Shown here piece after piece: positions 1 through 64,000 of a DNA stretch of 64,000 bases. How positions within the stretch are numbered: position 1 is the stretch's first letter; every line of letters begins with the position of its first letter. The position numbers and the translations under genes were made by a program. A model generated the notes under the pieces. It saw nothing but the letters and a program-made list of their open reading frames with translations. It was not told the origin of the DNA and searched no databases. The DNA comes from Oceanihabitans sp. 2_MG-2023 (GTDB lineage Bacteria > Bacteroidota > Bacteroidia > Flavobacteriales > Flavobacteriaceae), in NCBI RefSeq assembly GCF_030547245.1, contig NZ_JAUOQT010000006.1, positions 1 through 64,000 on the forward strand, read 5' to 3'.

Positions 1-656
1 GTAGTTAGTGCTTCTAAGTTTGCAACAATAGCTGCAAAGTTTAGGTTGGTAATAACACCATCTTCATCGGTATAGTCGATACTTGCTTCATCTGCGTTAA
101 GTGCGATAGTTGTTATAGTTTCAGCACTATTTGTATTTATAGTTGTAGTAGTACCATCTTCAGATGTGTAAGTAAAAGTGCCATCAGTATTATCTAAAAG
201 TGTTGTTACGGTTTCTAAAGCTGAAACATCTATAGTTATAGGAGATCCATTTCCACTATCAAAAGTAAATGTTCCATCACCATTATCTATAAGAGCAGAT
301 TTAATAATAGTTGTGACAGTGCCTGTTTCGTTTGTATAACTAAAAGTACCATCATTATTATCTATTAAAGTCGTAACCGTTTCATTTGCCATGACATCAA
401 CACATAAACTAGACCATGCATTGCTGTTAAATTGAAACAAACAATCCTCATCCGTATTATAGATAATAGCTCCATTAAGAGGAGTTAAAGCATTCATTTC
501 AGAATTTGATATCCTGGTAACTACTAAAACCTTTTCCGAGCTTTCTAATTCTAAAATAGAAGAACCATCTATTGTACTAGGGTTATTTCCAATTTTTACC
601 TGAGAAAATAAACTTGAAGAAATTAGGAATACAAATACTATTAGGGCGTTTTTCAT
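1..656 (-). CDS. Secreted repeat protein, C-terminus cut by window edge
   Basis: The reading frame starts at the ATG at 656 and stays open to the left edge, so about 218 N-terminal residues are visible and the rest lies outside. The first 19 or so residues form a Sec signal peptide (MKNALIVFVFLISSSLFSQ). A region typical of flavobacterial surface proteins follows (GNNPSTIDGSSILELES, then NGAIIYNTDEDCLFQF). From about residue 88 there are degenerate repeats of roughly 26-30 residues built on DNxDGTFxYTxExGTxTTI. Such threonine- and aspartate-rich repeats are common in large exported adhesin-like proteins of this family, but no function can be assigned. A TACTTTTG element lies just upstream. 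Confidence 0.8.
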   Translation of the reverse strand, partial: MKNALIVFVFLISSSLFSQVKIGNNPSTIDGSSILELESSEKVLVVTRISNSEMNALTPLNGAIIYNTDEDCLFQFNSNAWSSLCVDVMANETVTTLIDNNDGTFSYTNETGTVTTIIKSALIDNGDGTFTFDSGNGSPITIDVSALETVTTLLDNTDGTFTYTSEDGTTTTINTNSAETITTIALNADEASIDYTDEDGVITNLNFAAIVANLEALT

Positions 657-679
657 TTTTTTACTTTTAAATCGAGATA

Positions 680-687
680 CAAAAGTA
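680..687 (-). promoter_or_regulatory. -7 promoter element TACTTTTG of the repeat protein gene
   Basis: On the minus strand this 8-mer matches the Bacteroidetes -7 consensus TAnnTTTG. It sits about 24 bases before the ATG at 656, giving a leader of about 20 nt. No clear -33 TTTG is seen. Confidence 0.5.
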
Positions 688-791
688 TTTGATAGGCACT
701 TGTTTACAGTGTTTTACATATTGCATTAAGTGTTTATCGATGAAACGTTCAAAAAAACAGTTGAAATGCTTAATATTTTTAAAGAAAAAGC

Positions 792-821
792 TTTGATTTA
801 TAATAATAATAATTATTTTTG
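792..821 (+). promoter_or_regulatory. Promoter of tRNA-Gly (TTTG - 18 bp - TATTTTTG)
   Basis: TTTG at 792-795 and TATTTTTG at 814-821 are separated by 18 bp. This is a textbook Bacteroidetes housekeeping promoter (-33 TTTG, -7 TAnnTTTG). It ends 10 bases before the tRNA, so transcription should start just upstream of it. Confidence 0.7.
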
Positions 822-831
822 CCATCCGAAT

Positions 832-904
832 GCGAGAGTAGCTCAGTTGGTAGAGCGTCAGCCTTCCAAGCTGAATGTCGCCAGTTCGAACCTGGTCTCT
901 CGCT
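832..904 (+). tRNA. tRNA-Gly (anticodon TCC)
   Basis: A complete 73-nt cloverleaf. The acceptor stem is GCGAGAG pairing CTCTCGC, the D arm is GCTC...GAGC, and the anticodon stem TCAGC/GCTGA encloses loop CTTCCAA with anticodon TCC at 865-867. The T arm carries TTCGAAC and the discriminator base is T at 904. The terminal CCA is not encoded. A consensus promoter lies upstream and a terminator hairpin directly downstream, so it is a single-gene transcription unit. Confidence 0.97.
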
Positions 905-905
905 C

Positions 906-938
906 AAAAGCCTTATCTTAATAGATGAGGCTTTTTTT
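906..938 (+). terminator. Rho-independent terminator after tRNA-Gly
   Basis: A 13-bp stem (906-918 with 923-935, one G-U pair) closes a 4-nt loop and is followed by a T run to 938. It ends the tRNA transcript and touches the 3' end of the convergent peptidase gene. Confidence 0.8.
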
Positions 939-1644
939 ATTTTAACTTACTAAGTTCTGTAAGTACCTTTACCTCATAAGGAGTTTGGTTGTGCTCAAAA
1001 ATTCTTGCTTGGAGCTTCCCTTTAAGTGTTATAGTGCTATTATGAACTATTAACCAACTTCCTTCTCTTAAACCAATAACTGGTTGAGAATTATATGCAT
1101 GAAATTCTTTAATTCTAGTTTGGCGTGTTTCTCCTTTATGTGTAGAATTTGGGTCTGGATCTAAGTAATGCGGATTTATATTAAAAGGTACCAAGCCTAA
1201 AGTTTTAAAACTTGGAGGTTTTACTATAGGCATATCGTTGGTAGTATGCATCGTTAGACCACAAATATTACTTCCTGCACTTGTTCCTAAGTATGGTTTT
1301 CCGTTTTCTACTTCTTCTTTAATTACTGTAAGTAGTTTGTTTTTGTATAATTGATTAACTAAAACAAATGTATTTCCACCACCAACAAAAATTGCTTCTG
1401 CTTTTTTAATAGCTTCCGTAGGGTTTTTAAATGTATGAATACCAGTAACCTGTTTGTTTATTTTTAAGAAAGCTATCTTTGTTTTTTTTGTGTAATCTTC
1501 ATGCGAAATTCCGCCAGGTCTTGCATAAGGAATAAATAAGATAGTAGATGCGTTTTTAAAAAAAACGGACAATTCAGGTAAAAGATATTCTAAATAATCG
1601 CTTCCATGTATGGTAGAAGTACTAGCTATAATTATGTTTTTCAT
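937..1644 (-). CDS. pepE: Peptidase E (alpha-aspartyl dipeptidase, family S51)
   Basis: This cytoplasmic serine dipeptidase hydrolyses Asp-Xaa dipeptides. The 235-residue length fits the family. The nucleophile motif GTSAGSN puts the catalytic serine at about residue 122, preceded by the glycine-rich FVGGGNTF (about 86-93). The conserved histidine is in NPHYLDPDP at about 159. No signal peptide is present. The gene stands alone, convergent with tRNA-Gly. Its ATG at 1644 is the only sensible start. The fold is shared with class I glutamine amidotransferase-like proteins, but the Ser nucleophile and the context-independent motifs favour PepE. Confidence 0.9.
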   Translation of the reverse strand: MKNIIIASTSTIHGSDYLEYLLPELSVFFKNASTILFIPYARPGGISHEDYTKKTKIAFLKINKQVTGIHTFKNPTEAIKKAEAIFVGGGNTFVLVNQLYKNKLLTVIKEEVENGKPYLGTSAGSNICGLTMHTTNDMPIVKPPSFKTLGLVPFNINPHYLDPDPNSTHKGETRQTRIKEFHAYNSQPVIGLREGSWLIVHNSTITLKGKLQARIFEHNQTPYEVKVLTELSKLK

Positions 1645-1783
1645 ATTTGTTTTCTGTAAAAAGGATAACAGGTTAATTAAACTTTAGTAAAAATAAAGAA
1701 TTGTTTTTAACAAAAGTTTATATAGTCTTTTCATTTTCTTTAAGATTTGAAATACGTTCTTTAAGCTATTAAAAACTAACAAC

Positions 1784-2584
1784 TTGAAAACTACATATTT
1801 TTTATCGCTAATGATAAGTTTAATTTGTGTCCAAATATCTTGGTCACAAAACATTGAAATTCAGGGTAAAATAGTTTCGGAAGCTTCTGATATAGAAAAT
1901 ATTACCATTTATAATAGTAACTCTAAAAAAGGGACAATTACAAATATAAACGGAGCATTTACTATAGAAGTGAAATTAAAGGATGTCTTAGAAATTTCTG
2001 CGCTTACTTTAAAAAAAGTAACCGTAATTATTAACGAAGAAATAATTAAAAGTAGAGCTCTTACCATATTAGTAAATGAAGAAGTAAATACTTTAGATGA
2101 AGTTGTAATACTTACACATGATTTAACTGGCGAATTATTGGTAGATGTGGATAATGCAGAATATTTTAAACCAATTCCTATAGATGTCGGAACTATGGAT
2201 AATTTGGAATTTGATGATATTAGAATGGATAAAGTAGATAATGTTATAATTAAAAAGGGAGAACTTTATAATGGCTTTAATCCTGTAGAAATGTTGAAAT
2301 TATTTGGAGTCAAGTTTAAAAAGAAAAAGAAACTTAATTATCTGGAGCTTAAAGAAAGAGATGAAGAAACAAAACAAGTTTTGGATTTATCCGATATATA
2401 TTCTCCAGGATTTATTCTTGAAAACTTTTATATACCTATAAGTGAAACCGAAGCTTTTTATGCTTTTGTTGAAGCAAGTCCATTAGATTATACATTGCTT
2501 AAAAAAGAGAATGAAGTAGTATTGTTAGAGTTTTTGCTTAAACAAAGTAAATTGTTTTTAAAAAGTAAAAATGGACAACATTAA
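1784..2584 (+). CDS. Secreted carboxypeptidase-like regulatory domain protein (paralogue 1)
   Basis: The predicted protein has 266 residues if translation begins at the TTG at 1784. That start gives a proper signal peptide with a basic N-region (MKTTYFLSLMISLICVQISWSQ), whereas the next ATG at 1811 would lose it. Residues about 25-105 look like a carboxypeptidase D regulatory-like beta domain (IEIQGKIVSE ... NINGAFTIEV) ending in TLDEVVIL, a motif that precedes the plug in TonB-dependent proteins. No plug or barrel follows. The rest is lysine-rich with no recognised domain. The gene overlaps the next, related gene by 14 bases, so the two are co-translated. Function unknown; probably periplasmic or envelope-associated. 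Confidence 0.75.
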   Translation: MKTTYFLSLMISLICVQISWSQNIEIQGKIVSEASDIENITIYNSNSKKGTITNINGAFTIEVKLKDVLEISALTLKKVTVIINEEIIKSRALTILVNEEVNTLDEVVILTHDLTGELLVDVDNAEYFKPIPIDVGTMDNLEFDDIRMDKVDNVIIKKGELYNGFNPVEMLKLFGVKFKKKKKLNYLELKERDEETKQVLDLSDIYSPGFILENFYIPISETEAFYAFVEASPLDYTLLKKENEVVLLEFLLKQSKLFLKSKNGQH

Positions 2585-3353
2585 GTTTATAATTACATTA
2601 ATGGTTTGCTCGGTTTGTTTTCAAATGTCATGGTCGCAAACTATAGATTTACAAGGCAAGGTTACAAGTGTCGATGACATAGAAAATATACATATCATAA
2701 ATAAAACCTCTCGTAAATTTACTATTACTAACAAAAAAGGAGAGTTTGTAATTCCTGCAAAACTAAACGATACTTTAATTGTTTCTTCAATTCAAAATAA
2801 ATTAGAAACCATTCTTATAACTATGGATCATGTTTTGTCTAAAAAAATAGCAATATCCTTAGAGGAACATATCAATGAATTAGATGAAGTGATAGTAGGT
2901 AAATACCTGTCAGGAGATTTATTAAAGGATATGGCTTCCGTTGAAGGTAAACCAATAACTTCCTTAAGTCTTGGTATACCTAGTTATCAAGGGCCTTTAA
3001 AAACCCAAAATGAAAGAATACTATATGATGCAGATCATGGTGTTATGTATACTGGACTTTCTCTTAATGTTAATAAACTACTTAACACCATTTCTGGTAG
3101 AACAAAAAAGTTAAAAACCATAGTGAAGTTAGAAAAAAAGGAAGTGCTTATGTACAAAGTAAAAACTACTTTCTCTAAGGATTTATTTGAAGAAAACCCA
3201 TTGCCACAAGATAATGTTATGGATTATTTTTATTTTGTTAGTGATGCTCAAAATTTTACCGAGTTTTGCAATACCAAAAGCGATTTAGAAATATTAGTTT
3301 TTTTAAAAGAAAAATTAAAGAAATATAAAACAATAATGCATATTAAAGAATAA
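2571..3353 (+). CDS. Secreted carboxypeptidase-like regulatory domain protein (paralogue 2)
   Basis: This 260-residue protein is a diverged tandem copy of the preceding gene. It has a signal peptide ending in FQMSWSQ, then DLQGKVTS, the shared DIENI, NKKGEFVIPAKL and NELDEVIVG at about 100-110. The C-terminal half differs and contains no known catalytic motif. The ATG at 2571 lies inside the 3' end of the upstream frame. In related genomes, as I recall, such genes sit before a DUF6702 gene and an M1 peptidase gene, as here, which suggests an envelope role linked to them. That link is inference only. Confidence 0.75.
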   Translation: MDNIKFIITLMVCSVCFQMSWSQTIDLQGKVTSVDDIENIHIINKTSRKFTITNKKGEFVIPAKLNDTLIVSSIQNKLETILITMDHVLSKKIAISLEEHINELDEVIVGKYLSGDLLKDMASVEGKPITSLSLGIPSYQGPLKTQNERILYDADHGVMYTGLSLNVNKLLNTISGRTKKLKTIVKLEKKEVLMYKVKTTFSKDLFEENPLPQDNVMDYFYFVSDAQNFTEFCNTKSDLEILVFLKEKLKKYKTIMHIKE

Positions 3354-3447
3354 ATAGTTGCTTTGGAATGCTTTTTGAAACCAAACTCACGAAAATATAA
3401 TTACTTTTACATTTAATAAAAAAGTTCTGTTTTTAAGGAAAATATAT

Positions 3448-3951
3448 ATGAAGAATCTAAAAATCGCATTACTCCTTATTGTTATACCAATGCTAGCATT
3501 TTCAGCAATACATAAATACTATGTTAGTGTTACAAAAATTGAATACGTAAAAGAAAAAGAAGCAATACAAATAATATCTAGAGTTTTTATTGACGATTTT
3601 GAAAGGCTACTTCGCGAACGTTATGATGAAAATATTACACTAGATGTAGAAGACGAATTATCTACAATAAATATGTATATCGAAAGATATCTAAATGAAA
3701 AAATTCAGATACATATCAATCAGAAGCCTACAGCTTTTAATTTTTTAGGAAAAGAATACGAAGATGAAATTTTAATTTTTTATCTAGAAATCGAAGGTAT
3801 TAAAGAGATACAAAGTTTTCAAATTACCAATACCGTATTGATGGATTTGTTTGAGGAACAAGAAAATATCATTCGCACCAATATTAATGGTAAAAATAAA
3901 AGTATTCTATTAAGAAACGGAAATGCTAAAGGGGTGTTAAACTTTAATTAA
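3448..3951 (+). CDS. DUF6702 family secreted protein
   Basis: This 167-residue protein starts with a signal peptide (MKNLKIALLLIVIPMLAFS) followed by the hallmark AIHKYYVSVTKIEY. That opening is typical of the DUF6702 family found next to M1 peptidases in flavobacteria. The rest is an acidic beta-rich region (YLEIEGIKEIQSFQI). No catalytic residues are known for the family. It lies 64 bases upstream of the M1 peptidase gene and is probably co-transcribed with it. The family is sometimes labelled peptidase E in databases, but nothing here resembles a peptidase. Confidence 0.75.
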   Translation: MKNLKIALLLIVIPMLAFSAIHKYYVSVTKIEYVKEKEAIQIISRVFIDDFERLLRERYDENITLDVEDELSTINMYIERYLNEKIQIHINQKPTAFNFLGKEYEDEILIFYLEIEGIKEIQSFQITNTVLMDLFEEQENIIRTNINGKNKSILLRNGNAKGVLNFN

Positions 3952-4015
3952 AAAAAGGTTAATATTTTTAAAATTTCAGTAATTTGGTCATGATTTTCTA
4001 ACAAAATTTTATCCA

Positions 4016-6322
4016 ATGAATAAATTAAAGTACGTATTCCTTTCCGCTTTATTCCTTTCGGTTGGTGCATTCGCCCAAGATGAAGAAGCAACAGAAAGAG
4101 AGCAAGGTCACACAAACAATAACAAATTTAAGCAACTCTACGATGAGTTCTCTACACCAAATATGTATAGAACCGCGTCTGGAGCTCCTGGATCTGCGTA
4201 TTACCAGCAGCAGGCAGATTACAAAATGGATCTAGTATTAGACGATGTTAATGCTAAATTATCGGGTTATGAAACCATAACATACACCAACAATTCTCCA
4301 GACGTATTAAAATATCTTTGGGTACAGTTAGATCAAAACATGAGAGCTAAAGACTCTAAAACTCCTTTAATTAGTGATGATGCTTCACAACCAGCAGAAA
4401 CACTAGGTGGTTTTGCAAATAAATATTTAACAGATCCTTTTGATGGTGGTTTTAATATTCAAGAAGTAAAAGATGCAAATGGTCGTGCTTTACAACACAT
4501 GATTAATCGCACCATGATGCGTGTAGAATTACCAACACCATTAGCAACAGGGCAAAAATTTTCCTTCTCTATAAAATGGTGGTATAATATTAATGACCAC
4601 GTAAATGGAAGAGGAAGATCTGGATACGAATATTTTCCAGACAGCGATAATAGAAACTATGTAATTGCACAATTTTACCCAAGAATGGCAGTATATAGCG
4701 ATGTCGAAGGATGGCAAAATTCACAATTTTGGGGAAGAGACGAATTTGCACTTCCTTTCGGGAACTTTGAAGTAAATATTACTGTTCCTGCAGATCATAT
4801 TCTAGATGGTACAGGAAAGTTAACCAATAGAAAAGAAGTTTTTTCTAAAGAAATGATGAAACGTTATGAGCAAGCAAAAAAGTCTTACGACGAGCCTGTT
4901 TTAATTGTAACTCAAGCGGAAGCAGAAGCTGCCGAAAAAATAAAATCTACCAAAACAAAAACATGGAAACTATACGCAGAAAACGTGCGTGACTTTGGTT
5001 TTGCAACTTCAAGAAAGTACATTTGGGATATGATGGCTGTTAAAATTGGGAACAAAGATGTAATGGCTGTTTCTCTATATCCAAAAGAAGGAAACCCACT
5101 TTGGGAAGATTGGTCTACTAAAGCAGTTGCAAGTACTTTAAAGTCGTATTCTCGTATGACTTTCGATTATCCGTACCATAAAGCAATATCTGTTCATGCT
5201 AAACAACAAGGTATGGAATACCCTATGATTTGCTGGAACTATGGTCGCCCAGATGCAGAAGGAAACTATAGCGATAGAACAAAATTTGGTATGATGTCTG
5301 TAATTATTCATGAAGTTGGTCATAACTTCTTTCCAATGATTGTAAATAGTGATGAAAGACAATGGACATGGATGGACGAAGGTTTAAATACTTTCGTACA
5401 ATACGTAGCAGAACAAGATTTTGGTAAATGGTATCCAGCAGCACTTTCAGAAGGGCAAACAGCATACCCTTCACGTCGTGGTCCAGCCGCTAAAATTGTA
5501 AACTATATGGGAGGAGATCAAGATTTTATTGCTCCAATCATGACTAAAGGATTAAATACATATCAATTTGGTAATAATGCTTATGGTAAGCCAGGAACCG
5601 CTCTTAATATTCTAAGAGAAACAGTAATGGGGCCAGAATTATTTGATTACGCATTTAGAGAATATTCAAGACGTTGGATGTTTAAACACCCAACACCAGA
5701 AGATTTCTTTAGAACTATGGAAGATGCATCAGCATTCGATTTAGATTGGTACTGGAGAGGATGGTTCTACACAACAGATTACGTAGATATAGGAGTTAAA
5801 GATGTGAAAAAATACTACGTATCTAACGAACCAAATGCCGAAATTAAGAAAATCGCAGAGCAAAGAGGAATGAAGTTAAGTGATTTACCTCCTTTAGTAT
5901 TCTTTGTAGAAGAAGGAAGTGAAGATTTTAATGAAAACTTAAAAGGAAAATCTGCTCTAGAAAATTCTCCAACGTTAAATGAGTATGTAATGGATAATTT
6001 TACTCCTGCAGAAAGAGCAAATATTAAAGAACCAAAATTCTTTTATAAAGTAACCTTCGAAAAACCAGGAGGATTGGTAATGCCTATAATTGCAGAGTAT
6101 ACATATGCCGATGGTACTACAAAAACAATTACATATCCAGCGCAAATTTGGAGATTAAATGATAAAGAAGTTAGCAAAGCTATCGCTTCAGAAAAAGAAA
6201 TTGTATCTATAAAAGTAGATCCAAATTTAGAAACTGCAGATGTAGATACTTCTAATAATGCTTGGCCAAAAGAAATTAGTCAAAGTAAATTCGACAAATT
6301 TAAAAACAAGGTAAAAAACTAG
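4016..6322 (+). CDS. M1 family metallopeptidase (aminopeptidase N-like), exported
   Basis: A zinc aminopeptidase of the gluzincin clan, 768 residues, with a signal peptide ending in GAFAQ. An N-terminal beta domain (about 60-280) precedes the catalytic domain. The zinc motif HEVGH is at about 432-436, and the third ligand is the glutamate of DEGLNTF at about 455, exactly 18 residues later as required for M1. The C-terminal part carries the helical segment and a beta domain. Expected location is the periplasm or outer membrane, where it would trim peptides for uptake. It follows the DUF6702 gene and ends in a strong terminator. Confidence 0.92.
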   Translation: MNKLKYVFLSALFLSVGAFAQDEEATEREQGHTNNNKFKQLYDEFSTPNMYRTASGAPGSAYYQQQADYKMDLVLDDVNAKLSGYETITYTNNSPDVLKYLWVQLDQNMRAKDSKTPLISDDASQPAETLGGFANKYLTDPFDGGFNIQEVKDANGRALQHMINRTMMRVELPTPLATGQKFSFSIKWWYNINDHVNGRGRSGYEYFPDSDNRNYVIAQFYPRMAVYSDVEGWQNSQFWGRDEFALPFGNFEVNITVPADHILDGTGKLTNRKEVFSKEMMKRYEQAKKSYDEPVLIVTQAEAEAAEKIKSTKTKTWKLYAENVRDFGFATSRKYIWDMMAVKIGNKDVMAVSLYPKEGNPLWEDWSTKAVASTLKSYSRMTFDYPYHKAISVHAKQQGMEYPMICWNYGRPDAEGNYSDRTKFGMMSVIIHEVGHNFFPMIVNSDERQWTWMDEGLNTFVQYVAEQDFGKWYPAALSEGQTAYPSRRGPAAKIVNYMGGDQDFIAPIMTKGLNTYQFGNNAYGKPGTALNILRETVMGPELFDYAFREYSRRWMFKHPTPEDFFRTMEDASAFDLDWYWRGWFYTTDYVDIGVKDVKKYYVSNEPNAEIKKIAEQRGMKLSDLPPLVFFVEEGSEDFNENLKGKSALENSPTLNEYVMDNFTPAERANIKEPKFFYKVTFEKPGGLVMPIIAEYTYADGTTKTITYPAQIWRLNDKEVSKAIASEKEIVSIKVDPNLETADVDTSNNAWPKEISQSKFDKFKNKVKN

Positions 6323-6337
6323 TTTTAAAATATTTTT

Positions 6338-6371
6338 AAAAAAGCCGACTTTTAACAGTCGGCTTTTTTTA
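6338..6371 (+). terminator. Rho-independent terminator after M1 peptidase
   Basis: The stem AAAGCCGACT/AGTCGGCTTT (6341-6350 with 6357-6366) has a 6-nt loop and a following T run. It separates the peptidase operon from tatA. Confidence 0.85.
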
Positions 6372-6390
6372 TTTCTAATAAACAACTCAC

Positions 6391-6398
6391 TATATTTG
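6391..6398 (+). promoter_or_regulatory. -7 element TATATTTG abutting tatA
   Basis: A perfect TAnnTTTG match lies only 4 bases before the GTG at 6403. With normal spacing, transcription would begin at or next to the start codon, implying a leaderless message. Confidence 0.5.
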
Positions 6399-6402
6399 TA
6401 CT

Positions 6403-6690
6403 GTGATACTAAAAACAACATCTTTATTTATAAGTAGCCCAGAAATAGTACTAATTCTATTTGTGGTGATTATGGTATTTGGAGCAGACAAAATACCAGA
6501 AATAGCTCGTGGCTTAGGTAAAGGTATGCGTACTCTTAAAGATGCAACTAACGACATTAAGCACGAAATAACAAAAAGTGCAGAAAGTCATGGTATAGAT
6601 TCCAGTATCACTAAAGATGTAGACGAAGAACTAAAAAAAGTAAAAGACGAACTAGAAGATTTTACAGGTTCTGTTAAAAGAAAAATGTAA
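6403..6690 (+). CDS. tatA: Twin-arginine translocase subunit TatA/TatE
   Basis: A 95-residue component of the Tat protein export channel in the inner membrane. One N-terminal membrane helix (PEIVLILFVVIMVFGADKIP) leads into the conserved amphipathic hinge FGADKIPEIARGLGKGMR. A charged, helical C-terminus follows (KKVKDELEDF). The start is GTG at 6403, since no ATG exists upstream of the helix, and the adjacent promoter supports it. tatC is not in the window. TatA and TatB are hard to separate, but the short tail and FGxxK hinge fit TatA. Confidence 0.92.
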   Translation: MILKTTSLFISSPEIVLILFVVIMVFGADKIPEIARGLGKGMRTLKDATNDIKHEITKSAESHGIDSSITKDVDEELKKVKDELEDFTGSVKRKM

Positions 6691-6701
6691 ATACTTTATT
6701 A

Positions 6702-6790
6702 GGGCGTTACCACAAGGGTCGCGTTATCCATTATATCTTTTTTTGCCATATATGGCAGCAAAAAAAGGATGTCATTTCTACCGCTAACGC
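6702..6790 (+). repeat. Structured intergenic palindromic element, copy 1
   Basis: An 89-nt element opens with GGGCGTTAC and closes with GCTAACGC. GCGTTA (6704-6709) pairs with TAACGC (6785-6790), and an inner hairpin CTTTTTTTGC/GCAAAAAAAG surrounds CATATATGGCA. A second element with the same termini lies at 11704-11820. It resembles REP-like intergenic repeats that I recall from other Bacteroidetes genomes, though no search was possible. Confidence 0.55.
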
Positions 6791-6942
6791 AATACAATTA
6801 TAACCACAAAAATTTTACTACAATAGAGCTGCAATGTTAATTCAGTATTAATAAAGTGTTTTGTTTGTCAATTTGTTATTTTTAGAGATACTTTTTTAAG
6901 AAAAATTTATATATTTAGGTGCTAACCATAAAATATATAAAA

Positions 6943-8457
6943 ATGAAAAAACCATTACTTAAGCTATCCATCCTATTGGTAGCTTTTACTTTTTTTAATG
7001 CTTGTCAAAACGAAGATTATCTTAAAGAACAACAAGAAAATACAGTTGTAGAGGAACAACAGGAACTCTTAACAGTTTCAGAAATAAACGCTCTAATAGA
7101 CGAAAGTTTAACAGCAACAGGTACTTTCGATTGGAAAGACGTAGATGCGCATACACTCTGGAGTGCAGTAGTTAGAGGAAATAATGTTTTAACCATTGGC
7201 TACGGACAAGAAGGGGAAAGTTTTGCAGAGATAAAAACAGATCGTTTAAAATCTACTTTAGCTAATATAATTCAAATTGTAGAAGCTAACGAAGGATATT
7301 CTAAAAGCAAAGAAACTCTTGTCGAACATGATATTATTAATGTAATCGATGTAAAGGTAGAAAATTTGGAAACCATAAAGGATTTACTAGCAAGTGAAGG
7401 AGTTCGATATTTAGAACCAAATGGATATAACCAATACGAAACCATAAATACTTCACGTTCCAGTTCTGGGTGCGATAAAGATGGAGCTTCAATTAATGCG
7501 GCACATTATTCTACAATAAGCCCTAATAATGCACAAGTTTCTTGGCACTTCGATCAACATAATATTCAACAAGCATGGAATTACAGTACAGGATCTGGAA
7601 TTACCATTGGTTTGATTGATACTGGTGTTTCCGCTTCACAACCACTATTAAATTCCTCTGGTATTAACGATGGGTATTCTAACGGGCGTTTTGTACAAAA
7701 ATATGGTACTTTTATAGATTCTAATTGGTGGTGGTCAAGTAATTATGATGGGCCACATGATAAATGTGGACACGGTACTGCAATGGCTTCTACCATGGCA
7801 GCACCTCGTAATGATAACGGAATGCCAGTTGGTGTAGCTTACAATGCAAATTTAGTCGCTTACAGAGCTACAGAAGATGTATTGTTAAACGATTATCATG
7901 AACGTAAAGGTGTATCTGCCGCACTAACACAACTAGGAAATAGAAATGATGTGAAAATAATATCTATGTCTATTGGTTATTTGTGGTCAATAGGTAATAT
8001 TAAAGATGCAGTTAAATATGCAAATAGTAAAGGAAAATTAATTTTTGCAGCTGGAGGTACATCTACTAGTTTTACAAATGGATATGGTGTTATTTTTCCA
8101 GCTACTATGAGTGAAACTGTTGCCGTAACTGGTGTAGATGACGGTCCAAATTATGACAGATGTGAAGTTTGTCATAGTGGTAGTAAAATTGATTTTACTA
8201 TTATCATGGAAGGTAATAATAATACAAGTAAAGCTCCTCCAGTTTTAGGGTTTTACAATGGAGATAGACGTTACACTGGTGGATCATCTGTTGCAACAGC
8301 AACTACAGCAGGTATAGCAGCTTTGGTTTGGGCAAAACACCAAACATGGTCTAAAACACAAGTGTTAAACAAGTTAAAACAATCTGCAGAGTTTTATCCT
8401 AATAAGAACAGTAGTTTCGGGTATGGCAATATAGATGCTTTGCAAGCAGTACAATAA
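6943..8457 (+). CDS. Subtilisin-like serine protease (S8), lipoprotein
   Basis: A 504-residue protease read from the ATG at 6943. A GTG eight codons earlier is rejected because the signal peptide begins at MKKPLLKLSILLVAF. The lipobox FNAC places the lipidated cysteine at about residue 21, so the enzyme is membrane-anchored. A prodomain of about 170 residues precedes the catalytic core. The triad is Asp at about 226 (GLIDTGVS), His at about 277 (CGHGTAMAS) and Ser at about 449 (TGGSSVATATTAG). The oxyanion-hole region and C-terminal helix look intact. It is a single gene followed by a terminator. The substrate is unknown. Confidence 0.9.
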   Translation: MKKPLLKLSILLVAFTFFNACQNEDYLKEQQENTVVEEQQELLTVSEINALIDESLTATGTFDWKDVDAHTLWSAVVRGNNVLTIGYGQEGESFAEIKTDRLKSTLANIIQIVEANEGYSKSKETLVEHDIINVIDVKVENLETIKDLLASEGVRYLEPNGYNQYETINTSRSSSGCDKDGASINAAHYSTISPNNAQVSWHFDQHNIQQAWNYSTGSGITIGLIDTGVSASQPLLNSSGINDGYSNGRFVQKYGTFIDSNWWWSSNYDGPHDKCGHGTAMASTMAAPRNDNGMPVGVAYNANLVAYRATEDVLLNDYHERKGVSAALTQLGNRNDVKIISMSIGYLWSIGNIKDAVKYANSKGKLIFAAGGTSTSFTNGYGVIFPATMSETVAVTGVDDGPNYDRCEVCHSGSKIDFTIIMEGNNNTSKAPPVLGFYNGDRRYTGGSSVATATTAGIAALVWAKHQTWSKTQVLNKLKQSAEFYPNKNSSFGYGNIDALQAVQ

Positions 8458-8477
8458 ATTTAACTATTTTAAATTAT

Positions 8478-8510
8478 AAAAAAGTCCTCTTGTTTTAGAG
8501 GACTTTTTTT
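8478..8510 (+). terminator. Rho-independent terminator after S8 protease
   Basis: A 13-bp stem (8478-8490 with 8497-8509) built on AGTCCTCT/AGAGGACT has a 6-nt loop and ends in a T run. Confidence 0.85.
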
Positions 8511-8681
8511 ATGTTATCTATTAGTCATGGATCTCAATAATGCTGTGTAAATTACTAAAATTGAACGATTTATGTCGTGTAAAATTTTGTCATTAACTGC
8601 ATTTTATTGTATTTGAAGATCCAAACCACCAAAAAATTGCCGAGAGTGTTTTGCAGTAATTTTATTGTGTTTGTATGTCGT

Positions 8682-9251
8682 TTAATAAATTGCTTTAGTT
8701 TTATACATTTCTATTGCTTGTAAAAATTTTATTCCTCCAGATTCTGTTTGGTCATATATAAAACCGTTTAGTTCTGGATGATTTTTATCAATCCAAGTTA
8801 AAAGGCGGTTTTTATTCCTTCCCCAAGTTGCTTCGTTAAAATTTACATATTCTGTCTCTACACGAATTATTTTAGTGTTGTTTATTTCAATAATTTCATT
8901 TGTAATAAATGGTTCTTCATGAAGAAAAGAGATTCTTTTATCCATCTTTGAAATCTTTGCTTTTACAAGACCGTTTTTTTGCTCAATTGCAAGTATTTTA
9001 TAACTAGGTTCAAAAACAGAATCCCATTTTAAAAACTCTATATAATCGCTTTTTGAATATGCTTTTTTATGTTTCCCTTCAATGGTGGTTAAACTATCTG
9101 GAAACCAATTAGATACATTAGAGTAGTGTGAATCATCAAGCACTTTAAAATATTGTTTTGCAATTTCAATATTGTCAATTTGCTTTTTCGAGTTTTTACA
9201 GGATACAAATCCGATTATTAAAAACAATAATAGTATTATAGTTTTGTTCAT
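8682..9251 (-). CDS. Hypothetical lipoprotein
   Basis: A 189-residue protein with a lipoprotein signal (MNKTIILLLFLIIGFVSCKN, lipidated Cys at about 19). The mature part is acidic to neutral and begins with IEIAKQYFKVLDD, which recalls the NTF2-like or DUF4878-type lipoproteins of Bacteroidetes, but no diagnostic motif is visible. It is followed by about 170 bases without features and preceded by 57 bases to the methyltransferase gene on the same strand. I do not recognise the family and assign no function. Confidence 0.65.
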   Translation of the reverse strand: MNKTIILLLFLIIGFVSCKNSKKQIDNIEIAKQYFKVLDDSHYSNVSNWFPDSLTTIEGKHKKAYSKSDYIEFLKWDSVFEPSYKILAIEQKNGLVKAKISKMDKRISFLHEEPFITNEIIEINNTKIIRVETEYVNFNEATWGRNKNRLLTWIDKNHPELNGFIYDQTESGGIKFLQAIEMYKTKAIY

Positions 9252-9308
9252 GGATTTTTAATGGTTTTTATTTTTTATTCCTGGTTTTAAAATGATTTAA
9301 TTTCAATA

Positions 9309-9950
9309 TTATCGTTTTCTACTAATGGTTAATCCATCGCGAATAGGTAGTAATACCGTTTCAATTCTCTCGTCATTTTTTAAAAGCGTATTAAATTCTA
9401 AAACTGCTTTAGTAGAAATGTCTTTGTCATTTAAAGGTTCAATAACCTTTCCATGCCAAAGCACATTATCAGAAAGTATAATGCCACCAGGATTTAGCTT
9501 GTTAATAATTAAATGAAAGTAATTAACGTAGTTAGGCTTGTCTGCATCAATAAAAACCAAGTCGTAGGTTTTGTTTAAGGTAGGAAGAATATCGATAGCA
9601 CTTCCTAAATGTTGATGTATTTGTTTTCCGTAACCAGATTTATTAAAATATTTACGCTGAAAATCTTCTAACTCTTCATTAATATCAATAGTGTCAATTT
9701 CACCTTCTTGATGTAACCCTTCGGCTAAACAAAGTGTTGCATAACCAGTAAAAGTCCCAAGTTCTAAAATAGATTTTGGCCTAATTAACTTAGAAATCAT
9801 ACTTAGTACACGACCTTGGTAAGGACCAGAAAGCATAATAGGTTGTAGTATTTTTTGATAGGTTTCTCTAGTAAGTTGTTGCAATAATTTAGGCTCATCT
9901 TGGCTATGTGCCACAACGTAGTCATCTAGTTTTTCAGGTAAAAAGTACAT
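9309..9950 (-). CDS. SAM-dependent O-methyltransferase (family 3, CCoAOMT-like)
   Basis: A 213-residue class I methyltransferase of the catechol/caffeoyl-CoA O-methyltransferase family. The SAM-binding motif I is ILELGTFTGYATLCLAEG at about 76-93. The metal-binding acidic motif is DLVFIDADKPNYV and the third region is GGIILSDNVLWHGKV. These enzymes methylate catechol-type hydroxyls in a divalent-metal-dependent way. It lies downstream of the kynurenine genes on the same strand, separated by a palindrome, so a link to aromatic intermediates is possible but unproven. Confidence 0.88.
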   Translation of the reverse strand: MYFLPEKLDDYVVAHSQDEPKLLQQLTRETYQKILQPIMLSGPYQGRVLSMISKLIRPKSILELGTFTGYATLCLAEGLHQEGEIDTIDINEELEDFQRKYFNKSGYGKQIHQHLGSAIDILPTLNKTYDLVFIDADKPNYVNYFHLIINKLNPGGIILSDNVLWHGKVIEPLNDKDISTKAVLEFNTLLKNDERIETVLLPIRDGLTISRKR

Positions 9951-9962
9951 TAGTTTTTCTGG

Positions 9963-10015
9963 TCGAGCGCAGTCGAGACCTTTTTTATAATAATAAACCT
10001 CTCGACTGCGCTCGA
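9963..10015. repeat. Long inverted repeat (CTCGACTGCGCTCGA family)
   Basis: TCGAGCGCAGTCGAGA at 9963-9978 is the exact reverse complement of 10000-10015, with a 21-nt AT-rich loop. The GC-rich arms stand out from the AT-rich surroundings. It fills the gap between the methyltransferase and amidohydrolase genes and could form a hairpin in the transcript. The arm sequence resembles a dispersed intergenic repeat that I recall from flavobacteria. Confidence 0.75.
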
Positions 10016-10028
10016 GGAGACCTTGTTG

Positions 10029-11111
10029 TTATCCTAATATTCGTTTTATTAGCTTGTCTTTAGCAGTTTGGTCATTTCCACATAACCATTGGATTACGTT
10101 GTCTTCCCAAATAGCATCACGCTCTGTTTCTGTAATAATCTTTCTGTCTATAGCTAAGTCTAAAATTTTTCCAGGATAAGAGCTTTGCTTTTCACTTTCC
10201 ATTTCCCCTAGTGGGTAAGGATCATCTAGCCCCATTAAAACCTGTTTAGAACCTTGGTTCTTTAATAATAAATCCAAACCACCAGTGTCATGAACTAAAG
10301 TGTCGAAAAAGATATTTTTATGTCCAACCGCTTTTCTTGGATGACTTTTACCTTCAAATAAGTCGGGTCTACCATCAAAACCTTGAATTCGTCTTCCTAA
10401 GTTTATTTGTGCTAATTGTCCACCATGCGCAAAACAAGTTCGCATATTAGGATACTTGTCTTGGTAGCCATTCAAGGTTAAAAAGTGGTAAGCATCAGCA
10501 CACTGTGCAAGCATCCAAATTAAATGAAAGCGCCAAGAAGTATTTTCTAATTTTATAAATTTTTCACCATCATAAGGATGAATTTCTACAGCTAAATTAT
10601 ATTTATTAGCCAACTCAAAAATAGGCTCGTTTTCTTCGTCAAAAATACAACGCCATGTGCCAATAGTGTCCATGTAATGCGTTGGTAAACAAAGTAATTG
10701 TAATCCTAGTTCTTCTACACAACGTTCAATTTCCCAGCAAGCACCACGAACAAATCCGGGATGTACGACAAAGCCACATGTAAATTTACTAGGGTTTTCG
10801 CGTTGTACTTTGGCATTAAAATCGTTTTGAAATTTTAAGGCTTGCTTCATTTCTTCTACTCGCAAACCATTACCGTACAATTGCGATAAGTTTAAAACTA
10901 CGGCATGATCAATTTTAAAACGTTCCATCCAAGCAAGTTTCTCATCTAAAAAGAAACTGGAGTCTGTAATAGGTCTGTTCCAATCTTTTTGAAGCATGAA
11001 TTTTCGATCTTTATCTACCCAAAAAATTTCTTTGTCTTGCATAAACTGAGGGATTTCTTCAGGGTATGGAAGTAAATGGGAGTGACCGTTAATTCTAAGT
11101 TTACGTTTCAT
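10029..11111 (-). CDS. 2-amino-3-carboxymuconate-6-semialdehyde decarboxylase (ACMSD-like amidohydrolase)
   Basis: A 360-residue metal-dependent amidohydrolase. ACMSD decarboxylates the product of 3-hydroxyanthranilate dioxygenase to 2-aminomuconate semialdehyde. Zinc ligands of the family can be matched: HSH at 10-12, His at about 178 (EIHPYDG), His at about 229 (CFAHGGQLAQ) and Asp at about 296 (GLDDPYPLG). The neighbours, dioxygenase upstream and aminomuconate semialdehyde dehydrogenase in the same cluster, are the enzymes acting directly before and after it. No signal peptide; cytoplasmic. Related decarboxylases share the fold, so context drives the substrate call. Confidence 0.87.
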   Translation of the reverse strand: MKRKLRINGHSHLLPYPEEIPQFMQDKEIFWVDKDRKFMLQKDWNRPITDSSFFLDEKLAWMERFKIDHAVVLNLSQLYGNGLRVEEMKQALKFQNDFNAKVQRENPSKFTCGFVVHPGFVRGACWEIERCVEELGLQLLCLPTHYMDTIGTWRCIFDEENEPIFELANKYNLAVEIHPYDGEKFIKLENTSWRFHLIWMLAQCADAYHFLTLNGYQDKYPNMRTCFAHGGQLAQINLGRRIQGFDGRPDLFEGKSHPRKAVGHKNIFFDTLVHDTGGLDLLLKNQGSKQVLMGLDDPYPLGEMESEKQSSYPGKILDLAIDRKIITETERDAIWEDNVIQWLCGNDQTAKDKLIKRILG

Positions 11112-11118
11112 AATTAGG

Positions 11119-11134
11119 TCCTGAGAGGTCAGGA
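11119..11134. repeat. Small hairpin in the dioxygenase-decarboxylase gap
   Basis: TCCTGA-GAGG-TCAGGA forms a 6-bp hairpin with a 4-nt loop between two genes of the kynurenine cluster. It has no T run, so it is not an obvious terminator; it may affect transcript stability. Confidence 0.4.
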
Positions 11135-11153
11135 ATCTTTAAAAGGTTGGTTT

Positions 11154-11690
11154 TTATTTGTCTAATTTTACTTTTGCTGGCGGTTGCATGATTTCCCCAC
11201 AATTAGGGCAAGTGCGTTTATTTGTATCTCCATAATATTTATCAAATATTTTTGGCATATCTGTTTCAATATTTTTCACGGTAAAATCCTCTTCGTATAA
11301 TTTGGTAGTACAGTTTTCGCAAAACCAAAGTAAGGCATCTTGTACACCTTTATCTCTTGGGTATTCAATTACTAAACCAACCGTATTTGCACCACGTTGT
11401 GGCGAATGCGGGACTTTTGGAGGTAGTAAAAATATTTCACCTTCTTTAATATGTATATCTTTAGGTGTGCCTTTATCGATAACTTTTAAAATAATATCGC
11501 CTTCAATTTGATGAAAAAACTCCGGAGTTTCATTATAGTGATAATCCTTTCTGTTATTTGGTCCACCAACAACCATTACGATAAAATCGCCATCTTTCCA
11601 CACCACTTTATTACCAACAGGTGGTTTTAAAAGGTGTCTGTTTTCTTCAATCCAAGCTTTAAAATTTATAGGAGGAAATAATTTACTCAT
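11154..11690 (-). CDS. 3-hydroxyanthranilate 3,4-dioxygenase
   Basis: This extradiol ring-cleaving cupin converts 3-hydroxyanthranilate to 2-amino-3-carboxymuconate semialdehyde. It has 178 residues, as in bacterial enzymes. The iron ligands His51, Glu57 (DYHYNETPEFF) and His95 (VPHSPQRG) sit at the positions known for the Cupriavidus enzyme. The bacterial-type rubredoxin-like metal site is complete, with CENC at 124-127 and CPNC at 161-164. It lies 42 bases upstream of the ACMSD gene on the same strand. The symbol nbaC or haaO is used in other species. Confidence 0.95.
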   Translation of the reverse strand: MSKLFPPINFKAWIEENRHLLKPPVGNKVVWKDGDFIVMVVGGPNNRKDYHYNETPEFFHQIEGDIILKVIDKGTPKDIHIKEGEIFLLPPKVPHSPQRGANTVGLVIEYPRDKGVQDALLWFCENCTTKLYEEDFTVKNIETDMPKIFDKYYGDTNKRTCPNCGEIMQPPAKVKLDK

Positions 11691-11703
11691 GGTTTTTTGT
11701 TTT

Positions 11704-11820
11704 GGGCGTTACTTTTGCGCATAGCTGCCAGGTTTTTAAAACCTTGCAGGATCACAAAAGTCAGGCTTTACGGCAGTCGCTCTCTGCGAGGAGCTTCAAC
11801 AATGCCTCAATCCTTAACGC
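11704..11820 (-). repeat. Structured intergenic palindromic element, copy 2
   Basis: This 117-nt element starts GGGCGTTAC and ends CTTAACGC, so GCGTTA (11706-11711) pairs with TAACGC (11815-11820) exactly as in the copy at 6702-6790. Inside is a second hairpin, CTGC-C-AGGTTTT against AAAACCT-T-GCAG. The interior differs from copy 1 in sequence and length. It occupies most of the 177-base gap between the SDR and dioxygenase genes. Confidence 0.55.
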
Positions 11821-11867
11821 AGATTCATCAATGCAATAAAATTAGCAATAAAAAATGAAATAAAGAA

Positions 11868-12650
11868 TTATAAAGACTTCGTTCTTCCTCCATCTACAGG
11901 AAGGTTAATTCCGTTAATATAACTAGCGCATTCACTAGCTAAAAAAGTAATTGCAGCTGCTAATTCTTCTGGTTTTGCAAAACGTTTTGCAGGTACGGCA
12001 CTTTTCATAGCATTAGCAGATTCTTCTTCCGTGTTTCCTGTTTTAACCGATTTGTTTTTAATAATCTCTGCCAATCGATCGGTTCCTGTAGCTCCAGGTA
12101 ATACGTTATTTACTGTAATACCAAATTGACCAAGCTCGTTAGCTAAGGTTTTACTCCAATTAGCAACCGCACCACGAATAGTGTTGCTAACACCTAAACC
12201 ATCAAGAGGTTGTTTAACTGAAGTGGAAATTACATTTATAATTCTTCCAAACCCTTCACTTTTCATAAACGGAACAACTGCTTGCGCTAATACATGGTTA
12301 CATTTTAAATGCTGTGTAAATGCACTTTCAAATTCTTCAATTTCTGCAGAAAAAACTGGTCCTCCTTTTGGTCCTCCAGTATTATTTACTAATACGTGAA
12401 AACCATGATTTTGATTTATGTAGACTGCTACTTTTTCTTTTAATTCCTTCGGGTTCGAAAAATCGGCAACAATATAATCGTGATTTCTATGCTGTGGTAA
12501 TTGGGCTAATGTTGCTTTTAACTTGTCTTCATTTCTAGCAATAAGCGTTACTTGCACACCTTCTTCTGCTAAAGCAATTGCTGTAGCTTTTCCTATTCCT
12601 GCTGTGCTTCCGCAAACTAATGCGTATTTGTTGTTAAGTTGTAAATTCAT
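11868..12650 (-). CDS. Atypical short-chain dehydrogenase/reductase in kynurenine cluster
   Basis: About 260 residues from the ATG at 12650 (MNLQLNNKYALV). An ATG three codons earlier at 12659 falls inside a hairpin repeat and is less likely. The Rossmann glycine motif is GSTAGIGKATA near the N-terminus and the NNTGG motif is present (LVNNTGGPKGG). Where SDRs carry YxxxK after the catalytic serine, this protein has SNTIR (GVSNTIRGAVANWSK), so both Tyr and Lys are replaced. The C-terminal AAAITFLASECASYINGI is normal. It may be a non-canonical reductase or a binding protein. Its step in the pathway is unknown. Confidence 0.8.
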   Translation of the reverse strand: MNLQLNNKYALVCGSTAGIGKATAIALAEEGVQVTLIARNEDKLKATLAQLPQHRNHDYIVADFSNPKELKEKVAVYINQNHGFHVLVNNTGGPKGGPVFSAEIEEFESAFTQHLKCNHVLAQAVVPFMKSEGFGRIINVISTSVKQPLDGLGVSNTIRGAVANWSKTLANELGQFGITVNNVLPGATGTDRLAEIIKNKSVKTGNTEEESANAMKSAVPAKRFAKPEELAAAITFLASECASYINGINLPVDGGRTKSL

Positions 12651-12657
12651 ATTTATC

Positions 12658-12730
12658 ATTCCTGTGAATGCAGGAATCTTTTTAAAGTTAATCTTGTTTC
12701 AATTTATAAGATTCCCACTTTTATGGGAAT
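12658..12730. repeat. Paired hairpins between SDR and aldehyde dehydrogenase genes
   Basis: Two small palindromes occupy the gap: ATTCCTG/CAGGAAT (12658-12677) and ATTCCCA/TGGGAAT (12711-12730). The second touches the stop codon of the dehydrogenase gene and the first overlaps an alternative start of the SDR gene. They look like related halves of one mobile intergenic repeat. Confidence 0.5.
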
Positions 12731-14169
12731 TAGTATTTTATACAAACATTCTTTGCTTCCGTAAAAAAACGTAAAGCTTCAAATCCGCCTTCGCGTCCAA
12801 CTCCAGAGGCTTTCATACCTCCAAAGGGTGTGCGTAAATCGCGTAACATCCAAGTGTTTATCCACACTATTCCAGTTTGTAATTGGTTACTCATTCGCAT
12901 GGTTCGTTTTAAATTATTGGTCCATAAAGTAGCAGACAAACCATACTTTACTTTATTTGCCATTTGAAGGACTTCATCTTCTGTAAGAAAAGGCATAATA
13001 GTAACTACAGGTCCAAATATTTCTTCCTGATTCACTCTGCATTCATTTGTTGGTACTTCTATGACTGTTGGTTCTAAATAGTAACCGTTTTCAAAATCTT
13101 TAATGGTTACTTCATTTCCGCCACAAAGAATTGTTCCGTTTTCGGTTTTTGCTATTTCAATGAATTCTTTTACTTTTTTTAAATGAGATTTAGAGACCAA
13201 TGCACCAATATTTGTGGATGCTTCCGCGGGATGACCAACTTTTAAAGCTTTAATTCTTTCGACAAAGTCGACTTTAAATTTCTCATAAATAGAAGCTTCT
13301 ACAAAAATACGACTTCCACATAAACAAATTTGCCCTTGATTAGCAAAGGATGAACGAACTGTAGTGTCTAGCATATCTTCATAATCGCAATCTGCAAAAA
13401 TAATATTGGGGTTTTTTCCGCCTAATTCTAACGATAGTTTTTTAAACATTGGTGCAGCCACTTTTGCTATATGTGCACCTGTTGCTGTTCCACCTGTAAA
13501 GCTAATGGCTTTTATATCTTCATGTTCAATTATTGCTTGTCCTGTGGTCGTACCTAAGCCATGAACAATATTTAAAACACCTTTTGGTAGTCCAGCTTCA
13601 TTACAAATTTCACCTAATAAATAGGCCGTCATTGGTGTTACTTCACTTGGTTTGGCAACCACGCAGTTTCCTGCGGCAATTGCTGGAGCTATTTTCCATG
13701 TAAAAAGATAGAGGGGAAGATTCCAAGGAGAAATACAACCAACCACACCAATTGGTTGACGTAATGTATAGTTTACAGCTTGTAGACCTACGCTTTCGTG
13801 GCTTTCACTAGCGAATTGGGTTATCGCATTGCCAAAAAAACGAAAATTACTTGCAGCTCTTGGTATATCGACTGCTTTTGCTAGACTTATTGGTTTTCCA
13901 TTGTCTTTGCTTTCTGCTGCTGCAAAACGATCTAAATTGGCTTCTAGTAGTTCCGAAATTTTAATTAATATTCTACTGCGCTCTTCTATACTTATTTGTG
14001 ACCAGCTAGGAAAAGCAGATTTTGCAGCGATATAAGCGTTTTCTACATCTTCATTGGATGAGTTAGGTATTTGACCATAAACCTCTCCATTAGATGGGTT
14101 ATAATTATCTAGCCAGTTCTCTTGAATTGGATTGTGGAAATTTCCGTTTATGTAGTTTTTAATGGTCAT
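12730..14169 (-). CDS. 2-aminomuconate semialdehyde dehydrogenase (ALDH superfamily)
   Basis: A 479-residue NAD-dependent aldehyde dehydrogenase. It is expected to oxidise 2-aminomuconate 6-semialdehyde to 2-aminomuconate. The oxyanion asparagine is in SPWNLPLY (about 150), the general base glutamate in LELGGKNP (about 248) and the catalytic cysteine in GQICLCGSR (about 282). FTGGTATG marks the cofactor site. Other aldehyde dehydrogenases such as hydroxymuconic semialdehyde dehydrogenase look alike, so the substrate comes from its place between the RidA-type deaminase and the ACMSD and dioxygenase genes. Confidence 0.87.
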   Translation of the reverse strand: MTIKNYINGNFHNPIQENWLDNYNPSNGEVYGQIPNSSNEDVENAYIAAKSAFPSWSQISIEERSRILIKISELLEANLDRFAAAESKDNGKPISLAKAVDIPRAASNFRFFGNAITQFASESHESVGLQAVNYTLRQPIGVVGCISPWNLPLYLFTWKIAPAIAAGNCVVAKPSEVTPMTAYLLGEICNEAGLPKGVLNIVHGLGTTTGQAIIEHEDIKAISFTGGTATGAHIAKVAAPMFKKLSLELGGKNPNIIFADCDYEDMLDTTVRSSFANQGQICLCGSRIFVEASIYEKFKVDFVERIKALKVGHPAEASTNIGALVSKSHLKKVKEFIEIAKTENGTILCGGNEVTIKDFENGYYLEPTVIEVPTNECRVNQEEIFGPVVTIMPFLTEDEVLQMANKVKYGLSATLWTNNLKRTMRMSNQLQTGIVWINTWMLRDLRTPFGGMKASGVGREGGFEALRFFTEAKNVCIKY

Positions 14170-14205
14170 TGTTTTTAAGGATTTAAAAATTCTAATACAC
14201 CGTTA

Positions 14206-16521
14206 TTAATTAATTAGCTCTATTTCTTTTTCCATTGTATCTATAGTGCTTCCCCCAATAAAAACTTTGAAATTACCCGGCTCTGTGATAAATTCTCCAT
14301 GATTATTATAAAACCCTAATAATTCTTTATTTAAAAGAAAATGTACTGTTTTTGTTTCTCCTTTTTTAATTTCAATTAATTCAAAACCTTTTAATTCTTT
14401 TACTGGTCTTGTAATGCTTCCAACTAAATCTCTTATGTATAGTTGAACAACTTCTTTTCCATCGTATTCCCCAGTATTTGTTATTTCTACAGATATTTTT
14501 ATGGTGTCATTCATTTTAAATGTAGTGCCATTTATCTTGAAGTTACTATATTTAAAATTGGTATAACTTAATCCATATCCAAAAGGAAATAATGGGGTGT
14601 TTTTAGAATCACTATAATGTGACCAAAAGACATTCCCTTCTCCATTTAAGGGTCTGCCAGTGTTTTTGTAATTGTAATAAATAGGAACTTGACCAACATT
14701 TCGTGGAAAACTCATCGTTAGTTTTCCGCTAGGGTTATAATCTCCATACAATACCTGCGCTATTGCATTTCCAGATTGTGACCCTAATTGCCATGCTTCT
14801 ACAATAGAAGGGATGTTTTTTGCAGCCCATTCTATAGCTAAAGGTCTTCCGTTATTTAGTACCAAAACAATGTTTTTATTTACTTTAAAAACTTCTTCTA
14901 ATAAATCTTGTTGTAATCCAGGTAAGCCCAATTCTGTTCGACTTCTTCCTTCACCACTTTGAAAACCATGTTCCCCTAAAACCATTATAACAACATCCGA
15001 TTTTTTAGCTAGGTTTAAAGCACTTGGGAATTCTGATTTATCTGAATAATTAATTGTTACTTCGTTAACAAAGTTTGTTTCTCCTATGCTTACATCTACT
15101 CCTTTTTGGTAAGTAAGTGAGTTTCCTGTGTATTTTTGTAGACCTTCTAAAACAGATACCGCAGTATGGTCATCTGAAGAAGTACGCCAACTTCCTAACG
15201 GGCTATTTTTATCGGAAGCTAAGGCTCCAATAAGTGCAATTTTTTGTCCTTCTTTTTTTAGAGGAAGTAGCTTGTTTTCATTTTTTAAAAGAACAATTGA
15301 TTTTTTTGCAATATCTAAAACAGCTTCTTGATGTTTTGGATGATACAATGTGTTTTTTTCATTTTTAATGTCGCAATATCTGTATGGATCGTCAAATAGT
15401 CCAAGTTCAAATTTCACTCTTAAAATACGTCTAACAGCTTGGTTTACTATAGTCTCTTTAACCTCTCCGTTTTTTACTAGTTTTGCTAGTTCATTGACAT
15501 AAACATATCCCTCCATATCCATATCAGAGCCCGCATTTGCAGCTATTTTAGCAGCTTGTTTGTCGTCTTTAGCGTGTCCCCAATTAATAAGTTCTTTAAT
15601 AGAAGCCCAATCGGAAACTACAAATCCTTGAAAATCCCATTTGTTTTTTAAAACATCTCTTTGTAAATAAGAGTTGGCAGTTACAGGAACGCCATTAAGT
15701 TCATTAAATCCATTCATAAATGTTTTTACGTCGGCATCTACGGCAGCTTTAAAAGGAGGTAAAATGATGTTGTGTAGTGTTGATGTACCAATATCTACTG
15801 TGTTATATTCTTTACCAGCTTCAATAAATCCATAGGCTGCAAAATGTTTAGCACAAGCAGCAATAGTGTTTGGTGCTTTTAAATCCTCACCTTGAAAGCC
15901 TTTAACTCTTGCAGTTGCAATTTTACTAGCTAAAAAAGGGTCTTCTCCAGCGCCTTCCATAACTCGTCCCCATCTGGAGTCTCTTGTTATATCTACCATT
16001 GGAGCAAAAGTCCAGTTTATACCAGCAGAGGAAGCTTCTGTTGCAGCGACTCTTGCGGCTTTTTGAATAGCTACTAAATCCCAACTGGATGCTTCTGCAA
16101 GTGGAATTGGACTAAGTGTTTTGTAACCATGAATTACATCAAAACCAAATAACAAAGGGATTCCTAAACGAGTATCTTCTACAGCTATTTTTTGAAGGGC
16201 TTTAATTTGCTCGGCACCTTTTACATTCAGCATTGCTCCAATTAATCCTTGTTTTAAATGGTCGTATTTGTTTTCTGGAGTTCCATTTTTTGGTGCAGGA
16301 CCAGTAGCATCCCAAAACCCATTATATTGATTCATTTGACCTACTTTTTCTTCAATAGTCATAATGTTTAATAATGAATCTATTTTATTTTCAATTGTCA
16401 ATTTATTAGCTGTTAATGTGGTTGTTGAAATTTTATTATGTGAAGTAACTTTCTTTTTACAACTCCCTATAACAGTTAGAAGTAAAGTCAAAATAAAAAT
16501 ATTTTTAAATGAAAGTTTCAT
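14206..16521 (-). CDS. bglX: Glycoside hydrolase family 3 beta-glucosidase (BglX-like) lipoprotein
   Basis: A 771-residue retaining exo-glycosidase with a lipoprotein signal (LTVIGSCKKK, Cys at about 21), so it faces the periplasm. The GH3 N-terminal barrel carries KHFAAYG and the nucleophile aspartate in GFVVSDWASI (about 304). The second alpha/beta domain begins near residue 400 (SIVLLKNENKLLPL) with the GEHGFQSGEGRSR loop. A C-terminal fibronectin-III-like domain follows (EVVQLYIRDLVGS). It splits the kynurenine catabolic cluster, only 18 bases downstream of the RidA gene and 36 upstream of the dehydrogenase. Its sugar role has no obvious tie to that pathway. Confidence 0.92.
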   Translation of the reverse strand: MKLSFKNIFILTLLLTVIGSCKKKVTSHNKISTTTLTANKLTIENKIDSLLNIMTIEEKVGQMNQYNGFWDATGPAPKNGTPENKYDHLKQGLIGAMLNVKGAEQIKALQKIAVEDTRLGIPLLFGFDVIHGYKTLSPIPLAEASSWDLVAIQKAARVAATEASSAGINWTFAPMVDITRDSRWGRVMEGAGEDPFLASKIATARVKGFQGEDLKAPNTIAACAKHFAAYGFIEAGKEYNTVDIGTSTLHNIILPPFKAAVDADVKTFMNGFNELNGVPVTANSYLQRDVLKNKWDFQGFVVSDWASIKELINWGHAKDDKQAAKIAANAGSDMDMEGYVYVNELAKLVKNGEVKETIVNQAVRRILRVKFELGLFDDPYRYCDIKNEKNTLYHPKHQEAVLDIAKKSIVLLKNENKLLPLKKEGQKIALIGALASDKNSPLGSWRTSSDDHTAVSVLEGLQKYTGNSLTYQKGVDVSIGETNFVNEVTINYSDKSEFPSALNLAKKSDVVIMVLGEHGFQSGEGRSRTELGLPGLQQDLLEEVFKVNKNIVLVLNNGRPLAIEWAAKNIPSIVEAWQLGSQSGNAIAQVLYGDYNPSGKLTMSFPRNVGQVPIYYNYKNTGRPLNGEGNVFWSHYSDSKNTPLFPFGYGLSYTNFKYSNFKINGTTFKMNDTIKISVEITNTGEYDGKEVVQLYIRDLVGSITRPVKELKGFELIEIKKGETKTVHFLLNKELLGFYNNHGEFITEPGNFKVFIGGSTIDTMEKEIELIN

Positions 16522-16539
16522 GTGTAATTATTTTAAAAT

Positions 16540-16974
16540 CTATTTCGTTTTATAAGCCATAACTTTAATTTCTACTACCAAATCTGGATGGGGTAATTGG
16601 TGTACAGCAACTGTAGTTCTTGTTGGTCCTGTTTCTTTGTTAAAAAACTCTGCGTAGGCTTTGTTGTAATCTGCAAAGTCATTCATGTTTACTAAAAACG
16701 AAGTGACATCTACTACGTCTTTTAAACTTGCTCCAACTTTTTTTAAGTTAGTATCTATGTTTTTTAAAACTTCTTGTGTTTGTGAATAGGCATTTAATTT
16801 TTTTGTTCCCATCTCGTCTATAATGTCAACTCCAGCAATACTATTGTCTGCTCTACGAGAACTGGTTCCGGAAACGAAAATGAAATCGCCTACTTGTTTT
16901 ACATGAGGATACGCTCCTCTTGGTGTTACTTTTGTTCCTACGGAAGCAGGAATCTCATTTTTTTTATTACTCAT
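16540..16974 (-). CDS. RidA-family deaminase, probable 2-aminomuconate deaminase
   Basis: A 144-residue YjgF/YER057c/UK114 protein. Characteristic segments are [22 protein letters not shown] and the C-terminal [21 protein letters not shown], where the arginine and acidic residues shape the ligand pocket. General RidA proteins hydrolyse reactive enamines. In tryptophan and nitrobenzoate meta-cleavage clusters a RidA relative acts as 2-aminomuconate deaminase, which is the step still needed here after the dehydrogenase. The assignment therefore rests on context. The extended N-terminus ([15 protein letters not shown]) is also seen in that subgroup as I recall it. Confidence 0.82.
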
Positions 16975-17002
16975 TTTTTCTTTTTTTACTTATGTTCATT
17001 TT

Positions 17003-17173
17003 GCCTTGATGCAAAACGAACCAAAAAATCACGATCAAGCCAAGGGATTTTCAGTTTTGCAAACAGAAACCGATTTGAAAACTCCGCGTCGTACAGCCTA
17101 AAAAGTCTGCACTCCTGTTTCGGAGCTTTTCTTCATCTATTCTTAGTCTTGATGTTTCAATTCTTACGAATTG
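17003..17173 (-). repeat. Interspersed palindromic element in the kmo-ridA gap
   Basis: The 295-base gap between kmo and the RidA gene is not coding. It holds CTTGAT (17005-17010) inverted against ATCAAG (17034-17039) around a purine-rich loop, and a hairpin CAATTC-TTAC-GAATTG at 17158-17173. The minus-strand text (TTTTTTGGTTCGTTTTG) matches an intergenic repeat that I remember from other Bacteroidetes. Its exact ends are uncertain. A spurious 101-codon frame crosses it and is not a gene. Confidence 0.45.
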
Positions 17174-17228
17174 ATTTGGGGCTTTCACTTTTAATATAAT
17201 CTTGTTTGTTCCAAGTTGTTTTCATTTT

Positions 17229-17270
17229 TGCTCACTGCTCACTGCTCACTGCTCACTGCTCACTGCTCAC
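17229..17270. repeat. Heptanucleotide tandem repeat, (TGCTCAC)6
   Basis: Six perfect copies of TGCTCAC run head to tail and end on the first base of the kmo stop triplet. Seven-base tandem repeats are also seen, in degenerate form, at 55881-55909 and 57104-57135. Confidence 0.9.
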
Positions 17271-18667
17271 TATTTTAATCCAGCAATTTTATCGTCTTCC
17301 AAAATAGCTTCTGTTTCTTCTTGTACTTTTTTAAAGATACTATTTAAATCTTCGTTTGTTTTGATTTTTTTATCTGCTATTAGATTTAATATTGCTTTGT
17401 CTTGTGCTCTTCCTTTGGTCATTGCTTCATGATATGGAATGTCTTCGTTAAAAGTCACCATAGAATATTTTGAAAAATAATTGTTAGGAAACTCCTTTTC
17501 TAAAGCCATTTCAATAGCGCGTTTTTCTTTGAATATTGGATTTGCAACGTGATCTCGCATTTCGTAATAATTATCGATAGCTAAATCTGCAATGGCATCC
17601 GTATCTGCTTTTCTAGTTTTTTCGTAGACTTTAAAAATGGTTTCCCAATCTCCTTCATGTTTGTCTATAATAGCATCAAATACGGTTATATCTTCAAAAG
17701 ATGCATTCATTCCTTGTCCGTAAAAAGGTACAATAGCATGTGCGGCATCTCCAAGAATTATATTCTTGTTTTTGTAATGCCAAGGGGAACATTTTACGGT
17801 TCCTAAGGCTCCTGTTGGATTGTTAAAAAACTCATCTGCAATATTTGGTATTAATGCTAAAGCATCAGGAAATTGTGTTGCAAAGAATTCTTTTATTGCT
17901 TTTTCAGTAGTTAGATTGTTGAAGTTGAATTTACCTTCTTCATAACTTAAAAAGAGGGTTACTGTAAAGCTACCGTCTAAATTTGGAAGCGCAATTAGCA
18001 TGTAGTCTCCTCTTGGCCAAATGTGTAAATAATCTTTACTAATAAGATGCTTTCCATCCGCGGAAGCGGGAATTTCTAATTCTTTATAACCATGTGTTAA
18101 ATAGTTTTGTGAATAGCTGAAAAGAAATTTACGCTCTAAATAATAACTTTTTCTAAGTGAGGAACCGGCTCCATCTGTGCCAAAAACGACATCTCCTTTA
18201 GCGGTGAATTCTTCTTTAGTTTGGTAATCGTAAAAAGTAGCAGTATTATTTTCAATGTCTACTCCAGTACATTTTTTGTTGAAATGTATGGTTAGGTTAT
18301 CGTATAAATCGGCTTCGGTTAAAAGCAAACCGTTTAAATCTCCTCTAGAAATAGAGTTGATATATTCGTTATCTCTTCCAGAATAATTAGACGGAAAGGT
18401 GTTTTCTTCAGTATCATGAACCAATCTTCCATACATTGGAATGCAAAGCGGTTTTACTTTGTCTTCCACTCCAGCAAGACGCATGGCTTTTATACCTCTA
18501 TCGGATAATGCTAAATTTATAGAACGACCAGCAGAAATATCTGTGGTGCGTAAATCTGGTCTGCTTTCGTAAACGTTTACAGTGTAACCGCGTTGTGCCA
18601 AACGTAAGGCTAGAAGTGAGCCACAAAGTCCTGCTCCTATGATTAGTATGTTGTCTTTTTTACTCAT
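17270..18667 (-). CDS. kmo: Kynurenine 3-monooxygenase
   Basis: A 465-residue FAD-dependent aromatic hydroxylase that turns L-kynurenine into 3-hydroxykynurenine with NADPH and oxygen. The FAD-binding GAGLCG is at 11-16 (ILIIGAGLCGSLLALRL). The second flavin motif is GDAAHAIVPFYGQGMN (about 310-325). The KMO-type segment SAGRSINLALSDRG is at about 45-58. The C-terminus is hydrophilic, without the membrane anchor of eukaryotic KMO. Its ATG overlaps the end of kynU by 8 bases, so the two are translationally coupled and the product passes to kynureninase. Confidence 0.95.
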   Translation of the reverse strand: MSKKDNILIIGAGLCGSLLALRLAQRGYTVNVYESRPDLRTTDISAGRSINLALSDRGIKAMRLAGVEDKVKPLCIPMYGRLVHDTEENTFPSNYSGRDNEYINSISRGDLNGLLLTEADLYDNLTIHFNKKCTGVDIENNTATFYDYQTKEEFTAKGDVVFGTDGAGSSLRKSYYLERKFLFSYSQNYLTHGYKELEIPASADGKHLISKDYLHIWPRGDYMLIALPNLDGSFTVTLFLSYEEGKFNFNNLTTEKAIKEFFATQFPDALALIPNIADEFFNNPTGALGTVKCSPWHYKNKNIILGDAAHAIVPFYGQGMNASFEDITVFDAIIDKHEGDWETIFKVYEKTRKADTDAIADLAIDNYYEMRDHVANPIFKEKRAIEMALEKEFPNNYFSKYSMVTFNEDIPYHEAMTKGRAQDKAILNLIADKKIKTNEDLNSIFKKVQEETEAILEDDKIAGLK

Positions 18668-19931
18668 TTAAAATATCTTTTAACTTTTCCACCATTCTAT
18701 ATACATCTTTAAAGGTATTATATAATGGTACTGGAGCACAACGTATAACATCTGGTTCTCTCCAATCTGTAATAATGTGTGCTTCGGTTAATTTTTTATG
18801 TAAGCTTTTATCTGCTTTTTTTACTTGAATAGATAATTGACAACCACGTTCTTTAGGGTTCGATGGTGTGATTATTTTTATTTTGTCGTTTTTTAATTCG
18901 TTAATTAAAAACTCGAAATACCCTGTTAGTTTTTCCGATTTTTCTCGAAGCGCATCCATACCAACTTCATTAAACATATCTAAAGAAGCTTTAATGGCAG
19001 CCATAGATAATATCGGTGGGTTACTAAGTTGCCAACCTTCTGCTCCTGGAATTACATCTAGTGGTTGACGCATATTAAATCGAGTGGATTTATTGTGGCT
19101 CCACCAACCTGCAAAGCGTTTTAAATCTTTATTGTGTGCATGCTTTTCGTGTACAAAAAGGCCGCCTAAACTTCCTGGTCCAGCATTTAAATATTTGTAA
19201 GTACACCAAGCAGCAAAGTCTACTCCAGAATTATGCAAATCTGGTTTAATGTTTCCTACACCATGCGCTAAATCGATACCAACCATGCAGTTTTTCGCAT
19301 GGCCTAAATCGGCTATTTTTTTTAAATCTAAATATTGCCCTGTGTAATAATTTACACCTCCAATGAGTAATAATGCAATTTCGTCTCCATGTTCTTCAAG
19401 AATGGTTTCAAGATCTTCAATGTTTAGAAGCTCTTCACCATCTCTTGGTTTCCATTCTATTACACCTTCTTTCGCATCAAAACCATGAAACTCTAATTGT
19501 GTTTGCACGGCATACCTGTCACTAGGAAAGGCATCACTTTCGATTACAATCTTGTACTTGGTTTTTGTTGGTTGATAAAAGCTCACCATTAACAAGTGTA
19601 AGTTGGTTGTTAAGGTGTTCATTATAACAACTTCAATTGGTTTTGCACCAACAATTTTTGCCATAGATTCGGTTAAAAACTCATGATATGGCATCCAGGG
19701 ATTTTTGGCTTCAAAATGTCCTTCTACTCCAAAATTCGCCCAATCTTTTAACTCTTGATTAATATAGTCTTTTGTAGCTTTTGGTTGCAATCCTAGAGAG
19801 TTTCCTGTAAAGTATAACCAATCGTTTCCATCTTTGTCTTTTGGAATATGAAATTGCTCTCTGTATTTCGAAATTGTATCGTTTTGGTCTTGTTGTCTTG
19901 CGTAATCTAGACCTTGTTTGTAGTTGGACAA
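18660..19931 (-). CDS. kynU: Kynureninase
   Basis: This PLP enzyme hydrolyses 3-hydroxykynurenine to 3-hydroxyanthranilate and alanine. The PLP lysine is in CTYKYLNAGPG and the PLP-binding aspartate in GIDLAHGVGN. TGNSLGLQPK marks the N-terminal domain. There is no ATG in frame. A TTG at 19958 is possible, but a TATTTTTG promoter element covers it, so transcription would start downstream. The TTG at 19931 gives MSNYKQGLDYARQQD, which suits the family N-terminus and leaves a leader of about 21 nt. About 423 residues result. It is first gene of the kyn operon, coupled to kmo. Confidence 0.93.
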   Translation of the reverse strand: MSNYKQGLDYARQQDQNDTISKYREQFHIPKDKDGNDWLYFTGNSLGLQPKATKDYINQELKDWANFGVEGHFEAKNPWMPYHEFLTESMAKIVGAKPIEVVIMNTLTTNLHLLMVSFYQPTKTKYKIVIESDAFPSDRYAVQTQLEFHGFDAKEGVIEWKPRDGEELLNIEDLETILEEHGDEIALLLIGGVNYYTGQYLDLKKIADLGHAKNCMVGIDLAHGVGNIKPDLHNSGVDFAAWCTYKYLNAGPGSLGGLFVHEKHAHNKDLKRFAGWWSHNKSTRFNMRQPLDVIPGAEGWQLSNPPILSMAAIKASLDMFNEVGMDALREKSEKLTGYFEFLINELKNDKIKIITPSNPKERGCQLSIQVKKADKSLHKKLTEAHIITDWREPDVIRCAPVPLYNTFKDVYRMVEKLKDILNE

Positions 19932-19955
19932 TGTGAGTAGTTTTTCGGTTTCCAA

Positions 19956-19963
19956 CAAAAATA
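19956..19963 (-). promoter_or_regulatory. -7 element TATTTTTG of the kynurenine operon
   Basis: A perfect TAnnTTTG on the minus strand lies just downstream of the terminator that ends the preceding gene. It is the most likely start of the kyn operon and decides the kynU start at 19931. Confidence 0.5.
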
Positions 19964-20005
19964 AGAATTATTAATTTAGAAAAGAAGTTAGAAATAAAGA
20001 ACAAA

Positions 20006-20041
20006 AAAAACGCCTTGCACAATTTGTTACAAGGCGTTTTT
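20006..20041 (-). terminator. Rho-independent terminator upstream of kynU
   Basis: The 12-bp stem AAAAACGCCTTG/CAAGGCGTTTTT (20006-20017 with 20030-20041) is followed, in the minus direction, by a T run. It ends the transcript of the DUF6503-like lipoprotein gene and isolates it from the kyn operon. Confidence 0.8.
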
Positions 20042-20129
20042 CAATTTATATAGACGCAATAAATATTGCGGAGGGTATATTATATACGTGCGAAAAGTTT
20101 GTTTTAGATGTTTTAGGGTAAAATTAATT

Positions 20130-20789
20130 TCATTCTATTTCAATATTAGTGAAATTAAGATTCCATTTGCCTTCTTTTTTTAAATGCTCTGTAGCTATTT
20201 TTAAGCCGTTAAAATCTTTAGTATTTTGAAAAGAAGTAATTAGAGAAGGAGCTTTACTGTTTCCTTTTCTGAAAATCCATTCTTGAATAATAAAAGCATC
20301 ATCATAAAATATATCGTAAGCATCTCCAGGTGTATAGCCACCTTCGTTAGAATATGTAAGTGTAATTTTATTTAAAAGTGTTTCGCTAATTGGTGCTTTT
20401 TCTTTTGTAGCTTCTGAAAAAGTTGTACCGCTATCCCAAACTAATTGAAAAGGAATAAGTAGCCAAAATTTATCATTAATAAAACTTTGGTCTGCTTTAA
20501 GTGATATGCTATCTAGCGTTTTTCTGTTGTAATTAATTGTATCTTGATTACTAATTAAAGTAATAGCATTGGTTTTAGGTTTCCAAGTCCAAGATCTTTC
20601 AAAGTGGGAACTGTCTTTATCTACATTAAAAGTGAAAGCTATTTTTGAAACTTTATTCCAATTTTCAAATCCGTGTGCATTAGCAATTTTTTCAGCTATA
20701 GAGAATTCTTTTTCTATAGTTTTTTTTTCTTCCTTGTTACATGAAGTGAAGATGGTTAGTGTTAATAACCATAGAATTGTGTTTTTCAT
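20130..20789 (-). CDS. DUF6503-like lipoprotein
   Basis: A 219-residue lipoprotein (LLTLTIFTSCNKEE, Cys at about 17). The mature sequence opens with IANAHGFENWNKVSKIAFTF and continues with repeated beta-strand patterns including RSWTWKPKTN and LLIPFQLVWDSG. This pattern fits the DUF6503 family of flavobacterial periplasmic proteins, possibly related in fold to LolA/LolB-like beta half-barrels, which is my inference. No catalytic residues are evident. It has its own promoter (TATCTTTG) and terminator, so it is a single-gene unit. Confidence 0.72.
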   Translation of the reverse strand: MKNTILWLLTLTIFTSCNKEEKKTIEKEFSIAEKIANAHGFENWNKVSKIAFTFNVDKDSSHFERSWTWKPKTNAITLISNQDTINYNRKTLDSISLKADQSFINDKFWLLIPFQLVWDSGTTFSEATKEKAPISETLLNKITLTYSNEGGYTPGDAYDIFYDDAFIIQEWIFRKGNSKAPSLITSFQNTKDFNGLKIATEHLKKEGKWNLNFTNIEIE

Positions 20790-20805
20790 ATTTTCTAATT
20801 TTGAT

Positions 20806-20813
20806 CAAAGATA
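20806..20813 (-). promoter_or_regulatory. -7 element TATCTTTG of the DUF6503-like gene
   Basis: A perfect TAnnTTTG on the minus strand about 17 bases before the ATG at 20789. Confidence 0.5.
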
Positions 20814-20863
20814 TATAAGATTTATATAGAAGTTATATATTAGACTATTCAAAAAATAGAATT

Positions 20864-21664
20864 ATGGATACGAATCAGGATTATTTTACAGCAAATAAGG
20901 CGACATGGAATGATAAGGTGCAAGTACATGCGAAAAGTGATATGTATGCTTTAGAAGCTTTTAAAAATGGAAAAAACTCATTAATGCCTTATGAGTTAGA
21001 AGCGCTTGGTGATGTTTCTGGTAAGTCACTTTTACATTTACAATGTCATTTTGGGCAAGATACTTTAAGTTGGAGTAGGTTAGGAGCAAAATGTGTTGGT
21101 GTAGATTTAAGTGATGCAGGAATTGCTTTGGCACAAAGTTTAAATGCGGAGTTAAAGTTAGATGCTGCATTTGTTTGTTGTAATGTTTTAGAGACTTCAG
21201 TACACGTAAAAGAAACTTTTGATATTGTTTTTACAAGTTATGGCGTGATTGGTTGGTTACCAGATTTAAAGCCTTGGGGGAAAATGATTGCCGAAAAATT
21301 AAAACCAGGAGGAACTTTTTTTATGGCAGAATTTCATCCAATTGTTTGGATGTTTGATTACTTAGAAGAGCAACCTATTATGAAGTATGGGTATATGCAA
21401 GACGAAGTAATTTATGAAGAATATGAAGGTACTTATGCTGATCAAGATTCTAAAATGATTACTAAAGAGTATGGTTGGAATCACGGTTTAAGTGAAGTAA
21501 TAAATGCTTTAACCGAAGCTGGATTGCATATTGAATACTTAAAAGAATACGATGAAGCGCCTTATAATGTGTTGCCAAATTTAGAAGTAACAAAATCTGG
21601 CATGTTTGTTACAAAAGATAAATTATACCCATTGATATTTACCTTAAAAGCGACAAAAAAATAG
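20864..21664 (+). CDS. Class I SAM-dependent methyltransferase
   Basis: A 266-residue methyltransferase of the type 11/UbiE-like group. Motif I appears as LLHLQCHFGQDTLSWSRLG (about 55-73), followed by acidic motif GVDLSD and FTSYGVIGWLPD. The product GGTFFMAEFHPIVWMFDY region and a C-terminal lid complete the fold. The LQCHFGQDTLS form of the glycine loop is typical of a bacterial small-molecule methyltransferase subgroup whose substrate is unknown. It is a lone plus-strand gene convergent with msrA. Confidence 0.85.
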   Translation: MDTNQDYFTANKATWNDKVQVHAKSDMYALEAFKNGKNSLMPYELEALGDVSGKSLLHLQCHFGQDTLSWSRLGAKCVGVDLSDAGIALAQSLNAELKLDAAFVCCNVLETSVHVKETFDIVFTSYGVIGWLPDLKPWGKMIAEKLKPGGTFFMAEFHPIVWMFDYLEEQPIMKYGYMQDEVIYEEYEGTYADQDSKMITKEYGWNHGLSEVINALTEAGLHIEYLKEYDEAPYNVLPNLEVTKSGMFVTKDKLYPLIFTLKATKK

Positions 21665-21665
21665 A

Positions 21666-21695
21666 AGACCTGTCTTCTTTTTAATTTTAACAGGT
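21666..21695. terminator. Possible weak terminator between methyltransferase and msrA
   Basis: GACCTGT (21666-21672) is inverted at 21689-21695 around a 16-nt AT-rich loop in the convergent gap. No T run follows, so termination is uncertain. Confidence 0.3.
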
Positions 21696-21704
21696 CTCCT
21701 ATAA

Positions 21705-22370
21705 TTAATGTTTTTCTTTTAATACTTCTGGCATTTTTGCTTGAAACTTTCTCAATCTTGGTATAGAAACATTTTGTATATAACCATGATCTGGGTGTAA
21801 TCTCTCAAAATTTTGATGATAATCTTCAGCAATCCAAAATTTTTGAAAGGGATAAACTTCTGCAGCAATAGGCTTTCCTAATTTTTTTGCTAGAGCTTCT
21901 TTTTTATTTAATATAACTTGTTTTTGAGCTTCGTTTTGATAAAAAATAATAGAGCGATATTGTGAGCCTTTATCTGGTCCTTGACCATTTATTTGTGTAG
22001 GATTTTGTGAAGCAAAATATACATCTACTAGCGTGTCAAAACTAACAGTTTCTGGATTGTAAATAATTTCTACTGCTTCGGCATGTCCTGTTCTGCCAGT
22101 GTTACTCGCTTCGTAGGTTGGGTTTTTAGTATGTCCGCCAGCATAACCTGATATGGATTCTTTAACACCCTTCACGCTTTCATAAACTGCTTCAACACAC
22201 CAAAAGCAACCACTTGCAAAGTATGCTTTTGCGTTTCCGTTTTGCAAAGCAACTTCAATCGGTTCTGCGTTTATTATGGCTTGCTGTTGTTCTTTAACTT
22301 GCGCTATGTTTTTGCAACTAAATAAAGTAATTAGTATGAAGGATAATAAAAAATGTTTGTATAATTTCAT
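21705..22370 (-). CDS. msrA: Peptide-methionine (S)-S-oxide reductase, lipoprotein form
   Basis: A 221-residue MsrA that reduces methionine-S-sulfoxide in oxidised proteins. The catalytic motif GCFWCVE has its nucleophile at about Cys55, and the segment YAGGHTKNPTYEASNTGRTGHAEAV is diagnostic when taken piecewise (GYAGGH, TGHAEAV). The first 19 residues are a lipoprotein signal (ILITLFSCKN), so this copy repairs envelope proteins. The C-terminus carries QNFERLHPDHGYI. No MsrB domain is fused. It stands alone, with a terminator of the next operon upstream. Confidence 0.95.
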   Translation of the reverse strand: MKLYKHFLLSFILITLFSCKNIAQVKEQQQAIINAEPIEVALQNGNAKAYFASGCFWCVEAVYESVKGVKESISGYAGGHTKNPTYEASNTGRTGHAEAVEIIYNPETVSFDTLVDVYFASQNPTQINGQGPDKGSQYRSIIFYQNEAQKQVILNKKEALAKKLGKPIAAEVYPFQKFWIAEDYHQNFERLHPDHGYIQNVSIPRLRKFQAKMPEVLKEKH

Positions 22371-22424
22371 AAAGCGTAAATTTTAGTATTAAGTCGTAAG
22401 CAAGTTCTATTCCTTAAAAAAAAG

Positions 22425-22457
22425 AATAAAAAAAGCCTTTACAAAAGTAAAGGCTTT
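22425..22457 (-). terminator. Rho-independent terminator after the zinc-ribbon-like gene
   Basis: AAAGCCTTTAC/GTAAAGGCTTT (22432-22442 with 22447-22457) has a 4-nt loop and a T run in the minus direction. Confidence 0.85.
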
Positions 22458-22478
22458 AAAATATAATTTGAAAATGGA

Positions 22479-23258
22479 TTATAGTTTTGCAAACATTTTT
22501 TCCATTTTTTCTTTTTGTTCTTCTGCTAAAGCAGCATCGACTAAGATACGACCAGAGTGTTCATCGGTAATAATTTTTTTGCGACTAGCAATTTCTACTT
22601 GTACTTGAGGTGGAATGGTAAAGTAAGAACCTCCAGCAGCACCTCTTTCAATTGGTACAACAGCCAAACCGTTTTTAACATTTACTCTAATTCTAGAGTA
22701 CGCAGCAACTAAACGATCTTCAATAGATTCTTTATAGTCATCCGATTTTTTAATAAGTGCTTTTTCTTCTTTTTCTGTTTCCGCTAAAATGGCATTTAAT
22801 TCACCTTGTTTGTGTTTTAAATGTGTTTGACGAGCTTTTAAACGGTCTTTCGTTTCAGAAATAACAACTTTCTTTTGATCAATTTGTGCTTTAAACTCTT
22901 TAATGTGTTTATCAGCTAATTGTATCTCTAATTCTTGAAATTCAACTTCTTTTGTTAAGGAGTTAAATTCTCTGTTATTTCTAACATTTTTTTGTTGCTC
23001 AGCATATTTTTTAATTAAAGATTTTGCTTCTTCAATTAAATTCTTTTTAGAGCCAATGTCATTATTGATAGATTCTAAGCTTAATTCAAGCTTTTCTAAC
23101 CTTGTCTTTAAACCAGTAACCTCATCTTCTAAATCGCGAACTTCTAACGGAAGTTCTCCACGTACATTTCTAATTTCGTCAATACGAGAATCTATAAGTT
23201 GTAAATCATACAACGCTCTTAAACGATCTTCTACAGTTACTTCTTTCTTTTTTGCCAT
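22479..23258 (-). CDS. Coiled-coil protein of the C4 zinc-ribbon family, cysteines lost
   Basis: A 259-residue protein with a long antiparallel coiled coil (about 10-185) and a C-terminal domain of the CT398/zf-RING_7 type. Family members end in a zinc ribbon with CxxC in ERGACGGC and CEHCGR contexts. Here the equivalent positions read ERGAAGGSYF and TDEHSGRIL, so all four cysteines are replaced while the surrounding residues remain. The fold is probably kept without zinc. The precise function of the family is not established. It lies 3 bases after the Nif3-like gene and is translationally linked to it. Confidence 0.85.
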   Translation of the reverse strand: MAKKKEVTVEDRLRALYDLQLIDSRIDEIRNVRGELPLEVRDLEDEVTGLKTRLEKLELSLESINNDIGSKKNLIEEAKSLIKKYAEQQKNVRNNREFNSLTKEVEFQELEIQLADKHIKEFKAQIDQKKVVISETKDRLKARQTHLKHKQGELNAILAETEKEEKALIKKSDDYKESIEDRLVAAYSRIRVNVKNGLAVVPIERGAAGGSYFTIPPQVQVEIASRKKIITDEHSGRILVDAALAEEQKEKMEKMFAKL

Positions 23259-23261
23259 ACT

Positions 23262-24356
23262 TTAAAAATATTGAACAGGATTGGTGTTTGTCTTTGATAA
23301 AACGACTGCAAAATTAGTAATTTTTTTTGTAAGATGTGCTACTAAACCGTTTTTTGTGTACTGTTCGCTTTCATAATGTCCAATATCGGCTAAAACAATA
23401 CGGTTTTCGGCAGCAAAAAAGTCATGATATTTTAAATCGGAAGTCACTAAAACATCTGCACCTGAGTCTTTTGCGGCTGAAATGGCGAAACTTCCAGAGC
23501 CACCTAAAACAGCTACTTTTTTTATGGGTTTATCAATTAAATTAGAATGTCTAATACAGGAAGCTTGCATTTTTGTTTTTAAATACTTTAAAAAATCGGC
23601 TTCAGACATCGCATTTTCTAGTTCGCCAAGCATTCCCATTCCAATATGTTGGTTATTATTTTCAAGTATTACAATTTCATAAGCTACTTCTTCATATGGA
23701 TGTGTTTTAAAAAGAGCATTTAAAACTTGTGCTTGTATGTGTTTTGCAAAAGTTACAGAAATTTGAATTTCTGCTTCTTGATGTATTTCTCCTTTTTTGC
23801 CAATTGTAGGGTTTGCATCTTCATTCCCTTTGTAAGTGCCAATACCTTCTGTGTTAAAGCTGCAATTACTGTAGTTGCCAATATTTCCTGCACCAGCTTT
23901 AAATAAAGCTTGACGCACATTTTCGGCTTGTTCTTTAGGCACAAAGGTGGTTAGTTTGTTTATGGTTTTTTTTTGCGGGATTAAAACACTTCTGTTGTTT
24001 AGTTGCAATTGATTGCAAATCATGTCATTAACGCCTTTCTGGGCATTGTCTAAGGCTGTATGCATAGAGAAAATAGCGATGTCATTTTTTATTGCTTTAA
24101 TAACTACACGTTCTACATAGGATTTGCCTGTAATTTTTTTTAGACCTTTAAAAATTATTGGATGAAAGCTTACTATTAAATTACAGTTGTTTTGTATTGC
24201 CTCGTCTACAACTTCCTCTAAAGTATCTAGTGTTACTAAAATTCCGGTTAGTTTTTCGTTTTTGTTGCCAACGAGTAGACCTACATTATCAAAATCTTCA
24301 GCGTAAGCTAAAGGAGAAAACTCTTCTAAATGATGTATAACATCCTGTATAGTCAT
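23262..24356 (-). CDS. Nif3-like dinuclear metal center protein (YbgI/YqfO family)
   Basis: A 364-residue member of the Nif3 family, formerly annotated as GTP cyclohydrolase I type 2. The metal-binding segments are VSFHPIIFKGLK, FSMHTALDN and the C-terminal LADIGHYESEQ. The middle holds the inserted YqfO-type PII-like domain (about 130-230, including THPYEEVAYEI). The start is ATG at 24356 (MTIQDVIHHLEEF). A longer frame from 24440 is rejected because a TATATTTG promoter element lies at 24375-24382. It forms an operon with the downstream coiled-coil gene. The biochemical role remains uncertain. Confidence 0.88.
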   Translation of the reverse strand: MTIQDVIHHLEEFSPLAYAEDFDNVGLLVGNKNEKLTGILVTLDTLEEVVDEAIQNNCNLIVSFHPIIFKGLKKITGKSYVERVVIKAIKNDIAIFSMHTALDNAQKGVNDMICNQLQLNNRSVLIPQKKTINKLTTFVPKEQAENVRQALFKAGAGNIGNYSNCSFNTEGIGTYKGNEDANPTIGKKGEIHQEAEIQISVTFAKHIQAQVLNALFKTHPYEEVAYEIVILENNNQHIGMGMLGELENAMSEADFLKYLKTKMQASCIRHSNLIDKPIKKVAVLGGSGSFAISAAKDSGADVLVTSDLKYHDFFAAENRIVLADIGHYESEQYTKNGLVAHLTKKITNFAVVLSKTNTNPVQYF

Positions 24357-24374
24357 AAAAATAATCTTTAAGTT

Positions 24375-24382
24375 CAAATATA
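24375..24382 (-). promoter_or_regulatory. -7 element TATATTTG of the Nif3-like operon
   Basis: A perfect TAnnTTTG on the minus strand, about 19 bases before the ATG at 24356. It rules out the longer start at 24440. Confidence 0.5.
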
Positions 24383-24495
24383 AATAATTACTTTCATGTG
24401 ATAGATTATATTTTTTGTTAATTGTAACAAGTAACCACAATAAAAAAAAACCTTACTTTGTATTTTAATACTAAATATATTGCGGTTTTGCTATA

Positions 24496-25500
24496 ATGAA
24501 GTTTTTACGATACATTTTATTTCCTATTATGCCAATCTACTATCTAGTAACTTGGTTGCGTAACGCGTTTTATGATATTGGTGTTTTTAAATCGAAATCG
24601 TATAATTTTCCTGTATTAGCTGTTGGGAATTTAACTGTTGGTGGTACAGGAAAAACGCCAATGATAGAGTATTTAATAGCTTTACTTAAAGATGAGAAAC
24701 GGGTTGCTACATTGAGTAGAGGTTATAAACGTAGTAGTGAAGGTTTTTATTTGGCTGATGAAAAAGCAAATGCAAAAAATCTAGGTGATGAGCCATTTCA
24801 GTTTTACCGAAAATTTAATAATGCTATTCAAGTAGCAGTAGATGCAGATAGGCAAAATGGAATTGCAAATTTAATACAACAGCAAATTGCTCCAGAGGTT
24901 ATTTTATTAGATGATGCATTTCAGCATAGAAAAGTAAAAGCTGGATTTTATATTTTATTAACTACGTATTATAATTTATATACTAATGATTGGGTTTTAC
25001 CTACAGGAGATTTGCGAGAGCCTAGAGCAGGAGCTAAGCGAGCAAACTGTATTGTAGTTACTAAATGTCCTGATAATTTAAGTGCAATTGAGAAAGAAAA
25101 AATAATAAGCCAGATACAACCACAAGTAAATCAAAGTGTTTTTTTTAGTACTATTAACTATGCAGACGAAGTTTTATCTGAAGAAAAGAAAATACCTTTG
25201 AATGAGTTAAAAGATTTCACTCTGGTAACAGGAATAGCAAATGCAGCGCCTTTAGTACATTATTTGAAAACGGAAGGTCTACATTTTGAGCATTTAGATT
25301 ATAAAGATCATCATGATTTTACGAAGCAGGATATGGAATTGTTTAAAAGTAAGTCTCTTATTGTTACTACGGAAAAAGATTATATGCGATTATTACAATT
25401 TGATGCGTTAAAAGAGAATGTGTTTTATTTGCCTATTGAAGTACAAATAGATAAGCATGAGGAATTTGATGCTAGAGTTTTAGATTTTATTACTATTTAA
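24496..25500 (+). CDS. lpxK: Tetraacyldisaccharide 4'-kinase
   Basis: An inner-membrane kinase that phosphorylates the 4' position of the lipid A disaccharide. The 334-residue length fits. An N-terminal hydrophobic stretch (FPIMPIYYLVTWLRNAFYD) is the membrane anchor. The Walker A motif is GNLTVGGTGKTPM (about 43-55), followed by ATLSRGYKR and the catalytic region LLDDAFQHRKV. The C-terminus has VTTEKDYMRL. Its 3' end overlaps the convergent kinase gene by 8 bases. Confidence 0.95.
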   Translation: MKFLRYILFPIMPIYYLVTWLRNAFYDIGVFKSKSYNFPVLAVGNLTVGGTGKTPMIEYLIALLKDEKRVATLSRGYKRSSEGFYLADEKANAKNLGDEPFQFYRKFNNAIQVAVDADRQNGIANLIQQQIAPEVILLDDAFQHRKVKAGFYILLTTYYNLYTNDWVLPTGDLREPRAGAKRANCIVVTKCPDNLSAIEKEKIISQIQPQVNQSVFFSTINYADEVLSEEKKIPLNELKDFTLVTGIANAAPLVHYLKTEGLHFEHLDYKDHHDFTKQDMELFKSKSLIVTTEKDYMRLLQFDALKENVFYLPIEVQIDKHEEFDARVLDFITI

Positions 25501-27727
25501 GTATTGCAATATCGTCTTGAATTAAAGCTTGGTATAGTTTCTTTTCGAAGTCTTCTTGTTTAAAAGGTTTAGAAATAATATCATCAAAACCAGCTTCTTC
25601 AAACTCATGCATTTTATCTTCTAGAGTTACTGCGGTTAGAGCGAAAATAGTAAGGTCTTTTTTAAACCCTCTAATTATTTTAGTTGCTTCTAGTCCGCTA
25701 ATTCCTGGCATATGTATATCCATTAGAACCACATCATACTTTGTTTTTCTAACTTGCTCTACAGCGTCTTCACCATTATCAACAATATCACAATTAAGAT
25801 TCATTTTATTAAGAATCTTTTTGGTAATCATTTGGTTGATTTTATTGTCTTCTACTACTAATATTTTTATTGTACTCAATTCTATTTCGCTTATGTTTTT
25901 AAAATAATTCTTTTGAGATTCTTCTTCTTCTATCACTTGGTCAGTGTGTTTTAATGGAATTTCAAAAATAAAGTTAGACCCTTTTCCTAATTCACTTTTT
26001 AGGTAAATTTTTCCTTTTAAAATATCTATTAGCCCTTTTACAATAGATAGTCCTAAACCGGTACCTCCATATTTTCTATTGATTTGTATGGATCCTTGTG
26101 AAAAGCTTTCAAACATATGTTCTTGCTTTTCTTTACTAATACCTATTCCGTTATCTTCTATTTCAAATCTTAAAGAATAAATTTCACCTGTTTTATTCAA
26201 TTTGTATACTCTAACCCAAATATCTCCATCTTTTGTAAATTTAATAGAATTACCAATAAGGTTAATTAATATTTGAGATATTTTAAGTTGATCTGCATTA
26301 TAATTTTCTGGTAAGTCTTTGTCGTATTCAAAATGTATTTTAATATTATTGTCTACGGCCGAATTGTTTAGTGCAGCAATAACATTTGCTACTTTCTTTT
26401 TTAGATTAAAGATTTCAGGTTCTACTTCTACTTTATTTGCTTCTATTTTATTTATTTGAAGAATATCGTTAATAAAAGTAAGAAGGTAATCTCCAGAAAA
26501 TTTTAAAGATTTTAAATGCTGTACTTGTTCTGGTTTTGGGTTTTCGTCTAAAAGCATATTGCTTAAACCTGTAACGGCATATAAAGGTGTTCTTAATTCA
26601 TGTGTTACAGTAGATAAAAAGTTGGCTTTTGTTTTAGATGCTAATTCTGCTTTTTCTTTAGCTAGAATAAGTTCGCCATTCTTTTTATGCAACATGTTGT
26701 TTGTTTTTAACCTTATTCTATTGTTTTTGTATAAGGATAAAGTTAATAAGGATAAAATAGTAATTAATGCTACACTTAAGATTGCTGTTAATTTACTGAG
26801 GTTTTTAGAGTCTTGTAGTTCTTCAAGATCTGCAGCTTGTTTTTTTTGATATTCGGTCTGGTTTTTTAATAAAAGTTCGAATCGTTTTTCTGGAGATAAG
26901 TTTTGTCTTTTAATATTTAAAAGCGAATCGGATAATTTAATATGCTTTTTTAAGTACGCATTAGCAAGTTTGAAGTTTTTATTTTCTTGATTCAAGTCAC
27001 TTAAAACTAAATAGCCTTCGCTTAAAACAGTATCAAAATTATTGTTGATTGCCTCGGTTACACCAGTATTGGTGATTTCTATAGCTTCATTAATCTTATT
27101 CAGATTTGCATATACAATGCCTAGGTTTATTTGGGCGCTACTATGTATTTTTTTTAAATCATATCTATTGGCTAATGCAATCGCATTTTCAAATAGTAAT
27201 TTAGCTTTTTGGTAATCTTTTAAGGCTAAGTAAGTTTGTCCTTTATTGAGGTCTACTTCGGCAACAAAATCATTTAAGCCTTCTTGTTCAAAAAGGTTTT
27301 TAGAAGATTTGTAATAGTCTAAAGCTGTGTTAAACTCCTTTTTTGCATAGTATACATTACCGAATATTTTATAAGATTCTGCTTGATTAATTTTGTCATT
27401 CGAGATGCGTTGTGTAGCAACAGCTTTTGTTAAATGCTTAATTGCTTCATCTGGTTCTTCAAAAATATATTCAATTTTTCCTAGTTTAGAGTGTATTAAC
27501 CCAATGCTTTTTTGGTCTTTAATAGTTTTGGCAGAAAGAAGAGCGTTTTCAAGCGTTTTTTGCGCTTCAAAATAATTAGAGTTTTCCAGGTTTCTTTGCG
27601 CTAACCTTATTAGATTGTTTACATTTTGTTGTATAGTATCTCTCTCTTGAGTAGTGATTTCTTGTGAAAATACACTGCAACTCAACACCATGATAATAGC
27701 ACATATATAGTAGTTGATTCGGAACAT
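25493..27727 (-). CDS. Hybrid sensor histidine kinase with TPR sensor region and receiver domain
   Basis: A 744-residue signal protein. A signal peptide leads to a periplasmic region of tetratricopeptide repeats (about 30-290). One membrane helix (about 312-332, LTAILSVALITILSLLTLSLY in outline) is next. The cytoplasmic part has a HisKA domain with phospho-acceptor in THELRTPLYAV, an HATPase domain with IEDNGIGISKEKQ and GGTGLGLSIVKG, and a C-terminal receiver whose aspartate is in VVLMDIHMPGISG. No DNA-binding output domain and no adjacent regulator are visible, so the target is unknown. A TATATTTG promoter element lies upstream. Confidence 0.9.
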   Translation of the reverse strand: MFRINYYICAIIMVLSCSVFSQEITTQERDTIQQNVNNLIRLAQRNLENSNYFEAQKTLENALLSAKTIKDQKSIGLIHSKLGKIEYIFEEPDEAIKHLTKAVATQRISNDKINQAESYKIFGNVYYAKKEFNTALDYYKSSKNLFEQEGLNDFVAEVDLNKGQTYLALKDYQKAKLLFENAIALANRYDLKKIHSSAQINLGIVYANLNKINEAIEITNTGVTEAINNNFDTVLSEGYLVLSDLNQENKNFKLANAYLKKHIKLSDSLLNIKRQNLSPEKRFELLLKNQTEYQKKQAADLEELQDSKNLSKLTAILSVALITILSLLTLSLYKNNRIRLKTNNMLHKKNGELILAKEKAELASKTKANFLSTVTHELRTPLYAVTGLSNMLLDENPKPEQVQHLKSLKFSGDYLLTFINDILQINKIEANKVEVEPEIFNLKKKVANVIAALNNSAVDNNIKIHFEYDKDLPENYNADQLKISQILINLIGNSIKFTKDGDIWVRVYKLNKTGEIYSLRFEIEDNGIGISKEKQEHMFESFSQGSIQINRKYGGTGLGLSIVKGLIDILKGKIYLKSELGKGSNFIFEIPLKHTDQVIEEEESQKNYFKNISEIELSTIKILVVEDNKINQMITKKILNKMNLNCDIVDNGEDAVEQVRKTKYDVVLMDIHMPGISGLEATKIIRGFKKDLTIFALTAVTLEDKMHEFEEAGFDDIISKPFKQEDFEKKLYQALIQDDIAILK

Positions 27728-27747
27728 TTTTATAAATATGATAATAG

Positions 27748-27755
27748 CAAATATA
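27748..27755 (-). promoter_or_regulatory. -7 element TATATTTG of the hybrid kinase gene
   Basis: A perfect TAnnTTTG on the minus strand, about 21 bases before the ATG at 27727. Confidence 0.5.
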
Positions 27756-27774
27756 AATATTTATTCGATAAAAG

Positions 27775-28773
27775 TCATCTTTTTATCGATAAATTGCTAA
27801 TTAAGTCAATTAATCTACTAGAATAACCGGTTTCATTATCATACCAACCAATGATTTTTACCATGTTTCCAATGGTTGATGTCATTTGTGCATCAAAAAT
27901 ACAAGAATGAGTGTTGCCTACTATATCTATGGATACAATTGGGTCTTCTGTGTATTCTAAAATGCCTTTGTATGCTTCTAGAGAGGCTTTTTTAAATGCA
28001 GCATTAATTTGTTCGATAGTTACATTTTTTTCCACATTAAAAGTAATATCAGTTAATGAGCCATTAGCTACAGGAACTCTTATGCCACATCCACCAATTA
28101 CATTCGCTAAATTAGGGAAAATCTTTGTAAGCGCTTTTGCGGCTCCTGTAGTTGTTGGTACAATAGATTGACCAGCAGCTCTTGCTCGACGTAAATCTCG
28201 ATGTGGTTGGTCGTGTAAACTTTGATCTGTAGTATACGAATGAACAGTGGTAATATATGCCTGTTTAATGCCGCAAAGGTCTTGCATAACAGCAATCATT
28301 GGAGCAGCATTGTTTGTGGTGCAAGATGCATTTGAAATTATTTTTTCACTTCCATCCAGTGCATTATCATTAACACCTAAAACGACTGTTTTAATATTGT
28401 CTTCTAAAGGTGGAACACTTAAAATTACACGTTTTGCTCCATTTTTAATATGAATGTTAAGCGATTCTTTAGTTTTATATTTTCCAGTAGCTTCAATAAC
28501 AAAATCTATATTAAAAGGGTGCCAATTAATATCTTCCAGTTTTTGTTTGTTTAGTAAAGGGATGTTTTTGTTGTTAACTATAATGTGTTCATCATTATAA
28601 GAAATTGTTTCTGGAAAAATACCATGGATACTATCATACTTTAGTAAGTGGCTAAGTGTTTTTGCATTTGCTAAATCATTTATGGCAACCACTTGAATGT
28701 TAGGATTGTTTTGAAGTAATCTAAAAACACGTCTTCCAATTCTTCCAAATCCATTTATTGCAACTAGAACCAT
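27775..28773 (-). CDS. gap: Glyceraldehyde-3-phosphate dehydrogenase, type I
   Basis: A 332-residue glycolytic or gluconeogenic enzyme that interconverts glyceraldehyde 3-phosphate and 1,3-bisphosphoglycerate. NAD-binding NGFGRIGRRVFR is at 7-18 and an aspartate at about 33 (INDLANA) indicates NAD preference. The catalytic cysteine is about 151 in SNASCTTNNAAP and the C-terminal WYDNETGYSSR is conserved. It overlaps lipA by one base, an unusual pairing that implies co-transcription. Flavobacteria often carry a second gap gene, so this may be an isoform. Confidence 0.95.
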   Translation of the reverse strand: MVLVAINGFGRIGRRVFRLLQNNPNIQVVAINDLANAKTLSHLLKYDSIHGIFPETISYNDEHIIVNNKNIPLLNKQKLEDINWHPFNIDFVIEATGKYKTKESLNIHIKNGAKRVILSVPPLEDNIKTVVLGVNDNALDGSEKIISNASCTTNNAAPMIAVMQDLCGIKQAYITTVHSYTTDQSLHDQPHRDLRRARAAGQSIVPTTTGAAKALTKIFPNLANVIGGCGIRVPVANGSLTDITFNVEKNVTIEQINAAFKKASLEAYKGILEYTEDPIVSIDIVGNTHSCIFDAQMTSTIGNMVKIIGWYDNETGYSSRLIDLISNLSIKR

Positions 28774-29651
28774 TAGTTAATGTGTTTTTGAGCTTTGTAA
28801 GAAGATCGCACTAAGGCGCTACTTTCTACATGTCGAAAACCTAGACTTAAGCCAATTTCTTTATATTCTGCAAATTGATCTGGCGTGATAAACATTTTAA
28901 CTGGTAAGTGTTTTTTGCTTGGTTGTAAATATTGGCCAATGGTAACTACATCTACGTCGTTAGCTCTTAAGTCGTGTAAAGTTTCTATTACTTCCTCTCT
29001 AGTTTCCCCTAGACCAAGCATGATACCCGATTTTGTACGTCTTTGTCCTTGTTGTTTTAGGTATTTTAAAACTCCTAAACTTCTGTCGTACTTTGCTTGA
29101 ATACGTACTTCTCGTGTTAAACGTCTAACTGTTTCTATATTGTGCGAAACTACTTCTGGAGCTACATCAATAATTCTGTCTATGTGTTGTTCTAAGCCTT
29201 GAAAGTCTGGAATAAGTGTTTCTAGAGTCGTTTCTGGGTTCATTCTACGAACAGCTTTTACGGTTTCGCTCCACATGATACTTCCCATATCTTTTAAATC
29301 GTCACGATCTACACTAGTTAAAACGGCGTGTTTAATGTTCATTATTTTAATAGAACGTGCTACTTTTTCAGGTTCATCCCAATCTACGGTTTCTGGTCTT
29401 CCTGTTTTTACACCACAAAATCCACAAGAACGTGTGCAAACATTACCTAGAATCATGAAGGTAGCAGTACCTTCTCCCCAACATTCTCCCATATTTGGAC
29501 AACTACCCGAAGCACAAATGGTATTTAGTTTGTATTTATCTACTAAACCACGAAGTTCTGTGTATTTTTTACCTGTAGGTAATTTAACACGAAGCCATTT
29601 AGGTTTTGCTACTCTTTCTGGTATTATATTTGAAGCGGTATCTGTATTCAT
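28773..29651 (-). CDS. lipA: Lipoyl synthase
   Basis: A radical SAM enzyme that inserts two sulfurs into octanoyl groups on E2 and GcvH proteins. The length is 292 residues. The auxiliary cluster cysteines are at about 46, 51 and 57 ([12 protein letters not shown]) and the radical SAM CxxxCxxC is at about 72-79 (CTRSCGFC). The C-terminal serine ligand lies in LVRSSYKAQ. Its product is needed by the glycine cleavage system whose P protein is encoded at 45-48 kb. It leads an operon with gap from a TATCTTTG promoter element. Confidence 0.97.
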
Positions 29652-29671
29652 TTAGTTTACAATTTCTAGTA

Positions 29672-29679
29672 CAAAGATA
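29672..29679 (-). promoter_or_regulatory. -7 element TATCTTTG of lipA-gap
   Basis: A perfect TAnnTTTG on the minus strand, about 21 bases before the lipA ATG. Confidence 0.5.
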
Positions 29680-29717
29680 CAAAGTATTCTATTAAACTAT
29701 CTGGCTTAAAAATACTT

Positions 29718-30932
29718 TTATAGAATGGTGAGATACCAAATACTAAAGCTCACTAAAAACAAAATTCCAAATACGCTTAATACGTGTAGAGCTTTTGAAG
29801 GGTGCCATTCTTTAGGGGTGTGCTTCCCGCTAATAAGCATGTAATTTATTATAGCGTAAAAAGGAGCTGTTAGAAAAGATAATATGGTAGCTATTTTTAT
29901 GAGTAAAGCCATTTCTGAAGCAAAATAAAAAAAGATTAAAATACTCCCGCTTACTAATAAAATAATCCAAAATAAATAGCCTTTTTTGAAGCTTCTATTT
30001 GTGAGAAGCTCTGTTGTTTTATGCATTGCTCTTGGTGATGCATCTAAAGTGGTTAAAGAAGTGCTAAACATTGTGGTGAAAGCTGCAATGCTAATTAAAA
30101 CATAAGACCAACTACCCAGGTTTTGTGTGTACATTTTAATTAGTTGGTTAGAGAAAACTGCAGCAGAAACACTAAATGTTTCGCCACTATTGTGCATTAC
30201 TAAATAACCTAGTAATAGAAAGCTGATGCCTAAAAATATAGTGACAATATAGCCAATATTGAAATCTAACAAAGCAGATTTTGGTACATAACCTTTTTCG
30301 TCTTTTCTTTTTTCAATAGTCCATAAAGATTGCCAAACAGAAATATCTAAAGGAGCAGGCATCCAACCCATAAAAGCAATAAGAAAAGCTATTTCTATAC
30401 TGTTTTTTGGAAGTATTTGTGTAAAGGATAAGCTGCTTTCTTGTTTCGAAAAAGCAAAAACAACAGCAATAAGTGTACTAATAGTAAGTGTAATAATAAT
30501 GATTTTCATTAATCTATCTAGAAGCTTATATCTGCCAAGAAATAAAATGATTAAACAAAAGCATAAAATGATAACAGTCCACGTTTTTATGTTTATAAAG
30601 TCGCCAAAAAGTGTAGATGCCAAACCAGCAGTAACAATAGTTACTGCAGTTTGAATAGTAAACATTGTTGTAAACGTAAGGACGAAATATGTTATTAATA
30701 CACCTTTGCCAAGTTTTTTGTAACCTTCTAAAAGGCTTTCTCCTGTTGCTGCAGCGTATCGAGGTCCAAATTGAAAAAATGGATATTTAAATAGATTAAC
30801 TACCAATAAAGCCCAAAGTAAACCCAATCCAAAATTTGCTCCTGCTCTTGTAGATTGTACTAAATGTGAAACACCAATTGCAGCTCCAGCAAATAATAAT
30901 CCAGGACCAAATTTTTTTAATATTTGTATCAT
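29718..30932 (-). CDS. Nramp-family transporter lacking the DPGN metal motif
   Basis: A 404-residue inner-membrane protein with about 11 helices. The N-terminal KFGPGLLFAGAAIGVSHLVQ aligns with helix 1 of Nramp (MntH) transporters. The canonical metal-binding DPGN there is replaced by GVSH, and the helix 6 region reads GWMPAPLDISVWQS instead of the usual MPH motif. It is therefore an Nramp relative with altered or different substrate, not a typical manganese importer. It overlaps the sigma factor gene by one base at the end of a four-gene operon. Confidence 0.82.
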   Translation of the reverse strand: MIQILKKFGPGLLFAGAAIGVSHLVQSTRAGANFGLGLLWALLVVNLFKYPFFQFGPRYAAATGESLLEGYKKLGKGVLITYFVLTFTTMFTIQTAVTIVTAGLASTLFGDFINIKTWTVIILCFCLIILFLGRYKLLDRLMKIIIITLTISTLIAVVFAFSKQESSLSFTQILPKNSIEIAFLIAFMGWMPAPLDISVWQSLWTIEKRKDEKGYVPKSALLDFNIGYIVTIFLGISFLLLGYLVMHNSGETFSVSAAVFSNQLIKMYTQNLGSWSYVLISIAAFTTMFSTSLTTLDASPRAMHKTTELLTNRSFKKGYLFWIILLVSGSILIFFYFASEMALLIKIATILSFLTAPFYAIINYMLISGKHTPKEWHPSKALHVLSVFGILFLVSFSIWYLTIL

Positions 30933-31480
30933 TACTTTTTTTGAATAATCTCTGCTAATAACTTTTTAGCTCTTAATAGTTTCACCTTAACATTATTTAT
31001 AGGTTCGTCTAATTGGGTAGATATTTCTTTGTAGCTTAATTCTTGAAAGTAGCGAAAATTAATAACCTCTTGATAATGTGGTTTGAGTTTTTTTATATCC
31101 CGAAGCAGTTTTGCTAAATTTTGTTCTGTAATAAGTTTGTCTTCTATAGAAGGAGTTTCGTCTAAAATTTGAAGTAGAGAATTTTCATCATCTGTAGATA
31201 TTTGTGTTGAAATGGAGCGTTTTTCTTTTCTTAAAAGATCTATATGAATGTTTTTAGAAATGGTAATTAGCCACGTTTTAAATTTATAGTCAGTATTGTA
31301 TGTTTCTATTTTGTCAAAAGCTCTAGAAAAGGTTTGAATGGTAACATCCTCGGCATCGTTTTCATTTTGAATTCGTTTTAATTGAAATCCATATACATCA
31401 TCCCAAAAGGTATTTAGTAAAAAATTAAATGCTTTTTGCTCGTTTTTTTTTGCTTGTTGGATTGCTTCTTCTATTTCCAA
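30932..31480 (-). CDS. ECF-type RNA polymerase sigma factor
   Basis: A 182-residue sigma-70 family protein. Region 2 spans about 25-90 (DAEDVTIQTFSRAFDKIETY, KFKTWLITISKNIHIDLLR) and region 4 about 120-175 (LKPHYQEVINFRYFQELSYKEIS taken in parts, LLRAKKLLAEII). No anti-sigma gene is adjacent. It is instead sandwiched between a glycosyltransferase gene (10-base overlap) and the Nramp-like gene (1-base overlap), so its level is tied to that operon. Its target promoters are unknown. Confidence 0.9.
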   Translation of the reverse strand: MEIEEAIQQAKKNEQKAFNFLLNTFWDDVYGFQLKRIQNENDAEDVTIQTFSRAFDKIETYNTDYKFKTWLITISKNIHIDLLRKEKRSISTQISTDDENSLLQILDETPSIEDKLITEQNLAKLLRDIKKLKPHYQEVINFRYFQELSYKEISTQLDEPINNVKVKLLRAKKLLAEIIQKK

Positions 31481-32583
31481 TATTTAGGTTTTGCTATAAA
31501 GTTGATTATAAATATAACTAATTGCATGCCAATTAAAAAAATCTCTAGAAAAGGAAGAAAAATAATAAGGTCTTTTTCTTCTAATTTTTTCGAAGTTTTA
31601 CCAAATACGATATAAAAAACAATTAATCTTAATATAAATATAGGTAAAACAATTTGCCATGCGTAGGTTGTAATAAAAAGCGTAATTGCTAAAGTATAAA
31701 ATAGAAATTGAGAGATGTAAAAAAGGGCAAGTAGTATTTTGTGTCCAGCCTTGTAATAATTTGCTGTAGAAACGTGCCTTCTTTTTTGTAAAATCCAATC
31801 TTTAAAAGTTGTTTTAGGGTTAGAGATAGTAAAACTCTCTTTTGTAAAACAAATACTAGTATTTTTAGTGTTGGCAACTTGGTTTATAAATAAATCATCG
31901 TCTCCAGATCGAATTTGCATGTGGTTTATAAAACCATTTGCATTAAAAAAAACTTCTTTTTTGTAGGCTAAATTTCTACCAACTCCCATAAACGGTATTC
32001 CAGATTTAGCATAAGAAAAATATTGTAAAGCAGTTAAAAGTGTTTCAAACCGAATTAATTTATTTAAAAAAGAATTTTTAATTTTTGCATAGGCGCCATA
32101 ACCTAAAACAATACTTTTTGTATTGCTAAAATTTGTGCTTATTTCTTTTAGCCAATGATTAGAATTAGGTTTGCAATCTGCATCTGTAAATACTAGATAT
32201 TCATTTTTTGCAGCTTTAATACCAAGTGTTAGTGCGTATTTTTTGTTTCCGTAAAAAGTTTCGGTAGGTATTACATTAACAATTTTAATATTACGATGCT
32301 TTGCAGCGAAGTCTTCCATGATATCTAATGTTTTATCATGGGAATTGTCGTTAATTAAAATAATTTCAAAATCTGGATATTCCTGATTTAATATGTGTGG
32401 AAGATAATTTTTTAAATTTTTGGCTTCATTTTTAGCACAAATAAGAATAGAAAGCGCTATGTTTTTTTGTGTTTTATGTTTCGGATTTAAAAAAGCAAAT
32501 TTTGAAAATAAGAAAAGATAATATATAAGTTGAATACTTACTACAATTATAAATGTGTAGTAGGCAATATTCAGTAATACCAT
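31471..32583 (-). CDS. Family 2 glycosyltransferase, membrane-bound
   Basis: A 370-residue protein with an N-terminal helix (about 5-25), a GT-A catalytic domain and three C-terminal helices. The donor-binding segment is ILICAKNEAKNLKNYLP, with EIILINDNSHDKT, the DxD-like FTDADCKP (about 135-142) and the acceptor region SGDDDLFINQ. The QxxRW motif of processive enzymes appears only as QKRRH. It probably transfers a sugar to an envelope lipid or polysaccharide. The exact sugar is not predictable. It follows a small membrane protein gene by 6 bases. Confidence 0.88.
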   Translation of the reverse strand: MVLLNIAYYTFIIVVSIQLIYYLFLFSKFAFLNPKHKTQKNIALSILICAKNEAKNLKNYLPHILNQEYPDFEIILINDNSHDKTLDIMEDFAAKHRNIKIVNVIPTETFYGNKKYALTLGIKAAKNEYLVFTDADCKPNSNHWLKEISTNFSNTKSIVLGYGAYAKIKNSFLNKLIRFETLLTALQYFSYAKSGIPFMGVGRNLAYKKEVFFNANGFINHMQIRSGDDDLFINQVANTKNTSICFTKESFTISNPKTTFKDWILQKRRHVSTANYYKAGHKILLALFYISQFLFYTLAITLFITTYAWQIVLPIFILRLIVFYIVFGKTSKKLEEKDLIIFLPFLEIFLIGMQLVIFIINFIAKPKYWK

Positions 32584-32589
32584 GAACTA

Positions 32590-32793
32590 TTAAGAGTGTT
32601 GAGGTTCGCTACAATCTTTGTATTGTTCTGGTGTTTTTCCGCAAAAGCCGCAAGATTCTCCTTCTTGGTTTAACATAGGGTTTTGGCTGGCACAAGTGCC
32701 TGCAAATTTACCGTCTTTTTTTGCCCAAATTTTTATTGCTATTCCAGCTATTGCTAAACCTAAAAGTACTAATGTTATTGCTAGTAGTTTCAT
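32590..32793 (-). CDS. Small NqrM-like membrane protein with four cysteines
   Basis: A 67-residue protein with one N-terminal membrane helix (LAITLVLLGLAIAGIAIKIW) and a cysteine-rich tail: GTC, then SCGFCG, then KDC. The helix followed by C...CxxCG...C recalls NqrM (DUF539), the protein needed for iron delivery to Na+-translocating NADH:quinone reductase. Flavobacteria use that enzyme. The resemblance is by eye only, and nqr genes are not in the window. It is first in an operon with the glycosyltransferase, sigma factor and Nramp-like genes, which would fit metal handling. Confidence 0.75.
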   Translation of the reverse strand: MKLLAITLVLLGLAIAGIAIKIWAKKDGKFAGTCASQNPMLNQEGESCGFCGKTPEQYKDCSEPQHS

Positions 32794-32819
32794 GTGTGTA
32801 TTCGTCTTAAATTATTTTA

Positions 32820-32827
32820 CAAAGATA
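32820..32827 (-). promoter_or_regulatory. -7 element TATCTTTG of the NqrM-like operon
   Basis: A perfect TAnnTTTG on the minus strand, about 27 bases before the ATG at 32793. It should drive the four-gene run down to 29718. Confidence 0.5.
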
Positions 32828-32851
32828 CTATTTTTTAGGAAATTGGTATAC

Positions 32852-32884
32852 TAAAAAAGCCTCGCTTTTTAAAACGAGGCTTTT
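32852..32884 (-). terminator. Rho-independent terminator after the anti-sigma gene
   Basis: AAAAGCCTCG/CGAGGCTTTT (32855-32864 with 32875-32884) has a 10-nt loop and a T run in the minus direction. Confidence 0.85.
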
Positions 32885-32906
32885 GGTTTTTATATTGAAA
32901 GTTGAT

Positions 32907-33698
32907 TTACTTTTTCAAGCTGATTTCTGCAACAGATTTTTCAACAGAAGCATTTTCATTACCTCCTTTGGGTTCTATTGTAATACTTAATCCTAAGGCG
33001 TTTTCTGTATATGGCAACGGTATGAGTTGACTTTCAGATTCGTTTAAAATGCCAAGACTAACCATTTTATCTTGTACTTCTGCCCAAATTTGATAGCATT
33101 GTTCTTCTGGTAATTGGGGTAAAGAAACTACATCGATCATCGATGTTTTTTCAACAGGATTTATGTATGCAACCGTTTTTAAGTTTTTTGCTCTTTCGTT
33201 TCCCTTAATAATATATTTTTGTGTTTCGGGATTGTTAAGCTGTTTAAATTGCTGCATAATGTCGCTTAACATTTTATTATTTTGGTCTATATCGCTACGT
33301 AGATCAAAAATTTCTTCTGCAATAATTTCATTTTCGCGTAAAAGATCTTGATTGTTTAAGTAAAACATAAAGGTAGAACCTGCAAAAATTAAAGCAGTAA
33401 TACTAGCAGCTATTCCAAACATGTACCAAGTTTTTTGTTTCGGAGCAGTTTGTAGTGCAATAACTGGTTTTTCGTCAATTGCAGAAAGTATATCGTTTAA
33501 AATATGTTCTGGTGCTTCAATGGCGTTACTTTTAGCTACAATCTCAAGATTTTGCTGTAAAGTATTATACGCATTCTTAACTTCAGGATATTTAGATATG
33601 TAGGTTTCTACCAATACAGTTTCTTCTGCATTGGTTATGCCTACTAGATATTTATCTACTAGATCTGAATTTAAAAATGTATTTATTTTATCATTCAT
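32907..33698 (-). CDS. Anti-sigma factor (RskA/anti-sigma-K type)
   Basis: A 263-residue single-pass membrane protein. The cytoplasmic N-terminus (about 1-85, YLVGITNAEETVLVETYISKYP region) would bind the sigma factor. One helix at about 92-112 (WYMFGIAASITALIFAGSTF) crosses the membrane. A short coiled coil is next, then a periplasmic RskA-like domain (about 165-260, PEEQCYQIWAEVQDKMVSLG). It overlaps the sigma gene by 8 bases, the classic layout of a sigma/anti-sigma pair. The zinc-finger ZAS motif is absent, as in RskA. The signal that releases sigma is unknown. Confidence 0.88.
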   Translation of the reverse strand: MNDKINTFLNSDLVDKYLVGITNAEETVLVETYISKYPEVKNAYNTLQQNLEIVAKSNAIEAPEHILNDILSAIDEKPVIALQTAPKQKTWYMFGIAASITALIFAGSTFMFYLNNQDLLRENEIIAEEIFDLRSDIDQNNKMLSDIMQQFKQLNNPETQKYIIKGNERAKNLKTVAYINPVEKTSMIDVVSLPQLPEEQCYQIWAEVQDKMVSLGILNESESQLIPLPYTENALGLSITIEPKGGNENASVEKSVAEISLKK

Positions 33699-34239
33699 GA
33701 CTTTTTAATTCTGGATCGTAAATCTTTTTTAATTCACGCAATCCTATTTTTAATCTCGATTTAATGGTGCCAAGTGGTATGTTCAATTCGTCACTCGCTT
33801 CTTGTTGTGTCATACCTTCAAAAAAGAGCGCATTTATTACTGTTTGATATTTTACATCTATGGTTTTTAGATGGGTTTTAATATCAATCACATCTTGATT
33901 CAAACTATTACTTGTTAGTTTATATACGTTAGAACTTTCCATTTGGACTTCTTTACTCTGTTTATTTGATACAGATCGTATTTTGTCTATCGCTGTATTA
34001 TAGGCAATTCTGTAAAGCCAAGTAAAAAGTTTAGCCTTCTTAGCATCGTAAGTTTGTGCTTTTTTCCAGACTTTAATAAATGTTTCTTGCAATGCGTCCT
34101 GTGCTAGGTCGGAATCTGTAATAACTTTTGATATTACACCAAGTAGTGTGTCGGAATAGTTTTGATACAACAATGTAATAGCTTTTTTGTCGCCTTGTTT
34201 TAGTAAACTAACTATTTGTTGTTCAATTGGTGTGCTCAA
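33691..34239 (-). CDS. ECF sigma factor (SigK-like), paired with anti-sigma
   Basis: A 182-residue sigma factor. Region 2 includes DLAQDALQETFIKVWKKAQTY and LFTWLYRIAYNTAIDKIR, and region 4 has LFFEGMTQQEASDELNIPLG followed by TIKSRLKIGLREL. The GMTQQEASDELNIPLGTIKSR helix-turn-helix in pieces matches SigK-type ECF factors that pair with RskA-type anti-sigmas, as the overlapping downstream gene confirms. A TAACTTTG element lies upstream. Confidence 0.92.
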   Translation of the reverse strand: MSTPIEQQIVSLLKQGDKKAITLLYQNYSDTLLGVISKVITDSDLAQDALQETFIKVWKKAQTYDAKKAKLFTWLYRIAYNTAIDKIRSVSNKQSKEVQMESSNVYKLTSNSLNQDVIDIKTHLKTIDVKYQTVINALFFEGMTQQEASDELNIPLGTIKSRLKIGLRELKKIYDPELKSHE

Positions 34240-34278
34240 AAGATATTTTGTTTAGTGTTTTGCTAAGTTATAGAATAT

Positions 34279-34286
34279 CAAAGTTA
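34279..34286 (-). promoter_or_regulatory. -7 element TAACTTTG of the sigma/anti-sigma operon
   Basis: A perfect TAnnTTTG on the minus strand about 40 bases before the ATG at 34239. Confidence 0.45.
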
Positions 34287-34302
34287 TAGATTTATTTTAA
34301 AT

Positions 34303-35316
34303 TTAAATAATATTTACTTCAGCTTCTATAGATATATTAAATATACGCATTATAGTTTCTTGAATTACTTGAGATAAATTTAAAATTTCTGACCCATTTG
34401 CATTATTATAATTTACAAGTACTAAAGCTTGTTTTTTATGCACACCATAATCCCCAAATCGTTTTCCTTTAAAACCTGCTTTTTCTATAAGCCAACCTGC
34501 TGGTATTTTTACAGATGTATTCGAAATTGGATAGCTTGGGATTTCAGGGAAATTTTGTTTTAAGTTTTCGAAATCTGTTATAGAAATAATTGGATTTTTA
34601 AAAAAACTTCCGCTATTTCCAATTTCTTTAGGGTTTGGAAGTTTGCTTTCACGAATTGCTATAACTGCTTTGGAAATATCTTGAATGGTAGGTTTTTCTA
34701 TATGCATTATCTCTAGTTGCGAAGTAATTGCTCCATAGTTTTTGTGAAGGATATGGTTTTTTTTTGTGAGTTTAAAAATAACACTAGTAATAATATACTT
34801 GCCTTTTAAATGTTGTTTAAAAACAGAGTTTCTATAGTCGAAATTGCAATCTGAATTAGTGAAAGTCTTTGTTTTTTGATTTGCTATCTCAATAGCATCA
34901 CAAGAAACAAATGTGTCTTTTAATTCTATGCCATAAGCACCAATATTTTGAATAGGAGCAGTACCAACATTACCTGGGATTAAGGATAAGTTTTCTAATC
35001 CACCAAAATCATTTTGTAAACACCAAAGTACAAAATCATGCCAATTCTCTCCTGCTTCAGCTTTTACAAAAACAAAAGAGTCGTCTTGCGAAACAATTGT
35101 AATTCCTTTTAAGTTTATATGCACTACTAATGCTTCCACATCTTTAGTAAGTAGCATGTTGCTTCCTCCGCCAAGAATTAATCTTTCAGGATATTCTGGT
35201 AGTCGAAGCACATCTAATAATTTTTGTTTCGAATTTATGGATACAAAATGTTTAGCTTTTGCATCAATACCAAAAGTATTGTGCTTTTTTAAAGATATGT
35301 TGTGTTGTATTTGCAC
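34303..35316 (-). CDS. murB: UDP-N-acetylenolpyruvoylglucosamine reductase
   Basis: This FAD enzyme makes UDP-N-acetylmuramate in peptidoglycan synthesis. The 337-residue length and the extra C-terminal region fit type I MurB. FAD-binding segments are LILGGGSNMLL (about 45-55) and SLIPGNVGTAPIQNIGAYG (about 110-128). The catalytic serine is in GNSGSFFKNP (about 232) and the C-terminal KAGFKGKRFGDYGVHKKQAL is conserved. It overlaps the upstream aminotransferase gene by one base. Confidence 0.96.
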   Translation of the reverse strand: MQIQHNISLKKHNTFGIDAKAKHFVSINSKQKLLDVLRLPEYPERLILGGGSNMLLTKDVEALVVHINLKGITIVSQDDSFVFVKAEAGENWHDFVLWCLQNDFGGLENLSLIPGNVGTAPIQNIGAYGIELKDTFVSCDAIEIANQKTKTFTNSDCNFDYRNSVFKQHLKGKYIITSVIFKLTKKNHILHKNYGAITSQLEIMHIEKPTIQDISKAVIAIRESKLPNPKEIGNSGSFFKNPIISITDFENLKQNFPEIPSYPISNTSVKIPAGWLIEKAGFKGKRFGDYGVHKKQALVLVNYNNANGSEILNLSQVIQETIMRIFNISIEAEVNII

Positions 35317-36506
35317 TAGTCTTTATATACTTTAAGAGCTTCTTTAAGAATGTTTACTGCTTTAATAAGGCTCTCCTTTTTTAATACATATGCAATACGT
35401 ATTTGATTCAAACCAACTCCAGGAGTAGAGTAAAAACCTCCAGCTGGAGCTACCATAACTGTTTCGCCATCTACATCAAAATCTTCTAAAAGCCATTGTG
35501 CAAAAGCGTCGCTGTTTTTTACTGGCAATTGTGCAATACAGTAAAATGCACCTTTTGGATTTGCTACTTGTACACCTTCTATTTTTTGTAGTTCGGTTAT
35601 TAAGATGTTTCGTCTTTCCACATATTCTTCAATAACATCATCAAAATAACTTTGTGGAGTTTCTAAAGCTGCTTCGCTAGCAATCTGTGCGAATGTAGGT
35701 GGACTTAGTCTTGCTTGAGCAAATTTTAAAACTGTTTGTACTACTTCTTTGTTTTTTGAAACTAAACAGCCAATTCTGGCACCACACATGCTGTATCTTT
35801 TAGATACAGAATCAATCATTATCGCATTTTGCTCTAAACCTTCTTCTTGCATGATGGAGTAATGTGTGTTTCCATCATATGCAAACTCTCTATATACTTC
35901 GTCAGCAATTAAAAACAAATCATGTTTTTTTACTATTGCTGCAAGTTTTTTTATTTCTTCTTTAGAGTATAAGTAACCTGTAGGATTTCCTGGGTTACAA
36001 ATAAGAATTGCTTTGGTTTTTGGAGTAATAAGTTTTTCAAACTCTTCTATAGGAGGTAAGGCAAAATTATTTTCAATTTTAGAAATAACTGGAACTACTT
36101 TTACTCCTGAAGCAGTAGAAAATCCATTGTAGTTTGCATAAAACGGTTCTGGAATAATAATTTCGTCATCTGTATCCATAATACTACCAAAAGCAAAGAG
36201 TAAAGCTTCGCTTCCTCCAGTGGTAACAATTATATCATCATGGTTTACATGTATGTCTTGTTTAAAATAGTAGCTGGCTATTTTTGTTCTGTAAGTTTCA
36301 GAACCTTCTGATCTAGAATATGCTAAAACTTCTAGGGCGTTATTTTTTACAGCGTCTAAAGCTATTTTAGGAGTCTTTATATCTGGCTGTCCAATGTTTA
36401 AATAATATATGGATTTTCCATTTTTTGCTGCTTTTTCAGCAAATGGAACCAATTTTCTAATAGGCGATTGTGGCATTAATTGCCCTTTTTTTGAAATTAC
36501 TGGCAT
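35316..36506 (-). CDS. PLP-dependent aminotransferase (class I/II, AspC-like)
   Basis: A 396-residue fold-type I transaminase. The N-terminal YLNIGQPDIKTP, TTGGSEALLFAF, CNPGNPTGYLYS and ADEVYREFAY motifs are present. The PLP lysine is at about 236 in DSVSKRYSMCGARIGCL, whose arginine binds phosphate. The C-terminal RIAYVL places the substrate-carboxylate arginine. Aspartate or a broad range of amino acids are likely substrates, though the exact one cannot be told. It is coupled to murB by a one-base overlap. Confidence 0.92.
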   Translation of the reverse strand: MPVISKKGQLMPQSPIRKLVPFAEKAAKNGKSIYYLNIGQPDIKTPKIALDAVKNNALEVLAYSRSEGSETYRTKIASYYFKQDIHVNHDDIIVTTGGSEALLFAFGSIMDTDDEIIIPEPFYANYNGFSTASGVKVVPVISKIENNFALPPIEEFEKLITPKTKAILICNPGNPTGYLYSKEEIKKLAAIVKKHDLFLIADEVYREFAYDGNTHYSIMQEEGLEQNAIMIDSVSKRYSMCGARIGCLVSKNKEVVQTVLKFAQARLSPPTFAQIASEAALETPQSYFDDVIEEYVERRNILITELQKIEGVQVANPKGAFYCIAQLPVKNSDAFAQWLLEDFDVDGETVMVAPAGGFYSTPGVGLNQIRIAYVLKKESLIKAVNILKEALKVYKD

Positions 36507-36627
36507 TTTATATGTGTTTGAGATACAAAGTTGCGAAAATTATATTAAAGTTTTTTTAAAAAGTAACACTAAATAAAGATTTAAGAAGAAAGATTTGTAA
36601 ATTGATAGAGAAGTGTTTTTTGGGCTT

Positions 36628-37968
36628 ATGAAAAATATAGTTTTTTCTTTTTTATTACTATTCAGTTTTTCCTTTTTTGGATTCTCTCAAGGCACTTTCG
36701 TAATTCAAAATAAAAGAAAAAGTGATAAAATACAGTTTAAATTAATTAATAATCTAATTATAATTCCAGTAAAAATTAACGGTGTTGAACTTTCTTTCAT
36801 TTTAGATACAGGAGTAAGTAAGCCAATTTTGTTTAATATTTTTAATATCAATGAAACTTTAAAAATTAATAACGCCGAAAAAATTGTAATAAGAGGATTA
36901 GGAGAAGGGGAGGCAGTAGAAGCATTACGATCTAGAAATAATGCGATAGAAATTGGCGAAGCTTTAAACATTAACCAAGATTTGTTTGTGGTTTATAATT
37001 CGAAACTAAATTTTGCTCCAAGATTAGGGGTTCCTATTCATGGTATTATAGGTTATGATTTTTTTAAAGATTTAGTTGTAGAAATAAATTATTCTTCAAA
37101 AATTATTAAAATTCATGAAAATGAAACTTATACTTATAAAAAATGTAAAAATTGTGAGGCTTTACCTTTGTATTTTTATAATAAAAAGCCCTATATAAAT
37201 GCCCATGTTACAATAGATAAAGAAGAAATTCCAGTTAAATTATTAATAGATTCTGGTGGAAGTGATTCTATTTGGTTATTTGAAGATATCTCTTTAGGTA
37301 TACATACAAATGATAAATATTTTGAAGATTTTTTAGGGCATGGTTTAAGTGGAAGTGTTTATGGAAAGCGTTCTAAAGTAGATGCGTTTAGTATTAATGA
37401 TTTTACCTTAAAAAATCCAAATGTTGCTTTTCCAGATGCTACTTCCATATCGTTTGCTAAAAATCATAAAGATAGAAATGGAAGTCTAGCTGGTAATATT
37501 TTAAAAAGATTTCGGGTTGTTTTTAATTATAAAAAATCTTTGATACAACTTAAAAAAAGTAAATATTTTAAGGATCCTTTTAGTTATAATAAAAGTGGAA
37601 TTGAACTGGAACAAAACGGAATTAGGTTAGTGAGAGAGAAAGAAAATAAGATTAGAAGTTCTGGCATAGCAGAAGCTAGTAATAAAGATAATGGCGGTGT
37701 AAAAAGAATTGTTTTTGATGCCAATTACAAGCTTTCTGTAAAACCTGCTTTTACTATAATTGAATTACGGAAAGATTCTCCTGCTGAAAAAGCAGGGTTG
37801 CAATTTGGAGATATAATATTAAAAATAAATGGAAAAGAAACTTACGATCTCTCTTTACAGCAAATAACTCAATTTTTTTATGAAAAAAACGGTAAAAATA
37901 TTAGGTTAAAAATTGATCGATCAGGACAAGTTTTGGATTTTCAGTTCGTGTTAGAAAGTTTATTCTAA
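36628..37968 (+). CDS. Retropepsin-like aspartyl protease with PDZ domain, secreted
   Basis: A 446-residue protein from the ATG at 36628. A GTG five codons upstream is less likely because MKNIVFSFLLLFSFSFFGFS is a complete signal peptide. Two aspartyl protease half-domains are visible, with active motifs LDTGVSKP (about 60) and LIDSGGSDS (about 209). A C-terminal PDZ domain follows (about 360-445, DSPAEKAGLQFGDIILKING). Both DTG/DSG aspartates are intact, so it may be an active single-chain protease of the periplasm. It is a single gene. Confidence 0.87.
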   Translation: MKNIVFSFLLLFSFSFFGFSQGTFVIQNKRKSDKIQFKLINNLIIIPVKINGVELSFILDTGVSKPILFNIFNINETLKINNAEKIVIRGLGEGEAVEALRSRNNAIEIGEALNINQDLFVVYNSKLNFAPRLGVPIHGIIGYDFFKDLVVEINYSSKIIKIHENETYTYKKCKNCEALPLYFYNKKPYINAHVTIDKEEIPVKLLIDSGGSDSIWLFEDISLGIHTNDKYFEDFLGHGLSGSVYGKRSKVDAFSINDFTLKNPNVAFPDATSISFAKNHKDRNGSLAGNILKRFRVVFNYKKSLIQLKKSKYFKDPFSYNKSGIELEQNGIRLVREKENKIRSSGIAEASNKDNGGVKRIVFDANYKLSVKPAFTIIELRKDSPAEKAGLQFGDIILKINGKETYDLSLQQITQFFYEKNGKNIRLKIDRSGQVLDFQFVLESLF

Positions 37969-37970
37969 CA

Positions 37971-38007
37971 AAAAAAGGATTGTTTACTTATTTGTACACA
38001 ATCCTTT
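37971..38007 (-). terminator. Terminator between convergent protease and DUF1573 genes
   Basis: AAAGGATTGT/ACAATCCTTT (37974-37983 with 37998-38007) has a 14-nt loop. The T run is on the minus side, so it mainly serves the DUF1573 gene, but it may act in both directions. Confidence 0.75.
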
Positions 38008-38031
38008 CAATTTATATTTATAAAATGGAAA

Positions 38032-38460
38032 TTAGTTTTCCATTACACTTTTTTCTCTTTTTTCAAGAACACTTGTTTTACTAGGATCAATAACTTCTCC
38101 TTTAATTTTTAGTGCTACCGTTGGTGTTTCAGCATTAGAAAGAACAGTTATTGTTTTTCTAATAGGCATCACACGTTTTGTATCATACTTTACTTGTATT
38201 TCTCCAGTTGCTCCAGGCATAATTGGTCCATCCGGTTTTTTTGGTACAGTACAACCACAACTAGAAGATACTTTCGATATTATAAGCGGAGCATCTCCAG
38301 TATTAGTAAACTCGAAAGTTCTAACACCATCTGCACCTTTTTCTATAGTACCATAATCTACTGTAGTTTCTTTAAAATCAATTTTTGCCATTTTTTCTTG
38401 AGCAGTCATTGAAAAACTAAATATTCCGATAAATAAAATTGTTAGTAATTGTTTCATCAT
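38032..38460 (-). CDS. DUF1573 domain secreted protein
   Basis: A 142-residue protein with a signal peptide (MMKQLLTILFIGIFSFSMTAQ) and one Ig-like DUF1573 domain. It shows IDFKETTVDYGTIEKGADGV, TFEFTNTGDAPLII and SSSCGCTVPKKP. The SCGCT dicysteine is a family mark. These proteins are abundant in Bacteroidetes and resemble ASPM/MSP-type Ig domains; their role is not established. It stands alone upstream of valS, transcribed divergently. The nearest TAnnTTTG upstream is about 110 bases away and is uncertain. Confidence 0.88.
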   Translation of the reverse strand: MMKQLLTILFIGIFSFSMTAQEKMAKIDFKETTVDYGTIEKGADGVRTFEFTNTGDAPLIISKVSSSCGCTVPKKPDGPIMPGATGEIQVKYDTKRVMPIRKTITVLSNAETPTVALKIKGEVIDPSKTSVLEKREKSVMEN

Positions 38461-38669
38461 TTTTTAATTTAAATTATTTTTTATTCTTAAAACACATTGT
38501 GTTGTATTTCAGTCGTTTGTGTTATTTGTGTTTTTAATTCTATTGTAAATTTACTTACTTTTCATTCATTCTACAAAAATAATGGATGTATAACATAAAT
38601 CTTAACATAAACTTTATGCTTAAAGGTACATTAAACAGCATTAATATTTTTCAAAATGTAAATTATAAG

Positions 38670-38677
38670 TACTTTTG
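38670..38677 (+). promoter_or_regulatory. -7 element TACTTTTG of valS
   Basis: A perfect TAnnTTTG 31 bases before the ATG at 38708. A TTG that opens the longer frame at 38675 is inside this element, so that start is excluded. Confidence 0.55.
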
Positions 38678-38707
38678 CATGATATTATTCAAAAACTATT
38701 CCAAAGT

Positions 38708-41344
38708 ATGAACATTCCATCAAAATATGATGCAAATAGTGTAGAAAGTAAGTGGTACAGCTACTGGACAGAACATAATTATTTTCATTCTAAACCAGAC
38801 GAAAGAGAAGCTTATACCATTGTAATCCCTCCGCCAAATGTAACAGGAGTCTTACATATGGGGCACATGCTTAATAACACGATACAAGATGTTTTAATAC
38901 GTAGAGCACGTTTATTAGGTAAAAATGCTTGCTGGGTTCCTGGAACAGATCACGCATCTATTGCTACAGAAGCTAAAGTTGTTGCAAAATTAAAAGAACA
39001 AGGAATTGACAAAAACGACCTGACACGTGATGAGTTTTTGGCACACGCTTGGGAGTGGACAGAAGAATATGGAGGAGTTATTTTAGAGCAACTTAAAAAA
39101 TTAGGATGTTCTTGTGATTGGGATAGAACGAAATTTACAATGGATGACGATATGTCTGAAGCTGTAATTAAAGTATTTGTTGATTTGCATGAAAAAGGAC
39201 TGATATATAGAGGTTATCGAATGGTAAACTGGGATCCGGAAGCGAAAACGACGTTGTCTGATGAAGAAGTAATACACGAAGAACGCCAAGGAAGCTTATA
39301 CTATATCAATTATAAAATAGAAGGAAGCGACGATACTTTAACAATTGCTACGACACGTCCCGAAACTATTTTTGGAGATACCGCAATTTGTATCAATCCA
39401 GAAGATGAACGTTTTGCACACTTACGTGGAAAAAAAGCCATTGTGCCAATTTGTAATCGCGTAATACCTATTATTGAAGACGACTATGTAGATGTGGAAT
39501 TTGGTACTGGTTGTTTAAAAGTAACTCCAGCACATGATGAAAATGATAAGAACCTTGGCGATAAACATAAATTAGAAGTTATAGATATCTTTCATGAAGA
39601 TGCGACTTTAAATAGCTTTGGATTGCAGTTTGAAGGGCAAGATCGTTTTGTAGCAAGAAAGAATGTAGCAAAAGAATTAGAAACAATAGGTGTTTTAATA
39701 AAAACCGAAACACATTTAAATAAAGTTGGAACGTCAGAACGTACTAAAGCTGTTATCGAACCAAGATTAAGTGACCAATGGTTCTTGAAAATGGAAGAGT
39801 TGGTTAAACCAGCTATTGAAGCTGTTTTAGGTGAAGATGCAGAAATTAAACTATTTCCAAAGAAATTCGAAAATACATATCGTCATTGGATGGAGAATAT
39901 TCGCGATTGGAATATTTCTCGCCAGTTACTTTGGGGGCAACAAATTCCTGCTTATTTCTATGGAGAAGGAAAAGAAGATTTTGTAGTTGCCGAAACTATT
40001 GAATTGGCAGTAGAAAAAGCACAAAAAGTAACAGGTAAACCAGATTTAAAAGCAGAAGATTTAAAACAAGATACAGACGCTTTAGATACTTGGTTTAGTT
40101 CTTGGTTATGGCCAATGAGTGTTTTTGACGGTATTCGTAATCCAGAAAACGAAGAGATAAAATACTACTATCCAACAAACGATTTAGTTACTGGACCAGA
40201 TATCTTATTCTTTTGGGTAGCACGAATGATTATTGCTGGATATGAGTATAAAGATGAAAAACCTTTTCAAAATGTATACTTAACCGGTCTTGTTCGCGAT
40301 AAACAACGTCGTAAAATGAGTAAATCTTTAGGGAATTCACCAGACGCTTTAAAACTAATTGAGGAATATAGTGCAGATGGTGTGCGTGTTGGTTTGCTTT
40401 TAAGTAGTGCGGCAGGAAATGATTTAATGTTTGATGAAGCACTTTGTCAACAAGGAAAAGGTTTTGGAAATAAAATTTGGAATGCCTTTAATCTTACCAA
40501 TATTTGGGAAGTTAACGATACGATTGCGCAACCAAACTCTAGTAAAATAGCATTAGATTGGTACGAAGCAAAGTTTCAAACGGCTTTAGTTGAAATTGAA
40601 GATCACTTTAGTAAATACAGATTAAGTGATGCTTTAATGGCTATTTATAAGTTGATTTATGACGATTTTTGTGGGTGGTTATTAGAAATAGTAAAACCAG
40701 CATACCAACAGCCAATTGATGCAAAAACATACAACAAAGTGATGTCTATTTTTGAAGATAATTTAAAAATATTACATCCTTTTATGCCGTTTTTAACCGA
40801 AGATATCTGGCAGTATATTACAGAACGTACTCCAGAACAAGCATTAATAATCGCAAAATGGCCAGAAGCAAAACCAATTAATAAGGAGCTTATATCTCAG
40901 TTTGAATTTGCATCAGAAGTGATTTCGGGAATACGAACAATTAGAAAAGAAAAGAATATTGCATTTAAAGACGCAATAGGTTTTTCAGTGATTAATAATG
41001 AAAATTCGAATACTACATTCGATGAAGTTATTGCAAAATTAGGAAATCTGGAAGCTATAGAATATGTTTTAGAGCCAGTTGATGGCGCTTTAACCTTTAG
41101 AGTAAAATCTAACGAGTATTTTATTCCAATGGATGGCGCGATAGATGTAGAAGCTGAAATTAAAAAGCTAACCGAAGAATTAAACTACACCGAAGGTTTT
41201 CTTAAGTCTGTGCAGAAAAAACTATCAAACGAACGTTTTGTTGCAGGAGCTCCAGAACAGGTTGTGGCTAGTGAGAAAAAGAAAGAGGCAGATGCTTTGG
41301 CAAAGATTGAAACTTTAAAAGCGAGTTTGGCTAGTTTGCAGTAA
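38708..41344 (+). CDS. valS: Valine--tRNA ligase
   Basis: A class Ia aminoacyl-tRNA synthetase of 878 residues from the ATG at 38708 (MNIPSKYDANSVESKW). The HIGH signature appears as PPPNVTGVLHMGHML (about 40-54). The CP1 editing domain includes TIATTRPETIFGDTAIC, and KMSKS is in RRKMSKSLGNSPD (about 545). The anticodon-binding region and the ValRS-specific C-terminal coiled coil (about 810-878, EIKKLTEELNYTEGFLKSV) are present. Essential for translation. It is followed 30 bases later by a nuclease gene. Confidence 0.97.
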   Translation: MNIPSKYDANSVESKWYSYWTEHNYFHSKPDEREAYTIVIPPPNVTGVLHMGHMLNNTIQDVLIRRARLLGKNACWVPGTDHASIATEAKVVAKLKEQGIDKNDLTRDEFLAHAWEWTEEYGGVILEQLKKLGCSCDWDRTKFTMDDDMSEAVIKVFVDLHEKGLIYRGYRMVNWDPEAKTTLSDEEVIHEERQGSLYYINYKIEGSDDTLTIATTRPETIFGDTAICINPEDERFAHLRGKKAIVPICNRVIPIIEDDYVDVEFGTGCLKVTPAHDENDKNLGDKHKLEVIDIFHEDATLNSFGLQFEGQDRFVARKNVAKELETIGVLIKTETHLNKVGTSERTKAVIEPRLSDQWFLKMEELVKPAIEAVLGEDAEIKLFPKKFENTYRHWMENIRDWNISRQLLWGQQIPAYFYGEGKEDFVVAETIELAVEKAQKVTGKPDLKAEDLKQDTDALDTWFSSWLWPMSVFDGIRNPENEEIKYYYPTNDLVTGPDILFFWVARMIIAGYEYKDEKPFQNVYLTGLVRDKQRRKMSKSLGNSPDALKLIEEYSADGVRVGLLLSSAAGNDLMFDEALCQQGKGFGNKIWNAFNLTNIWEVNDTIAQPNSSKIALDWYEAKFQTALVEIEDHFSKYRLSDALMAIYKLIYDDFCGWLLEIVKPAYQQPIDAKTYNKVMSIFEDNLKILHPFMPFLTEDIWQYITERTPEQALIIAKWPEAKPINKELISQFEFASEVISGIRTIRKEKNIAFKDAIGFSVINNENSNTTFDEVIAKLGNLEAIEYVLEPVDGALTFRVKSNEYFIPMDGAIDVEAEIKKLTEELNYTEGFLKSVQKKLSNERFVAGAPEQVVASEKKKEADALAKIETLKASLASLQ

Positions 41345-41374
41345 AACATAATCGATACGTTTTTTATATACTAA

Positions 41375-42178
41375 ATGAAAAGAAAACTATACACTTTCCT
41401 TGCTATTGCAATTCTTGTGACGATTTATGGTTATGATGCCTATTTTGATAAACAAGTTGAAGTAGGAATAATAGACCAAGGTGCAACTGTAAAAACAAGT
41501 ACCAACGAATATTTTTTACCAACAAGTACTACAGGGCAAATTGTACATCATGAAGGGTATAGTTTAAGTTATAGCGAAACGCATGAGCAAGCAGAATGGG
41601 TTGCTTACGAGTTAAAGAAATCGCATTTAAGTACTGCTAATTTTAAACGTCCTTATTTTGAAATAGACAAAGCCGTGAAAACCAAAGCAGCACATTGGCG
41701 TAATTATAAAAAATCTGGTTACGATCGCGGGCATCTTTGTCCTGCAGGAGATAGGAAATATAGCAAATCTGCACATGACGAGACCTTTTTAACGAGTAAT
41801 ATTTCTCCACAAGAACATGCTTTTAATGCAGGAATTTGGAATAGATTAGAACAGAAAACACGTTATTGGGCAAGTAAATATGATGGTGTTTTTGTGGTGT
41901 CTGGCGGGGTTTTGAAAGGAAACATGAAAACTATAGGAGAAGAAAAAGTTGCTGTGCCAAACCAGTTTTATAAAGTATTAATAGATAATAATTCTGGTAA
42001 AACAAAAGTGATAGCTTTTTTAATGCCTCATAAAGATTCAAACGAACCGTTATATAAGTTTGTAACTTCGGTAGATACCATTGAAAGTCTAACAGGTATC
42101 GATTTTTTTAGCGAATTGGAAGATGCTAAAGAAAACAAATTAGAAGCGTCTAGCGATTATAAAGGTTGGAGTTTTTGA
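41375..42178 (+). CDS. DNA/RNA non-specific endonuclease (NucA family)
   Basis: A 267-residue nuclease of the beta-beta-alpha metal superfamily. An N-terminal hydrophobic stretch (YTFLAIAILVTIYGYDAYF) acts as a signal or anchor, so the enzyme is exported. The active site DRGHLCPAGDRK (about 122-133) supplies the catalytic histidine, and NISPQEHAFNAGIWNRLE supplies the metal-binding asparagine. Such enzymes degrade extracellular nucleic acid for nutrients. It is on the same strand as valS and may be read through from it, with no inhibitor gene nearby. Confidence 0.93.
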   Translation: MKRKLYTFLAIAILVTIYGYDAYFDKQVEVGIIDQGATVKTSTNEYFLPTSTTGQIVHHEGYSLSYSETHEQAEWVAYELKKSHLSTANFKRPYFEIDKAVKTKAAHWRNYKKSGYDRGHLCPAGDRKYSKSAHDETFLTSNISPQEHAFNAGIWNRLEQKTRYWASKYDGVFVVSGGVLKGNMKTIGEEKVAVPNQFYKVLIDNNSGKTKVIAFLMPHKDSNEPLYKFVTSVDTIESLTGIDFFSELEDAKENKLEASSDYKGWSF

Positions 42179-42205
42179 TGCTTCAAACATTATCCAATTA
42201 GAAGT

Positions 42206-43054
42206 TTATTTTAAGCTATTTAACATTCCTTTCCATCGAAGATTTCTAATAAAAGTACCTTGATCTTCTGTAACTAAATATTCTATATTATTCTTTTTTG
42301 CTTTAAAATAACCAAACATATAGTCTTTAAGTAGAGCTGTGCTTCGTTTTTTATACGCCATTTTTAATGCAGAAATGAGTGTAATTATAAACCCGTAACG
42401 CATTTTGTACATTGCTTCACCTTGCATGTATTTTGATGCTTTATTGTAGCTTATTCCAGTTGGTTTTAAATGTTTTACTAATAGGGTTTTATCTGTTGCA
42501 GTTTTCCAACCATAAAAACTTGCAAGAAGTGTGTCTACGGTATCCCATCCAATAGAATGTTTGAGTCCTTTAATATCCATAAAACATTGTTTTTTATATG
42601 CTTTAAATGGCCCTCTTACATGTGTTTTTTTTGCTATATTTTCATAAACCCAAGAATTATTTACTTTTATATATGCTAATCCTCCAGCTATTCCAATTTT
42701 TGAATCGCTTAAAAACAGGTTGTTAATTTTTTCTAGATAATTATTTGGTAAGATAATGTCTGCATCAAATTTACAGATTACATCATAATTTTTATCTACA
42801 GTTTCATAACCTTTGTAAAAAGCATTTATAACCTTACTTCCTGGTAAATGTTTCTCTGAACTTTTAATGTTTACTAATGAAATCCAATTATAATTTGTTG
42901 TATAATGCGAAGCAATTTTTTCTGTATTATCTGTAGAATTATCGTTTACAATTACAACTTGTTTTGGTTTAAGCGTTTGGTTTACCAAAGAGTTTAAAGT
43001 TTTTTCAATAAACTTTTCTTCGTTATGTGCAGGAATGATAATGGAGATATTCAT
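42206..43054 (-). CDS. Family 2 glycosyltransferase
   Basis: A soluble GT-A enzyme of about 282 residues from the ATG at 43054 (MNISIIIPAHNEEKFIEKTL in outline). A start five codons earlier is possible. Motifs are QVVIVNDNSTDNTE, the DxD in CKFDADIILPNNYL (about 98-104) and the WDTVDT acid at about 175. The C-terminus is basic and lacks membrane helices. It resembles the dolichyl-phosphate mannosyltransferase-like group, but donor and acceptor are unknown. The methyltransferase gene upstream on the same strand may belong with it. Confidence 0.88.
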   Translation of the reverse strand: MNISIIIPAHNEEKFIEKTLNSLVNQTLKPKQVVIVNDNSTDNTEKIASHYTTNYNWISLVNIKSSEKHLPGSKVINAFYKGYETVDKNYDVICKFDADIILPNNYLEKINNLFLSDSKIGIAGGLAYIKVNNSWVYENIAKKTHVRGPFKAYKKQCFMDIKGLKHSIGWDTVDTLLASFYGWKTATDKTLLVKHLKPTGISYNKASKYMQGEAMYKMRYGFIITLISALKMAYKKRSTALLKDYMFGYFKAKKNNIEYLVTEDQGTFIRNLRWKGMLNSLK

Positions 43055-43136
43055 AAAAACAAATAACAATATTTAAATGCCAAATTCCAAAACCAATCGA
43101 CGAAGTTTTTGAGATTTATTTTTAGTTTTTTTTACT

Positions 43137-43658
43137 TTATACACGTACTGCATAAACGATGTAATATCTTGGAGTGAACCAACGAAAAATGGGTCTGATT
43201 CCAATTTTTTTTGTTGGATTAGTCCATTTTTGTCTGTCTATGATTTTCCATCCGGTTTTTTCTAAAAGCCAATCTAATTGCCAATCTTCAAACTCATGGT
43301 AATGCCTGTCCCATTTATCTGTTTTACTTCTGTAGGCCGAAGAAAACCACAAACGTAATGGTACGCTAATAACCAATTTATCTGCATGTATGCTTTGTAA
43401 AACAGTAAAAGGGGAGAGTAGGTGTTCGAAAATCTCGAAAGCAGTGACTACTGTTGCATTTGATTTTTTTATGGTTGAAGTATCTAAATCTAAATCTTCA
43501 CCTTTTGTGTTTTCCACAAAAAAATGGCTATCCTTCATTCTTTGGGTAAACGGATTTTCTACACCTAAATCTAAAATAGTTTCAGTTTTAGAGATGTGTT
43601 TTTCTAAAAATTGTAAAGTGAGTCTATATCTTTTATGTGGAAATTTACCTTCGTACAT
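43137..43658 (-). CDS. Class I SAM-dependent methyltransferase, short
   Basis: A 173-residue protein. The SAM motif is ETILDLGVENPFTQRM (about 26-41), a variant of the usual glycine loop with VEN in place of GxG. Later motifs are VVTAFEIFEHLLSPF and VISVPLRLWFSS. The conserved RHYHEFEDWQLDWLLEKTG segment at about 118-136 belongs to a flavobacterial methyltransferase-type-11 group. The substrate is not known. A role in polysaccharide or lipid modification with the neighbouring glycosyltransferase is an inference. Confidence 0.8.
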   Translation of the reverse strand: MYEGKFPHKRYRLTLQFLEKHISKTETILDLGVENPFTQRMKDSHFFVENTKGEDLDLDTSTIKKSNATVVTAFEIFEHLLSPFTVLQSIHADKLVISVPLRLWFSSAYRSKTDKWDRHYHEFEDWQLDWLLEKTGWKIIDRQKWTNPTKKIGIRPIFRWFTPRYYIVYAVRV

Positions 43659-43864
43659 TTTAATTTCTGAACCAGTTTTAACAAAAGTAATGACATTTAT
43701 TTTAGTAAGAGTAGATTATTTTTTTTTATTTCATGTAAATCTTTTAGTCAAGATTTCTCGAAGGGTCTATATCTTTTTATTCCATTTTAATGGAGTTATT
43801 AATAATTCTAGTATTAATTACTAATGATGGAAATAATTTTTAAGCTATGTTTTGAGGGAATTGA

Positions 43865-44134
43865 TTTCAAACCTCAAATTTTGCAACTCAATTTGATGGA
43901 GTAAGCGATTATTTCAATTCCATAAATATTTCAGAATTTAAACCTAATTTGCCAGTGTCATTTTCATTTTGGATTAAATATGAAGGTGAAGATTTGAAAA
44001 GTACTCAACTTCTTTTTTAGGAATACAAAAATATATTTTTTAAAAATTCTCAAATGTCTTCTGGTAATTATGCAGTCAAATATGAAGGTGTTTTATATAG
44101 ATTTGTGCGTCTTGAACAGGAAGATTTTAAGTGA
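43865..44134 (+). pseudogene. Decayed LamG/concanavalin-like protein fragment
   Basis: No intact gene lies in the 494 bases from 43659 to 44152. One plus-strand frame reads FQTSNFATQFDGVSDYFN, then LPVSFSFWIKYEGEDLKST and LLF before a TAG at 44018. It continues in the same frame as EYKNIFFKNSQMSSGNYAVK and ends at a TGA at 44132. The FDGVxDY and SFSFWIK pattern is the strand signature of LamG-like domains in secreted flavobacterial proteins. There is no start codon, no signal peptide, and an in-frame TGA at 43862 just upstream, so this is a remnant. The 206 bases before it show nothing. Confidence 0.55.
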
Positions 44135-44152
44135 AAAATTTAGCTGTTAATT

Positions 44153-45211
44153 TTAATGTTTATAAACTATTGCATTAATATTCATGCCTGCGCCAACGCT
44201 AGCAAATATGATAAGATCCCCCTTATTAATTTCTTGGTTTTCGAGTTTTTTATTTAAAATTAAATCGTATAAAGTTGGTACTGTTGCTACACTGGAGTTG
44301 CCAAGTGTATTGATGCTCATTGGCATGATGCCTTCTGGCATTTCCATATTATGAAGCTTATAAAAACGATTTACAATGGCTTCATCCATTTTTTCATTAG
44401 CTTGGTGAATCAATATTTTTTTTACATCATTTATTGTGTATCCGCTTTTTTCTAAACAAGATTTTAATGCTAAAGGAACATTTGTTAAAGCAAATTCATA
44501 AATCTTTCTGCCATACATTTTAATATATCTACGTTTACTAGATATTTCTGAATTATTGGTTTCTCCAAAATATATAAAATGAGCTTCGTCTAATGCGAAA
44601 GTTGCAGATTCATGACTTATAATACCTCCTTCTTCCGAAGATTCTTCGACAATAACAGCTCCTGCGCCATCACTATAAATCATAGAATCTCTATCGTGTT
44701 TGTCTATAACTCTAGATAGCGTTTCTGTACCGATAACCAAACAGCGTTTTGCTAAACCAGATTTAATAAAAGCATTTGCTTGAATAACGCCTTCAATCCA
44801 TCCAGGACAACCAAATAACAGATCGTAGCCCACACATCTTGGGTTTTTAATTTGTAATAAGTGTTTTACACGAGATGCAATACTTGGCACAGTATCACTT
44901 TGCTCTGAATTGTATTTTACATCTCCATAATTGTGAGCAACAATAATATAGTCTATTGTTTCTTTATCAATATTTGCGTCATTAATGGCCTTTTCTGCTG
45001 CATAAAAAGCAATATCTGAATTTAATAATTCTGGTTTTATATAACGTCTTTCTTGAATTCCTGTAATGGCTTTGAATTTTTTTACAATAACCTCATTGGT
45101 ACTGTTAATTGAGGAGCCATCAGCATTTAAGAACTCGTGATTATAAAAATCTTCATTCTTTTCAATGCCTTTTGGAATGTAACTTCCAGTTCCAGTTATT
45201 TTAATATTCAT
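44153..45211 (-). CDS. 3-oxoacyl-ACP synthase III family protein
   Basis: A 352-residue thiolase-fold enzyme related to FabH. The nucleophile cysteine is at about 135 in LLFGCPGWIEGV. The catalytic histidine is in ILIHQANEKMD and the asparagine in TLGNSSVATVPTLY. The N-terminal GTGSYIPKGIEKNEDF is family-typical. The CPGWIEG form differs from the usual CSGF/CAGF of housekeeping FabH, and no fab genes adjoin it. It may condense an unusual starter or act in a specialised lipid or pigment pathway; the chemistry cannot be fixed from sequence. Confidence 0.87.
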   Translation of the reverse strand: MNIKITGTGSYIPKGIEKNEDFYNHEFLNADGSSINSTNEVIVKKFKAITGIQERRYIKPELLNSDIAFYAAEKAINDANIDKETIDYIIVAHNYGDVKYNSEQSDTVPSIASRVKHLLQIKNPRCVGYDLLFGCPGWIEGVIQANAFIKSGLAKRCLVIGTETLSRVIDKHDRDSMIYSDGAGAVIVEESSEEGGIISHESATFALDEAHFIYFGETNNSEISSKRRYIKMYGRKIYEFALTNVPLALKSCLEKSGYTINDVKKILIHQANEKMDEAIVNRFYKLHNMEMPEGIMPMSINTLGNSSVATVPTLYDLILNKKLENQEINKGDLIIFASVGAGMNINAIVYKH

Positions 45212-45315
45212 GTAAATTATATTGCCTTTAGTTAGTTACTTTGCTAATATAAGCAGTAAAAACTAAAGGCAATTTTTATTAAATGATTTTTTACGATGTT
45301 CAGTTGTGTTAATAT

Positions 45316-48159
45316 TTACATATATTCTTCAATAGGAGCACATGTACATATTAAATTTCTGTCACCGTAAGCATCATCAACTCGTCTTACACTTGGCCAG
45401 AATTTATTGTCATGTACATATTCTAAAGGATATGCAGCTGCTTCTCTTGTGTATGGAAAATGCCAGTCGTTTGCAGTTACCATAGCCAAAGTATGTGGTG
45501 CGTTTTTTAGCACATTATTGGCATCTTCTTTATTTGCATTATCAATTTCTTTTCGAATTGATATCATGGCATCACAAAAACGATCTATCTCTTGCTTGCT
45601 TTCACTTTCGGTAGGTTCAATCATTAATGTTCCAGCCACAGGAAAGGAAACTGTTGGCGCATGAAAACCATAATCCATTAAACGTTTTGCAATGTCTGTA
45701 ACTTCAATGCCATTTGCTTTAAATGCACGACAATCTACAATCATTTCGTGTGCTGCACGACCACGTTCCCCAGAATATAAAGTATCAAATTGACCTTCTA
45801 ATCTCGTTTTAATGTAGTTTGCATTTAATATTGCAATCTTGGTAGATTGTGTTAAGCCTTTTGCTCCTAACATTTTTATGTAACCATAAGAAATTAAACA
45901 AGCTAAAGCTGAACCAAAAGGAGCGGAAGAGATAGCAGTAATTGCATCTTTTCCTCCTGTTTTTACTATTGGATTTCCTGGTAAAAAAGGAGCCAGTTGT
46001 TTTGCAACGCAAATAGGTCCAACACCAGGACCTCCACCACCATGGGGAATTGCAAAGGTTTTATGTAAGTTTAAATGACAAACATCTGCACCAATATTTC
46101 CAGGATTAGTTAATCCTACTTGTGCATTCATATTTGCTCCATCCATATATACTTGTCCTCCATTATCATGAATAATTTTGGTGATTTCTTTTATGGAAGC
46201 TTCATATACACCATGTGTAGAAGGATAGGTTACCATTAAACAGGATAAATTATCTTTGTGTAAGATTGCTTTTTCGCGTAAGTCTTCTACATCTATATTT
46301 CCTTCGTCTGTAGATTTAGTAACAACTACTTTCATTCCTGCCATTACTGCACTTGCAGGATTTGTACCATGTGCAGAACTTGGAATTAAACAAATGTTTC
46401 TATGATGATCCTTACGAGATTCATGGTATGCTTTAATAACCATCAAGCCTGCAAATTCACCTTGAGCACCAGAGTTGGGTTGTAAGGAAGTAGCAGCAAA
46501 ACCAGTGATTTCTGTTAGTTGATCTTCTAACTCTTTTAAAACCTGCGCATATCCTCTAGCTTGTTTTAGTGGCGCAAAAGGGTGAATGTTTCCCCATTTA
46601 AACCAGCTTAAAGGGAGCATTTCTGCTGCTGCATTTAATTTCATGGTACAAGAACCAAGTGAAATCATGGAGTGATTTAGCGATAAATCTTTACGTTCTA
46701 GTTTTTTAATATAACGCATTAACTCGGTTTCCGAATGGTGCGAATTAAAAACATCTAGTGTTAAAAAATCTGTTGTTCTTTGAAGTTGTTGGTCGATATT
46801 ATTAGCTTCCGAAAACGAAGAAATAGTAAACGCTTTTTTATCTGCTACTTTAGCAAAAATGGAAAGGATATAATTTATATCTCTAATCGAAGTGGTTTCA
46901 TTTAAAGCAATAATAACCGTTTCTTCGTCAGGATAGTAGAAGTTTACTTTCTTGTCTTTTGCTATTTTTTTTACTTTTTTAGCTTTGGTTTTAATCTGTA
47001 AGGTATCAAAAAAGGAAGTATTGGTTTGATTGAATCCTAATTTTTCAAGTGATTTTGCTAAAACTGAAGCTGCATTATGTACTTGGTTTGCTATAAATTG
47101 TAATCCTTTAGGACCATGATAAACGGCATACATTCCAGCCATAACAGCTAGTAATACTTGTGCTGTGCAAATATTAGATGTTGCTCTATCACGTTTTATA
47201 TGTTGCTCTCTAGTTTGTAAAGCCATTCGTAAGGCTCTATTTCCATCAGAGTCTTTAGTAACACCAATAATACGACCAGGAATATCACGTTTATACACTT
47301 CTTTCGTAGCAAAATATGCAGCATGTGGTCCTCCATATCCCATTGGAATGCCAAAACGTTGCGTAGTACCAACCACTACATCTGCACCAAATTTACCAGG
47401 AGCCTCTAGTTTTACTAAGCTTAAAATATCTGCTGCAACTGCAACTTTTATTCGTGCTTCGTTTGCTTTAGCTATAAACGATTTGATGTCTGTGACTTGT
47501 CCGTTTTTTCCTGGGTATTGAAGAATAGTTCCAAAAAAATCTGAAGAAAAGTCGAAAGTGTTTTCATCTCCAATAACTAATTCTACTCCAATAGGGTTCG
47601 CTCTGGTTTGTAAAAGAGAAAGTGTTTGCGGTAAAATGTTTTCAGAAACAAAAAACTTATTTATACCAGCTTTTTTTTGGTCACGTTCTCTAACAGCAAA
47701 TAGTAGACTCATGGCTTCTGCAGCTGCTGTACTTTCATCTAAAAGCGAGGCATTTGCAAGTTCCATTCCTGTTAGGTCTGTAACCATAGTTTGGTAGTTT
47801 AAAAGTGCTTCTAAACGACCTTGTGCTATTTCTGCTTGGTATGGAGTATAAGCTGTGTACCAACCTGGGTTTTCTAAAATGTTACGTTGTATTACTGCAG
47901 GTAAAATGGTTGGATGGTATCCTAAGCCTATGTATGTTTTGTAAACTTTATTTTTTTTGGCAACCTCATTTAGGTACACTAAATATTCTTGCTCACTCAT
48001 GGCTTCTTCAAGATCTAAATCTTTTTTTAACCTAATATCATCTGGGATAGTTTCGTAGATAAGTTGGTCTAAACTATCTACGCCTATAGTTTTTAGCATT
48101 TGTTCTTGGTCTGTTTCTCTAGGACCAATATGGCGAAGTGCAAAAGCGTTTGTATTCAT
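45316..48159 (-). CDS. gcvP: Glycine dehydrogenase (decarboxylating), P protein
   Basis: A 947-residue PLP enzyme of the glycine cleavage system, in the fused alpha-beta form. The N-terminal domain begins FALRHIGPRETDQEQM, the middle has MGYGGPHAAYFATK, and the PLP lysine is in LNLHKTFAIPHGGGGPGVGP (about 690-708). The C-terminus ends RNLICTCAPIEEY. It releases CO2 from glycine and passes the aminomethyl group to lipoyl-GcvH. gcvT and gcvH lie elsewhere. No glycine riboswitch is seen upstream; a TATTTTTG element is. Confidence 0.97.
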   Translation of the reverse strand: MNTNAFALRHIGPRETDQEQMLKTIGVDSLDQLIYETIPDDIRLKKDLDLEEAMSEQEYLVYLNEVAKKNKVYKTYIGLGYHPTILPAVIQRNILENPGWYTAYTPYQAEIAQGRLEALLNYQTMVTDLTGMELANASLLDESTAAAEAMSLLFAVRERDQKKAGINKFFVSENILPQTLSLLQTRANPIGVELVIGDENTFDFSSDFFGTILQYPGKNGQVTDIKSFIAKANEARIKVAVAADILSLVKLEAPGKFGADVVVGTTQRFGIPMGYGGPHAAYFATKEVYKRDIPGRIIGVTKDSDGNRALRMALQTREQHIKRDRATSNICTAQVLLAVMAGMYAVYHGPKGLQFIANQVHNAASVLAKSLEKLGFNQTNTSFFDTLQIKTKAKKVKKIAKDKKVNFYYPDEETVIIALNETTSIRDINYILSIFAKVADKKAFTISSFSEANNIDQQLQRTTDFLTLDVFNSHHSETELMRYIKKLERKDLSLNHSMISLGSCTMKLNAAAEMLPLSWFKWGNIHPFAPLKQARGYAQVLKELEDQLTEITGFAATSLQPNSGAQGEFAGLMVIKAYHESRKDHHRNICLIPSSAHGTNPASAVMAGMKVVVTKSTDEGNIDVEDLREKAILHKDNLSCLMVTYPSTHGVYEASIKEITKIIHDNGGQVYMDGANMNAQVGLTNPGNIGADVCHLNLHKTFAIPHGGGGPGVGPICVAKQLAPFLPGNPIVKTGGKDAITAISSAPFGSALACLISYGYIKMLGAKGLTQSTKIAILNANYIKTRLEGQFDTLYSGERGRAAHEMIVDCRAFKANGIEVTDIAKRLMDYGFHAPTVSFPVAGTLMIEPTESESKQEIDRFCDAMISIRKEIDNANKEDANNVLKNAPHTLAMVTANDWHFPYTREAAAYPLEYVHDNKFWPSVRRVDDAYGDRNLICTCAPIEEYM

Positions 48160-48184
48160 CTTTAAAAAGTTGTGTTTTGTGGCG

Positions 48185-48192
48185 CAAAAATA
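48185..48192 (-). promoter_or_regulatory. -7 element TATTTTTG of gcvP
   Basis: A perfect TAnnTTTG on the minus strand about 26 bases before the gcvP ATG. Confidence 0.5.
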
Positions 48193-48266
48193 CGGAATTA
48201 TTAAAGTTTTTTTGTTTTGAAATATGAAAGTTTTTAACCAAATGAAACTGTTATTAACAGTTTGCT

Positions 48267-48274
48267 TATTTTTG
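48267..48274 (+). promoter_or_regulatory. -7 element TATTTTTG abutting the UbiA-like gene
   Basis: A perfect TAnnTTTG ends 4 bases before the ATG at 48279. This spacing implies transcription starting at the start codon, hence a leaderless mRNA. Confidence 0.45.
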
Positions 48275-48278
48275 TTTT

Positions 48279-49118
48279 ATGCGAATAATAAAGCAATTTT
48301 TTGATTTTTATATAAATGCTAGTATTCATGTAGCTTTAAGTGTTTTTTCTTTAACTTGGATTACACTTTTAGAGTTTGGGATTTCTTACAATGAAACCGT
48401 TTTATTTTTTAATTTTTTTGCAACGATTACTGGTTACAATTTTGTGAAGTATTTTGGCTTAGCAAAGTTTCATCATAGAGGATTGGCTTATAAGTTGAAA
48501 GTAATTCAGATTTTTTCATTTCTCTGTTTTATAGCATTATGTTATTATGCATTTATGTTAGAGGTTAAAACGTGGTTGTATATTTTGTTGCTTGGGGGAA
48601 TTACTTTTTTTTATGCTATCCCTTTTTTACCAAGAAATGTGTTTGTAGATAGTAACCAGAATTTACGAGAAATAAGCGGGTTAAAGATTTATGTAATTGG
48701 TTTGGTATGGTCTGCAGTAACTGTATTTTTGCCTGTTATAAATAATGAAATGAATATTTCAACCGATGTGATTTTAACTGTTTTACAGCGTTTTGTTTTT
48801 GTATTGGCACTTATGATCCCTTTTGAGATAAGAGATTTACAATATGATAGTTTAAAATTATCTACAATACCACAAAGAATAGGAGTAGGTAAAACAAAAA
48901 TGATAGGATTTGTTTTATTAACGTTTTTTTTCTTTTTAGAATTTTTTAAAGATCAAACTAGTACTGAAAATGTTTTTGTTTTATTAACGATAACCCTAAT
49001 AACCTTAGGTTTTGTGTTGTTTTCTATAAAAAATCAAACCAAGTATTATAGTTCTTTTTTTGTGGAAGGATTGCCAATTTTATGGCTAATTTTGTTGCTC
49101 TTTTATAGCTTTCTTTAA
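48279..49118 (+). CDS. UbiA-like prenyltransferase family membrane protein
   Basis: A 279-residue integral membrane protein with about eight helices. The layout follows UbiA prenyltransferases: a first conserved region between helices 2 and 3 (ATITGYNFVKYFGLA) and a second (FEIRDLQYDSLKLSTIPQRIG, about 188-208). The second keeps the RDxxxD acidic motif. The first lacks the usual NDxxDxxxD, so prenyl diphosphate binding may be weak or different. I infer an isoprenoid transferase or a degenerate relative. Its 3' end overlaps the convergent zinc-motif gene by 33 bases. Confidence 0.72.
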   Translation: MRIIKQFFDFYINASIHVALSVFSLTWITLLEFGISYNETVLFFNFFATITGYNFVKYFGLAKFHHRGLAYKLKVIQIFSFLCFIALCYYAFMLEVKTWLYILLLGGITFFYAIPFLPRNVFVDSNQNLREISGLKIYVIGLVWSAVTVFLPVINNEMNISTDVILTVLQRFVFVLALMIPFEIRDLQYDSLKLSTIPQRIGVGKTKMIGFVLLTFFFFLEFFKDQTSTENVFVLLTITLITLGFVLFSIKNQTKYYSSFFVEGLPILWLILLLFYSFL

Positions 49119-49349
49119 ATTTTCTTTTAAAGCTTTCTTTTCTTCTCTATGCATACATTCTACATTTGCATCGTGCATTTTTTTGGTAAGCTTTTGGTTA
49201 TTACTTGAATATTTTCTGCAAGCCTTACAAAAGATTAAGTGTATGTTAAGCTTGATTTTTTCTAAAAAAGTAGCCTCTTTGTATTGTGATTTATCACAAA
49301 CATGATTTGCTTTTTCACAAGCTTTATTTATTTTTATTTGTGTATTCAT
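49086..49349 (-). CDS. Small cytoplasmic protein with ZAS-like HxxxCxxC motif
   Basis: An 87-residue, highly charged protein with no membrane segment. HLIFCKAC at about 37-44 matches the Hx3Cx2C zinc-binding motif of anti-sigma factors, and a further cysteine (NHVCDKS) lies upstream. It starts one base after the end of an ECF sigma factor gene on the same strand, so it is probably a soluble zinc anti-sigma factor sensing redox or metal. It overlaps the 3' end of the UbiA-like gene. The function is inferred from motif and position only. Confidence 0.75.
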   Translation of the reverse strand: MNTQIKINKACEKANHVCDKSQYKEATFLEKIKLNIHLIFCKACRKYSSNNQKLTKKMHDANVECMHREEKKALKENLKKAIKEQQN

Positions 49350-49350
49350 A

Positions 49351-49905
49351 TTAAAACCAGTTTTTCTCCATGCAAGAAGCCATTGCTGTTCTTGCTCTAT
49401 GAATGATAACCCATAGGTTAGACGCTGTAATTTTTAATTCATTACAAATAGTTTCTGTGTCTATTCCTTCAATGGTTTTCATTTTAAAAATAGTTGCTTG
49501 CTTTTCAGGGAGTTTGCCTAAGCAACTGTATATAGCTTCTCCAAGTTCTTCATTTTCTATAGTATCTTCTGCTGTTTTATCGAAAGGATCTGCAACGCGT
49601 TCTTCTAGCCAATCTCCTTCAGTTTCAGAATCGCTATTGTAGCTCATTCGTACTTCTGCTTTCCCTTTATTAGAATTGATTTTACGATAATAATCAATAA
49701 TTTTTCTTTTTAAAATTGAAATTAACCAAGTACGTTCACTTGCTTCTCCTTTAAAGTTTTTCATCGATTTTAAACCAGCAAAAAAAGTGTCTTGAACCAA
49801 ATCTTTAGCCAAATCTCTATCATTAACACGAGAAATGGTGTAGTTGAATAGATAATCGGAATAGGAATCAATCCATTTGTTTGGATCTATTTGATGGTTT
49901 GGCAT
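49351..49905 (-). CDS. ECF-type RNA polymerase sigma factor
   Basis: A 184-residue sigma factor. Region 2 includes DLAKDLVQDTFFAGLKSM and ERTWLISILKRKIIDYYRK. Region 4 includes KLPEKQATIFKMKTIEGIDT and ICNELKITASNLWVIIHRAR, with a final CMEKNWF. An acidic linker (SDSETEGDWLEERV) separates them. The NLWVIIHRAR form of helix 4 is typical of a Bacteroidetes ECF group with small zinc-binding partners, which agrees with the gene 1 base downstream. Two TACTTTTG elements lie upstream. Confidence 0.92.
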   Translation of the reverse strand: MPNHQIDPNKWIDSYSDYLFNYTISRVNDRDLAKDLVQDTFFAGLKSMKNFKGEASERTWLISILKRKIIDYYRKINSNKGKAEVRMSYNSDSETEGDWLEERVADPFDKTAEDTIENEELGEAIYSCLGKLPEKQATIFKMKTIEGIDTETICNELKITASNLWVIIHRARTAMASCMEKNWF

Positions 49906-49926
49906 ATTTTTTCAGCTAATTTTTAT

Positions 49927-49944
49927 CAAAAGTAAGCAAAAGTA
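49927..49944 (-). promoter_or_regulatory. Doubled -7 element (two TACTTTTG) upstream of ECF sigma gene
   Basis: On the minus strand TACTTTTG occurs at 49934-49927 and again at 49944-49937, 10 bases apart. Either could serve the sigma gene starting at 49905. One may be used by RNA polymerase with a different sigma factor. Confidence 0.4.
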
Positions 49945-49951
49945 TTTATAT

Positions 49952-50854
49952 CTAATCGATTAAATTTTTTACAGCGGAAGTAATTGTTGAAAACTGAAAG
50001 ATAAACCCACTTTCTAATAGCTTTTTAGGAATCACATTTCTGCTATTAAGAATAAGTTCTGGTTCTGTTTGCATAAACAGAGCTCCAATTTGTAGCATAA
50101 ATTTTGGACTAGGAATTCCAATAGTAACATGCATTGCTTTTCTAAAATCTTGCATCATGGTTGCGTTGTCTGTTGGTTTTGGTACACAAAGGTTAAAAGG
50201 TCCAACAGCTTCTTTGTTTTGTATTAAAAAATCTACAGCTCTAGCAAAATCGGTTTCATGAATCCAGCTAACCATTTGTTTTCCGTTGCCTTGTTTGCCT
50301 CCTAAACCAAATTGAGTAAGTTTTTTTAATGGAACAAAAGCGCCATCAGAATTACCAAAAACAATAGAAGTTCGTAGTATAATTTTTCTTGTTTTAGGAT
50401 TTACGGTTTTGTAAAATGCTTTTTCCCAAACGGTTGCTACCTCTGCTTCAAAATCGTTACCAAATGTTGTGCTATCTTCTGTTCGTTCTTCTGTAAAAGC
50501 TTCTTTATAAATGGAAGTGGTTGAAGAGTTCATCCAGAGTTTTGGTGGGTTTTGACATGTGTCAATTGCTTGACCTAAAAGTTCTGTAGCAATTATTCTA
50601 GATTCTTTAATGGCTTTTTTATTAGCGTCTGTAAATCTGCAATTAATAGTTTTTCCAGTAAGATTGATAAGTACATCTAGGTTTTCTAAGTGAGAAATCC
50701 AAGAGTTTTCTATGGTCTTTGCGTTCCAAAGAATTTCATTTTCTCGTTTAGGGTTTCTACTTAATATTTTAACAGTATACCCTTTTTTAGAAAAAAAATC
50801 TTCTAAAGTTTGACCAATAAACCCTGTTCCTCCAGCTATTAGTATTGTTTTCAT
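49952..50854 (-). CDS. TIGR01777 family NAD-dependent epimerase/dehydratase-like protein
   Basis: A 300-residue extended SDR of the YfcH/TIGR01777 group. The Rossmann motif is ILIAGGTGFIGQTLEDFF at 4-21. Other marks are VLINLTGKTINCRFTDANK, LWMNSSTTSIYKE and RTSIVFGNSDGAFVPL, with QMVSWIHETDFARAV in the middle. A C-terminal DUF1731-like segment ends the protein (NVIPKKLLESGFIFQF). The cellular role of the family is not settled. It is the last gene of a four-gene run with gaps of 3, 3 and 7 bases. Confidence 0.87.
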   Translation of the reverse strand: MKTILIAGGTGFIGQTLEDFFSKKGYTVKILSRNPKRENEILWNAKTIENSWISHLENLDVLINLTGKTINCRFTDANKKAIKESRIIATELLGQAIDTCQNPPKLWMNSSTTSIYKEAFTEERTEDSTTFGNDFEAEVATVWEKAFYKTVNPKTRKIILRTSIVFGNSDGAFVPLKKLTQFGLGGKQGNGKQMVSWIHETDFARAVDFLIQNKEAVGPFNLCVPKPTDNATMMQDFRKAMHVTIGIPSPKFMLQIGALFMQTEPELILNSRNVIPKKLLESGFIFQFSTITSAVKNLID

Positions 50855-50857
50855 TTT

Positions 50858-51289
50858 TTAGTGGTTTGTTAGATTTACAATTAATAAAAGGGAATAAACT
50901 ATAGCAAAAAATACAAATAATGCATTCATGAAAAAACTACCTATTTTAAAATTTTTTTTCTGAGGGATATCATACATAGGATAATATGCAATTTGTGTAA
51001 TCACTTTTCCAACCCAATAAGCAGCTATTAAACCGGTTATTGCAATTGCTAGATTTGTATGGTTTTTTAAATCGGAAGGCATTAAAATGGCTATCAGCCC
51101 AAAGGAAAAATTTAATCCTTGAATATATCTACCATAGGTTTTTGCAATTTCTTGATTTAATGGTTTTAGTTGTTTTACATCGTTATACCAATCAAAAACT
51201 TTATGTCTTATATAGGGGTAAATTAATGCAGTGAAAATTTGACCAATTCCACCAAGAATAATAATCCAATTTGGTATTTCTAGCTTCAT
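50858..51289 (-). CDS. Hypothetical four-helix membrane protein
   Basis: A 143-residue protein with about four membrane helices (starting near residues 8, 60, 82 and 118). Conserved-looking polar residues are in YIRHKVFDWYNDVKQLKPLN and QIAYYPMYDIP. I do not recognise a named family. It is sandwiched between a hypothetical secreted protein and the TIGR01777 gene with 3-base gaps, so all are co-translated. No function is proposed. Confidence 0.7.
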   Translation of the reverse strand: MKLEIPNWIIILGGIGQIFTALIYPYIRHKVFDWYNDVKQLKPLNQEIAKTYGRYIQGLNFSFGLIAILMPSDLKNHTNLAIAITGLIAAYWVGKVITQIAYYPMYDIPQKKNFKIGSFFMNALFVFFAIVYSLLLIVNLTNH

Positions 51290-51292
51290 CTT

Positions 51293-51718
51293 TTAATTTC
51301 TATCTATACTAACATTTATATTAATATCTTCTTTTTCTATATTCTCATCAAACTTTAAAATGAAGCGTTCAACTTTATCTGGATTTAATTTGCAGTTTTC
51401 TATGACTTTATTAGATAGCAATCTTCTTACTAGCATTTTACGTGTAAAAATAATAGACTTAGAAGTAAGAGAAAGTTTTTGGTCTAAGAAAGTTATTTTC
51501 ATATAATTTTCACCACGTTTGGTGTCCAAATATTTCATGAAAATTATTTCTTCACCATTGGTATCGTAAAAAGAGATGTTTATTGGGTCTCCATCTGTAG
51601 ATAAGCATGCAGTGCCATCAACAGAAATGATCCCTTTTTTTATTTTAATTTTTTGCGCTTGCATGATGCTTATGGAAAGCATTAAAAACAATATTGTAAG
51701 AGCGTGTTTTAATTTCAT
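51293..51718 (-). CDS. Hypothetical secreted protein
   Basis: A 141-residue protein with a signal peptide (LTILFLMLSISIMQAQ). The mature part is beta-rich and contains KIKKGIISVDGTACLSTDGD and later CKLNPDKVERFILKFDEN. No catalytic motif is visible and no family is recognised. It lies 7 bases downstream of the M3 peptidase gene in the same run. Location is probably periplasmic. Confidence 0.65.
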   Translation of the reverse strand: MKLKHALTILFLMLSISIMQAQKIKIKKGIISVDGTACLSTDGDPINISFYDTNGEEIIFMKYLDTKRGENYMKITFLDQKLSLTSKSIIFTRKMLVRRLLSNKVIENCKLNPDKVERFILKFDENIEKEDININVSIDRN

Positions 51719-51725
51719 TATAAAT

Positions 51726-53765
51726 TTATTTTTTAATTAAACCGGCCCTTTTTAATAAAGCTTCTGGTTTAGGTTCTTGTCCTCTAAAGCGTTTGTAGAG
51801 CGTCATCGGGTTTTCGGTTCCGCCTTGACTTAGTACGTTGTCTTTAAATTTAGTTGCTACCGTTTTATTGAATATGCCTTCTTCTTTAAAATATTCGAAT
51901 GCGTCTGCATCTAAAACTTCGGCCCACTTGTAGCTGTAATATCCTGAAGAATATCCGCCTTGAAAGATATGTGAAAAAGCAGTGCTCATACAATTTTTAG
52001 CTACATCTGGATATAATTGTGTATCTCCAAATGCTTGTTTTTCATGTGCTTTTACGTTTTCAATTCCCGAGGGATCTACAGCGTGCCAAGACATGTCTAA
52101 TAATCCAAAACTGATTTGACGCAGTGTTTGCATGCCTTCATGAAAAGTTGCAGATTCTTTTATTTTCTCCACCAAATCCATAGGGATTACTTCTCCTGTT
52201 TCATAATGTTTTGCAAAAATTTCAAGAGCTTCTTTTTCGTAACACCAGTTTTCTAAAACTTGGCTAGGTAATTCTACAAAATCCCAAAAAACGTTTGTTC
52301 CCGATAAACTAGGGTAGGTAGTGTTTGCTAACATGCCATGTAAAGCATGGCCAAACTCATGAAAAAGAGTAGTTACTTCATTAAAAGTTAAAAGTGAAGG
52401 TTTACTTTTTGTAGGTTTTGTGAAATTACAAACTATAGATACATGTGGTCTATCGTTAATACCATTTTTAATACTTTGCGATTTGTAGCTTGTCATCCAA
52501 GCGCCATTTCTTTTTCCTTTTCTTGGGAAGAAATCGGCATAGAAAATAGAAACCAATTCTCCATTTTCATCTTTTACTTTATACGTTAAAACATCTTCAT
52601 GATATTTGTCAATAGTATCCATTTCTTCAAATTGTAAACCGAATAATTTGTTAGCAATGATAAAAGAACCTTCAATTACATTTTCTAGTTTGAAGTATGG
52701 TTTTAATTGTTCATCATCTAAATTGAAAAGCTTTTGTTTTAGTTTTTCAGAATAGTATCCAGAATCCCATTTTTGTAAAGTGTCTATGCCATCTAGATCT
52801 TTAGCAAAATTTTCTAGATTGGTATATTCTATTTTGGCCGCAGGTTTCGCTTTTTCTAATAACTCGTTTAAAAAGTTTTTTACTTTTTCTGGTGTTTTTG
52901 CCATACGTTCTTCTAGAACAAAATGCGCATGTGTTTTATAGCCTAAAAGGTTTGCTCTTTTATAGCGAAGCGTTGCAATTTTTAGTACAATATCTTGATT
53001 ATCTAAAGCATCGTTTTTAAAAGCTTTACTTCCTGCTGCTAAGGATAATTCTTTTCGTAATTCTCTATTGTCAGCATAGGTCATAAAAGGAATGTAGCTA
53101 GGGTAGTCTAACGTGATTAGCCATCCTTTTTTTTGTTTAGATTCAGCTAATTGTTTTGCTGCTTCTTTTGCGCCATCTGGTAAACCTGCTAAGTCTTCTT
53201 CTTTTGTAATTAATAATTCGAATTTATTTGTTTCGGCTAAAACATTTTCACCAAATTGTAATTTTAATTTACTTAGTTGCTTGTCTATTTCTCTTAGTTC
53301 TTGTTTTTTGTCCTTAGGAAGATTAGCGCCATTTCGTGAGAAACTTTTATATTTTTTATCTAAAAGGGTTTCTTGTTCTGTAGTTAATTGTAGTTCTGCT
53401 TTATTATCGTAAACCGTTTTTACACGTTGAAACAGTTCTTGGTTAAGCGTAATGTCGTTACCAAATTCGGAAAGCATTGGAGATACCTCTTGTGCTATTT
53501 TTTGAATTTCTTCATTTGTTTCTGCAGCATTAAGATTAAAAAATATGCTGGATATTCTATCTAATTGTTCGCCTGAAAAATCTAAAGCTTCAATAGTGTT
53601 TTCAAAAGTAGGAGCTTTTGTATTATTAACAATAGTATCTATTTCAGCTTTTGCATTTTCTATTCCTAATTTAAATGCCGGAAGGAAATCGGAAGTAGCT
53701 ATTTTAGAAAAAGGAGCAGTTTGAAATTCTGTTGTGAATTTATTTGTAAGTATATTCTGTGACAT
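51726..53765 (-). CDS. M3 family oligopeptidase (Dcp/OpdA-like)
   Basis: A 679-residue zinc metallopeptidase that degrades oligopeptides. The zinc motif HEFGH is at about 469-473 within TLFHEFGHALHGM, and ELPSQVLENW supplies the third ligand glutamate at the usual spacing. The C-terminal GGYSSGYYSYKWAEVLDADAF in parts binds substrate. No signal peptide, so cytoplasmic. The whole length fits dipeptidyl carboxypeptidase and oligopeptidase A; the two cannot be told apart by eye. It leads a four-gene operon on the minus strand. Confidence 0.93.
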   Translation of the reverse strand: MSQNILTNKFTTEFQTAPFSKIATSDFLPAFKLGIENAKAEIDTIVNNTKAPTFENTIEALDFSGEQLDRISSIFFNLNAAETNEEIQKIAQEVSPMLSEFGNDITLNQELFQRVKTVYDNKAELQLTTEQETLLDKKYKSFSRNGANLPKDKKQELREIDKQLSKLKLQFGENVLAETNKFELLITKEEDLAGLPDGAKEAAKQLAESKQKKGWLITLDYPSYIPFMTYADNRELRKELSLAAGSKAFKNDALDNQDIVLKIATLRYKRANLLGYKTHAHFVLEERMAKTPEKVKNFLNELLEKAKPAAKIEYTNLENFAKDLDGIDTLQKWDSGYYSEKLKQKLFNLDDEQLKPYFKLENVIEGSFIIANKLFGLQFEEMDTIDKYHEDVLTYKVKDENGELVSIFYADFFPRKGKRNGAWMTSYKSQSIKNGINDRPHVSIVCNFTKPTKSKPSLLTFNEVTTLFHEFGHALHGMLANTTYPSLSGTNVFWDFVELPSQVLENWCYEKEALEIFAKHYETGEVIPMDLVEKIKESATFHEGMQTLRQISFGLLDMSWHAVDPSGIENVKAHEKQAFGDTQLYPDVAKNCMSTAFSHIFQGGYSSGYYSYKWAEVLDADAFEYFKEEGIFNKTVATKFKDNVLSQGGTENPMTLYKRFRGQEPKPEALLKRAGLIKK

Positions 53766-53799
53766 TTTGTAATTTTATGTTAAAAGCAGACTTTAATAA

Positions 53800-53828
53800 T
53801 TGTGTATAGTAAATAGTTTATATCTTTG
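53800..53828 (+). promoter_or_regulatory. Promoter of candidate small RNA 1 (TTG - 18 bp - TATCTTTG)
   Basis: TTG at 53800-53802 and TATCTTTG at 53821-53828 match the Bacteroidetes consensus with an 18-bp spacer, on the plus strand in a gap flanked only by minus-strand genes. No coding sequence follows it. A diverged equivalent precedes unit 2 (AACATTTG at 54018-54025). Confidence 0.55.
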
Positions 53829-53831
53829 TAA

Positions 53832-53919
53832 AGATTTTTTCATATAGAGCTGGTTACTCGTTGATAAAATTATTGATTAATAGCTAAAAACCTTGATGTA
53901 AATCAAGGTTTTTTTTTTT
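53832..53919 (+). ncRNA. Candidate small RNA, unit 1
   Basis: A plus-strand unit of about 88 nt runs from just after a consensus promoter to a strong terminator. It starts with TTTTTTCAT, then a small hairpin GAG-N7-CTC (from about 53847), a 13-nt segment ATTGATTAATAGC (53872-53884), and the terminator. Every one of these parts recurs in the same order in the second unit about 196 bases downstream. No start codon with a sensible frame is present, so an RNA product is more likely than a peptide. A match to a known Rfam family, such as flavo-1, has not been tested. Confidence 0.45.
53886..53919 (+). terminator. Rho-independent terminator of candidate small RNA 1
   Basis: AAAAACCTTGAT/ATCAAGGTTTTT with loop GTAA, followed by an unbroken T run to 53919. 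No plus-strand gene lies upstream except the proposed small RNA, so the terminator has no other client. Confidence 0.8.
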
Positions 53920-54028
53920 GGTAAAAAACAAAAAAAACACTTAAACGGATTTATGTGCTTTTAATCGAAAAAAATAAATACACTCCTTTTTTTATTAAGA
54001 ATAATGTGAAATAGTTGAACATTTGCAT

Positions 54029-54110
54029 AAGTTTTTTCATGTGAGATATCATCTCATGTTTAAGAAATTGATTAATAGCGTTATAACCTCAAGAGCAATC
54101 TTGAGGTTAT
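54029..54110 (+). ncRNA. Candidate small RNA, unit 2 (diverged tandem copy)
   Basis: This repeats unit 1: TTTTTTCAT (54032-54040), a hairpin TGAGAT-ATC-ATCTCA (about 54042-54056) in the place of GAG-N7-CTC, the identical core ATTGATTAATAGC (54067-54079), and a hairpin ATAACCTCAAG/CTTGAGGTTAT (54083-54110). The hairpin sequences differ while pairing is kept. The promoter-like element is AACATTTG and the T tract after the final hairpin is weaker, so this copy may be poorly expressed. It ends beside the purE stop codon. Confidence 0.35.
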
Positions 54111-54114
54111 TTAG

Positions 54115-54591
54115 TTATAGACTTTTCGCTGATTCAATTACTTTAATTTTTAAACCTTCTTTGTAAGCAATTACTTTATCTAGTACGCTTTTATTAGAAG
54201 TAGCAATAATTTGTGCAGCAAGTATTCCTGCGTTTTTAGCTCCATTTAAAGCGACAGTTGCCACAGGAACTCCTCCAGGCATTTGAAGAATAGACAAGAC
54301 AGAGTCCCACCCATCTATAGAATTACTGCTTTTTACAGGAACTCCAATAACGGGAAGAGGAGATAAAGAAGCAATCATTCCTGGTAAATGTGCAGCGCCA
54401 CCAGCTCCAGCAATAATAACGGCAATGCCATTATTGTGTGCGTTTTTACCATAGTCGAACATTTTTTCTGGTGTTCGGTGTGCAGAAACAATATCCACTT
54501 CTACTTCTAAATCAAAGCCCTTTAAAATATCTATGGCTTCTTGCATTACTGGAAGGTCACTTTTACTTCCCATGATTACTCCTACTTTCAT
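54115..54591 (-). CDS. purE: N5-carboxyaminoimidazole ribonucleotide mutase
   Basis: A 158-residue class I PurE of purine synthesis that converts N5-CAIR to CAIR. The signature GVIMGSKSDLPVMQEA is at 4-19, followed by VDIVSAHRTPEKMFDY with the active-site histidine (about 41), and AGAGGAAHLPGMIAS. It lies 46 bases downstream of purK, its partner in the pathway, on the same strand. A hairpin belonging to candidate small RNA 2 abuts its stop codon. Confidence 0.97.
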   Translation of the reverse strand: MKVGVIMGSKSDLPVMQEAIDILKGFDLEVEVDIVSAHRTPEKMFDYGKNAHNNGIAVIIAGAGGAAHLPGMIASLSPLPVIGVPVKSSNSIDGWDSVLSILQMPGGVPVATVALNGAKNAGILAAQIIATSNKSVLDKVIAYKEGLKIKVIESAKSL

Positions 54592-54637
54592 AATATGTAT
54601 TAATGTTTTATATCAAAAATCTTAAATTAAAATGGAT

Positions 54638-55792
54638 TTAATTACTTATCACTTTAATCGTATTCTTCACTTTTTCAGCAACTTTACGTGCTTCATTTAT
54701 ATCTGGATGAACAATAGTAACATGTCCCATTTTACGAAAAGGGCGTGTTTCTTTTTTACCATATATATGAGGTGTTACGCCTTCCATACTCATAATCTCT
54801 TCTATGTTTTGGTAAACGACATTACCTGTGTAGCCTTCTGCTCCAACAAGGTTTACTATAATTCCGCCAGCTTTATTTGCTGTACTTCCTAATGGGAGAT
54901 TTAAAATTGCTCTTATATGTTGTTCAAATTGCGAAGTGTAATTAGCTTCAATAGTTTGATGTCCAGAATTGTGCGGTCTTGGAGCAACTTCGTTGATTAG
55001 AATTTTATTGTCTTGTGTTAAAAACATTTCGACTGCTAATACACCAACATGATTAAATGCTTCTGATGTTTTTAAAGCAACTTCTTCTGCCTTTTTTGCA
55101 ATTTCCGGATCTATTCTAGCCGGACAAATTACATATTCTACTTGGTTTGCTTCAGGATGAAATTCCATTTCTACCACTGGAAAAGTTTTTACTTCACCTT
55201 TAGCATTTCTAGAAACTATGATTGCTAATTCGTTTTTAAACGGAATTAATTCTTCTGCAATACATTCTCCTTTTGGTAAATCTTTTAAGTCTTCCAGACT
55301 TCTCACCACTTTTACACCATTACCATCATAGCCAAATTGAGCCGCTTTCCATACAAAAGGAAAATGTAATCCTCCATTATCTACTGCGTCTTCAATTTCG
55401 GAAATGTAAGCGAAACGAGAAAAAGGAGCTGTTGGTAAATTATGATCTATATAAAACAATTTTTGTTTTGCTTTATTTTGGATAACTCGAAGCGTTTTAG
55501 ATGCAGGATATACGGTAATTCCTTCTTTTTCTAATTTTTCAAGTGCATCTATATTTACGTTTTCAATTTCAATAGTTAGTACATCTACCTGTTTGCCAAA
55601 GCTGTAAACCGTGTCAAAATCCATTAGGCTTCCTAGATGAAATTCATTGCTTCCTATTTTGCAAGGAGCTTCTGTACTACCATCTAAAATACAAGTGTAA
55701 ATATCTAATTTTCTAGTTTCGGTGAGTAGCATTTTTCCAAGCTGCCCTCCGCCAAGAATACCAAGTTTAAAATTTGAAGAAAAATAATTCAT
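54638..55792 (-). CDS. purK: N5-carboxyaminoimidazole ribonucleotide synthase
   Basis: A 384-residue ATP-grasp enzyme that makes N5-CAIR from AIR, bicarbonate and ATP. The N-terminal LGILGGGQLGKMLLTE (about 10-25) is diagnostic for PurK. The ATP-grasp domain has FVWKAAQFGYDGNGVKVV, and the metal-binding site is in INEVAPRPHNSGH (about 264-276). It forms an operon with purE. Upstream, a TATTTTTG element is followed by a small CCAC/GTGG hairpin in the leader. Confidence 0.97.
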   Translation of the reverse strand: MNYFSSNFKLGILGGGQLGKMLLTETRKLDIYTCILDGSTEAPCKIGSNEFHLGSLMDFDTVYSFGKQVDVLTIEIENVNIDALEKLEKEGITVYPASKTLRVIQNKAKQKLFYIDHNLPTAPFSRFAYISEIEDAVDNGGLHFPFVWKAAQFGYDGNGVKVVRSLEDLKDLPKGECIAEELIPFKNELAIIVSRNAKGEVKTFPVVEMEFHPEANQVEYVICPARIDPEIAKKAEEVALKTSEAFNHVGVLAVEMFLTQDNKILINEVAPRPHNSGHQTIEANYTSQFEQHIRAILNLPLGSTANKAGGIIVNLVGAEGYTGNVVYQNIEEIMSMEGVTPHIYGKKETRPFRKMGHVTIVHPDINEARKVAEKVKNTIKVISN

Positions 55793-55844
55793 TTTATTGC
55801 CACGAAAGTGGTAAACTTTAAGTTATAAAAATCGTACTATTTTA

Positions 55845-55852
55845 CAAAAATA
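55845..55852 (-). promoter_or_regulatory. -7 element TATTTTTG of purK-purE
   Basis: A perfect TAnnTTTG on the minus strand about 53 bases before the purK ATG. The leader between them contains a 4-bp hairpin at 55800-55811. Confidence 0.45.
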
Positions 55853-55880
55853 CACTTAAAATTAGAATGAGTTTTAAAAA

Positions 55881-55909
55881 CTTCCAGTTTCTAGCTTCAG
55901 ACTTCAAAC
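55881..55909. repeat. Degenerate heptanucleotide repeat upstream of hpt-adk
   Basis: Four 7-base units (CTTCCAG, TTTCTAG, CTTCAGA, CTTCAAA) run in tandem, sharing the pattern YTTCnAR with drift. They lie just upstream of the promoter of the fused purine salvage gene. Confidence 0.6.
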
Positions 55910-55918
55910 TAAAAGAAT

Positions 55919-55926
55919 TATCTTTG
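55919..55926 (+). promoter_or_regulatory. -7 element TATCTTTG of the hpt-adk fusion gene
   Basis: A perfect TAnnTTTG 33 bases before the ATG at 55959. Confidence 0.5.
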
Positions 55927-55958
55927 CTTAGAATTAATTAAAAACAAGTTAGTCTTAC

Positions 55959-57068
55959 ATGATTAAGCTAGACGATTTATATTTTAAACCATTTATTTCC
56001 GCAGAAAAAATTGATGCTGCTGTACAAAAAATGGCAGACGATATTGCTGCAGACCTAGGAGACGAAGTGCCCGTATTTGTTGGTATTTTAAATGGCTCTT
56101 TTATGTTGGTCAGTGATTTTGTGAAAAAATACCCGAAACCTTGCGAAGTTACTTTTATAAAATTAGCTTCTTATGAAGGTATAAAATCTTCAGACGACAT
56201 ACAAAGACTGATTGGCTTAACGCAAGATTTAACAGGACGTACTGTTGTGATTTTAGAAGATATTATAGATTCTGGAAAAACGCTAGCTGAGGTACATCGC
56301 ATATTTAAAAATGAAAATGCGAAATCTTTGTTAATAGCTACTTTGTTTTTTAAGCCAGAAGCATATAAAAAAGACTTTAAACTACATTATGTAGGTATTG
56401 AAATTCCAGATAAATTTATAGTTGGTTATGGATTAGACTATAATAATTTAGGAAGAGATTTACCTGAAATATATCAATTAAAAACCACACAACACATGAC
56501 AAACTTAGTGCTATTTGGACCTCCAGGAGCAGGAAAAGGAACGCAAGCTAATTTTTTAAAGGAAAAGTATAATTTAGTACACATCTCTACTGGAGATGTA
56601 TTTCGTTTTAATATAAAAAATAAAACAGCTTTGGGTATGTTAGCGAAATCTTTTATGGATAAAGGAGAGTTGGTTCCAGACCAAGTGACTATAGACATGT
56701 TAGAAGCTGAAGTAGAAAAAAATGCTGACGCTAAAGGTTTTATTTTTGATGGTTTTCCTCGAACTAATGCACAAGCCGAAGCTTTAGATAATTTGATGAA
56801 ATGTAAAGATTCGCAAATTAATGCAATGGTTGCACTAGAGGTCGATGATGAGGTCTTAGTACAACGTTTATTAGAACGTGGTAAAACTAGTGGAAGAGCA
56901 GATGATGCAGACGAGAATATAATTAGAAATAGAATTAAAGAATACTACAATAAAACAGCTATTCTTAAAAATTTCTATACAGCACAAGATAAATATTTTG
57001 GTGTGGATGGTGTTGGTAGTATCGAAGATATTACAAAGCGATTAAATAAAGTAATAGATAAACTATAA
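55959..57068 (+). CDS. adk: Hypoxanthine phosphoribosyltransferase-adenylate kinase fusion
   Basis: One 369-residue polypeptide carries two enzymes. Residues 1-179 are a hypoxanthine/guanine phosphoribosyltransferase (FVGILNGSFMLVSD; PRPP motif VVILEDIIDSGKTL). Residues 180-369 are adenylate kinase, beginning exactly at an internal methionine (MTNLVLFGPPGAGKGTQANF) with P-loop GPPGAGKGT and GFIFDGFPRTNAQAEA. The LID is the short form without zinc cysteines. The fusion couples purine base salvage with AMP phosphorylation and recurs in Flavobacteriaceae. Internal initiation at the second methionine is possible. The obg gene follows in the same direction. Confidence 0.95.
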   Translation: MIKLDDLYFKPFISAEKIDAAVQKMADDIAADLGDEVPVFVGILNGSFMLVSDFVKKYPKPCEVTFIKLASYEGIKSSDDIQRLIGLTQDLTGRTVVILEDIIDSGKTLAEVHRIFKNENAKSLLIATLFFKPEAYKKDFKLHYVGIEIPDKFIVGYGLDYNNLGRDLPEIYQLKTTQHMTNLVLFGPPGAGKGTQANFLKEKYNLVHISTGDVFRFNIKNKTALGMLAKSFMDKGELVPDQVTIDMLEAEVEKNADAKGFIFDGFPRTNAQAEALDNLMKCKDSQINAMVALEVDDEVLVQRLLERGKTSGRADDADENIIRNRIKEYYNKTAILKNFYTAQDKYFGVDGVGSIEDITKRLNKVIDKL

Positions 57069-57103
57069 AACACATTTGTTTTAGTTAATAAGTAAGAGTG
57101 AAA

Positions 57104-57135
57104 ACTTTTTAACTTTTAACTTTTTAACTTTTAAC
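57104..57135. repeat. 15-bp tandem repeat of ACTTTTTA-ACTTTTA
   Basis: Two perfect 15-base units, each made of an 8-mer ACTTTTTA and a 7-mer ACTTTTA, fill the leader right before obg. The basic period is again about seven bases. Confidence 0.75.
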
Positions 57136-57141
57136 GGTATT

Positions 57142-58140
57142 ATGACTGAGGGAAATTTTGTTGACTACGTGAAAATGCATGTTTCTTCTGGAAAAGGAGG
57201 ACAAGGATCTACGCATTTACATCGTGAGAAATATTTAGAGAAAGGTGGCCCAGATGGAGGCGATGGTGGTCGTGGTGGTCATATCATTCTTAGAGGAAAC
57301 TCTAATCTTTGGACACTTTTGCACTTAAAATTTAAAAGGCACATACGCGCTACTCATGGAGGTAACGGAAGTAGTGGAAGAAGTTCTGGGGCAGATGGAG
57401 AAGACCAGTATGTAGATGTGCCATTAGGAACGGTAGTTAGAGATACAGAAACCAACGAAGTATTATTTGAAATTACCGAAGAAGGAGAAGAAAGAATTGT
57501 AGCCGAGGGAGGAAAAGGTGGCCGTGGTAACTGGCACTTTAAAAGTTCTACCAATCAAACGCCTCGTTATGCACAACCTGGAATTCCGTTAGAAGAAAAA
57601 GACATTACATTAGAACTTAAATTACTCGCAGATGTTGGCTTAGTTGGTTTTCCAAATGCAGGAAAATCGACATTGCTTTCTGTAGTTACATCTGCAAAAC
57701 CTAAAATTGCAGATTATGAATTTACAACGCTTAAACCAAATTTAGGTATTGTAAAACATAGAGAATTTCAAACTTTTGTAATGGCAGATATTCCTGGTAT
57801 TATTGAAGGAGCTGCAGAAGGAAAAGGGCTCGGTTATTACTTTTTACGTCATATTGAACGTAATTCTATACTTTTGTTTTTAATTCCTGCAGATGCAGAA
57901 GATATTAAAAAACAATACGATATCCTTTTAGATGAACTAAGACGTTACAATCCAGAAATGTTAGACAAAGAACGTATGATTGCGATCTCTAAATGTGATA
58001 TGTTAGACGATGAATTAAAGGCAGAATTAAAAGAAGAATTAGATAATAACTTACCAATTGATTATATGTTTATCTCCTCTGTTGCACAGCAAGGCTTAAC
58101 AGAGCTTAATGATAAACTCTGGAAAATGTTAAATGACTAA
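57142..58140 (+). CDS. obg: GTPase Obg (ObgE/CgtA)
   Basis: A 332-residue essential ribosome-assembly and stress GTPase. The glycine-rich Obg fold covers 1-160 ([19 protein letters not shown]). The G domain starts near 162 with G1 [14 protein letters not shown]3 [16 protein letters not shown] and G4 region ISKCDML. The C-terminal OCT domain of some Obg proteins is missing, as is usual in this group. It follows the hpt-adk fusion with a repeat-filled 73-base gap and precedes a channel gene by 8 bases. Confidence 0.97.
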
Positions 58141-58148
58141 GTAATACC

Positions 58149-58859
58149 ATGAAAGCCTATATTAAAAGTATAGTTGAAATAAATGACAATAAATTAAGCA
58201 GGTATTTTGCTTTGTTTATACAAGCGTTAATTTTAGTTTCTATTGTTACTTTTTCTGTTGAAACCATTCCAGATCTTAAACCGCAAACGAGAAAGACTCT
58301 TCAGTATATTGAACTGTTTAGTGTACTTATTTTTTCTGTAGAATACTTTTTAAGAATTTATGTTGCCGATAATAAGACTAAATTTATATTTAGCTTTTAT
58401 GGAATAATAGATCTTCTTGCTATTCTTCCTTTTTACTTGTCTTTTGGTTTAGACTTACGATCCTTAAGAGCTTTACGTTTTTTACGTTTATTTAGAGTGT
58501 TAAAATTAGTGCGTTATAATAGGGCAATGAACCACTTTACTAGAGCAATAAAATCTGCAAAAGAAGAAATATTACTCTTTATTCTTATAACACTTATTTT
58601 AATATATTTTTCTGCAGTAGGGATTTATTACTTTGAAAGCCAGGCGCAACCGGAACATTTTTCTTCTATTTTTGATAGCTTATGGTGGGCAATTATAACC
58701 TTAACCACAGTTGGTTATGGAGATGTTTACCCAATTACTGTAGGAGGTAAAGTGTTTACATTTATTATTTTAATGATTGGTTTAGGTATTGTAGCTATTC
58801 CAACAGGTATTATTTCCTCAGCTTTAACGAAATCTATAGATAAAAAGGATAAATTTTGA
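58149..58859 (+). CDS. Voltage-gated potassium channel (six-helix)
   Basis: A 236-residue ion channel subunit. Four sensor helices come first, with the S4 arginines in LRSLRALRFLRLFRVLKLVR (about 98-117). S5 is ILLFILITLILIYFSAVGIY. The pore helix and selectivity filter read LTTVGYGDVYPI (about 194-205), and S6 contains the GLGIVAIPTGIISS hinge. The TVGYGD filter shows potassium selectivity. There is no cytoplasmic RCK domain. It starts 8 bases after obg and overlaps or abuts the next lipoprotein gene, so all three may be one transcript. Confidence 0.93.
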   Translation: MKAYIKSIVEINDNKLSRYFALFIQALILVSIVTFSVETIPDLKPQTRKTLQYIELFSVLIFSVEYFLRIYVADNKTKFIFSFYGIIDLLAILPFYLSFGLDLRSLRALRFLRLFRVLKLVRYNRAMNHFTRAIKSAKEEILLFILITLILIYFSAVGIYYFESQAQPEHFSSIFDSLWWAIITLTTVGYGDVYPITVGGKVFTFIILMIGLGIVAIPTGIISSALTKSIDKKDKF

Positions 58860-58882
58860 TTAATTTTAAGGAAAAGAATTCC

Positions 58883-59407
58883 ATGAAATGTATTAAAATA
58901 GTATTTTTTATTTTCTTAATTACTGCTTGTGCTCCAATTTATGTAGTAAGTGATTTTGAAAAAGATACCGACTTTTCTAAATATAAAACCTATAATTATT
59001 ATTCCGATATAGATACTGGTTTAAGTGAGCTTGATTTTAAACGATTGTTAAATGTATTAGATAATCAATTACAAATTAAAGGGTTTAGACTTTCTGAAAA
59101 CCCAGATTTCTATATAGATATTAATAGTAAAGAATACCCACAAGAACAGCGAAGTACAGTTGGAGTAGGAGTTGGTGGAACAAACAGAAATGTAGGAGGA
59201 GGCGTTTCTATTGGGATCCCTGTTGGGCAAACAAAAATTACAAGGCAAATTGTATTCGACTTTGTAGACGAAAAAGGAATTGGACTTTTTTGGCAAGCAG
59301 AAACCGAAAGTGCTTTCAATCCTAATGCAATACCAGAAAAGCGAGAATCTGTGCTTCAGGCTGTTGTAGAAAAAATGTTGGCGAAATATCCTCCCGAAAC
59401 TAAATAA
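58883..59407 (+). CDS. DUF4136 domain lipoprotein
   Basis: A 174-residue lipoprotein from the ATG at 58883. A TTG nine codons upstream lies in the end of the channel gene and is less likely. The signal MKCIKIVFFIFLITACAPIY puts the lipidated cysteine at about residue 16. The mature DUF4136 domain begins DTDFSKYKTYNYY and includes a glycine-rich turn (VGVGVGGTNRNVGGGVSIG) and GLFWQAETES. The domain is widespread in Bacteroidetes and its role is unknown. An AAGGAAAAG purine tract precedes the start. Confidence 0.87.
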   Translation: MKCIKIVFFIFLITACAPIYVVSDFEKDTDFSKYKTYNYYSDIDTGLSELDFKRLLNVLDNQLQIKGFRLSENPDFYIDINSKEYPQEQRSTVGVGVGGTNRNVGGGVSIGIPVGQTKITRQIVFDFVDEKGIGLFWQAETESAFNPNAIPEKRESVLQAVVEKMLAKYPPETK

Positions 59408-59422
59408 GGAAATTTACAATTT

Positions 59423-60808
59423 TTAATTCTTTACTAACTTTTTGCTAGCTATTAAAGTATTATTTTGATAAAAGTTAGTAATGTATAATCCTCGACTTAA
59501 TGCGCTAATATCCATTTGTGATGTTTCCGAATTAGATAAATTAAGAGCCTTTATTTTTTTGCCATCTATGCTAATGATTTCTACTAAAACATCTTTTCCT
59601 AAAGTGTTTTCTATGTTGAAATTTACAAACGTATTGGATGGATTTGGATACATAGAAATATTAAAATCGTTAGCAATCACACCTTGAATACCTAAAGTAT
59701 TATCTATAGTCCATGAAATTGTTGCTACGTGAATAGATTCGTGATTGTCTATATTTAATTGTGTCGTTGCATCGTGAACTACTACTGTTAAGTTGTTTGT
59801 TCCTGTGTCTAAATCGCTTTCAAGTACATTCACGGTTTCTACATTAGTTGCATAAGTACTACTGTTTAGTGTCCATGTGTTTTCTAGTGTAGTACTAGGT
59901 ATTGTTTGAATGGTATTTATTAGAAATGGTATAGGGAAAGTTGGATTACTTATAGTAGCTTCAGTTGGAGAATAGGAATCTACAGGAGAAACTAAATCGT
60001 GAATTTTTTCAATAATACCTTCCTTACAAACAGCGCAAAAAGGAAATCCTAAATAGCGCATTTTGCATGTTTGATGTGGTCTATTCCAATCTGCAGCATT
60101 TCCGGAAGTTGCATAAGCGTATACACCAACATTGTCTACACCAATCCAGTTTTTCCAACGTACTAAAGTAGGATCTGTTTCTTGTGTCATATTAATAGCT
60201 TCAGCTGCAAGTGCATCTCCAGGATAATATTCATCTTTTAAATCCACAAAAGAATGCCCTAATTCATGAATAGCAATCTCTCCAGAATCCAGTCCTGTAG
60301 AAGCAATAGGAAATGGTCCACCACTTCCTCCGTAATATGGCGAATTCACCAGAATAAGTGCTTGGTCATAAGCAGGGAAATTTGTTGCTAAAACGGTAGA
60401 GATGCTTCCTTGGTTTTCTGTATAAAGTAATCTGTGTATATCATAACTATCATACATGGTACCAAAGTAATTATTTACTGTTTGTGTTGGTACACTATAG
60501 CTTGCTTCGTCTGAAGCAGTTCCTGGATGTGATGCACCACTTTCCATAGATATTACTTTTATAATATGTACATTAAAGTAATTTTCATAGCTAGCAAAAG
60601 GTTCTTCTGCAAATAAATCGTTCATAAAACTAGTTGCATCTGTTTCAAATTGGCTAAGCTCACTTGATGTATAACCATCCCCTAAAATAACTAGATTAAT
60701 ACGTTTGTTATCTGCACCAGAATCTTTAATTTTTACTACATCAAAAGTTTGCGAAAAGGCAACTTGTAAATTAAAAGCCAGAAGTATTAAAAGTAATAGT
60801 CTTTTCAT
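59423..60808 (-). CDS. M64 family metallopeptidase with type IX sorting domain
   Basis: A 461-residue secreted peptidase of the IgA-peptidase M64 family. The signal peptide ends LNLQVAFSQ. The zinc motif HELGH is at about 181-185 in AIHELGHSFVDLKDEY, whose later aspartate or glutamate can serve as third ligand. The catalytic domain spans about 20-290. The last 80 residues are a type A C-terminal sorting domain (ISMYPNPSNTFVNFNI, LSRGLYITNF, SKKLVKN) for type IX secretion, so the enzyme is released or surface-attached. It is the last of three genes with gaps of 2-3 bases after the A2M gene. Confidence 0.92.
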   Translation of the reverse strand: MKRLLLLILLAFNLQVAFSQTFDVVKIKDSGADNKRINLVILGDGYTSSELSQFETDATSFMNDLFAEEPFASYENYFNVHIIKVISMESGASHPGTASDEASYSVPTQTVNNYFGTMYDSYDIHRLLYTENQGSISTVLATNFPAYDQALILVNSPYYGGSGGPFPIASTGLDSGEIAIHELGHSFVDLKDEYYPGDALAAEAINMTQETDPTLVRWKNWIGVDNVGVYAYATSGNAADWNRPHQTCKMRYLGFPFCAVCKEGIIEKIHDLVSPVDSYSPTEATISNPTFPIPFLINTIQTIPSTTLENTWTLNSSTYATNVETVNVLESDLDTGTNNLTVVVHDATTQLNIDNHESIHVATISWTIDNTLGIQGVIANDFNISMYPNPSNTFVNFNIENTLGKDVLVEIISIDGKKIKALNLSNSETSQMDISALSRGLYITNFYQNNTLIASKKLVKN

Positions 60809-60810
60809 GC

Positions 60811-61308
60811 TTATTCTATTTTAGTAGTAATATGTTGTATTGGTTTGGTATTTGTAAATTCTGATATAGCAATATGTTTTGCTTTGGCAGGTAATTGCAA
60901 TCGTATATGAAATTGCACAGTATCTAAATCTAAAACTTTTTTTTCAAAATTACCAAAATCGTTAATAAACTCCACTGTTTTTTTTAATGGATTTTTTAAA
61001 ACATGTTTTTCTAGTATATTTAATTCTGCGTCTAGAATGGCATATTCTAAATCGCCATATGTTGTGTTTTCGATCTCTACAGACTTTCCTTTTAACTTTC
61101 CCTTTGTATTAATTTGATTGATTAGTGTAATGCTTTTTTTCTCTTTTTCATTTTTTACTATTTGATAGTTTAAAAATAGAATTTTGTTTTGTACACTAGT
61201 GATAGTCTCTTTATTTATGGAATCAGTTTCAGGCATTATTTGTTTTTTTGAAGCACAAGAAAACACAACAATACTAGTAATTAAAAATAGGTATACTTTT
61301 TTTTTCAT
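60811..61308 (-). CDS. Hypothetical lipoprotein between A2M and M64 genes
   Basis: A 165-residue lipoprotein (FLITSIVVFSCASKKQI, Cys at about 18). The mature part is lysine-rich with beta-strand patterns (KGKSVEIENTTYGDLEYAIL) and LPAKAKHIAISEF near the end. I do not recognise the family. It sits 3 bases after the alpha-2-macroglobulin gene and 2 before the M64 peptidase gene, so all three are co-translated; a role with them in the periplasm is only inferred. Confidence 0.68.
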   Translation of the reverse strand: MKKKVYLFLITSIVVFSCASKKQIMPETDSINKETITSVQNKILFLNYQIVKNEKEKKSITLINQINTKGKLKGKSVEIENTTYGDLEYAILDAELNILEKHVLKNPLKKTVEFINDFGNFEKKVLDLDTVQFHIRLQLPAKAKHIAISEFTNTKPIQHITTKIE

Positions 61309-61311
61309 TTG

Positions 61312-64000
61312 TTATTCTACAGTGATTTTAACGCCTTCACTATGACTGCTAAATTCTGGTGCATACATACTTTGAATGGTTGTAATACCATTACTCATGT
61401 ATCCTGAATTATTTACACGTAAATCATATTCGAAAACAAATACACCTTTTGGTAAATAGTCAAAAAAGAAATTTGTAGCGGCATCTTTTGTGCTTTCGTA
61501 ATACCCCAATCCATCTTGCCATTTGTATTGACTAAGCACATTTATTGGTTCTAAACCTGCAGCTCGCATATCTTTCATATGTACAAACTCCATAGCACGA
61601 TCACTTCGTAATTCTATTCGAACTCTTACCAAATCACCAACTTGTAATTTAGTATCTATAGAAACTTCTTGAAGTTCTTCTCCTGAGTCAGTATTCTTTT
61701 TTAGGAAGAGTTTTTTCTTCAATTGCAAAGGGGTTTCTGCCGAAGTAATTTTATCTAAATCCTCAAAATACTGCCAATACAAGCTTCCCCAAGCAATACC
61801 TTTTCCTTTTTTAGAAATCTGTACTTCTGCCATCTCAGGTTTAATTTCTGCACCTTTCCATGCCGTTTTAAAATATCCAGTTCCAGCTTCTATTTTTACG
61901 TCTTTCAGTTTTTTAGGATCTAACTCTTGATTACCAATTACAATATCTACCATATCTGTAATACTTAACCAATCGCTTCCTTGCAGTAATAAAGCATAAA
62001 CGGCTTCGGTAGTTGCTTTGGTGGTTTTCCATCGATTTGTTTGTTTGTTTTTAAGCAGCCAGATTTTAAGATTGTCAATGGTTTCTATATCGTTTTCAAT
62101 TTCAGAAAACGCTTCAATAAGCAAAGCTTGTGTTTCTATTGGAGCTTGATACCAATACCACGAATTGGTGTTTTCTTTCCAATACATTCCTAAAGCATCA
62201 CTAGTAATGCTGTTTTCTTTTAAAGATTTAATAATCGCTTTTGCAGTTTTATTATCGTCTAATCTTTCTGCAATTAAAGCCATCATTCCTTTTGCATACA
62301 AGCTTCTAGATAACCAATATTTTTCTATTTGTGTTTTGTAGTACCTGGTAATGTCTTGTACTTCTTTGCTCTTTTTTATTTCAGGAAAAAAGCTACGCAT
62401 GTATAAATAATGTAATTGCGTGTAGCTTAAATGATCTTTAGACATATCGACATCTTTGTTGAATTTTTGAATGTCTTTGTATTCTTGAATAAATGCAGCA
62501 TCTAAATAACGTATAGCATTTTCAATCATTTTTGATGCTTCGGAAGCTTCTACTTTTAAATGTTTAAGATGTCCAAAACCAGTAATAATATGTTGCGTGA
62601 TATAACGGTTTTCTCTTCCGCCAGCAAACCAAGACCAAGCACCATTTTGCATTTGGTTTTGTTCTAGTTTACGTTTTGCAGACTGTACCTCGTTATTCAT
62701 TTTGTTTAAATCGAATAATAAGGCAATACGTTTTTTTTGTTCGGTTTCACTTTGTGCATCTCGTAACCAAGGAGTTTCTTGAATTAAAAGAGCTTTTAAT
62801 TCTTGATTTTTTTCTAAGTTTGAAAGTAATGCGTCTGTGTTTTTCCACTGGTTAAAAACCTCCTGAATTCTAGGGTTACTATTTGCAATATGACTTGCCA
62901 ATGCGTTTGCATAATATCTACTGAAGGTTTGTTCATTACAATCGTAAGGATATTCCATTAAATACGGTAGCGCTTGCACAGCATACCAAGCAGGATTGCT
63001 GGTCATTTCTAACGCTAGATTATGATTTTTAAGCGTTGTGGAATGGTTGTTTTTTAGTTTGTCTAAAGTGAAGGTTTTTGTCTCGTTGCTTTTAATCCAC
63101 ATAGGAAGCGTTTCGGTAACCAGCATTTTATTGGTTAACACCGGAAGCACGTTTTGTTCGCCATCGCTATAATCATTAGAATGTGCAATAATTTTATATT
63201 GCACAGCAGATATATCTTCTGGAATGTAAAGTAGCCAAGAGACTTGTGTGTTTCCTTTTGCATCTACCGTAAATTGTCTTGTTCCAAATGCGCCAGAATA
63301 ATTCCCAGTATAATTAGGGCTTGATATTTCGGCTACTGTGAATAGTTTTTTATCAATACGTTCGCCAGTTGTAGCATCAAAAAGTTGTAAAACCGCTTCG
63401 CCAGAAATTTGCTTTTCGGTAAGATTTGCAATTTTAGAGCGGATAACAATTTCATCTCCTTCACGTAAAAAACGTGGTGCATTAGGAATTACCATCAACT
63501 CTTTTTGTGTAACAGTTTCTAAACGATTTACAGTACTTTCTAGTTTTTTGGTATGTGCTAATAGTTGGAGGTTCCATTTGGTTAATGCTTCTGGAGTAGT
63601 AAAACTAAAGCTAATATTTCCGTCTGAATCTGTTTGTAATTGCGGAAAGAAAAAAGCGGTTTCTTGTAGGTTTTTTCTAATGGAAACACCTTCGAAGTTG
63701 GATTCCTCTTTTGTTTCTGCTTCATTTACTTTAATTCCAGATATTTTTCCTCCTAATGTATCTTGAACTGAAATTTCTTCACTAACAGATATATCTGCCA
63801 TATCCATTTCAGCAACAGGAGCTCCAGCAACTTGTGTTTTTTGTGAAGCACTTCGTTTTACTAGCATCCTGTTTTCTGTTTTATACATTAGTCTTCTGTA
63901 TCCAAAATGCAAACCAAACCAATTAATCTGGTCATAATTTTGTTGCGAATATGATGCTGTGTAATTGTTTTGGTTGTGTATTCTAAAACCAATAGCGCCA
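61312..64000 (-). CDS. Alpha-2-macroglobulin family protein, N-terminus beyond the window
   Basis: The frame is open to the right edge, so about 896 C-terminal residues are seen; a TTG at 63912 is not a real start. The region holds the A2M domain (FFFPQLQTDSDGNISFSFTT, then MVIPNAPRFLREGDEI) and the thioester motif as YDCNEQTFSRYYANALA, with C-x-E-Q intact. The alpha-alpha barrel includes QMQNGAWSWFAGG and a macroglobulin-binding region at the end. Such proteins are periplasmic protease traps. Near the edge, VQDTLGGKISGIKVNEAE looks like a stump of a TonB plug segment. Confidence 0.9.
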   Translation of the reverse strand, partial: GAIGFRIHNQNNYTASYSQQNYDQINWFGLHFGYRRLMYKTENRMLVKRSASQKTQVAGAPVAEMDMADISVSEEISVQDTLGGKISGIKVNEAETKEESNFEGVSIRKNLQETAFFFPQLQTDSDGNISFSFTTPEALTKWNLQLLAHTKKLESTVNRLETVTQKELMVIPNAPRFLREGDEIVIRSKIANLTEKQISGEAVLQLFDATTGERIDKKLFTVAEISSPNYTGNYSGAFGTRQFTVDAKGNTQVSWLLYIPEDISAVQYKIIAHSNDYSDGEQNVLPVLTNKMLVTETLPMWIKSNETKTFTLDKLKNNHSTTLKNHNLALEMTSNPAWYAVQALPYLMEYPYDCNEQTFSRYYANALASHIANSNPRIQEVFNQWKNTDALLSNLEKNQELKALLIQETPWLRDAQSETEQKKRIALLFDLNKMNNEVQSAKRKLEQNQMQNGAWSWFAGGRENRYITQHIITGFGHLKHLKVEASEASKMIENAIRYLDAAFIQEYKDIQKFNKDVDMSKDHLSYTQLHYLYMRSFFPEIKKSKEVQDITRYYKTQIEKYWLSRSLYAKGMMALIAERLDDNKTAKAIIKSLKENSITSDALGMYWKENTNSWYWYQAPIETQALLIEAFSEIENDIETIDNLKIWLLKNKQTNRWKTTKATTEAVYALLLQGSDWLSITDMVDIVIGNQELDPKKLKDVKIEAGTGYFKTAWKGAEIKPEMAEVQISKKGKGIAWGSLYWQYFEDLDKITSAETPLQLKKKLFLKKNTDSGEELQEVSIDTKLQVGDLVRVRIELRSDRAMEFVHMKDMRAAGLEPINVLSQYKWQDGLGYYESTKDAATNFFFDYLPKGVFVFEYDLRVNNSGYMSNGITTIQSMYAPEFSSHSEGVKITVE

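Follow-up and report, generated by a model that had tools for sequence, protein, structure and literature searches.

The gap between purE and a dcp-like M3 peptidase gene in Oceanihabitans sp. 2_MG-2023 holds a tandem pair of units that look like paralogous members of a small RNA (sRNA) family, here called alpha, which occurs in part of the Flavobacteriaceae and is absent from Rfam. It is probable, in our judgement, that the alpha RNAs act in trans, pairing through a core, AUUGAUUAAUAGC, with the 5′ ends of a set of transcripts. The sequences, their conservation and orientation, the placement of promoters and terminators and the co-occurrence are observed; transcription, pairing and the direction and outcome of control are inferred, there being no expression or interaction data. 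The core is the exact antisense of GCUAUUAAUCARU, and its complementarity to many predicted transcript starts suggests, as far as sequence alone can, a gene-control network.

The window, meaning the whole 64,000-nucleotide stretch that was analysed, carries the two units on the plus strand (Table 1), where an earlier note had placed them, and every element described in that note is present. The 13-mer ATTGATTAATAGC is identical in the two units and is the sole direct-repeat family of at least 12 nt reported in 53400–54400, at a spacing of 195; TTTTTTCAT is also common to both, 197 apart, and the GAG-N7-CTC elements read GAGCTGGTTACTC and GAGATATCATCTC. The −7-like boxes put the predicted transcription starts at G53833 and A54030, because the sigma-A box of Flavobacterium psychrophilum was located at −12 to −5 by start mapping (PMC9723704). 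An E. coli-type promoter scan, which is blind to the Bacteroidota box, returned no site at either unit and three elsewhere against 4.2 expected. Both final hairpins are terminator-like (two observed versus 0.6, sd 0.8, in shuffles), and the folding z-scores of the units are −3.4 and −5.0. A mechanical open reading frame (54023–54166) overlaps unit 2, its start lying upstream of the predicted +1.

Table 1. Features in and beside the purE–dcp gap. R1 is a covariance model of eight unit 1-type sequences.
Feature	Position	Strand	Basis and remarks
M3 peptidase gene (dcp-like)	51726..53765	-	Pfam; upstream neighbour of the units
Unit 1 −7 box TATCTTTG	53821..53828	+	Sequence; −12..−5 rule (PMC9723704) gives +1 = G53833
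Unit 1 small RNA, ~87 nt, both ends predicted	53833..53919	+	R1 109.9 bits (R1 was built from unit 1 and homologues)
Unit 1 5′ stem-loop region	53833..53871	+	Predicted; T-run with pre-core A-rich stretch flanking GAG-N7-CTC
Unit 1 core ATTGATTAATAGC	53872..53884	+	Sequence, direct-repeat scan
Unit 1 intrinsic terminator	53886..53919	+	Hairpin 53886–53913; terminator and repeat scans
Unit 2 −7 box AACATTTG	54018..54025	+	AATCTTTG or close in congeners; predicted +1 = A54030
Unit 2 small RNA, ~85 nt, both ends predicted	54030..54114	+	R1 46.2 bits (unit 2 absent from R1 building set)
Unit 2 5′ stem-loop	54030..54069	+	Predicted fold
Unit 2 core ATTGATTAATAGC	54067..54079	+	Sequence, direct-repeat scan
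Unit 2 terminator-like hairpin, weak U tail TTTAGTTA	54083..54113	+	Hairpin 54083–54110 in terminator scan
purE	54115..54591	-	Pfam AIRC; convergent neighbour; marks a frequent genomic place of the alpha family

Parts of the earlier description need amending. The resemblance upstream of the boxes (AATAATTGTG/AATAATGTG) is not conserved in congeners. The GAG-N7-CTC hairpin is present in both units; since predicted pairing joins the T-run to the A-rich bases before the core, the hairpin is really part of one longer predicted 5′ stem-loop. The strong terminator holds for unit 1 and not for unit 2 with its weak U tail; that it had no gene to serve was put too strongly, as the unit 1 hairpin could, on the opposite strand, also terminate purE transcription, and the end set for the candidate region, 54117, extends as far as the stop codon of purE. 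The inference built on these elements, a duplicated trans-acting sRNA of ~85–90 nt with a single-stranded core as seed, is supported as an inference by the presence of the pair throughout the genus genomes searched, by an anatomy that recurs in 66 RNAs among which no reading frame is shared and by the antisense complement of the core, found genome-wide at predicted transcript 5′ ends. The single-stranded core applies to most members and not to the unit 1 of this genome, whose predicted minimum fold pairs part of the core with the GAGCTGGTTA stretch, as does that of unit 1 in the congener G005; with the core unpaired at only 0.20–0.22 in the predicted folds of these two, it is partly hidden.

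A lack of conservation in relatives would have refuted the sRNA proposal, and that outcome did not materialize, since core and hairpins are kept. Both units were found in 7/7 genus genomes searched (our own and six congeners), with cores 194–197 nt apart. BLAST with unit 1 (E ≤ 0.01) gave matches in 26 of 60 genomes searched, our own included, many of them short pieces, and the strong matches came from the six congeners and a few other genera. Searched across the family as the earlier note had proposed, the covariance model R1 matched 154 of 249 genomes at E ≤ 0.1, the weakest matches probably being plain terminators. At E ≤ 1e-3 it matched near purE at 27 of 80 purE loci (the best 80 of 587 confirmed, selected independently of the RNA), within ~0.3 kb of the purE end and always in convergent orientation. 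These purE-linked matches come from Hyunsoonleella, Tamlana, Seonamhaeicola, Mangrovimonas, Winogradskyella (4/6), Pontimicrobium, Formosa, Wocania, Flavivirga, Lacinutrix, Mariniflexile, Spongiivirga, Ichthyenterobacterium, Bizionia, Psychroserpens, Algibacter and further genomes, while the loci of Maribacter, Flavobacterium, Aequorivita and Zobellia among the 80 sampled gave no purE-linked R1 match at that threshold. PurE itself is 90% identical to its Hyunsoonleella jejuensis counterpart and 89% identical to the one in Tamlana agarivorans. Across 18 aligned units TTGATTAATAGC is invariant, and the bases that precede TTAATAGC differ by clade (TTGA, TTTG, ATTG, ATTC or TTGG).

The anatomy recurs with the sequence. 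A scan of 118 loci, drawn from the genus, from R1 matches and from the 80 purE loci, yielded 66 distinct RNAs from 56 of them. Each has a sigma-A-like box, TTAATAGC and a terminator, most are predicted to form a 5′ stem-loop and leave the core largely unpaired, and predicted lengths are 71–93 nt apart from one of 132. Members were chosen by box, TTAATAGC, terminator and length; stem and unpaired core were not selected for. In the predicted folds of the 66 RNAs the core is unpaired at 0.74, versus 0.48 when the 5′ part is shuffled, and exceeds 0.6 in 55 of them; the expected number of pairs between the 5′ end and the pre-core stretch is 7.8, versus 2.7 after the same shuffling. Only one of the 66 holds a closed frame of at least 15 codons (ATG, GTG or TTG start), so that the criterion of a noncoding RNA is met. 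Also met, as sequence features with start, end and expression predicted, is that of an own promoter, an intrinsic terminator and a short transcript, as is that of a conserved accessible region complementary to several transcripts, with our own unit 1 as the exception. RNAalifold found no pairs in a mixed MAFFT alignment of both unit types, which misalign there, and the two types were then handled apart for that reason. Covariation in the unit 2 stem is slight, with two pairs changed on both sides and 18 of 500 shuffles equally high.

Several further features of these loci were observed. A second RNA, with core AAGATTAATAGC or ACGATTAATAGC, lies near the purE-linked one in L104, L106, L109, L110, L111 and L277, and tandem pairs thus exist outside the genus too. 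The first hairpin comes in clade-specific types that are kept across genera, GAGYTGGTTACTC in L101–L106 and L109–L111 and GAGTGACTAACTC in L117, L119, L121, L122, L127, L250, L251, L278, L315 and L316, and its loop may be a second contact site. Upstream of unit 1-type promoters in several genera (L036, L100, L119, L251 and other alpha loci) lies an inverted repeat like TTATTATGCGCGCATAATAA, at about −42 to −20 from the predicted start; our own unit 1 has this repeat in a degenerate form at most. Where AATAATTGTG stands in our unit 1, several relatives have an inverted repeat like TTATGCRYGCATAA. TTATGCGCGCATAA was matched at ≥10/14 positions by 19 of the 66 alpha members (mean best match 8.8 versus 7.6 shuffled), and the repeat is possibly the operator of an unidentified dimeric regulator. 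A start-codon seed formed by the T-run with CAT (complement of AUGAAAAAA) was considered and rejected: in the predicted folds the T-run is already paired with the pre-core stretch, and CAT is not conserved throughout the genera.

The case for pairing in trans rests on where the complement of the core occurs. In our own genome (a draft of 3.69 Mb in 30 contigs) 52 sites lie within one mismatch of the 13-mer, versus 10 for a reversed control pattern, and when the strand opposite the core is read, many sites present GCTATTAATCAAT directly after a −7-like box. We examined 85 of 96 exact 11-mer sites (own genome 25/31, G001 30/32, G005 30/33), 13 of which lie inside reading frames of at least 80 codons and 72 of which are intergenic. 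A TAnnTTTR box (at least 5/6) stands at a spacing of exactly 4 at 23 of the 72, versus ~3.6 per spacing in shuffles; this spacing would place the G of GCTATT at about +1, by the published box position (PMC9723704). At spacings of 3–6 the box is present at 35/72 sites; the other strand gives 17/72, and shuffles give 13.3 (never above 23 in 500). A terminator follows the core immediately on the core-bearing (alpha) strand at 17/72 sites, against 0.2 expected, and five of these 17 are purE-linked units. The terminator-linked alpha sites form a set nearly separate from the box-linked ones: the box on the other (beta) strand accompanies 33 of 55 non-alpha sites versus two of 17 alpha sites. A short terminator follows on the beta strand at eight of the 72 (0.0 expected), four of the eight with a box. 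The remaining 22 of the 55 non-alpha intergenic sites lack a promoter box, and the promoter sites counted are consensus matches only. By hand count, 14 of 23 exact intergenic sites of our own genome, two of them the units themselves, have an orthologous site in G001 or G005; no loss rate follows from this, the congener loci having themselves been picked by the motif.

Carriers of the motif fall among short RNAs and mRNA leaders. The array in L004 comprises four similar tandem copies at a spacing of ~143, each made up of a box, the motif and a terminator, and in addition a fifth motif; it is flanked by the genes for a LuxR-type response regulator and a 2-oxoacid dehydrogenase acyltransferase (E2) (L004 700–1600, corresponding to ~481.5–482.4 kb of contig C12 of our own genome). 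The equivalent position in G001 holds five motif sites. Other short candidates of this beta type are L003, L021, L028 and L079, the last upstream of a reading frame that resembles dihydrolipoamide dehydrogenase (named by eye). Among leaders, AUG follows the 13-mer by 10 nt in L009 (UDP-sugar dehydrogenase), 11 nt in L074 (DUF6799), 12 nt in L002 (a 46-aa peptide, exported by appearance only, without signal-peptide prediction) and 2 nt in L073, and L016a/b, L022, L081 and L085 are weaker candidates. A separate observation concerns L005, L007, L071 and L076 of our own genome, beside protein genes or elsewhere intergenic, where terminator-like hairpins follow immediately on the core, which has one mismatch in L071 and in L076; these are possibly 3′ UTR-derived RNAs.

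The predicted duplexes with five partner ends span 13–16 bp at −13.5 to −18.6 kcal/mol. Changes at motif positions 10–12 that are compatible with G-U pairing occur in 30 of 127 non-exact matches in our own genome and G001, versus 13.8 expected, and the opposite set of changes in 9 versus 16.2; the count assumes 33% GC (31.5% in the examined loci), includes tandem copies and orthologues, which are not independent, and ignores context. Every substitution in the 13-mers of the L004 array is G-U-compatible. Over 249 genomes the R1 score correlates with the number of motif sites (Spearman 0.59, versus 0.11 for the control pattern). At least eight sites occur in 42/43 genomes with R1 at E ≤ 1e-4, 16/22 at 1e-4 to 1e-3, 11/33 at 1e-3 to 1e-2, 12/56 at 1e-2 to 0.1 (39/111 for all R1 matches weaker than 1e-4) and 5/95 without a match. 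The counts include the RNA's own core, and shared ancestry, which was not corrected for, may partly explain the co-occurrence.

Genomes in which the purE-linked core has changed, mostly to TTGTTAATAGC, gave no clear switch to the matching GCTATTAACAA in the nine such genomes compared: GCTATTAACAA and GCTATTAATCA number 77 versus 117 sites there and 136 versus 385 in 17 standard-core genomes. The nine include G150, with core TTATTTAATAGC, and G274 and G203, for which the core was inferred where R1 matches and pattern matches overlap. Among sites inspected in three of the nine genomes, 15 of 39 GCTATTAATCA and 14 of 21 GCTATTAACAA lie inside reading frames, and these three genomes carry a further terminator-linked GTTGATTAATAGC. 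We count 12 positions, out of the 13 in GCUAUUAAUCAGU, with which the changed core TTTGTTAATAGC can still pair. Three loci of changed-core genomes (L139, L153 and L165) also contain TTCTTCAC(A/T)TTAGTGTTA(A/G)TTGAAGTTGATTAATAGC followed by a terminator, a conserved RNA candidate or a 3′ end.

These observations can be assembled into a mechanism in which an alpha RNA of ~85–90 nt, with its 5′ stem-loop, mostly unpaired core and terminator, would pair through AUUGAUUAAUAGC with GCUAUUAAUCARU at the extreme 5′ end (+1 to ~+13) of its partners. The partners would be mRNAs whose leaders are short and, as a second kind, short terminator-ended beta RNAs, some of which stand in tandem arrays. In the clearest mRNA examples, with AUG 10–15 nt past the motif, the duplex may hinder initiation or alter decay from the 5′ end; repression of initiation would be the simplest outcome, because the leaders are so short and by analogy with GibS and FopS, which act at start codons (PMC7366714, PMC11697453), and stabilization or decay is also possible. 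Beta RNAs may titrate alpha, or alpha may titrate beta, and which side is the sponge is undecided.

The roles might instead be exchanged, with the beta short RNAs as regulators that use GCUAUUAAUCARU as a 5′-terminal seed and the alpha RNAs and alpha-type gene 3′ ends as their sponges or targets. The beta RNAs do resemble FopS in anatomy, with a single-stranded 5′ seed and a terminator (PMC11697453), some stand in tandem, and the core also lies just before terminators outside the units, as in L005, L007 and L076; yet the motif in the mRNA leaders (L002, L009, L073 and L074) would remain unexplained, and it is the purE-linked alpha RNA that is kept across many genera, the beta loci having been compared within the genus only. 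We regard this exchange as unlikely, if deserving of attention. A reading without any RNA duplex takes GCTATTAATCA for an element that acts as DNA where transcription starts, either as an operator or as initially transcribed sequence, and sees in the alpha cores RNA or protein sites that have nothing to do with it. This reading draws on the fixed position of the motif near +1 and on the absence of a clear compensatory switch where the core has changed. It is improbable in view of alpha cores that precede terminators, have a box on the other strand in only 2/17 cases and are nevertheless exactly antisense to the motif, and in view of the co-occurrence of the RNA family with the motif excess.

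The position of the core directly before terminators, seen both in the units and at a further 12 of the 72 sites, would also suit a protein-binding or terminator-associated RNA element whose complementarity to 5′ ends is incidental, but this accounts neither for an antisense motif at +1 nor for the G-U-compatible variants, and we give it very little weight. Hardly tenable is the notion that the units are merely bidirectional purE terminators with decayed promoters: T follows the unit 1 hairpin on both strands, but core and 5′ stem-loop recur across genera and the sigma-A box recurs at a similar distance. Pairing of alpha cores with transcript 5′ ends remains the reading that we prefer.

If that pairing is real, an sRNA family with a conserved locus is gained, together with a rule for its targets, namely a transcript that begins with GCUAUUAAUCARU (GCUAUUAAUCA as the start at predicted sites). 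The layout would be unusual, as the site to be bound occupies the first dozen nucleotides of its RNA and is also borne by an opposing set of short RNAs. A wider idea, which we advance only tentatively and would not yet rely on, is that part of the Flavobacteriaceae shares an antisense address: an 11–13-nt sequence at +1 would mark a set of mRNAs and short RNAs. It would be read by its complement, which stands single-stranded ahead of the terminators of an sRNA family and of some gene 3′ ends, and between the two sets regulation and titration would run both ways.

No known family was recovered by the Rfam scan that the earlier note had called for: neither unit reached a gathering score, eight partner-site loci yielded two matches at E ≤ 0.5, neither of which reached the gathering score, and the tandem array gave 31 matches at E ≤ 10, all far below it (best E 0.072). 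Flavo-1 (RF01705, threshold 42 bits), common in Flavobacteriaceae (PMC9723704), has no match at 53790–54117; its sole match in the window lies at 6713–6795 on the minus strand (52.3 bits, above gathering score), and its long single hairpin differs in sequence from alpha. BTnc231 (RF04180), a Northern-validated Bacteroides sRNA (PMC7366714), resembles the 5′ end of unit 1 in its TATCTTTG box, 4 nt, T-run and CATAGAG or CATATAGAG, and it has a terminator. It was rejected as a homologue, the resemblance being confined to the 5′ end (26.7 bits, for unit 1, and 15.4 versus a gathering score of 80.4); its model spans 154 positions, and the over-threshold relative inspected has neither the core nor a purE within 1.5 kb on each side. 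Rfp18 of F. psychrophilum is, like alpha, a conserved structured intergenic sRNA of Flavobacteriaceae and, in the literature found, the only flavobacterial trans-acting sRNA with mutant evidence; its pairing region is reported in the third stem-loop (PMC9723704), and the sampled Flavobacterium loci have no purE-linked R1 match at E ≤ 1e-3.

The closest parallels in organization are FopS and GibS of Bacteroides, paralogous multicopy sRNAs that act near mRNA start codons (PMC11697453, PMC7366714); FopS RNAs have canonical sigma-ABfr promoters, and one member is derived from a 3′ UTR (PMC11697453). Alpha shares with them paralogous, multicopy members, a single-stranded seed and a terminator, but the seed is 5′-terminal in FopS and GibS and lies in the 3′ core just before the terminator in alpha. 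The alpha 5′ end is predicted to lie in a stem in most members, so that the FopS/GibS criterion of a 5′-terminal seed is unmet, and the FopS layout is common to the beta RNAs only. FopS is stated to be in Rfam (PMC11697453), and the Rfam scans gave no FopS family match for the units or the beta loci. In the open PMC literature on flavobacterial and Bacteroides sRNAs, titles and the starts of abstracts (supplements excluded) do not name the alpha family, and a search of open PMC papers with the core letters gave no related paper by title. RNA sponges of sRNAs present two small RNAs that are antisense to each other, as alpha and beta are. The difference here would be a shared 11–13-nt antisense code that links multi-member sets with each other and with mRNA 5′ ends. 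Alpha would be a base-pairing sRNA family, set apart by the unusual position of its targets and by a set of small RNAs that opposes it.
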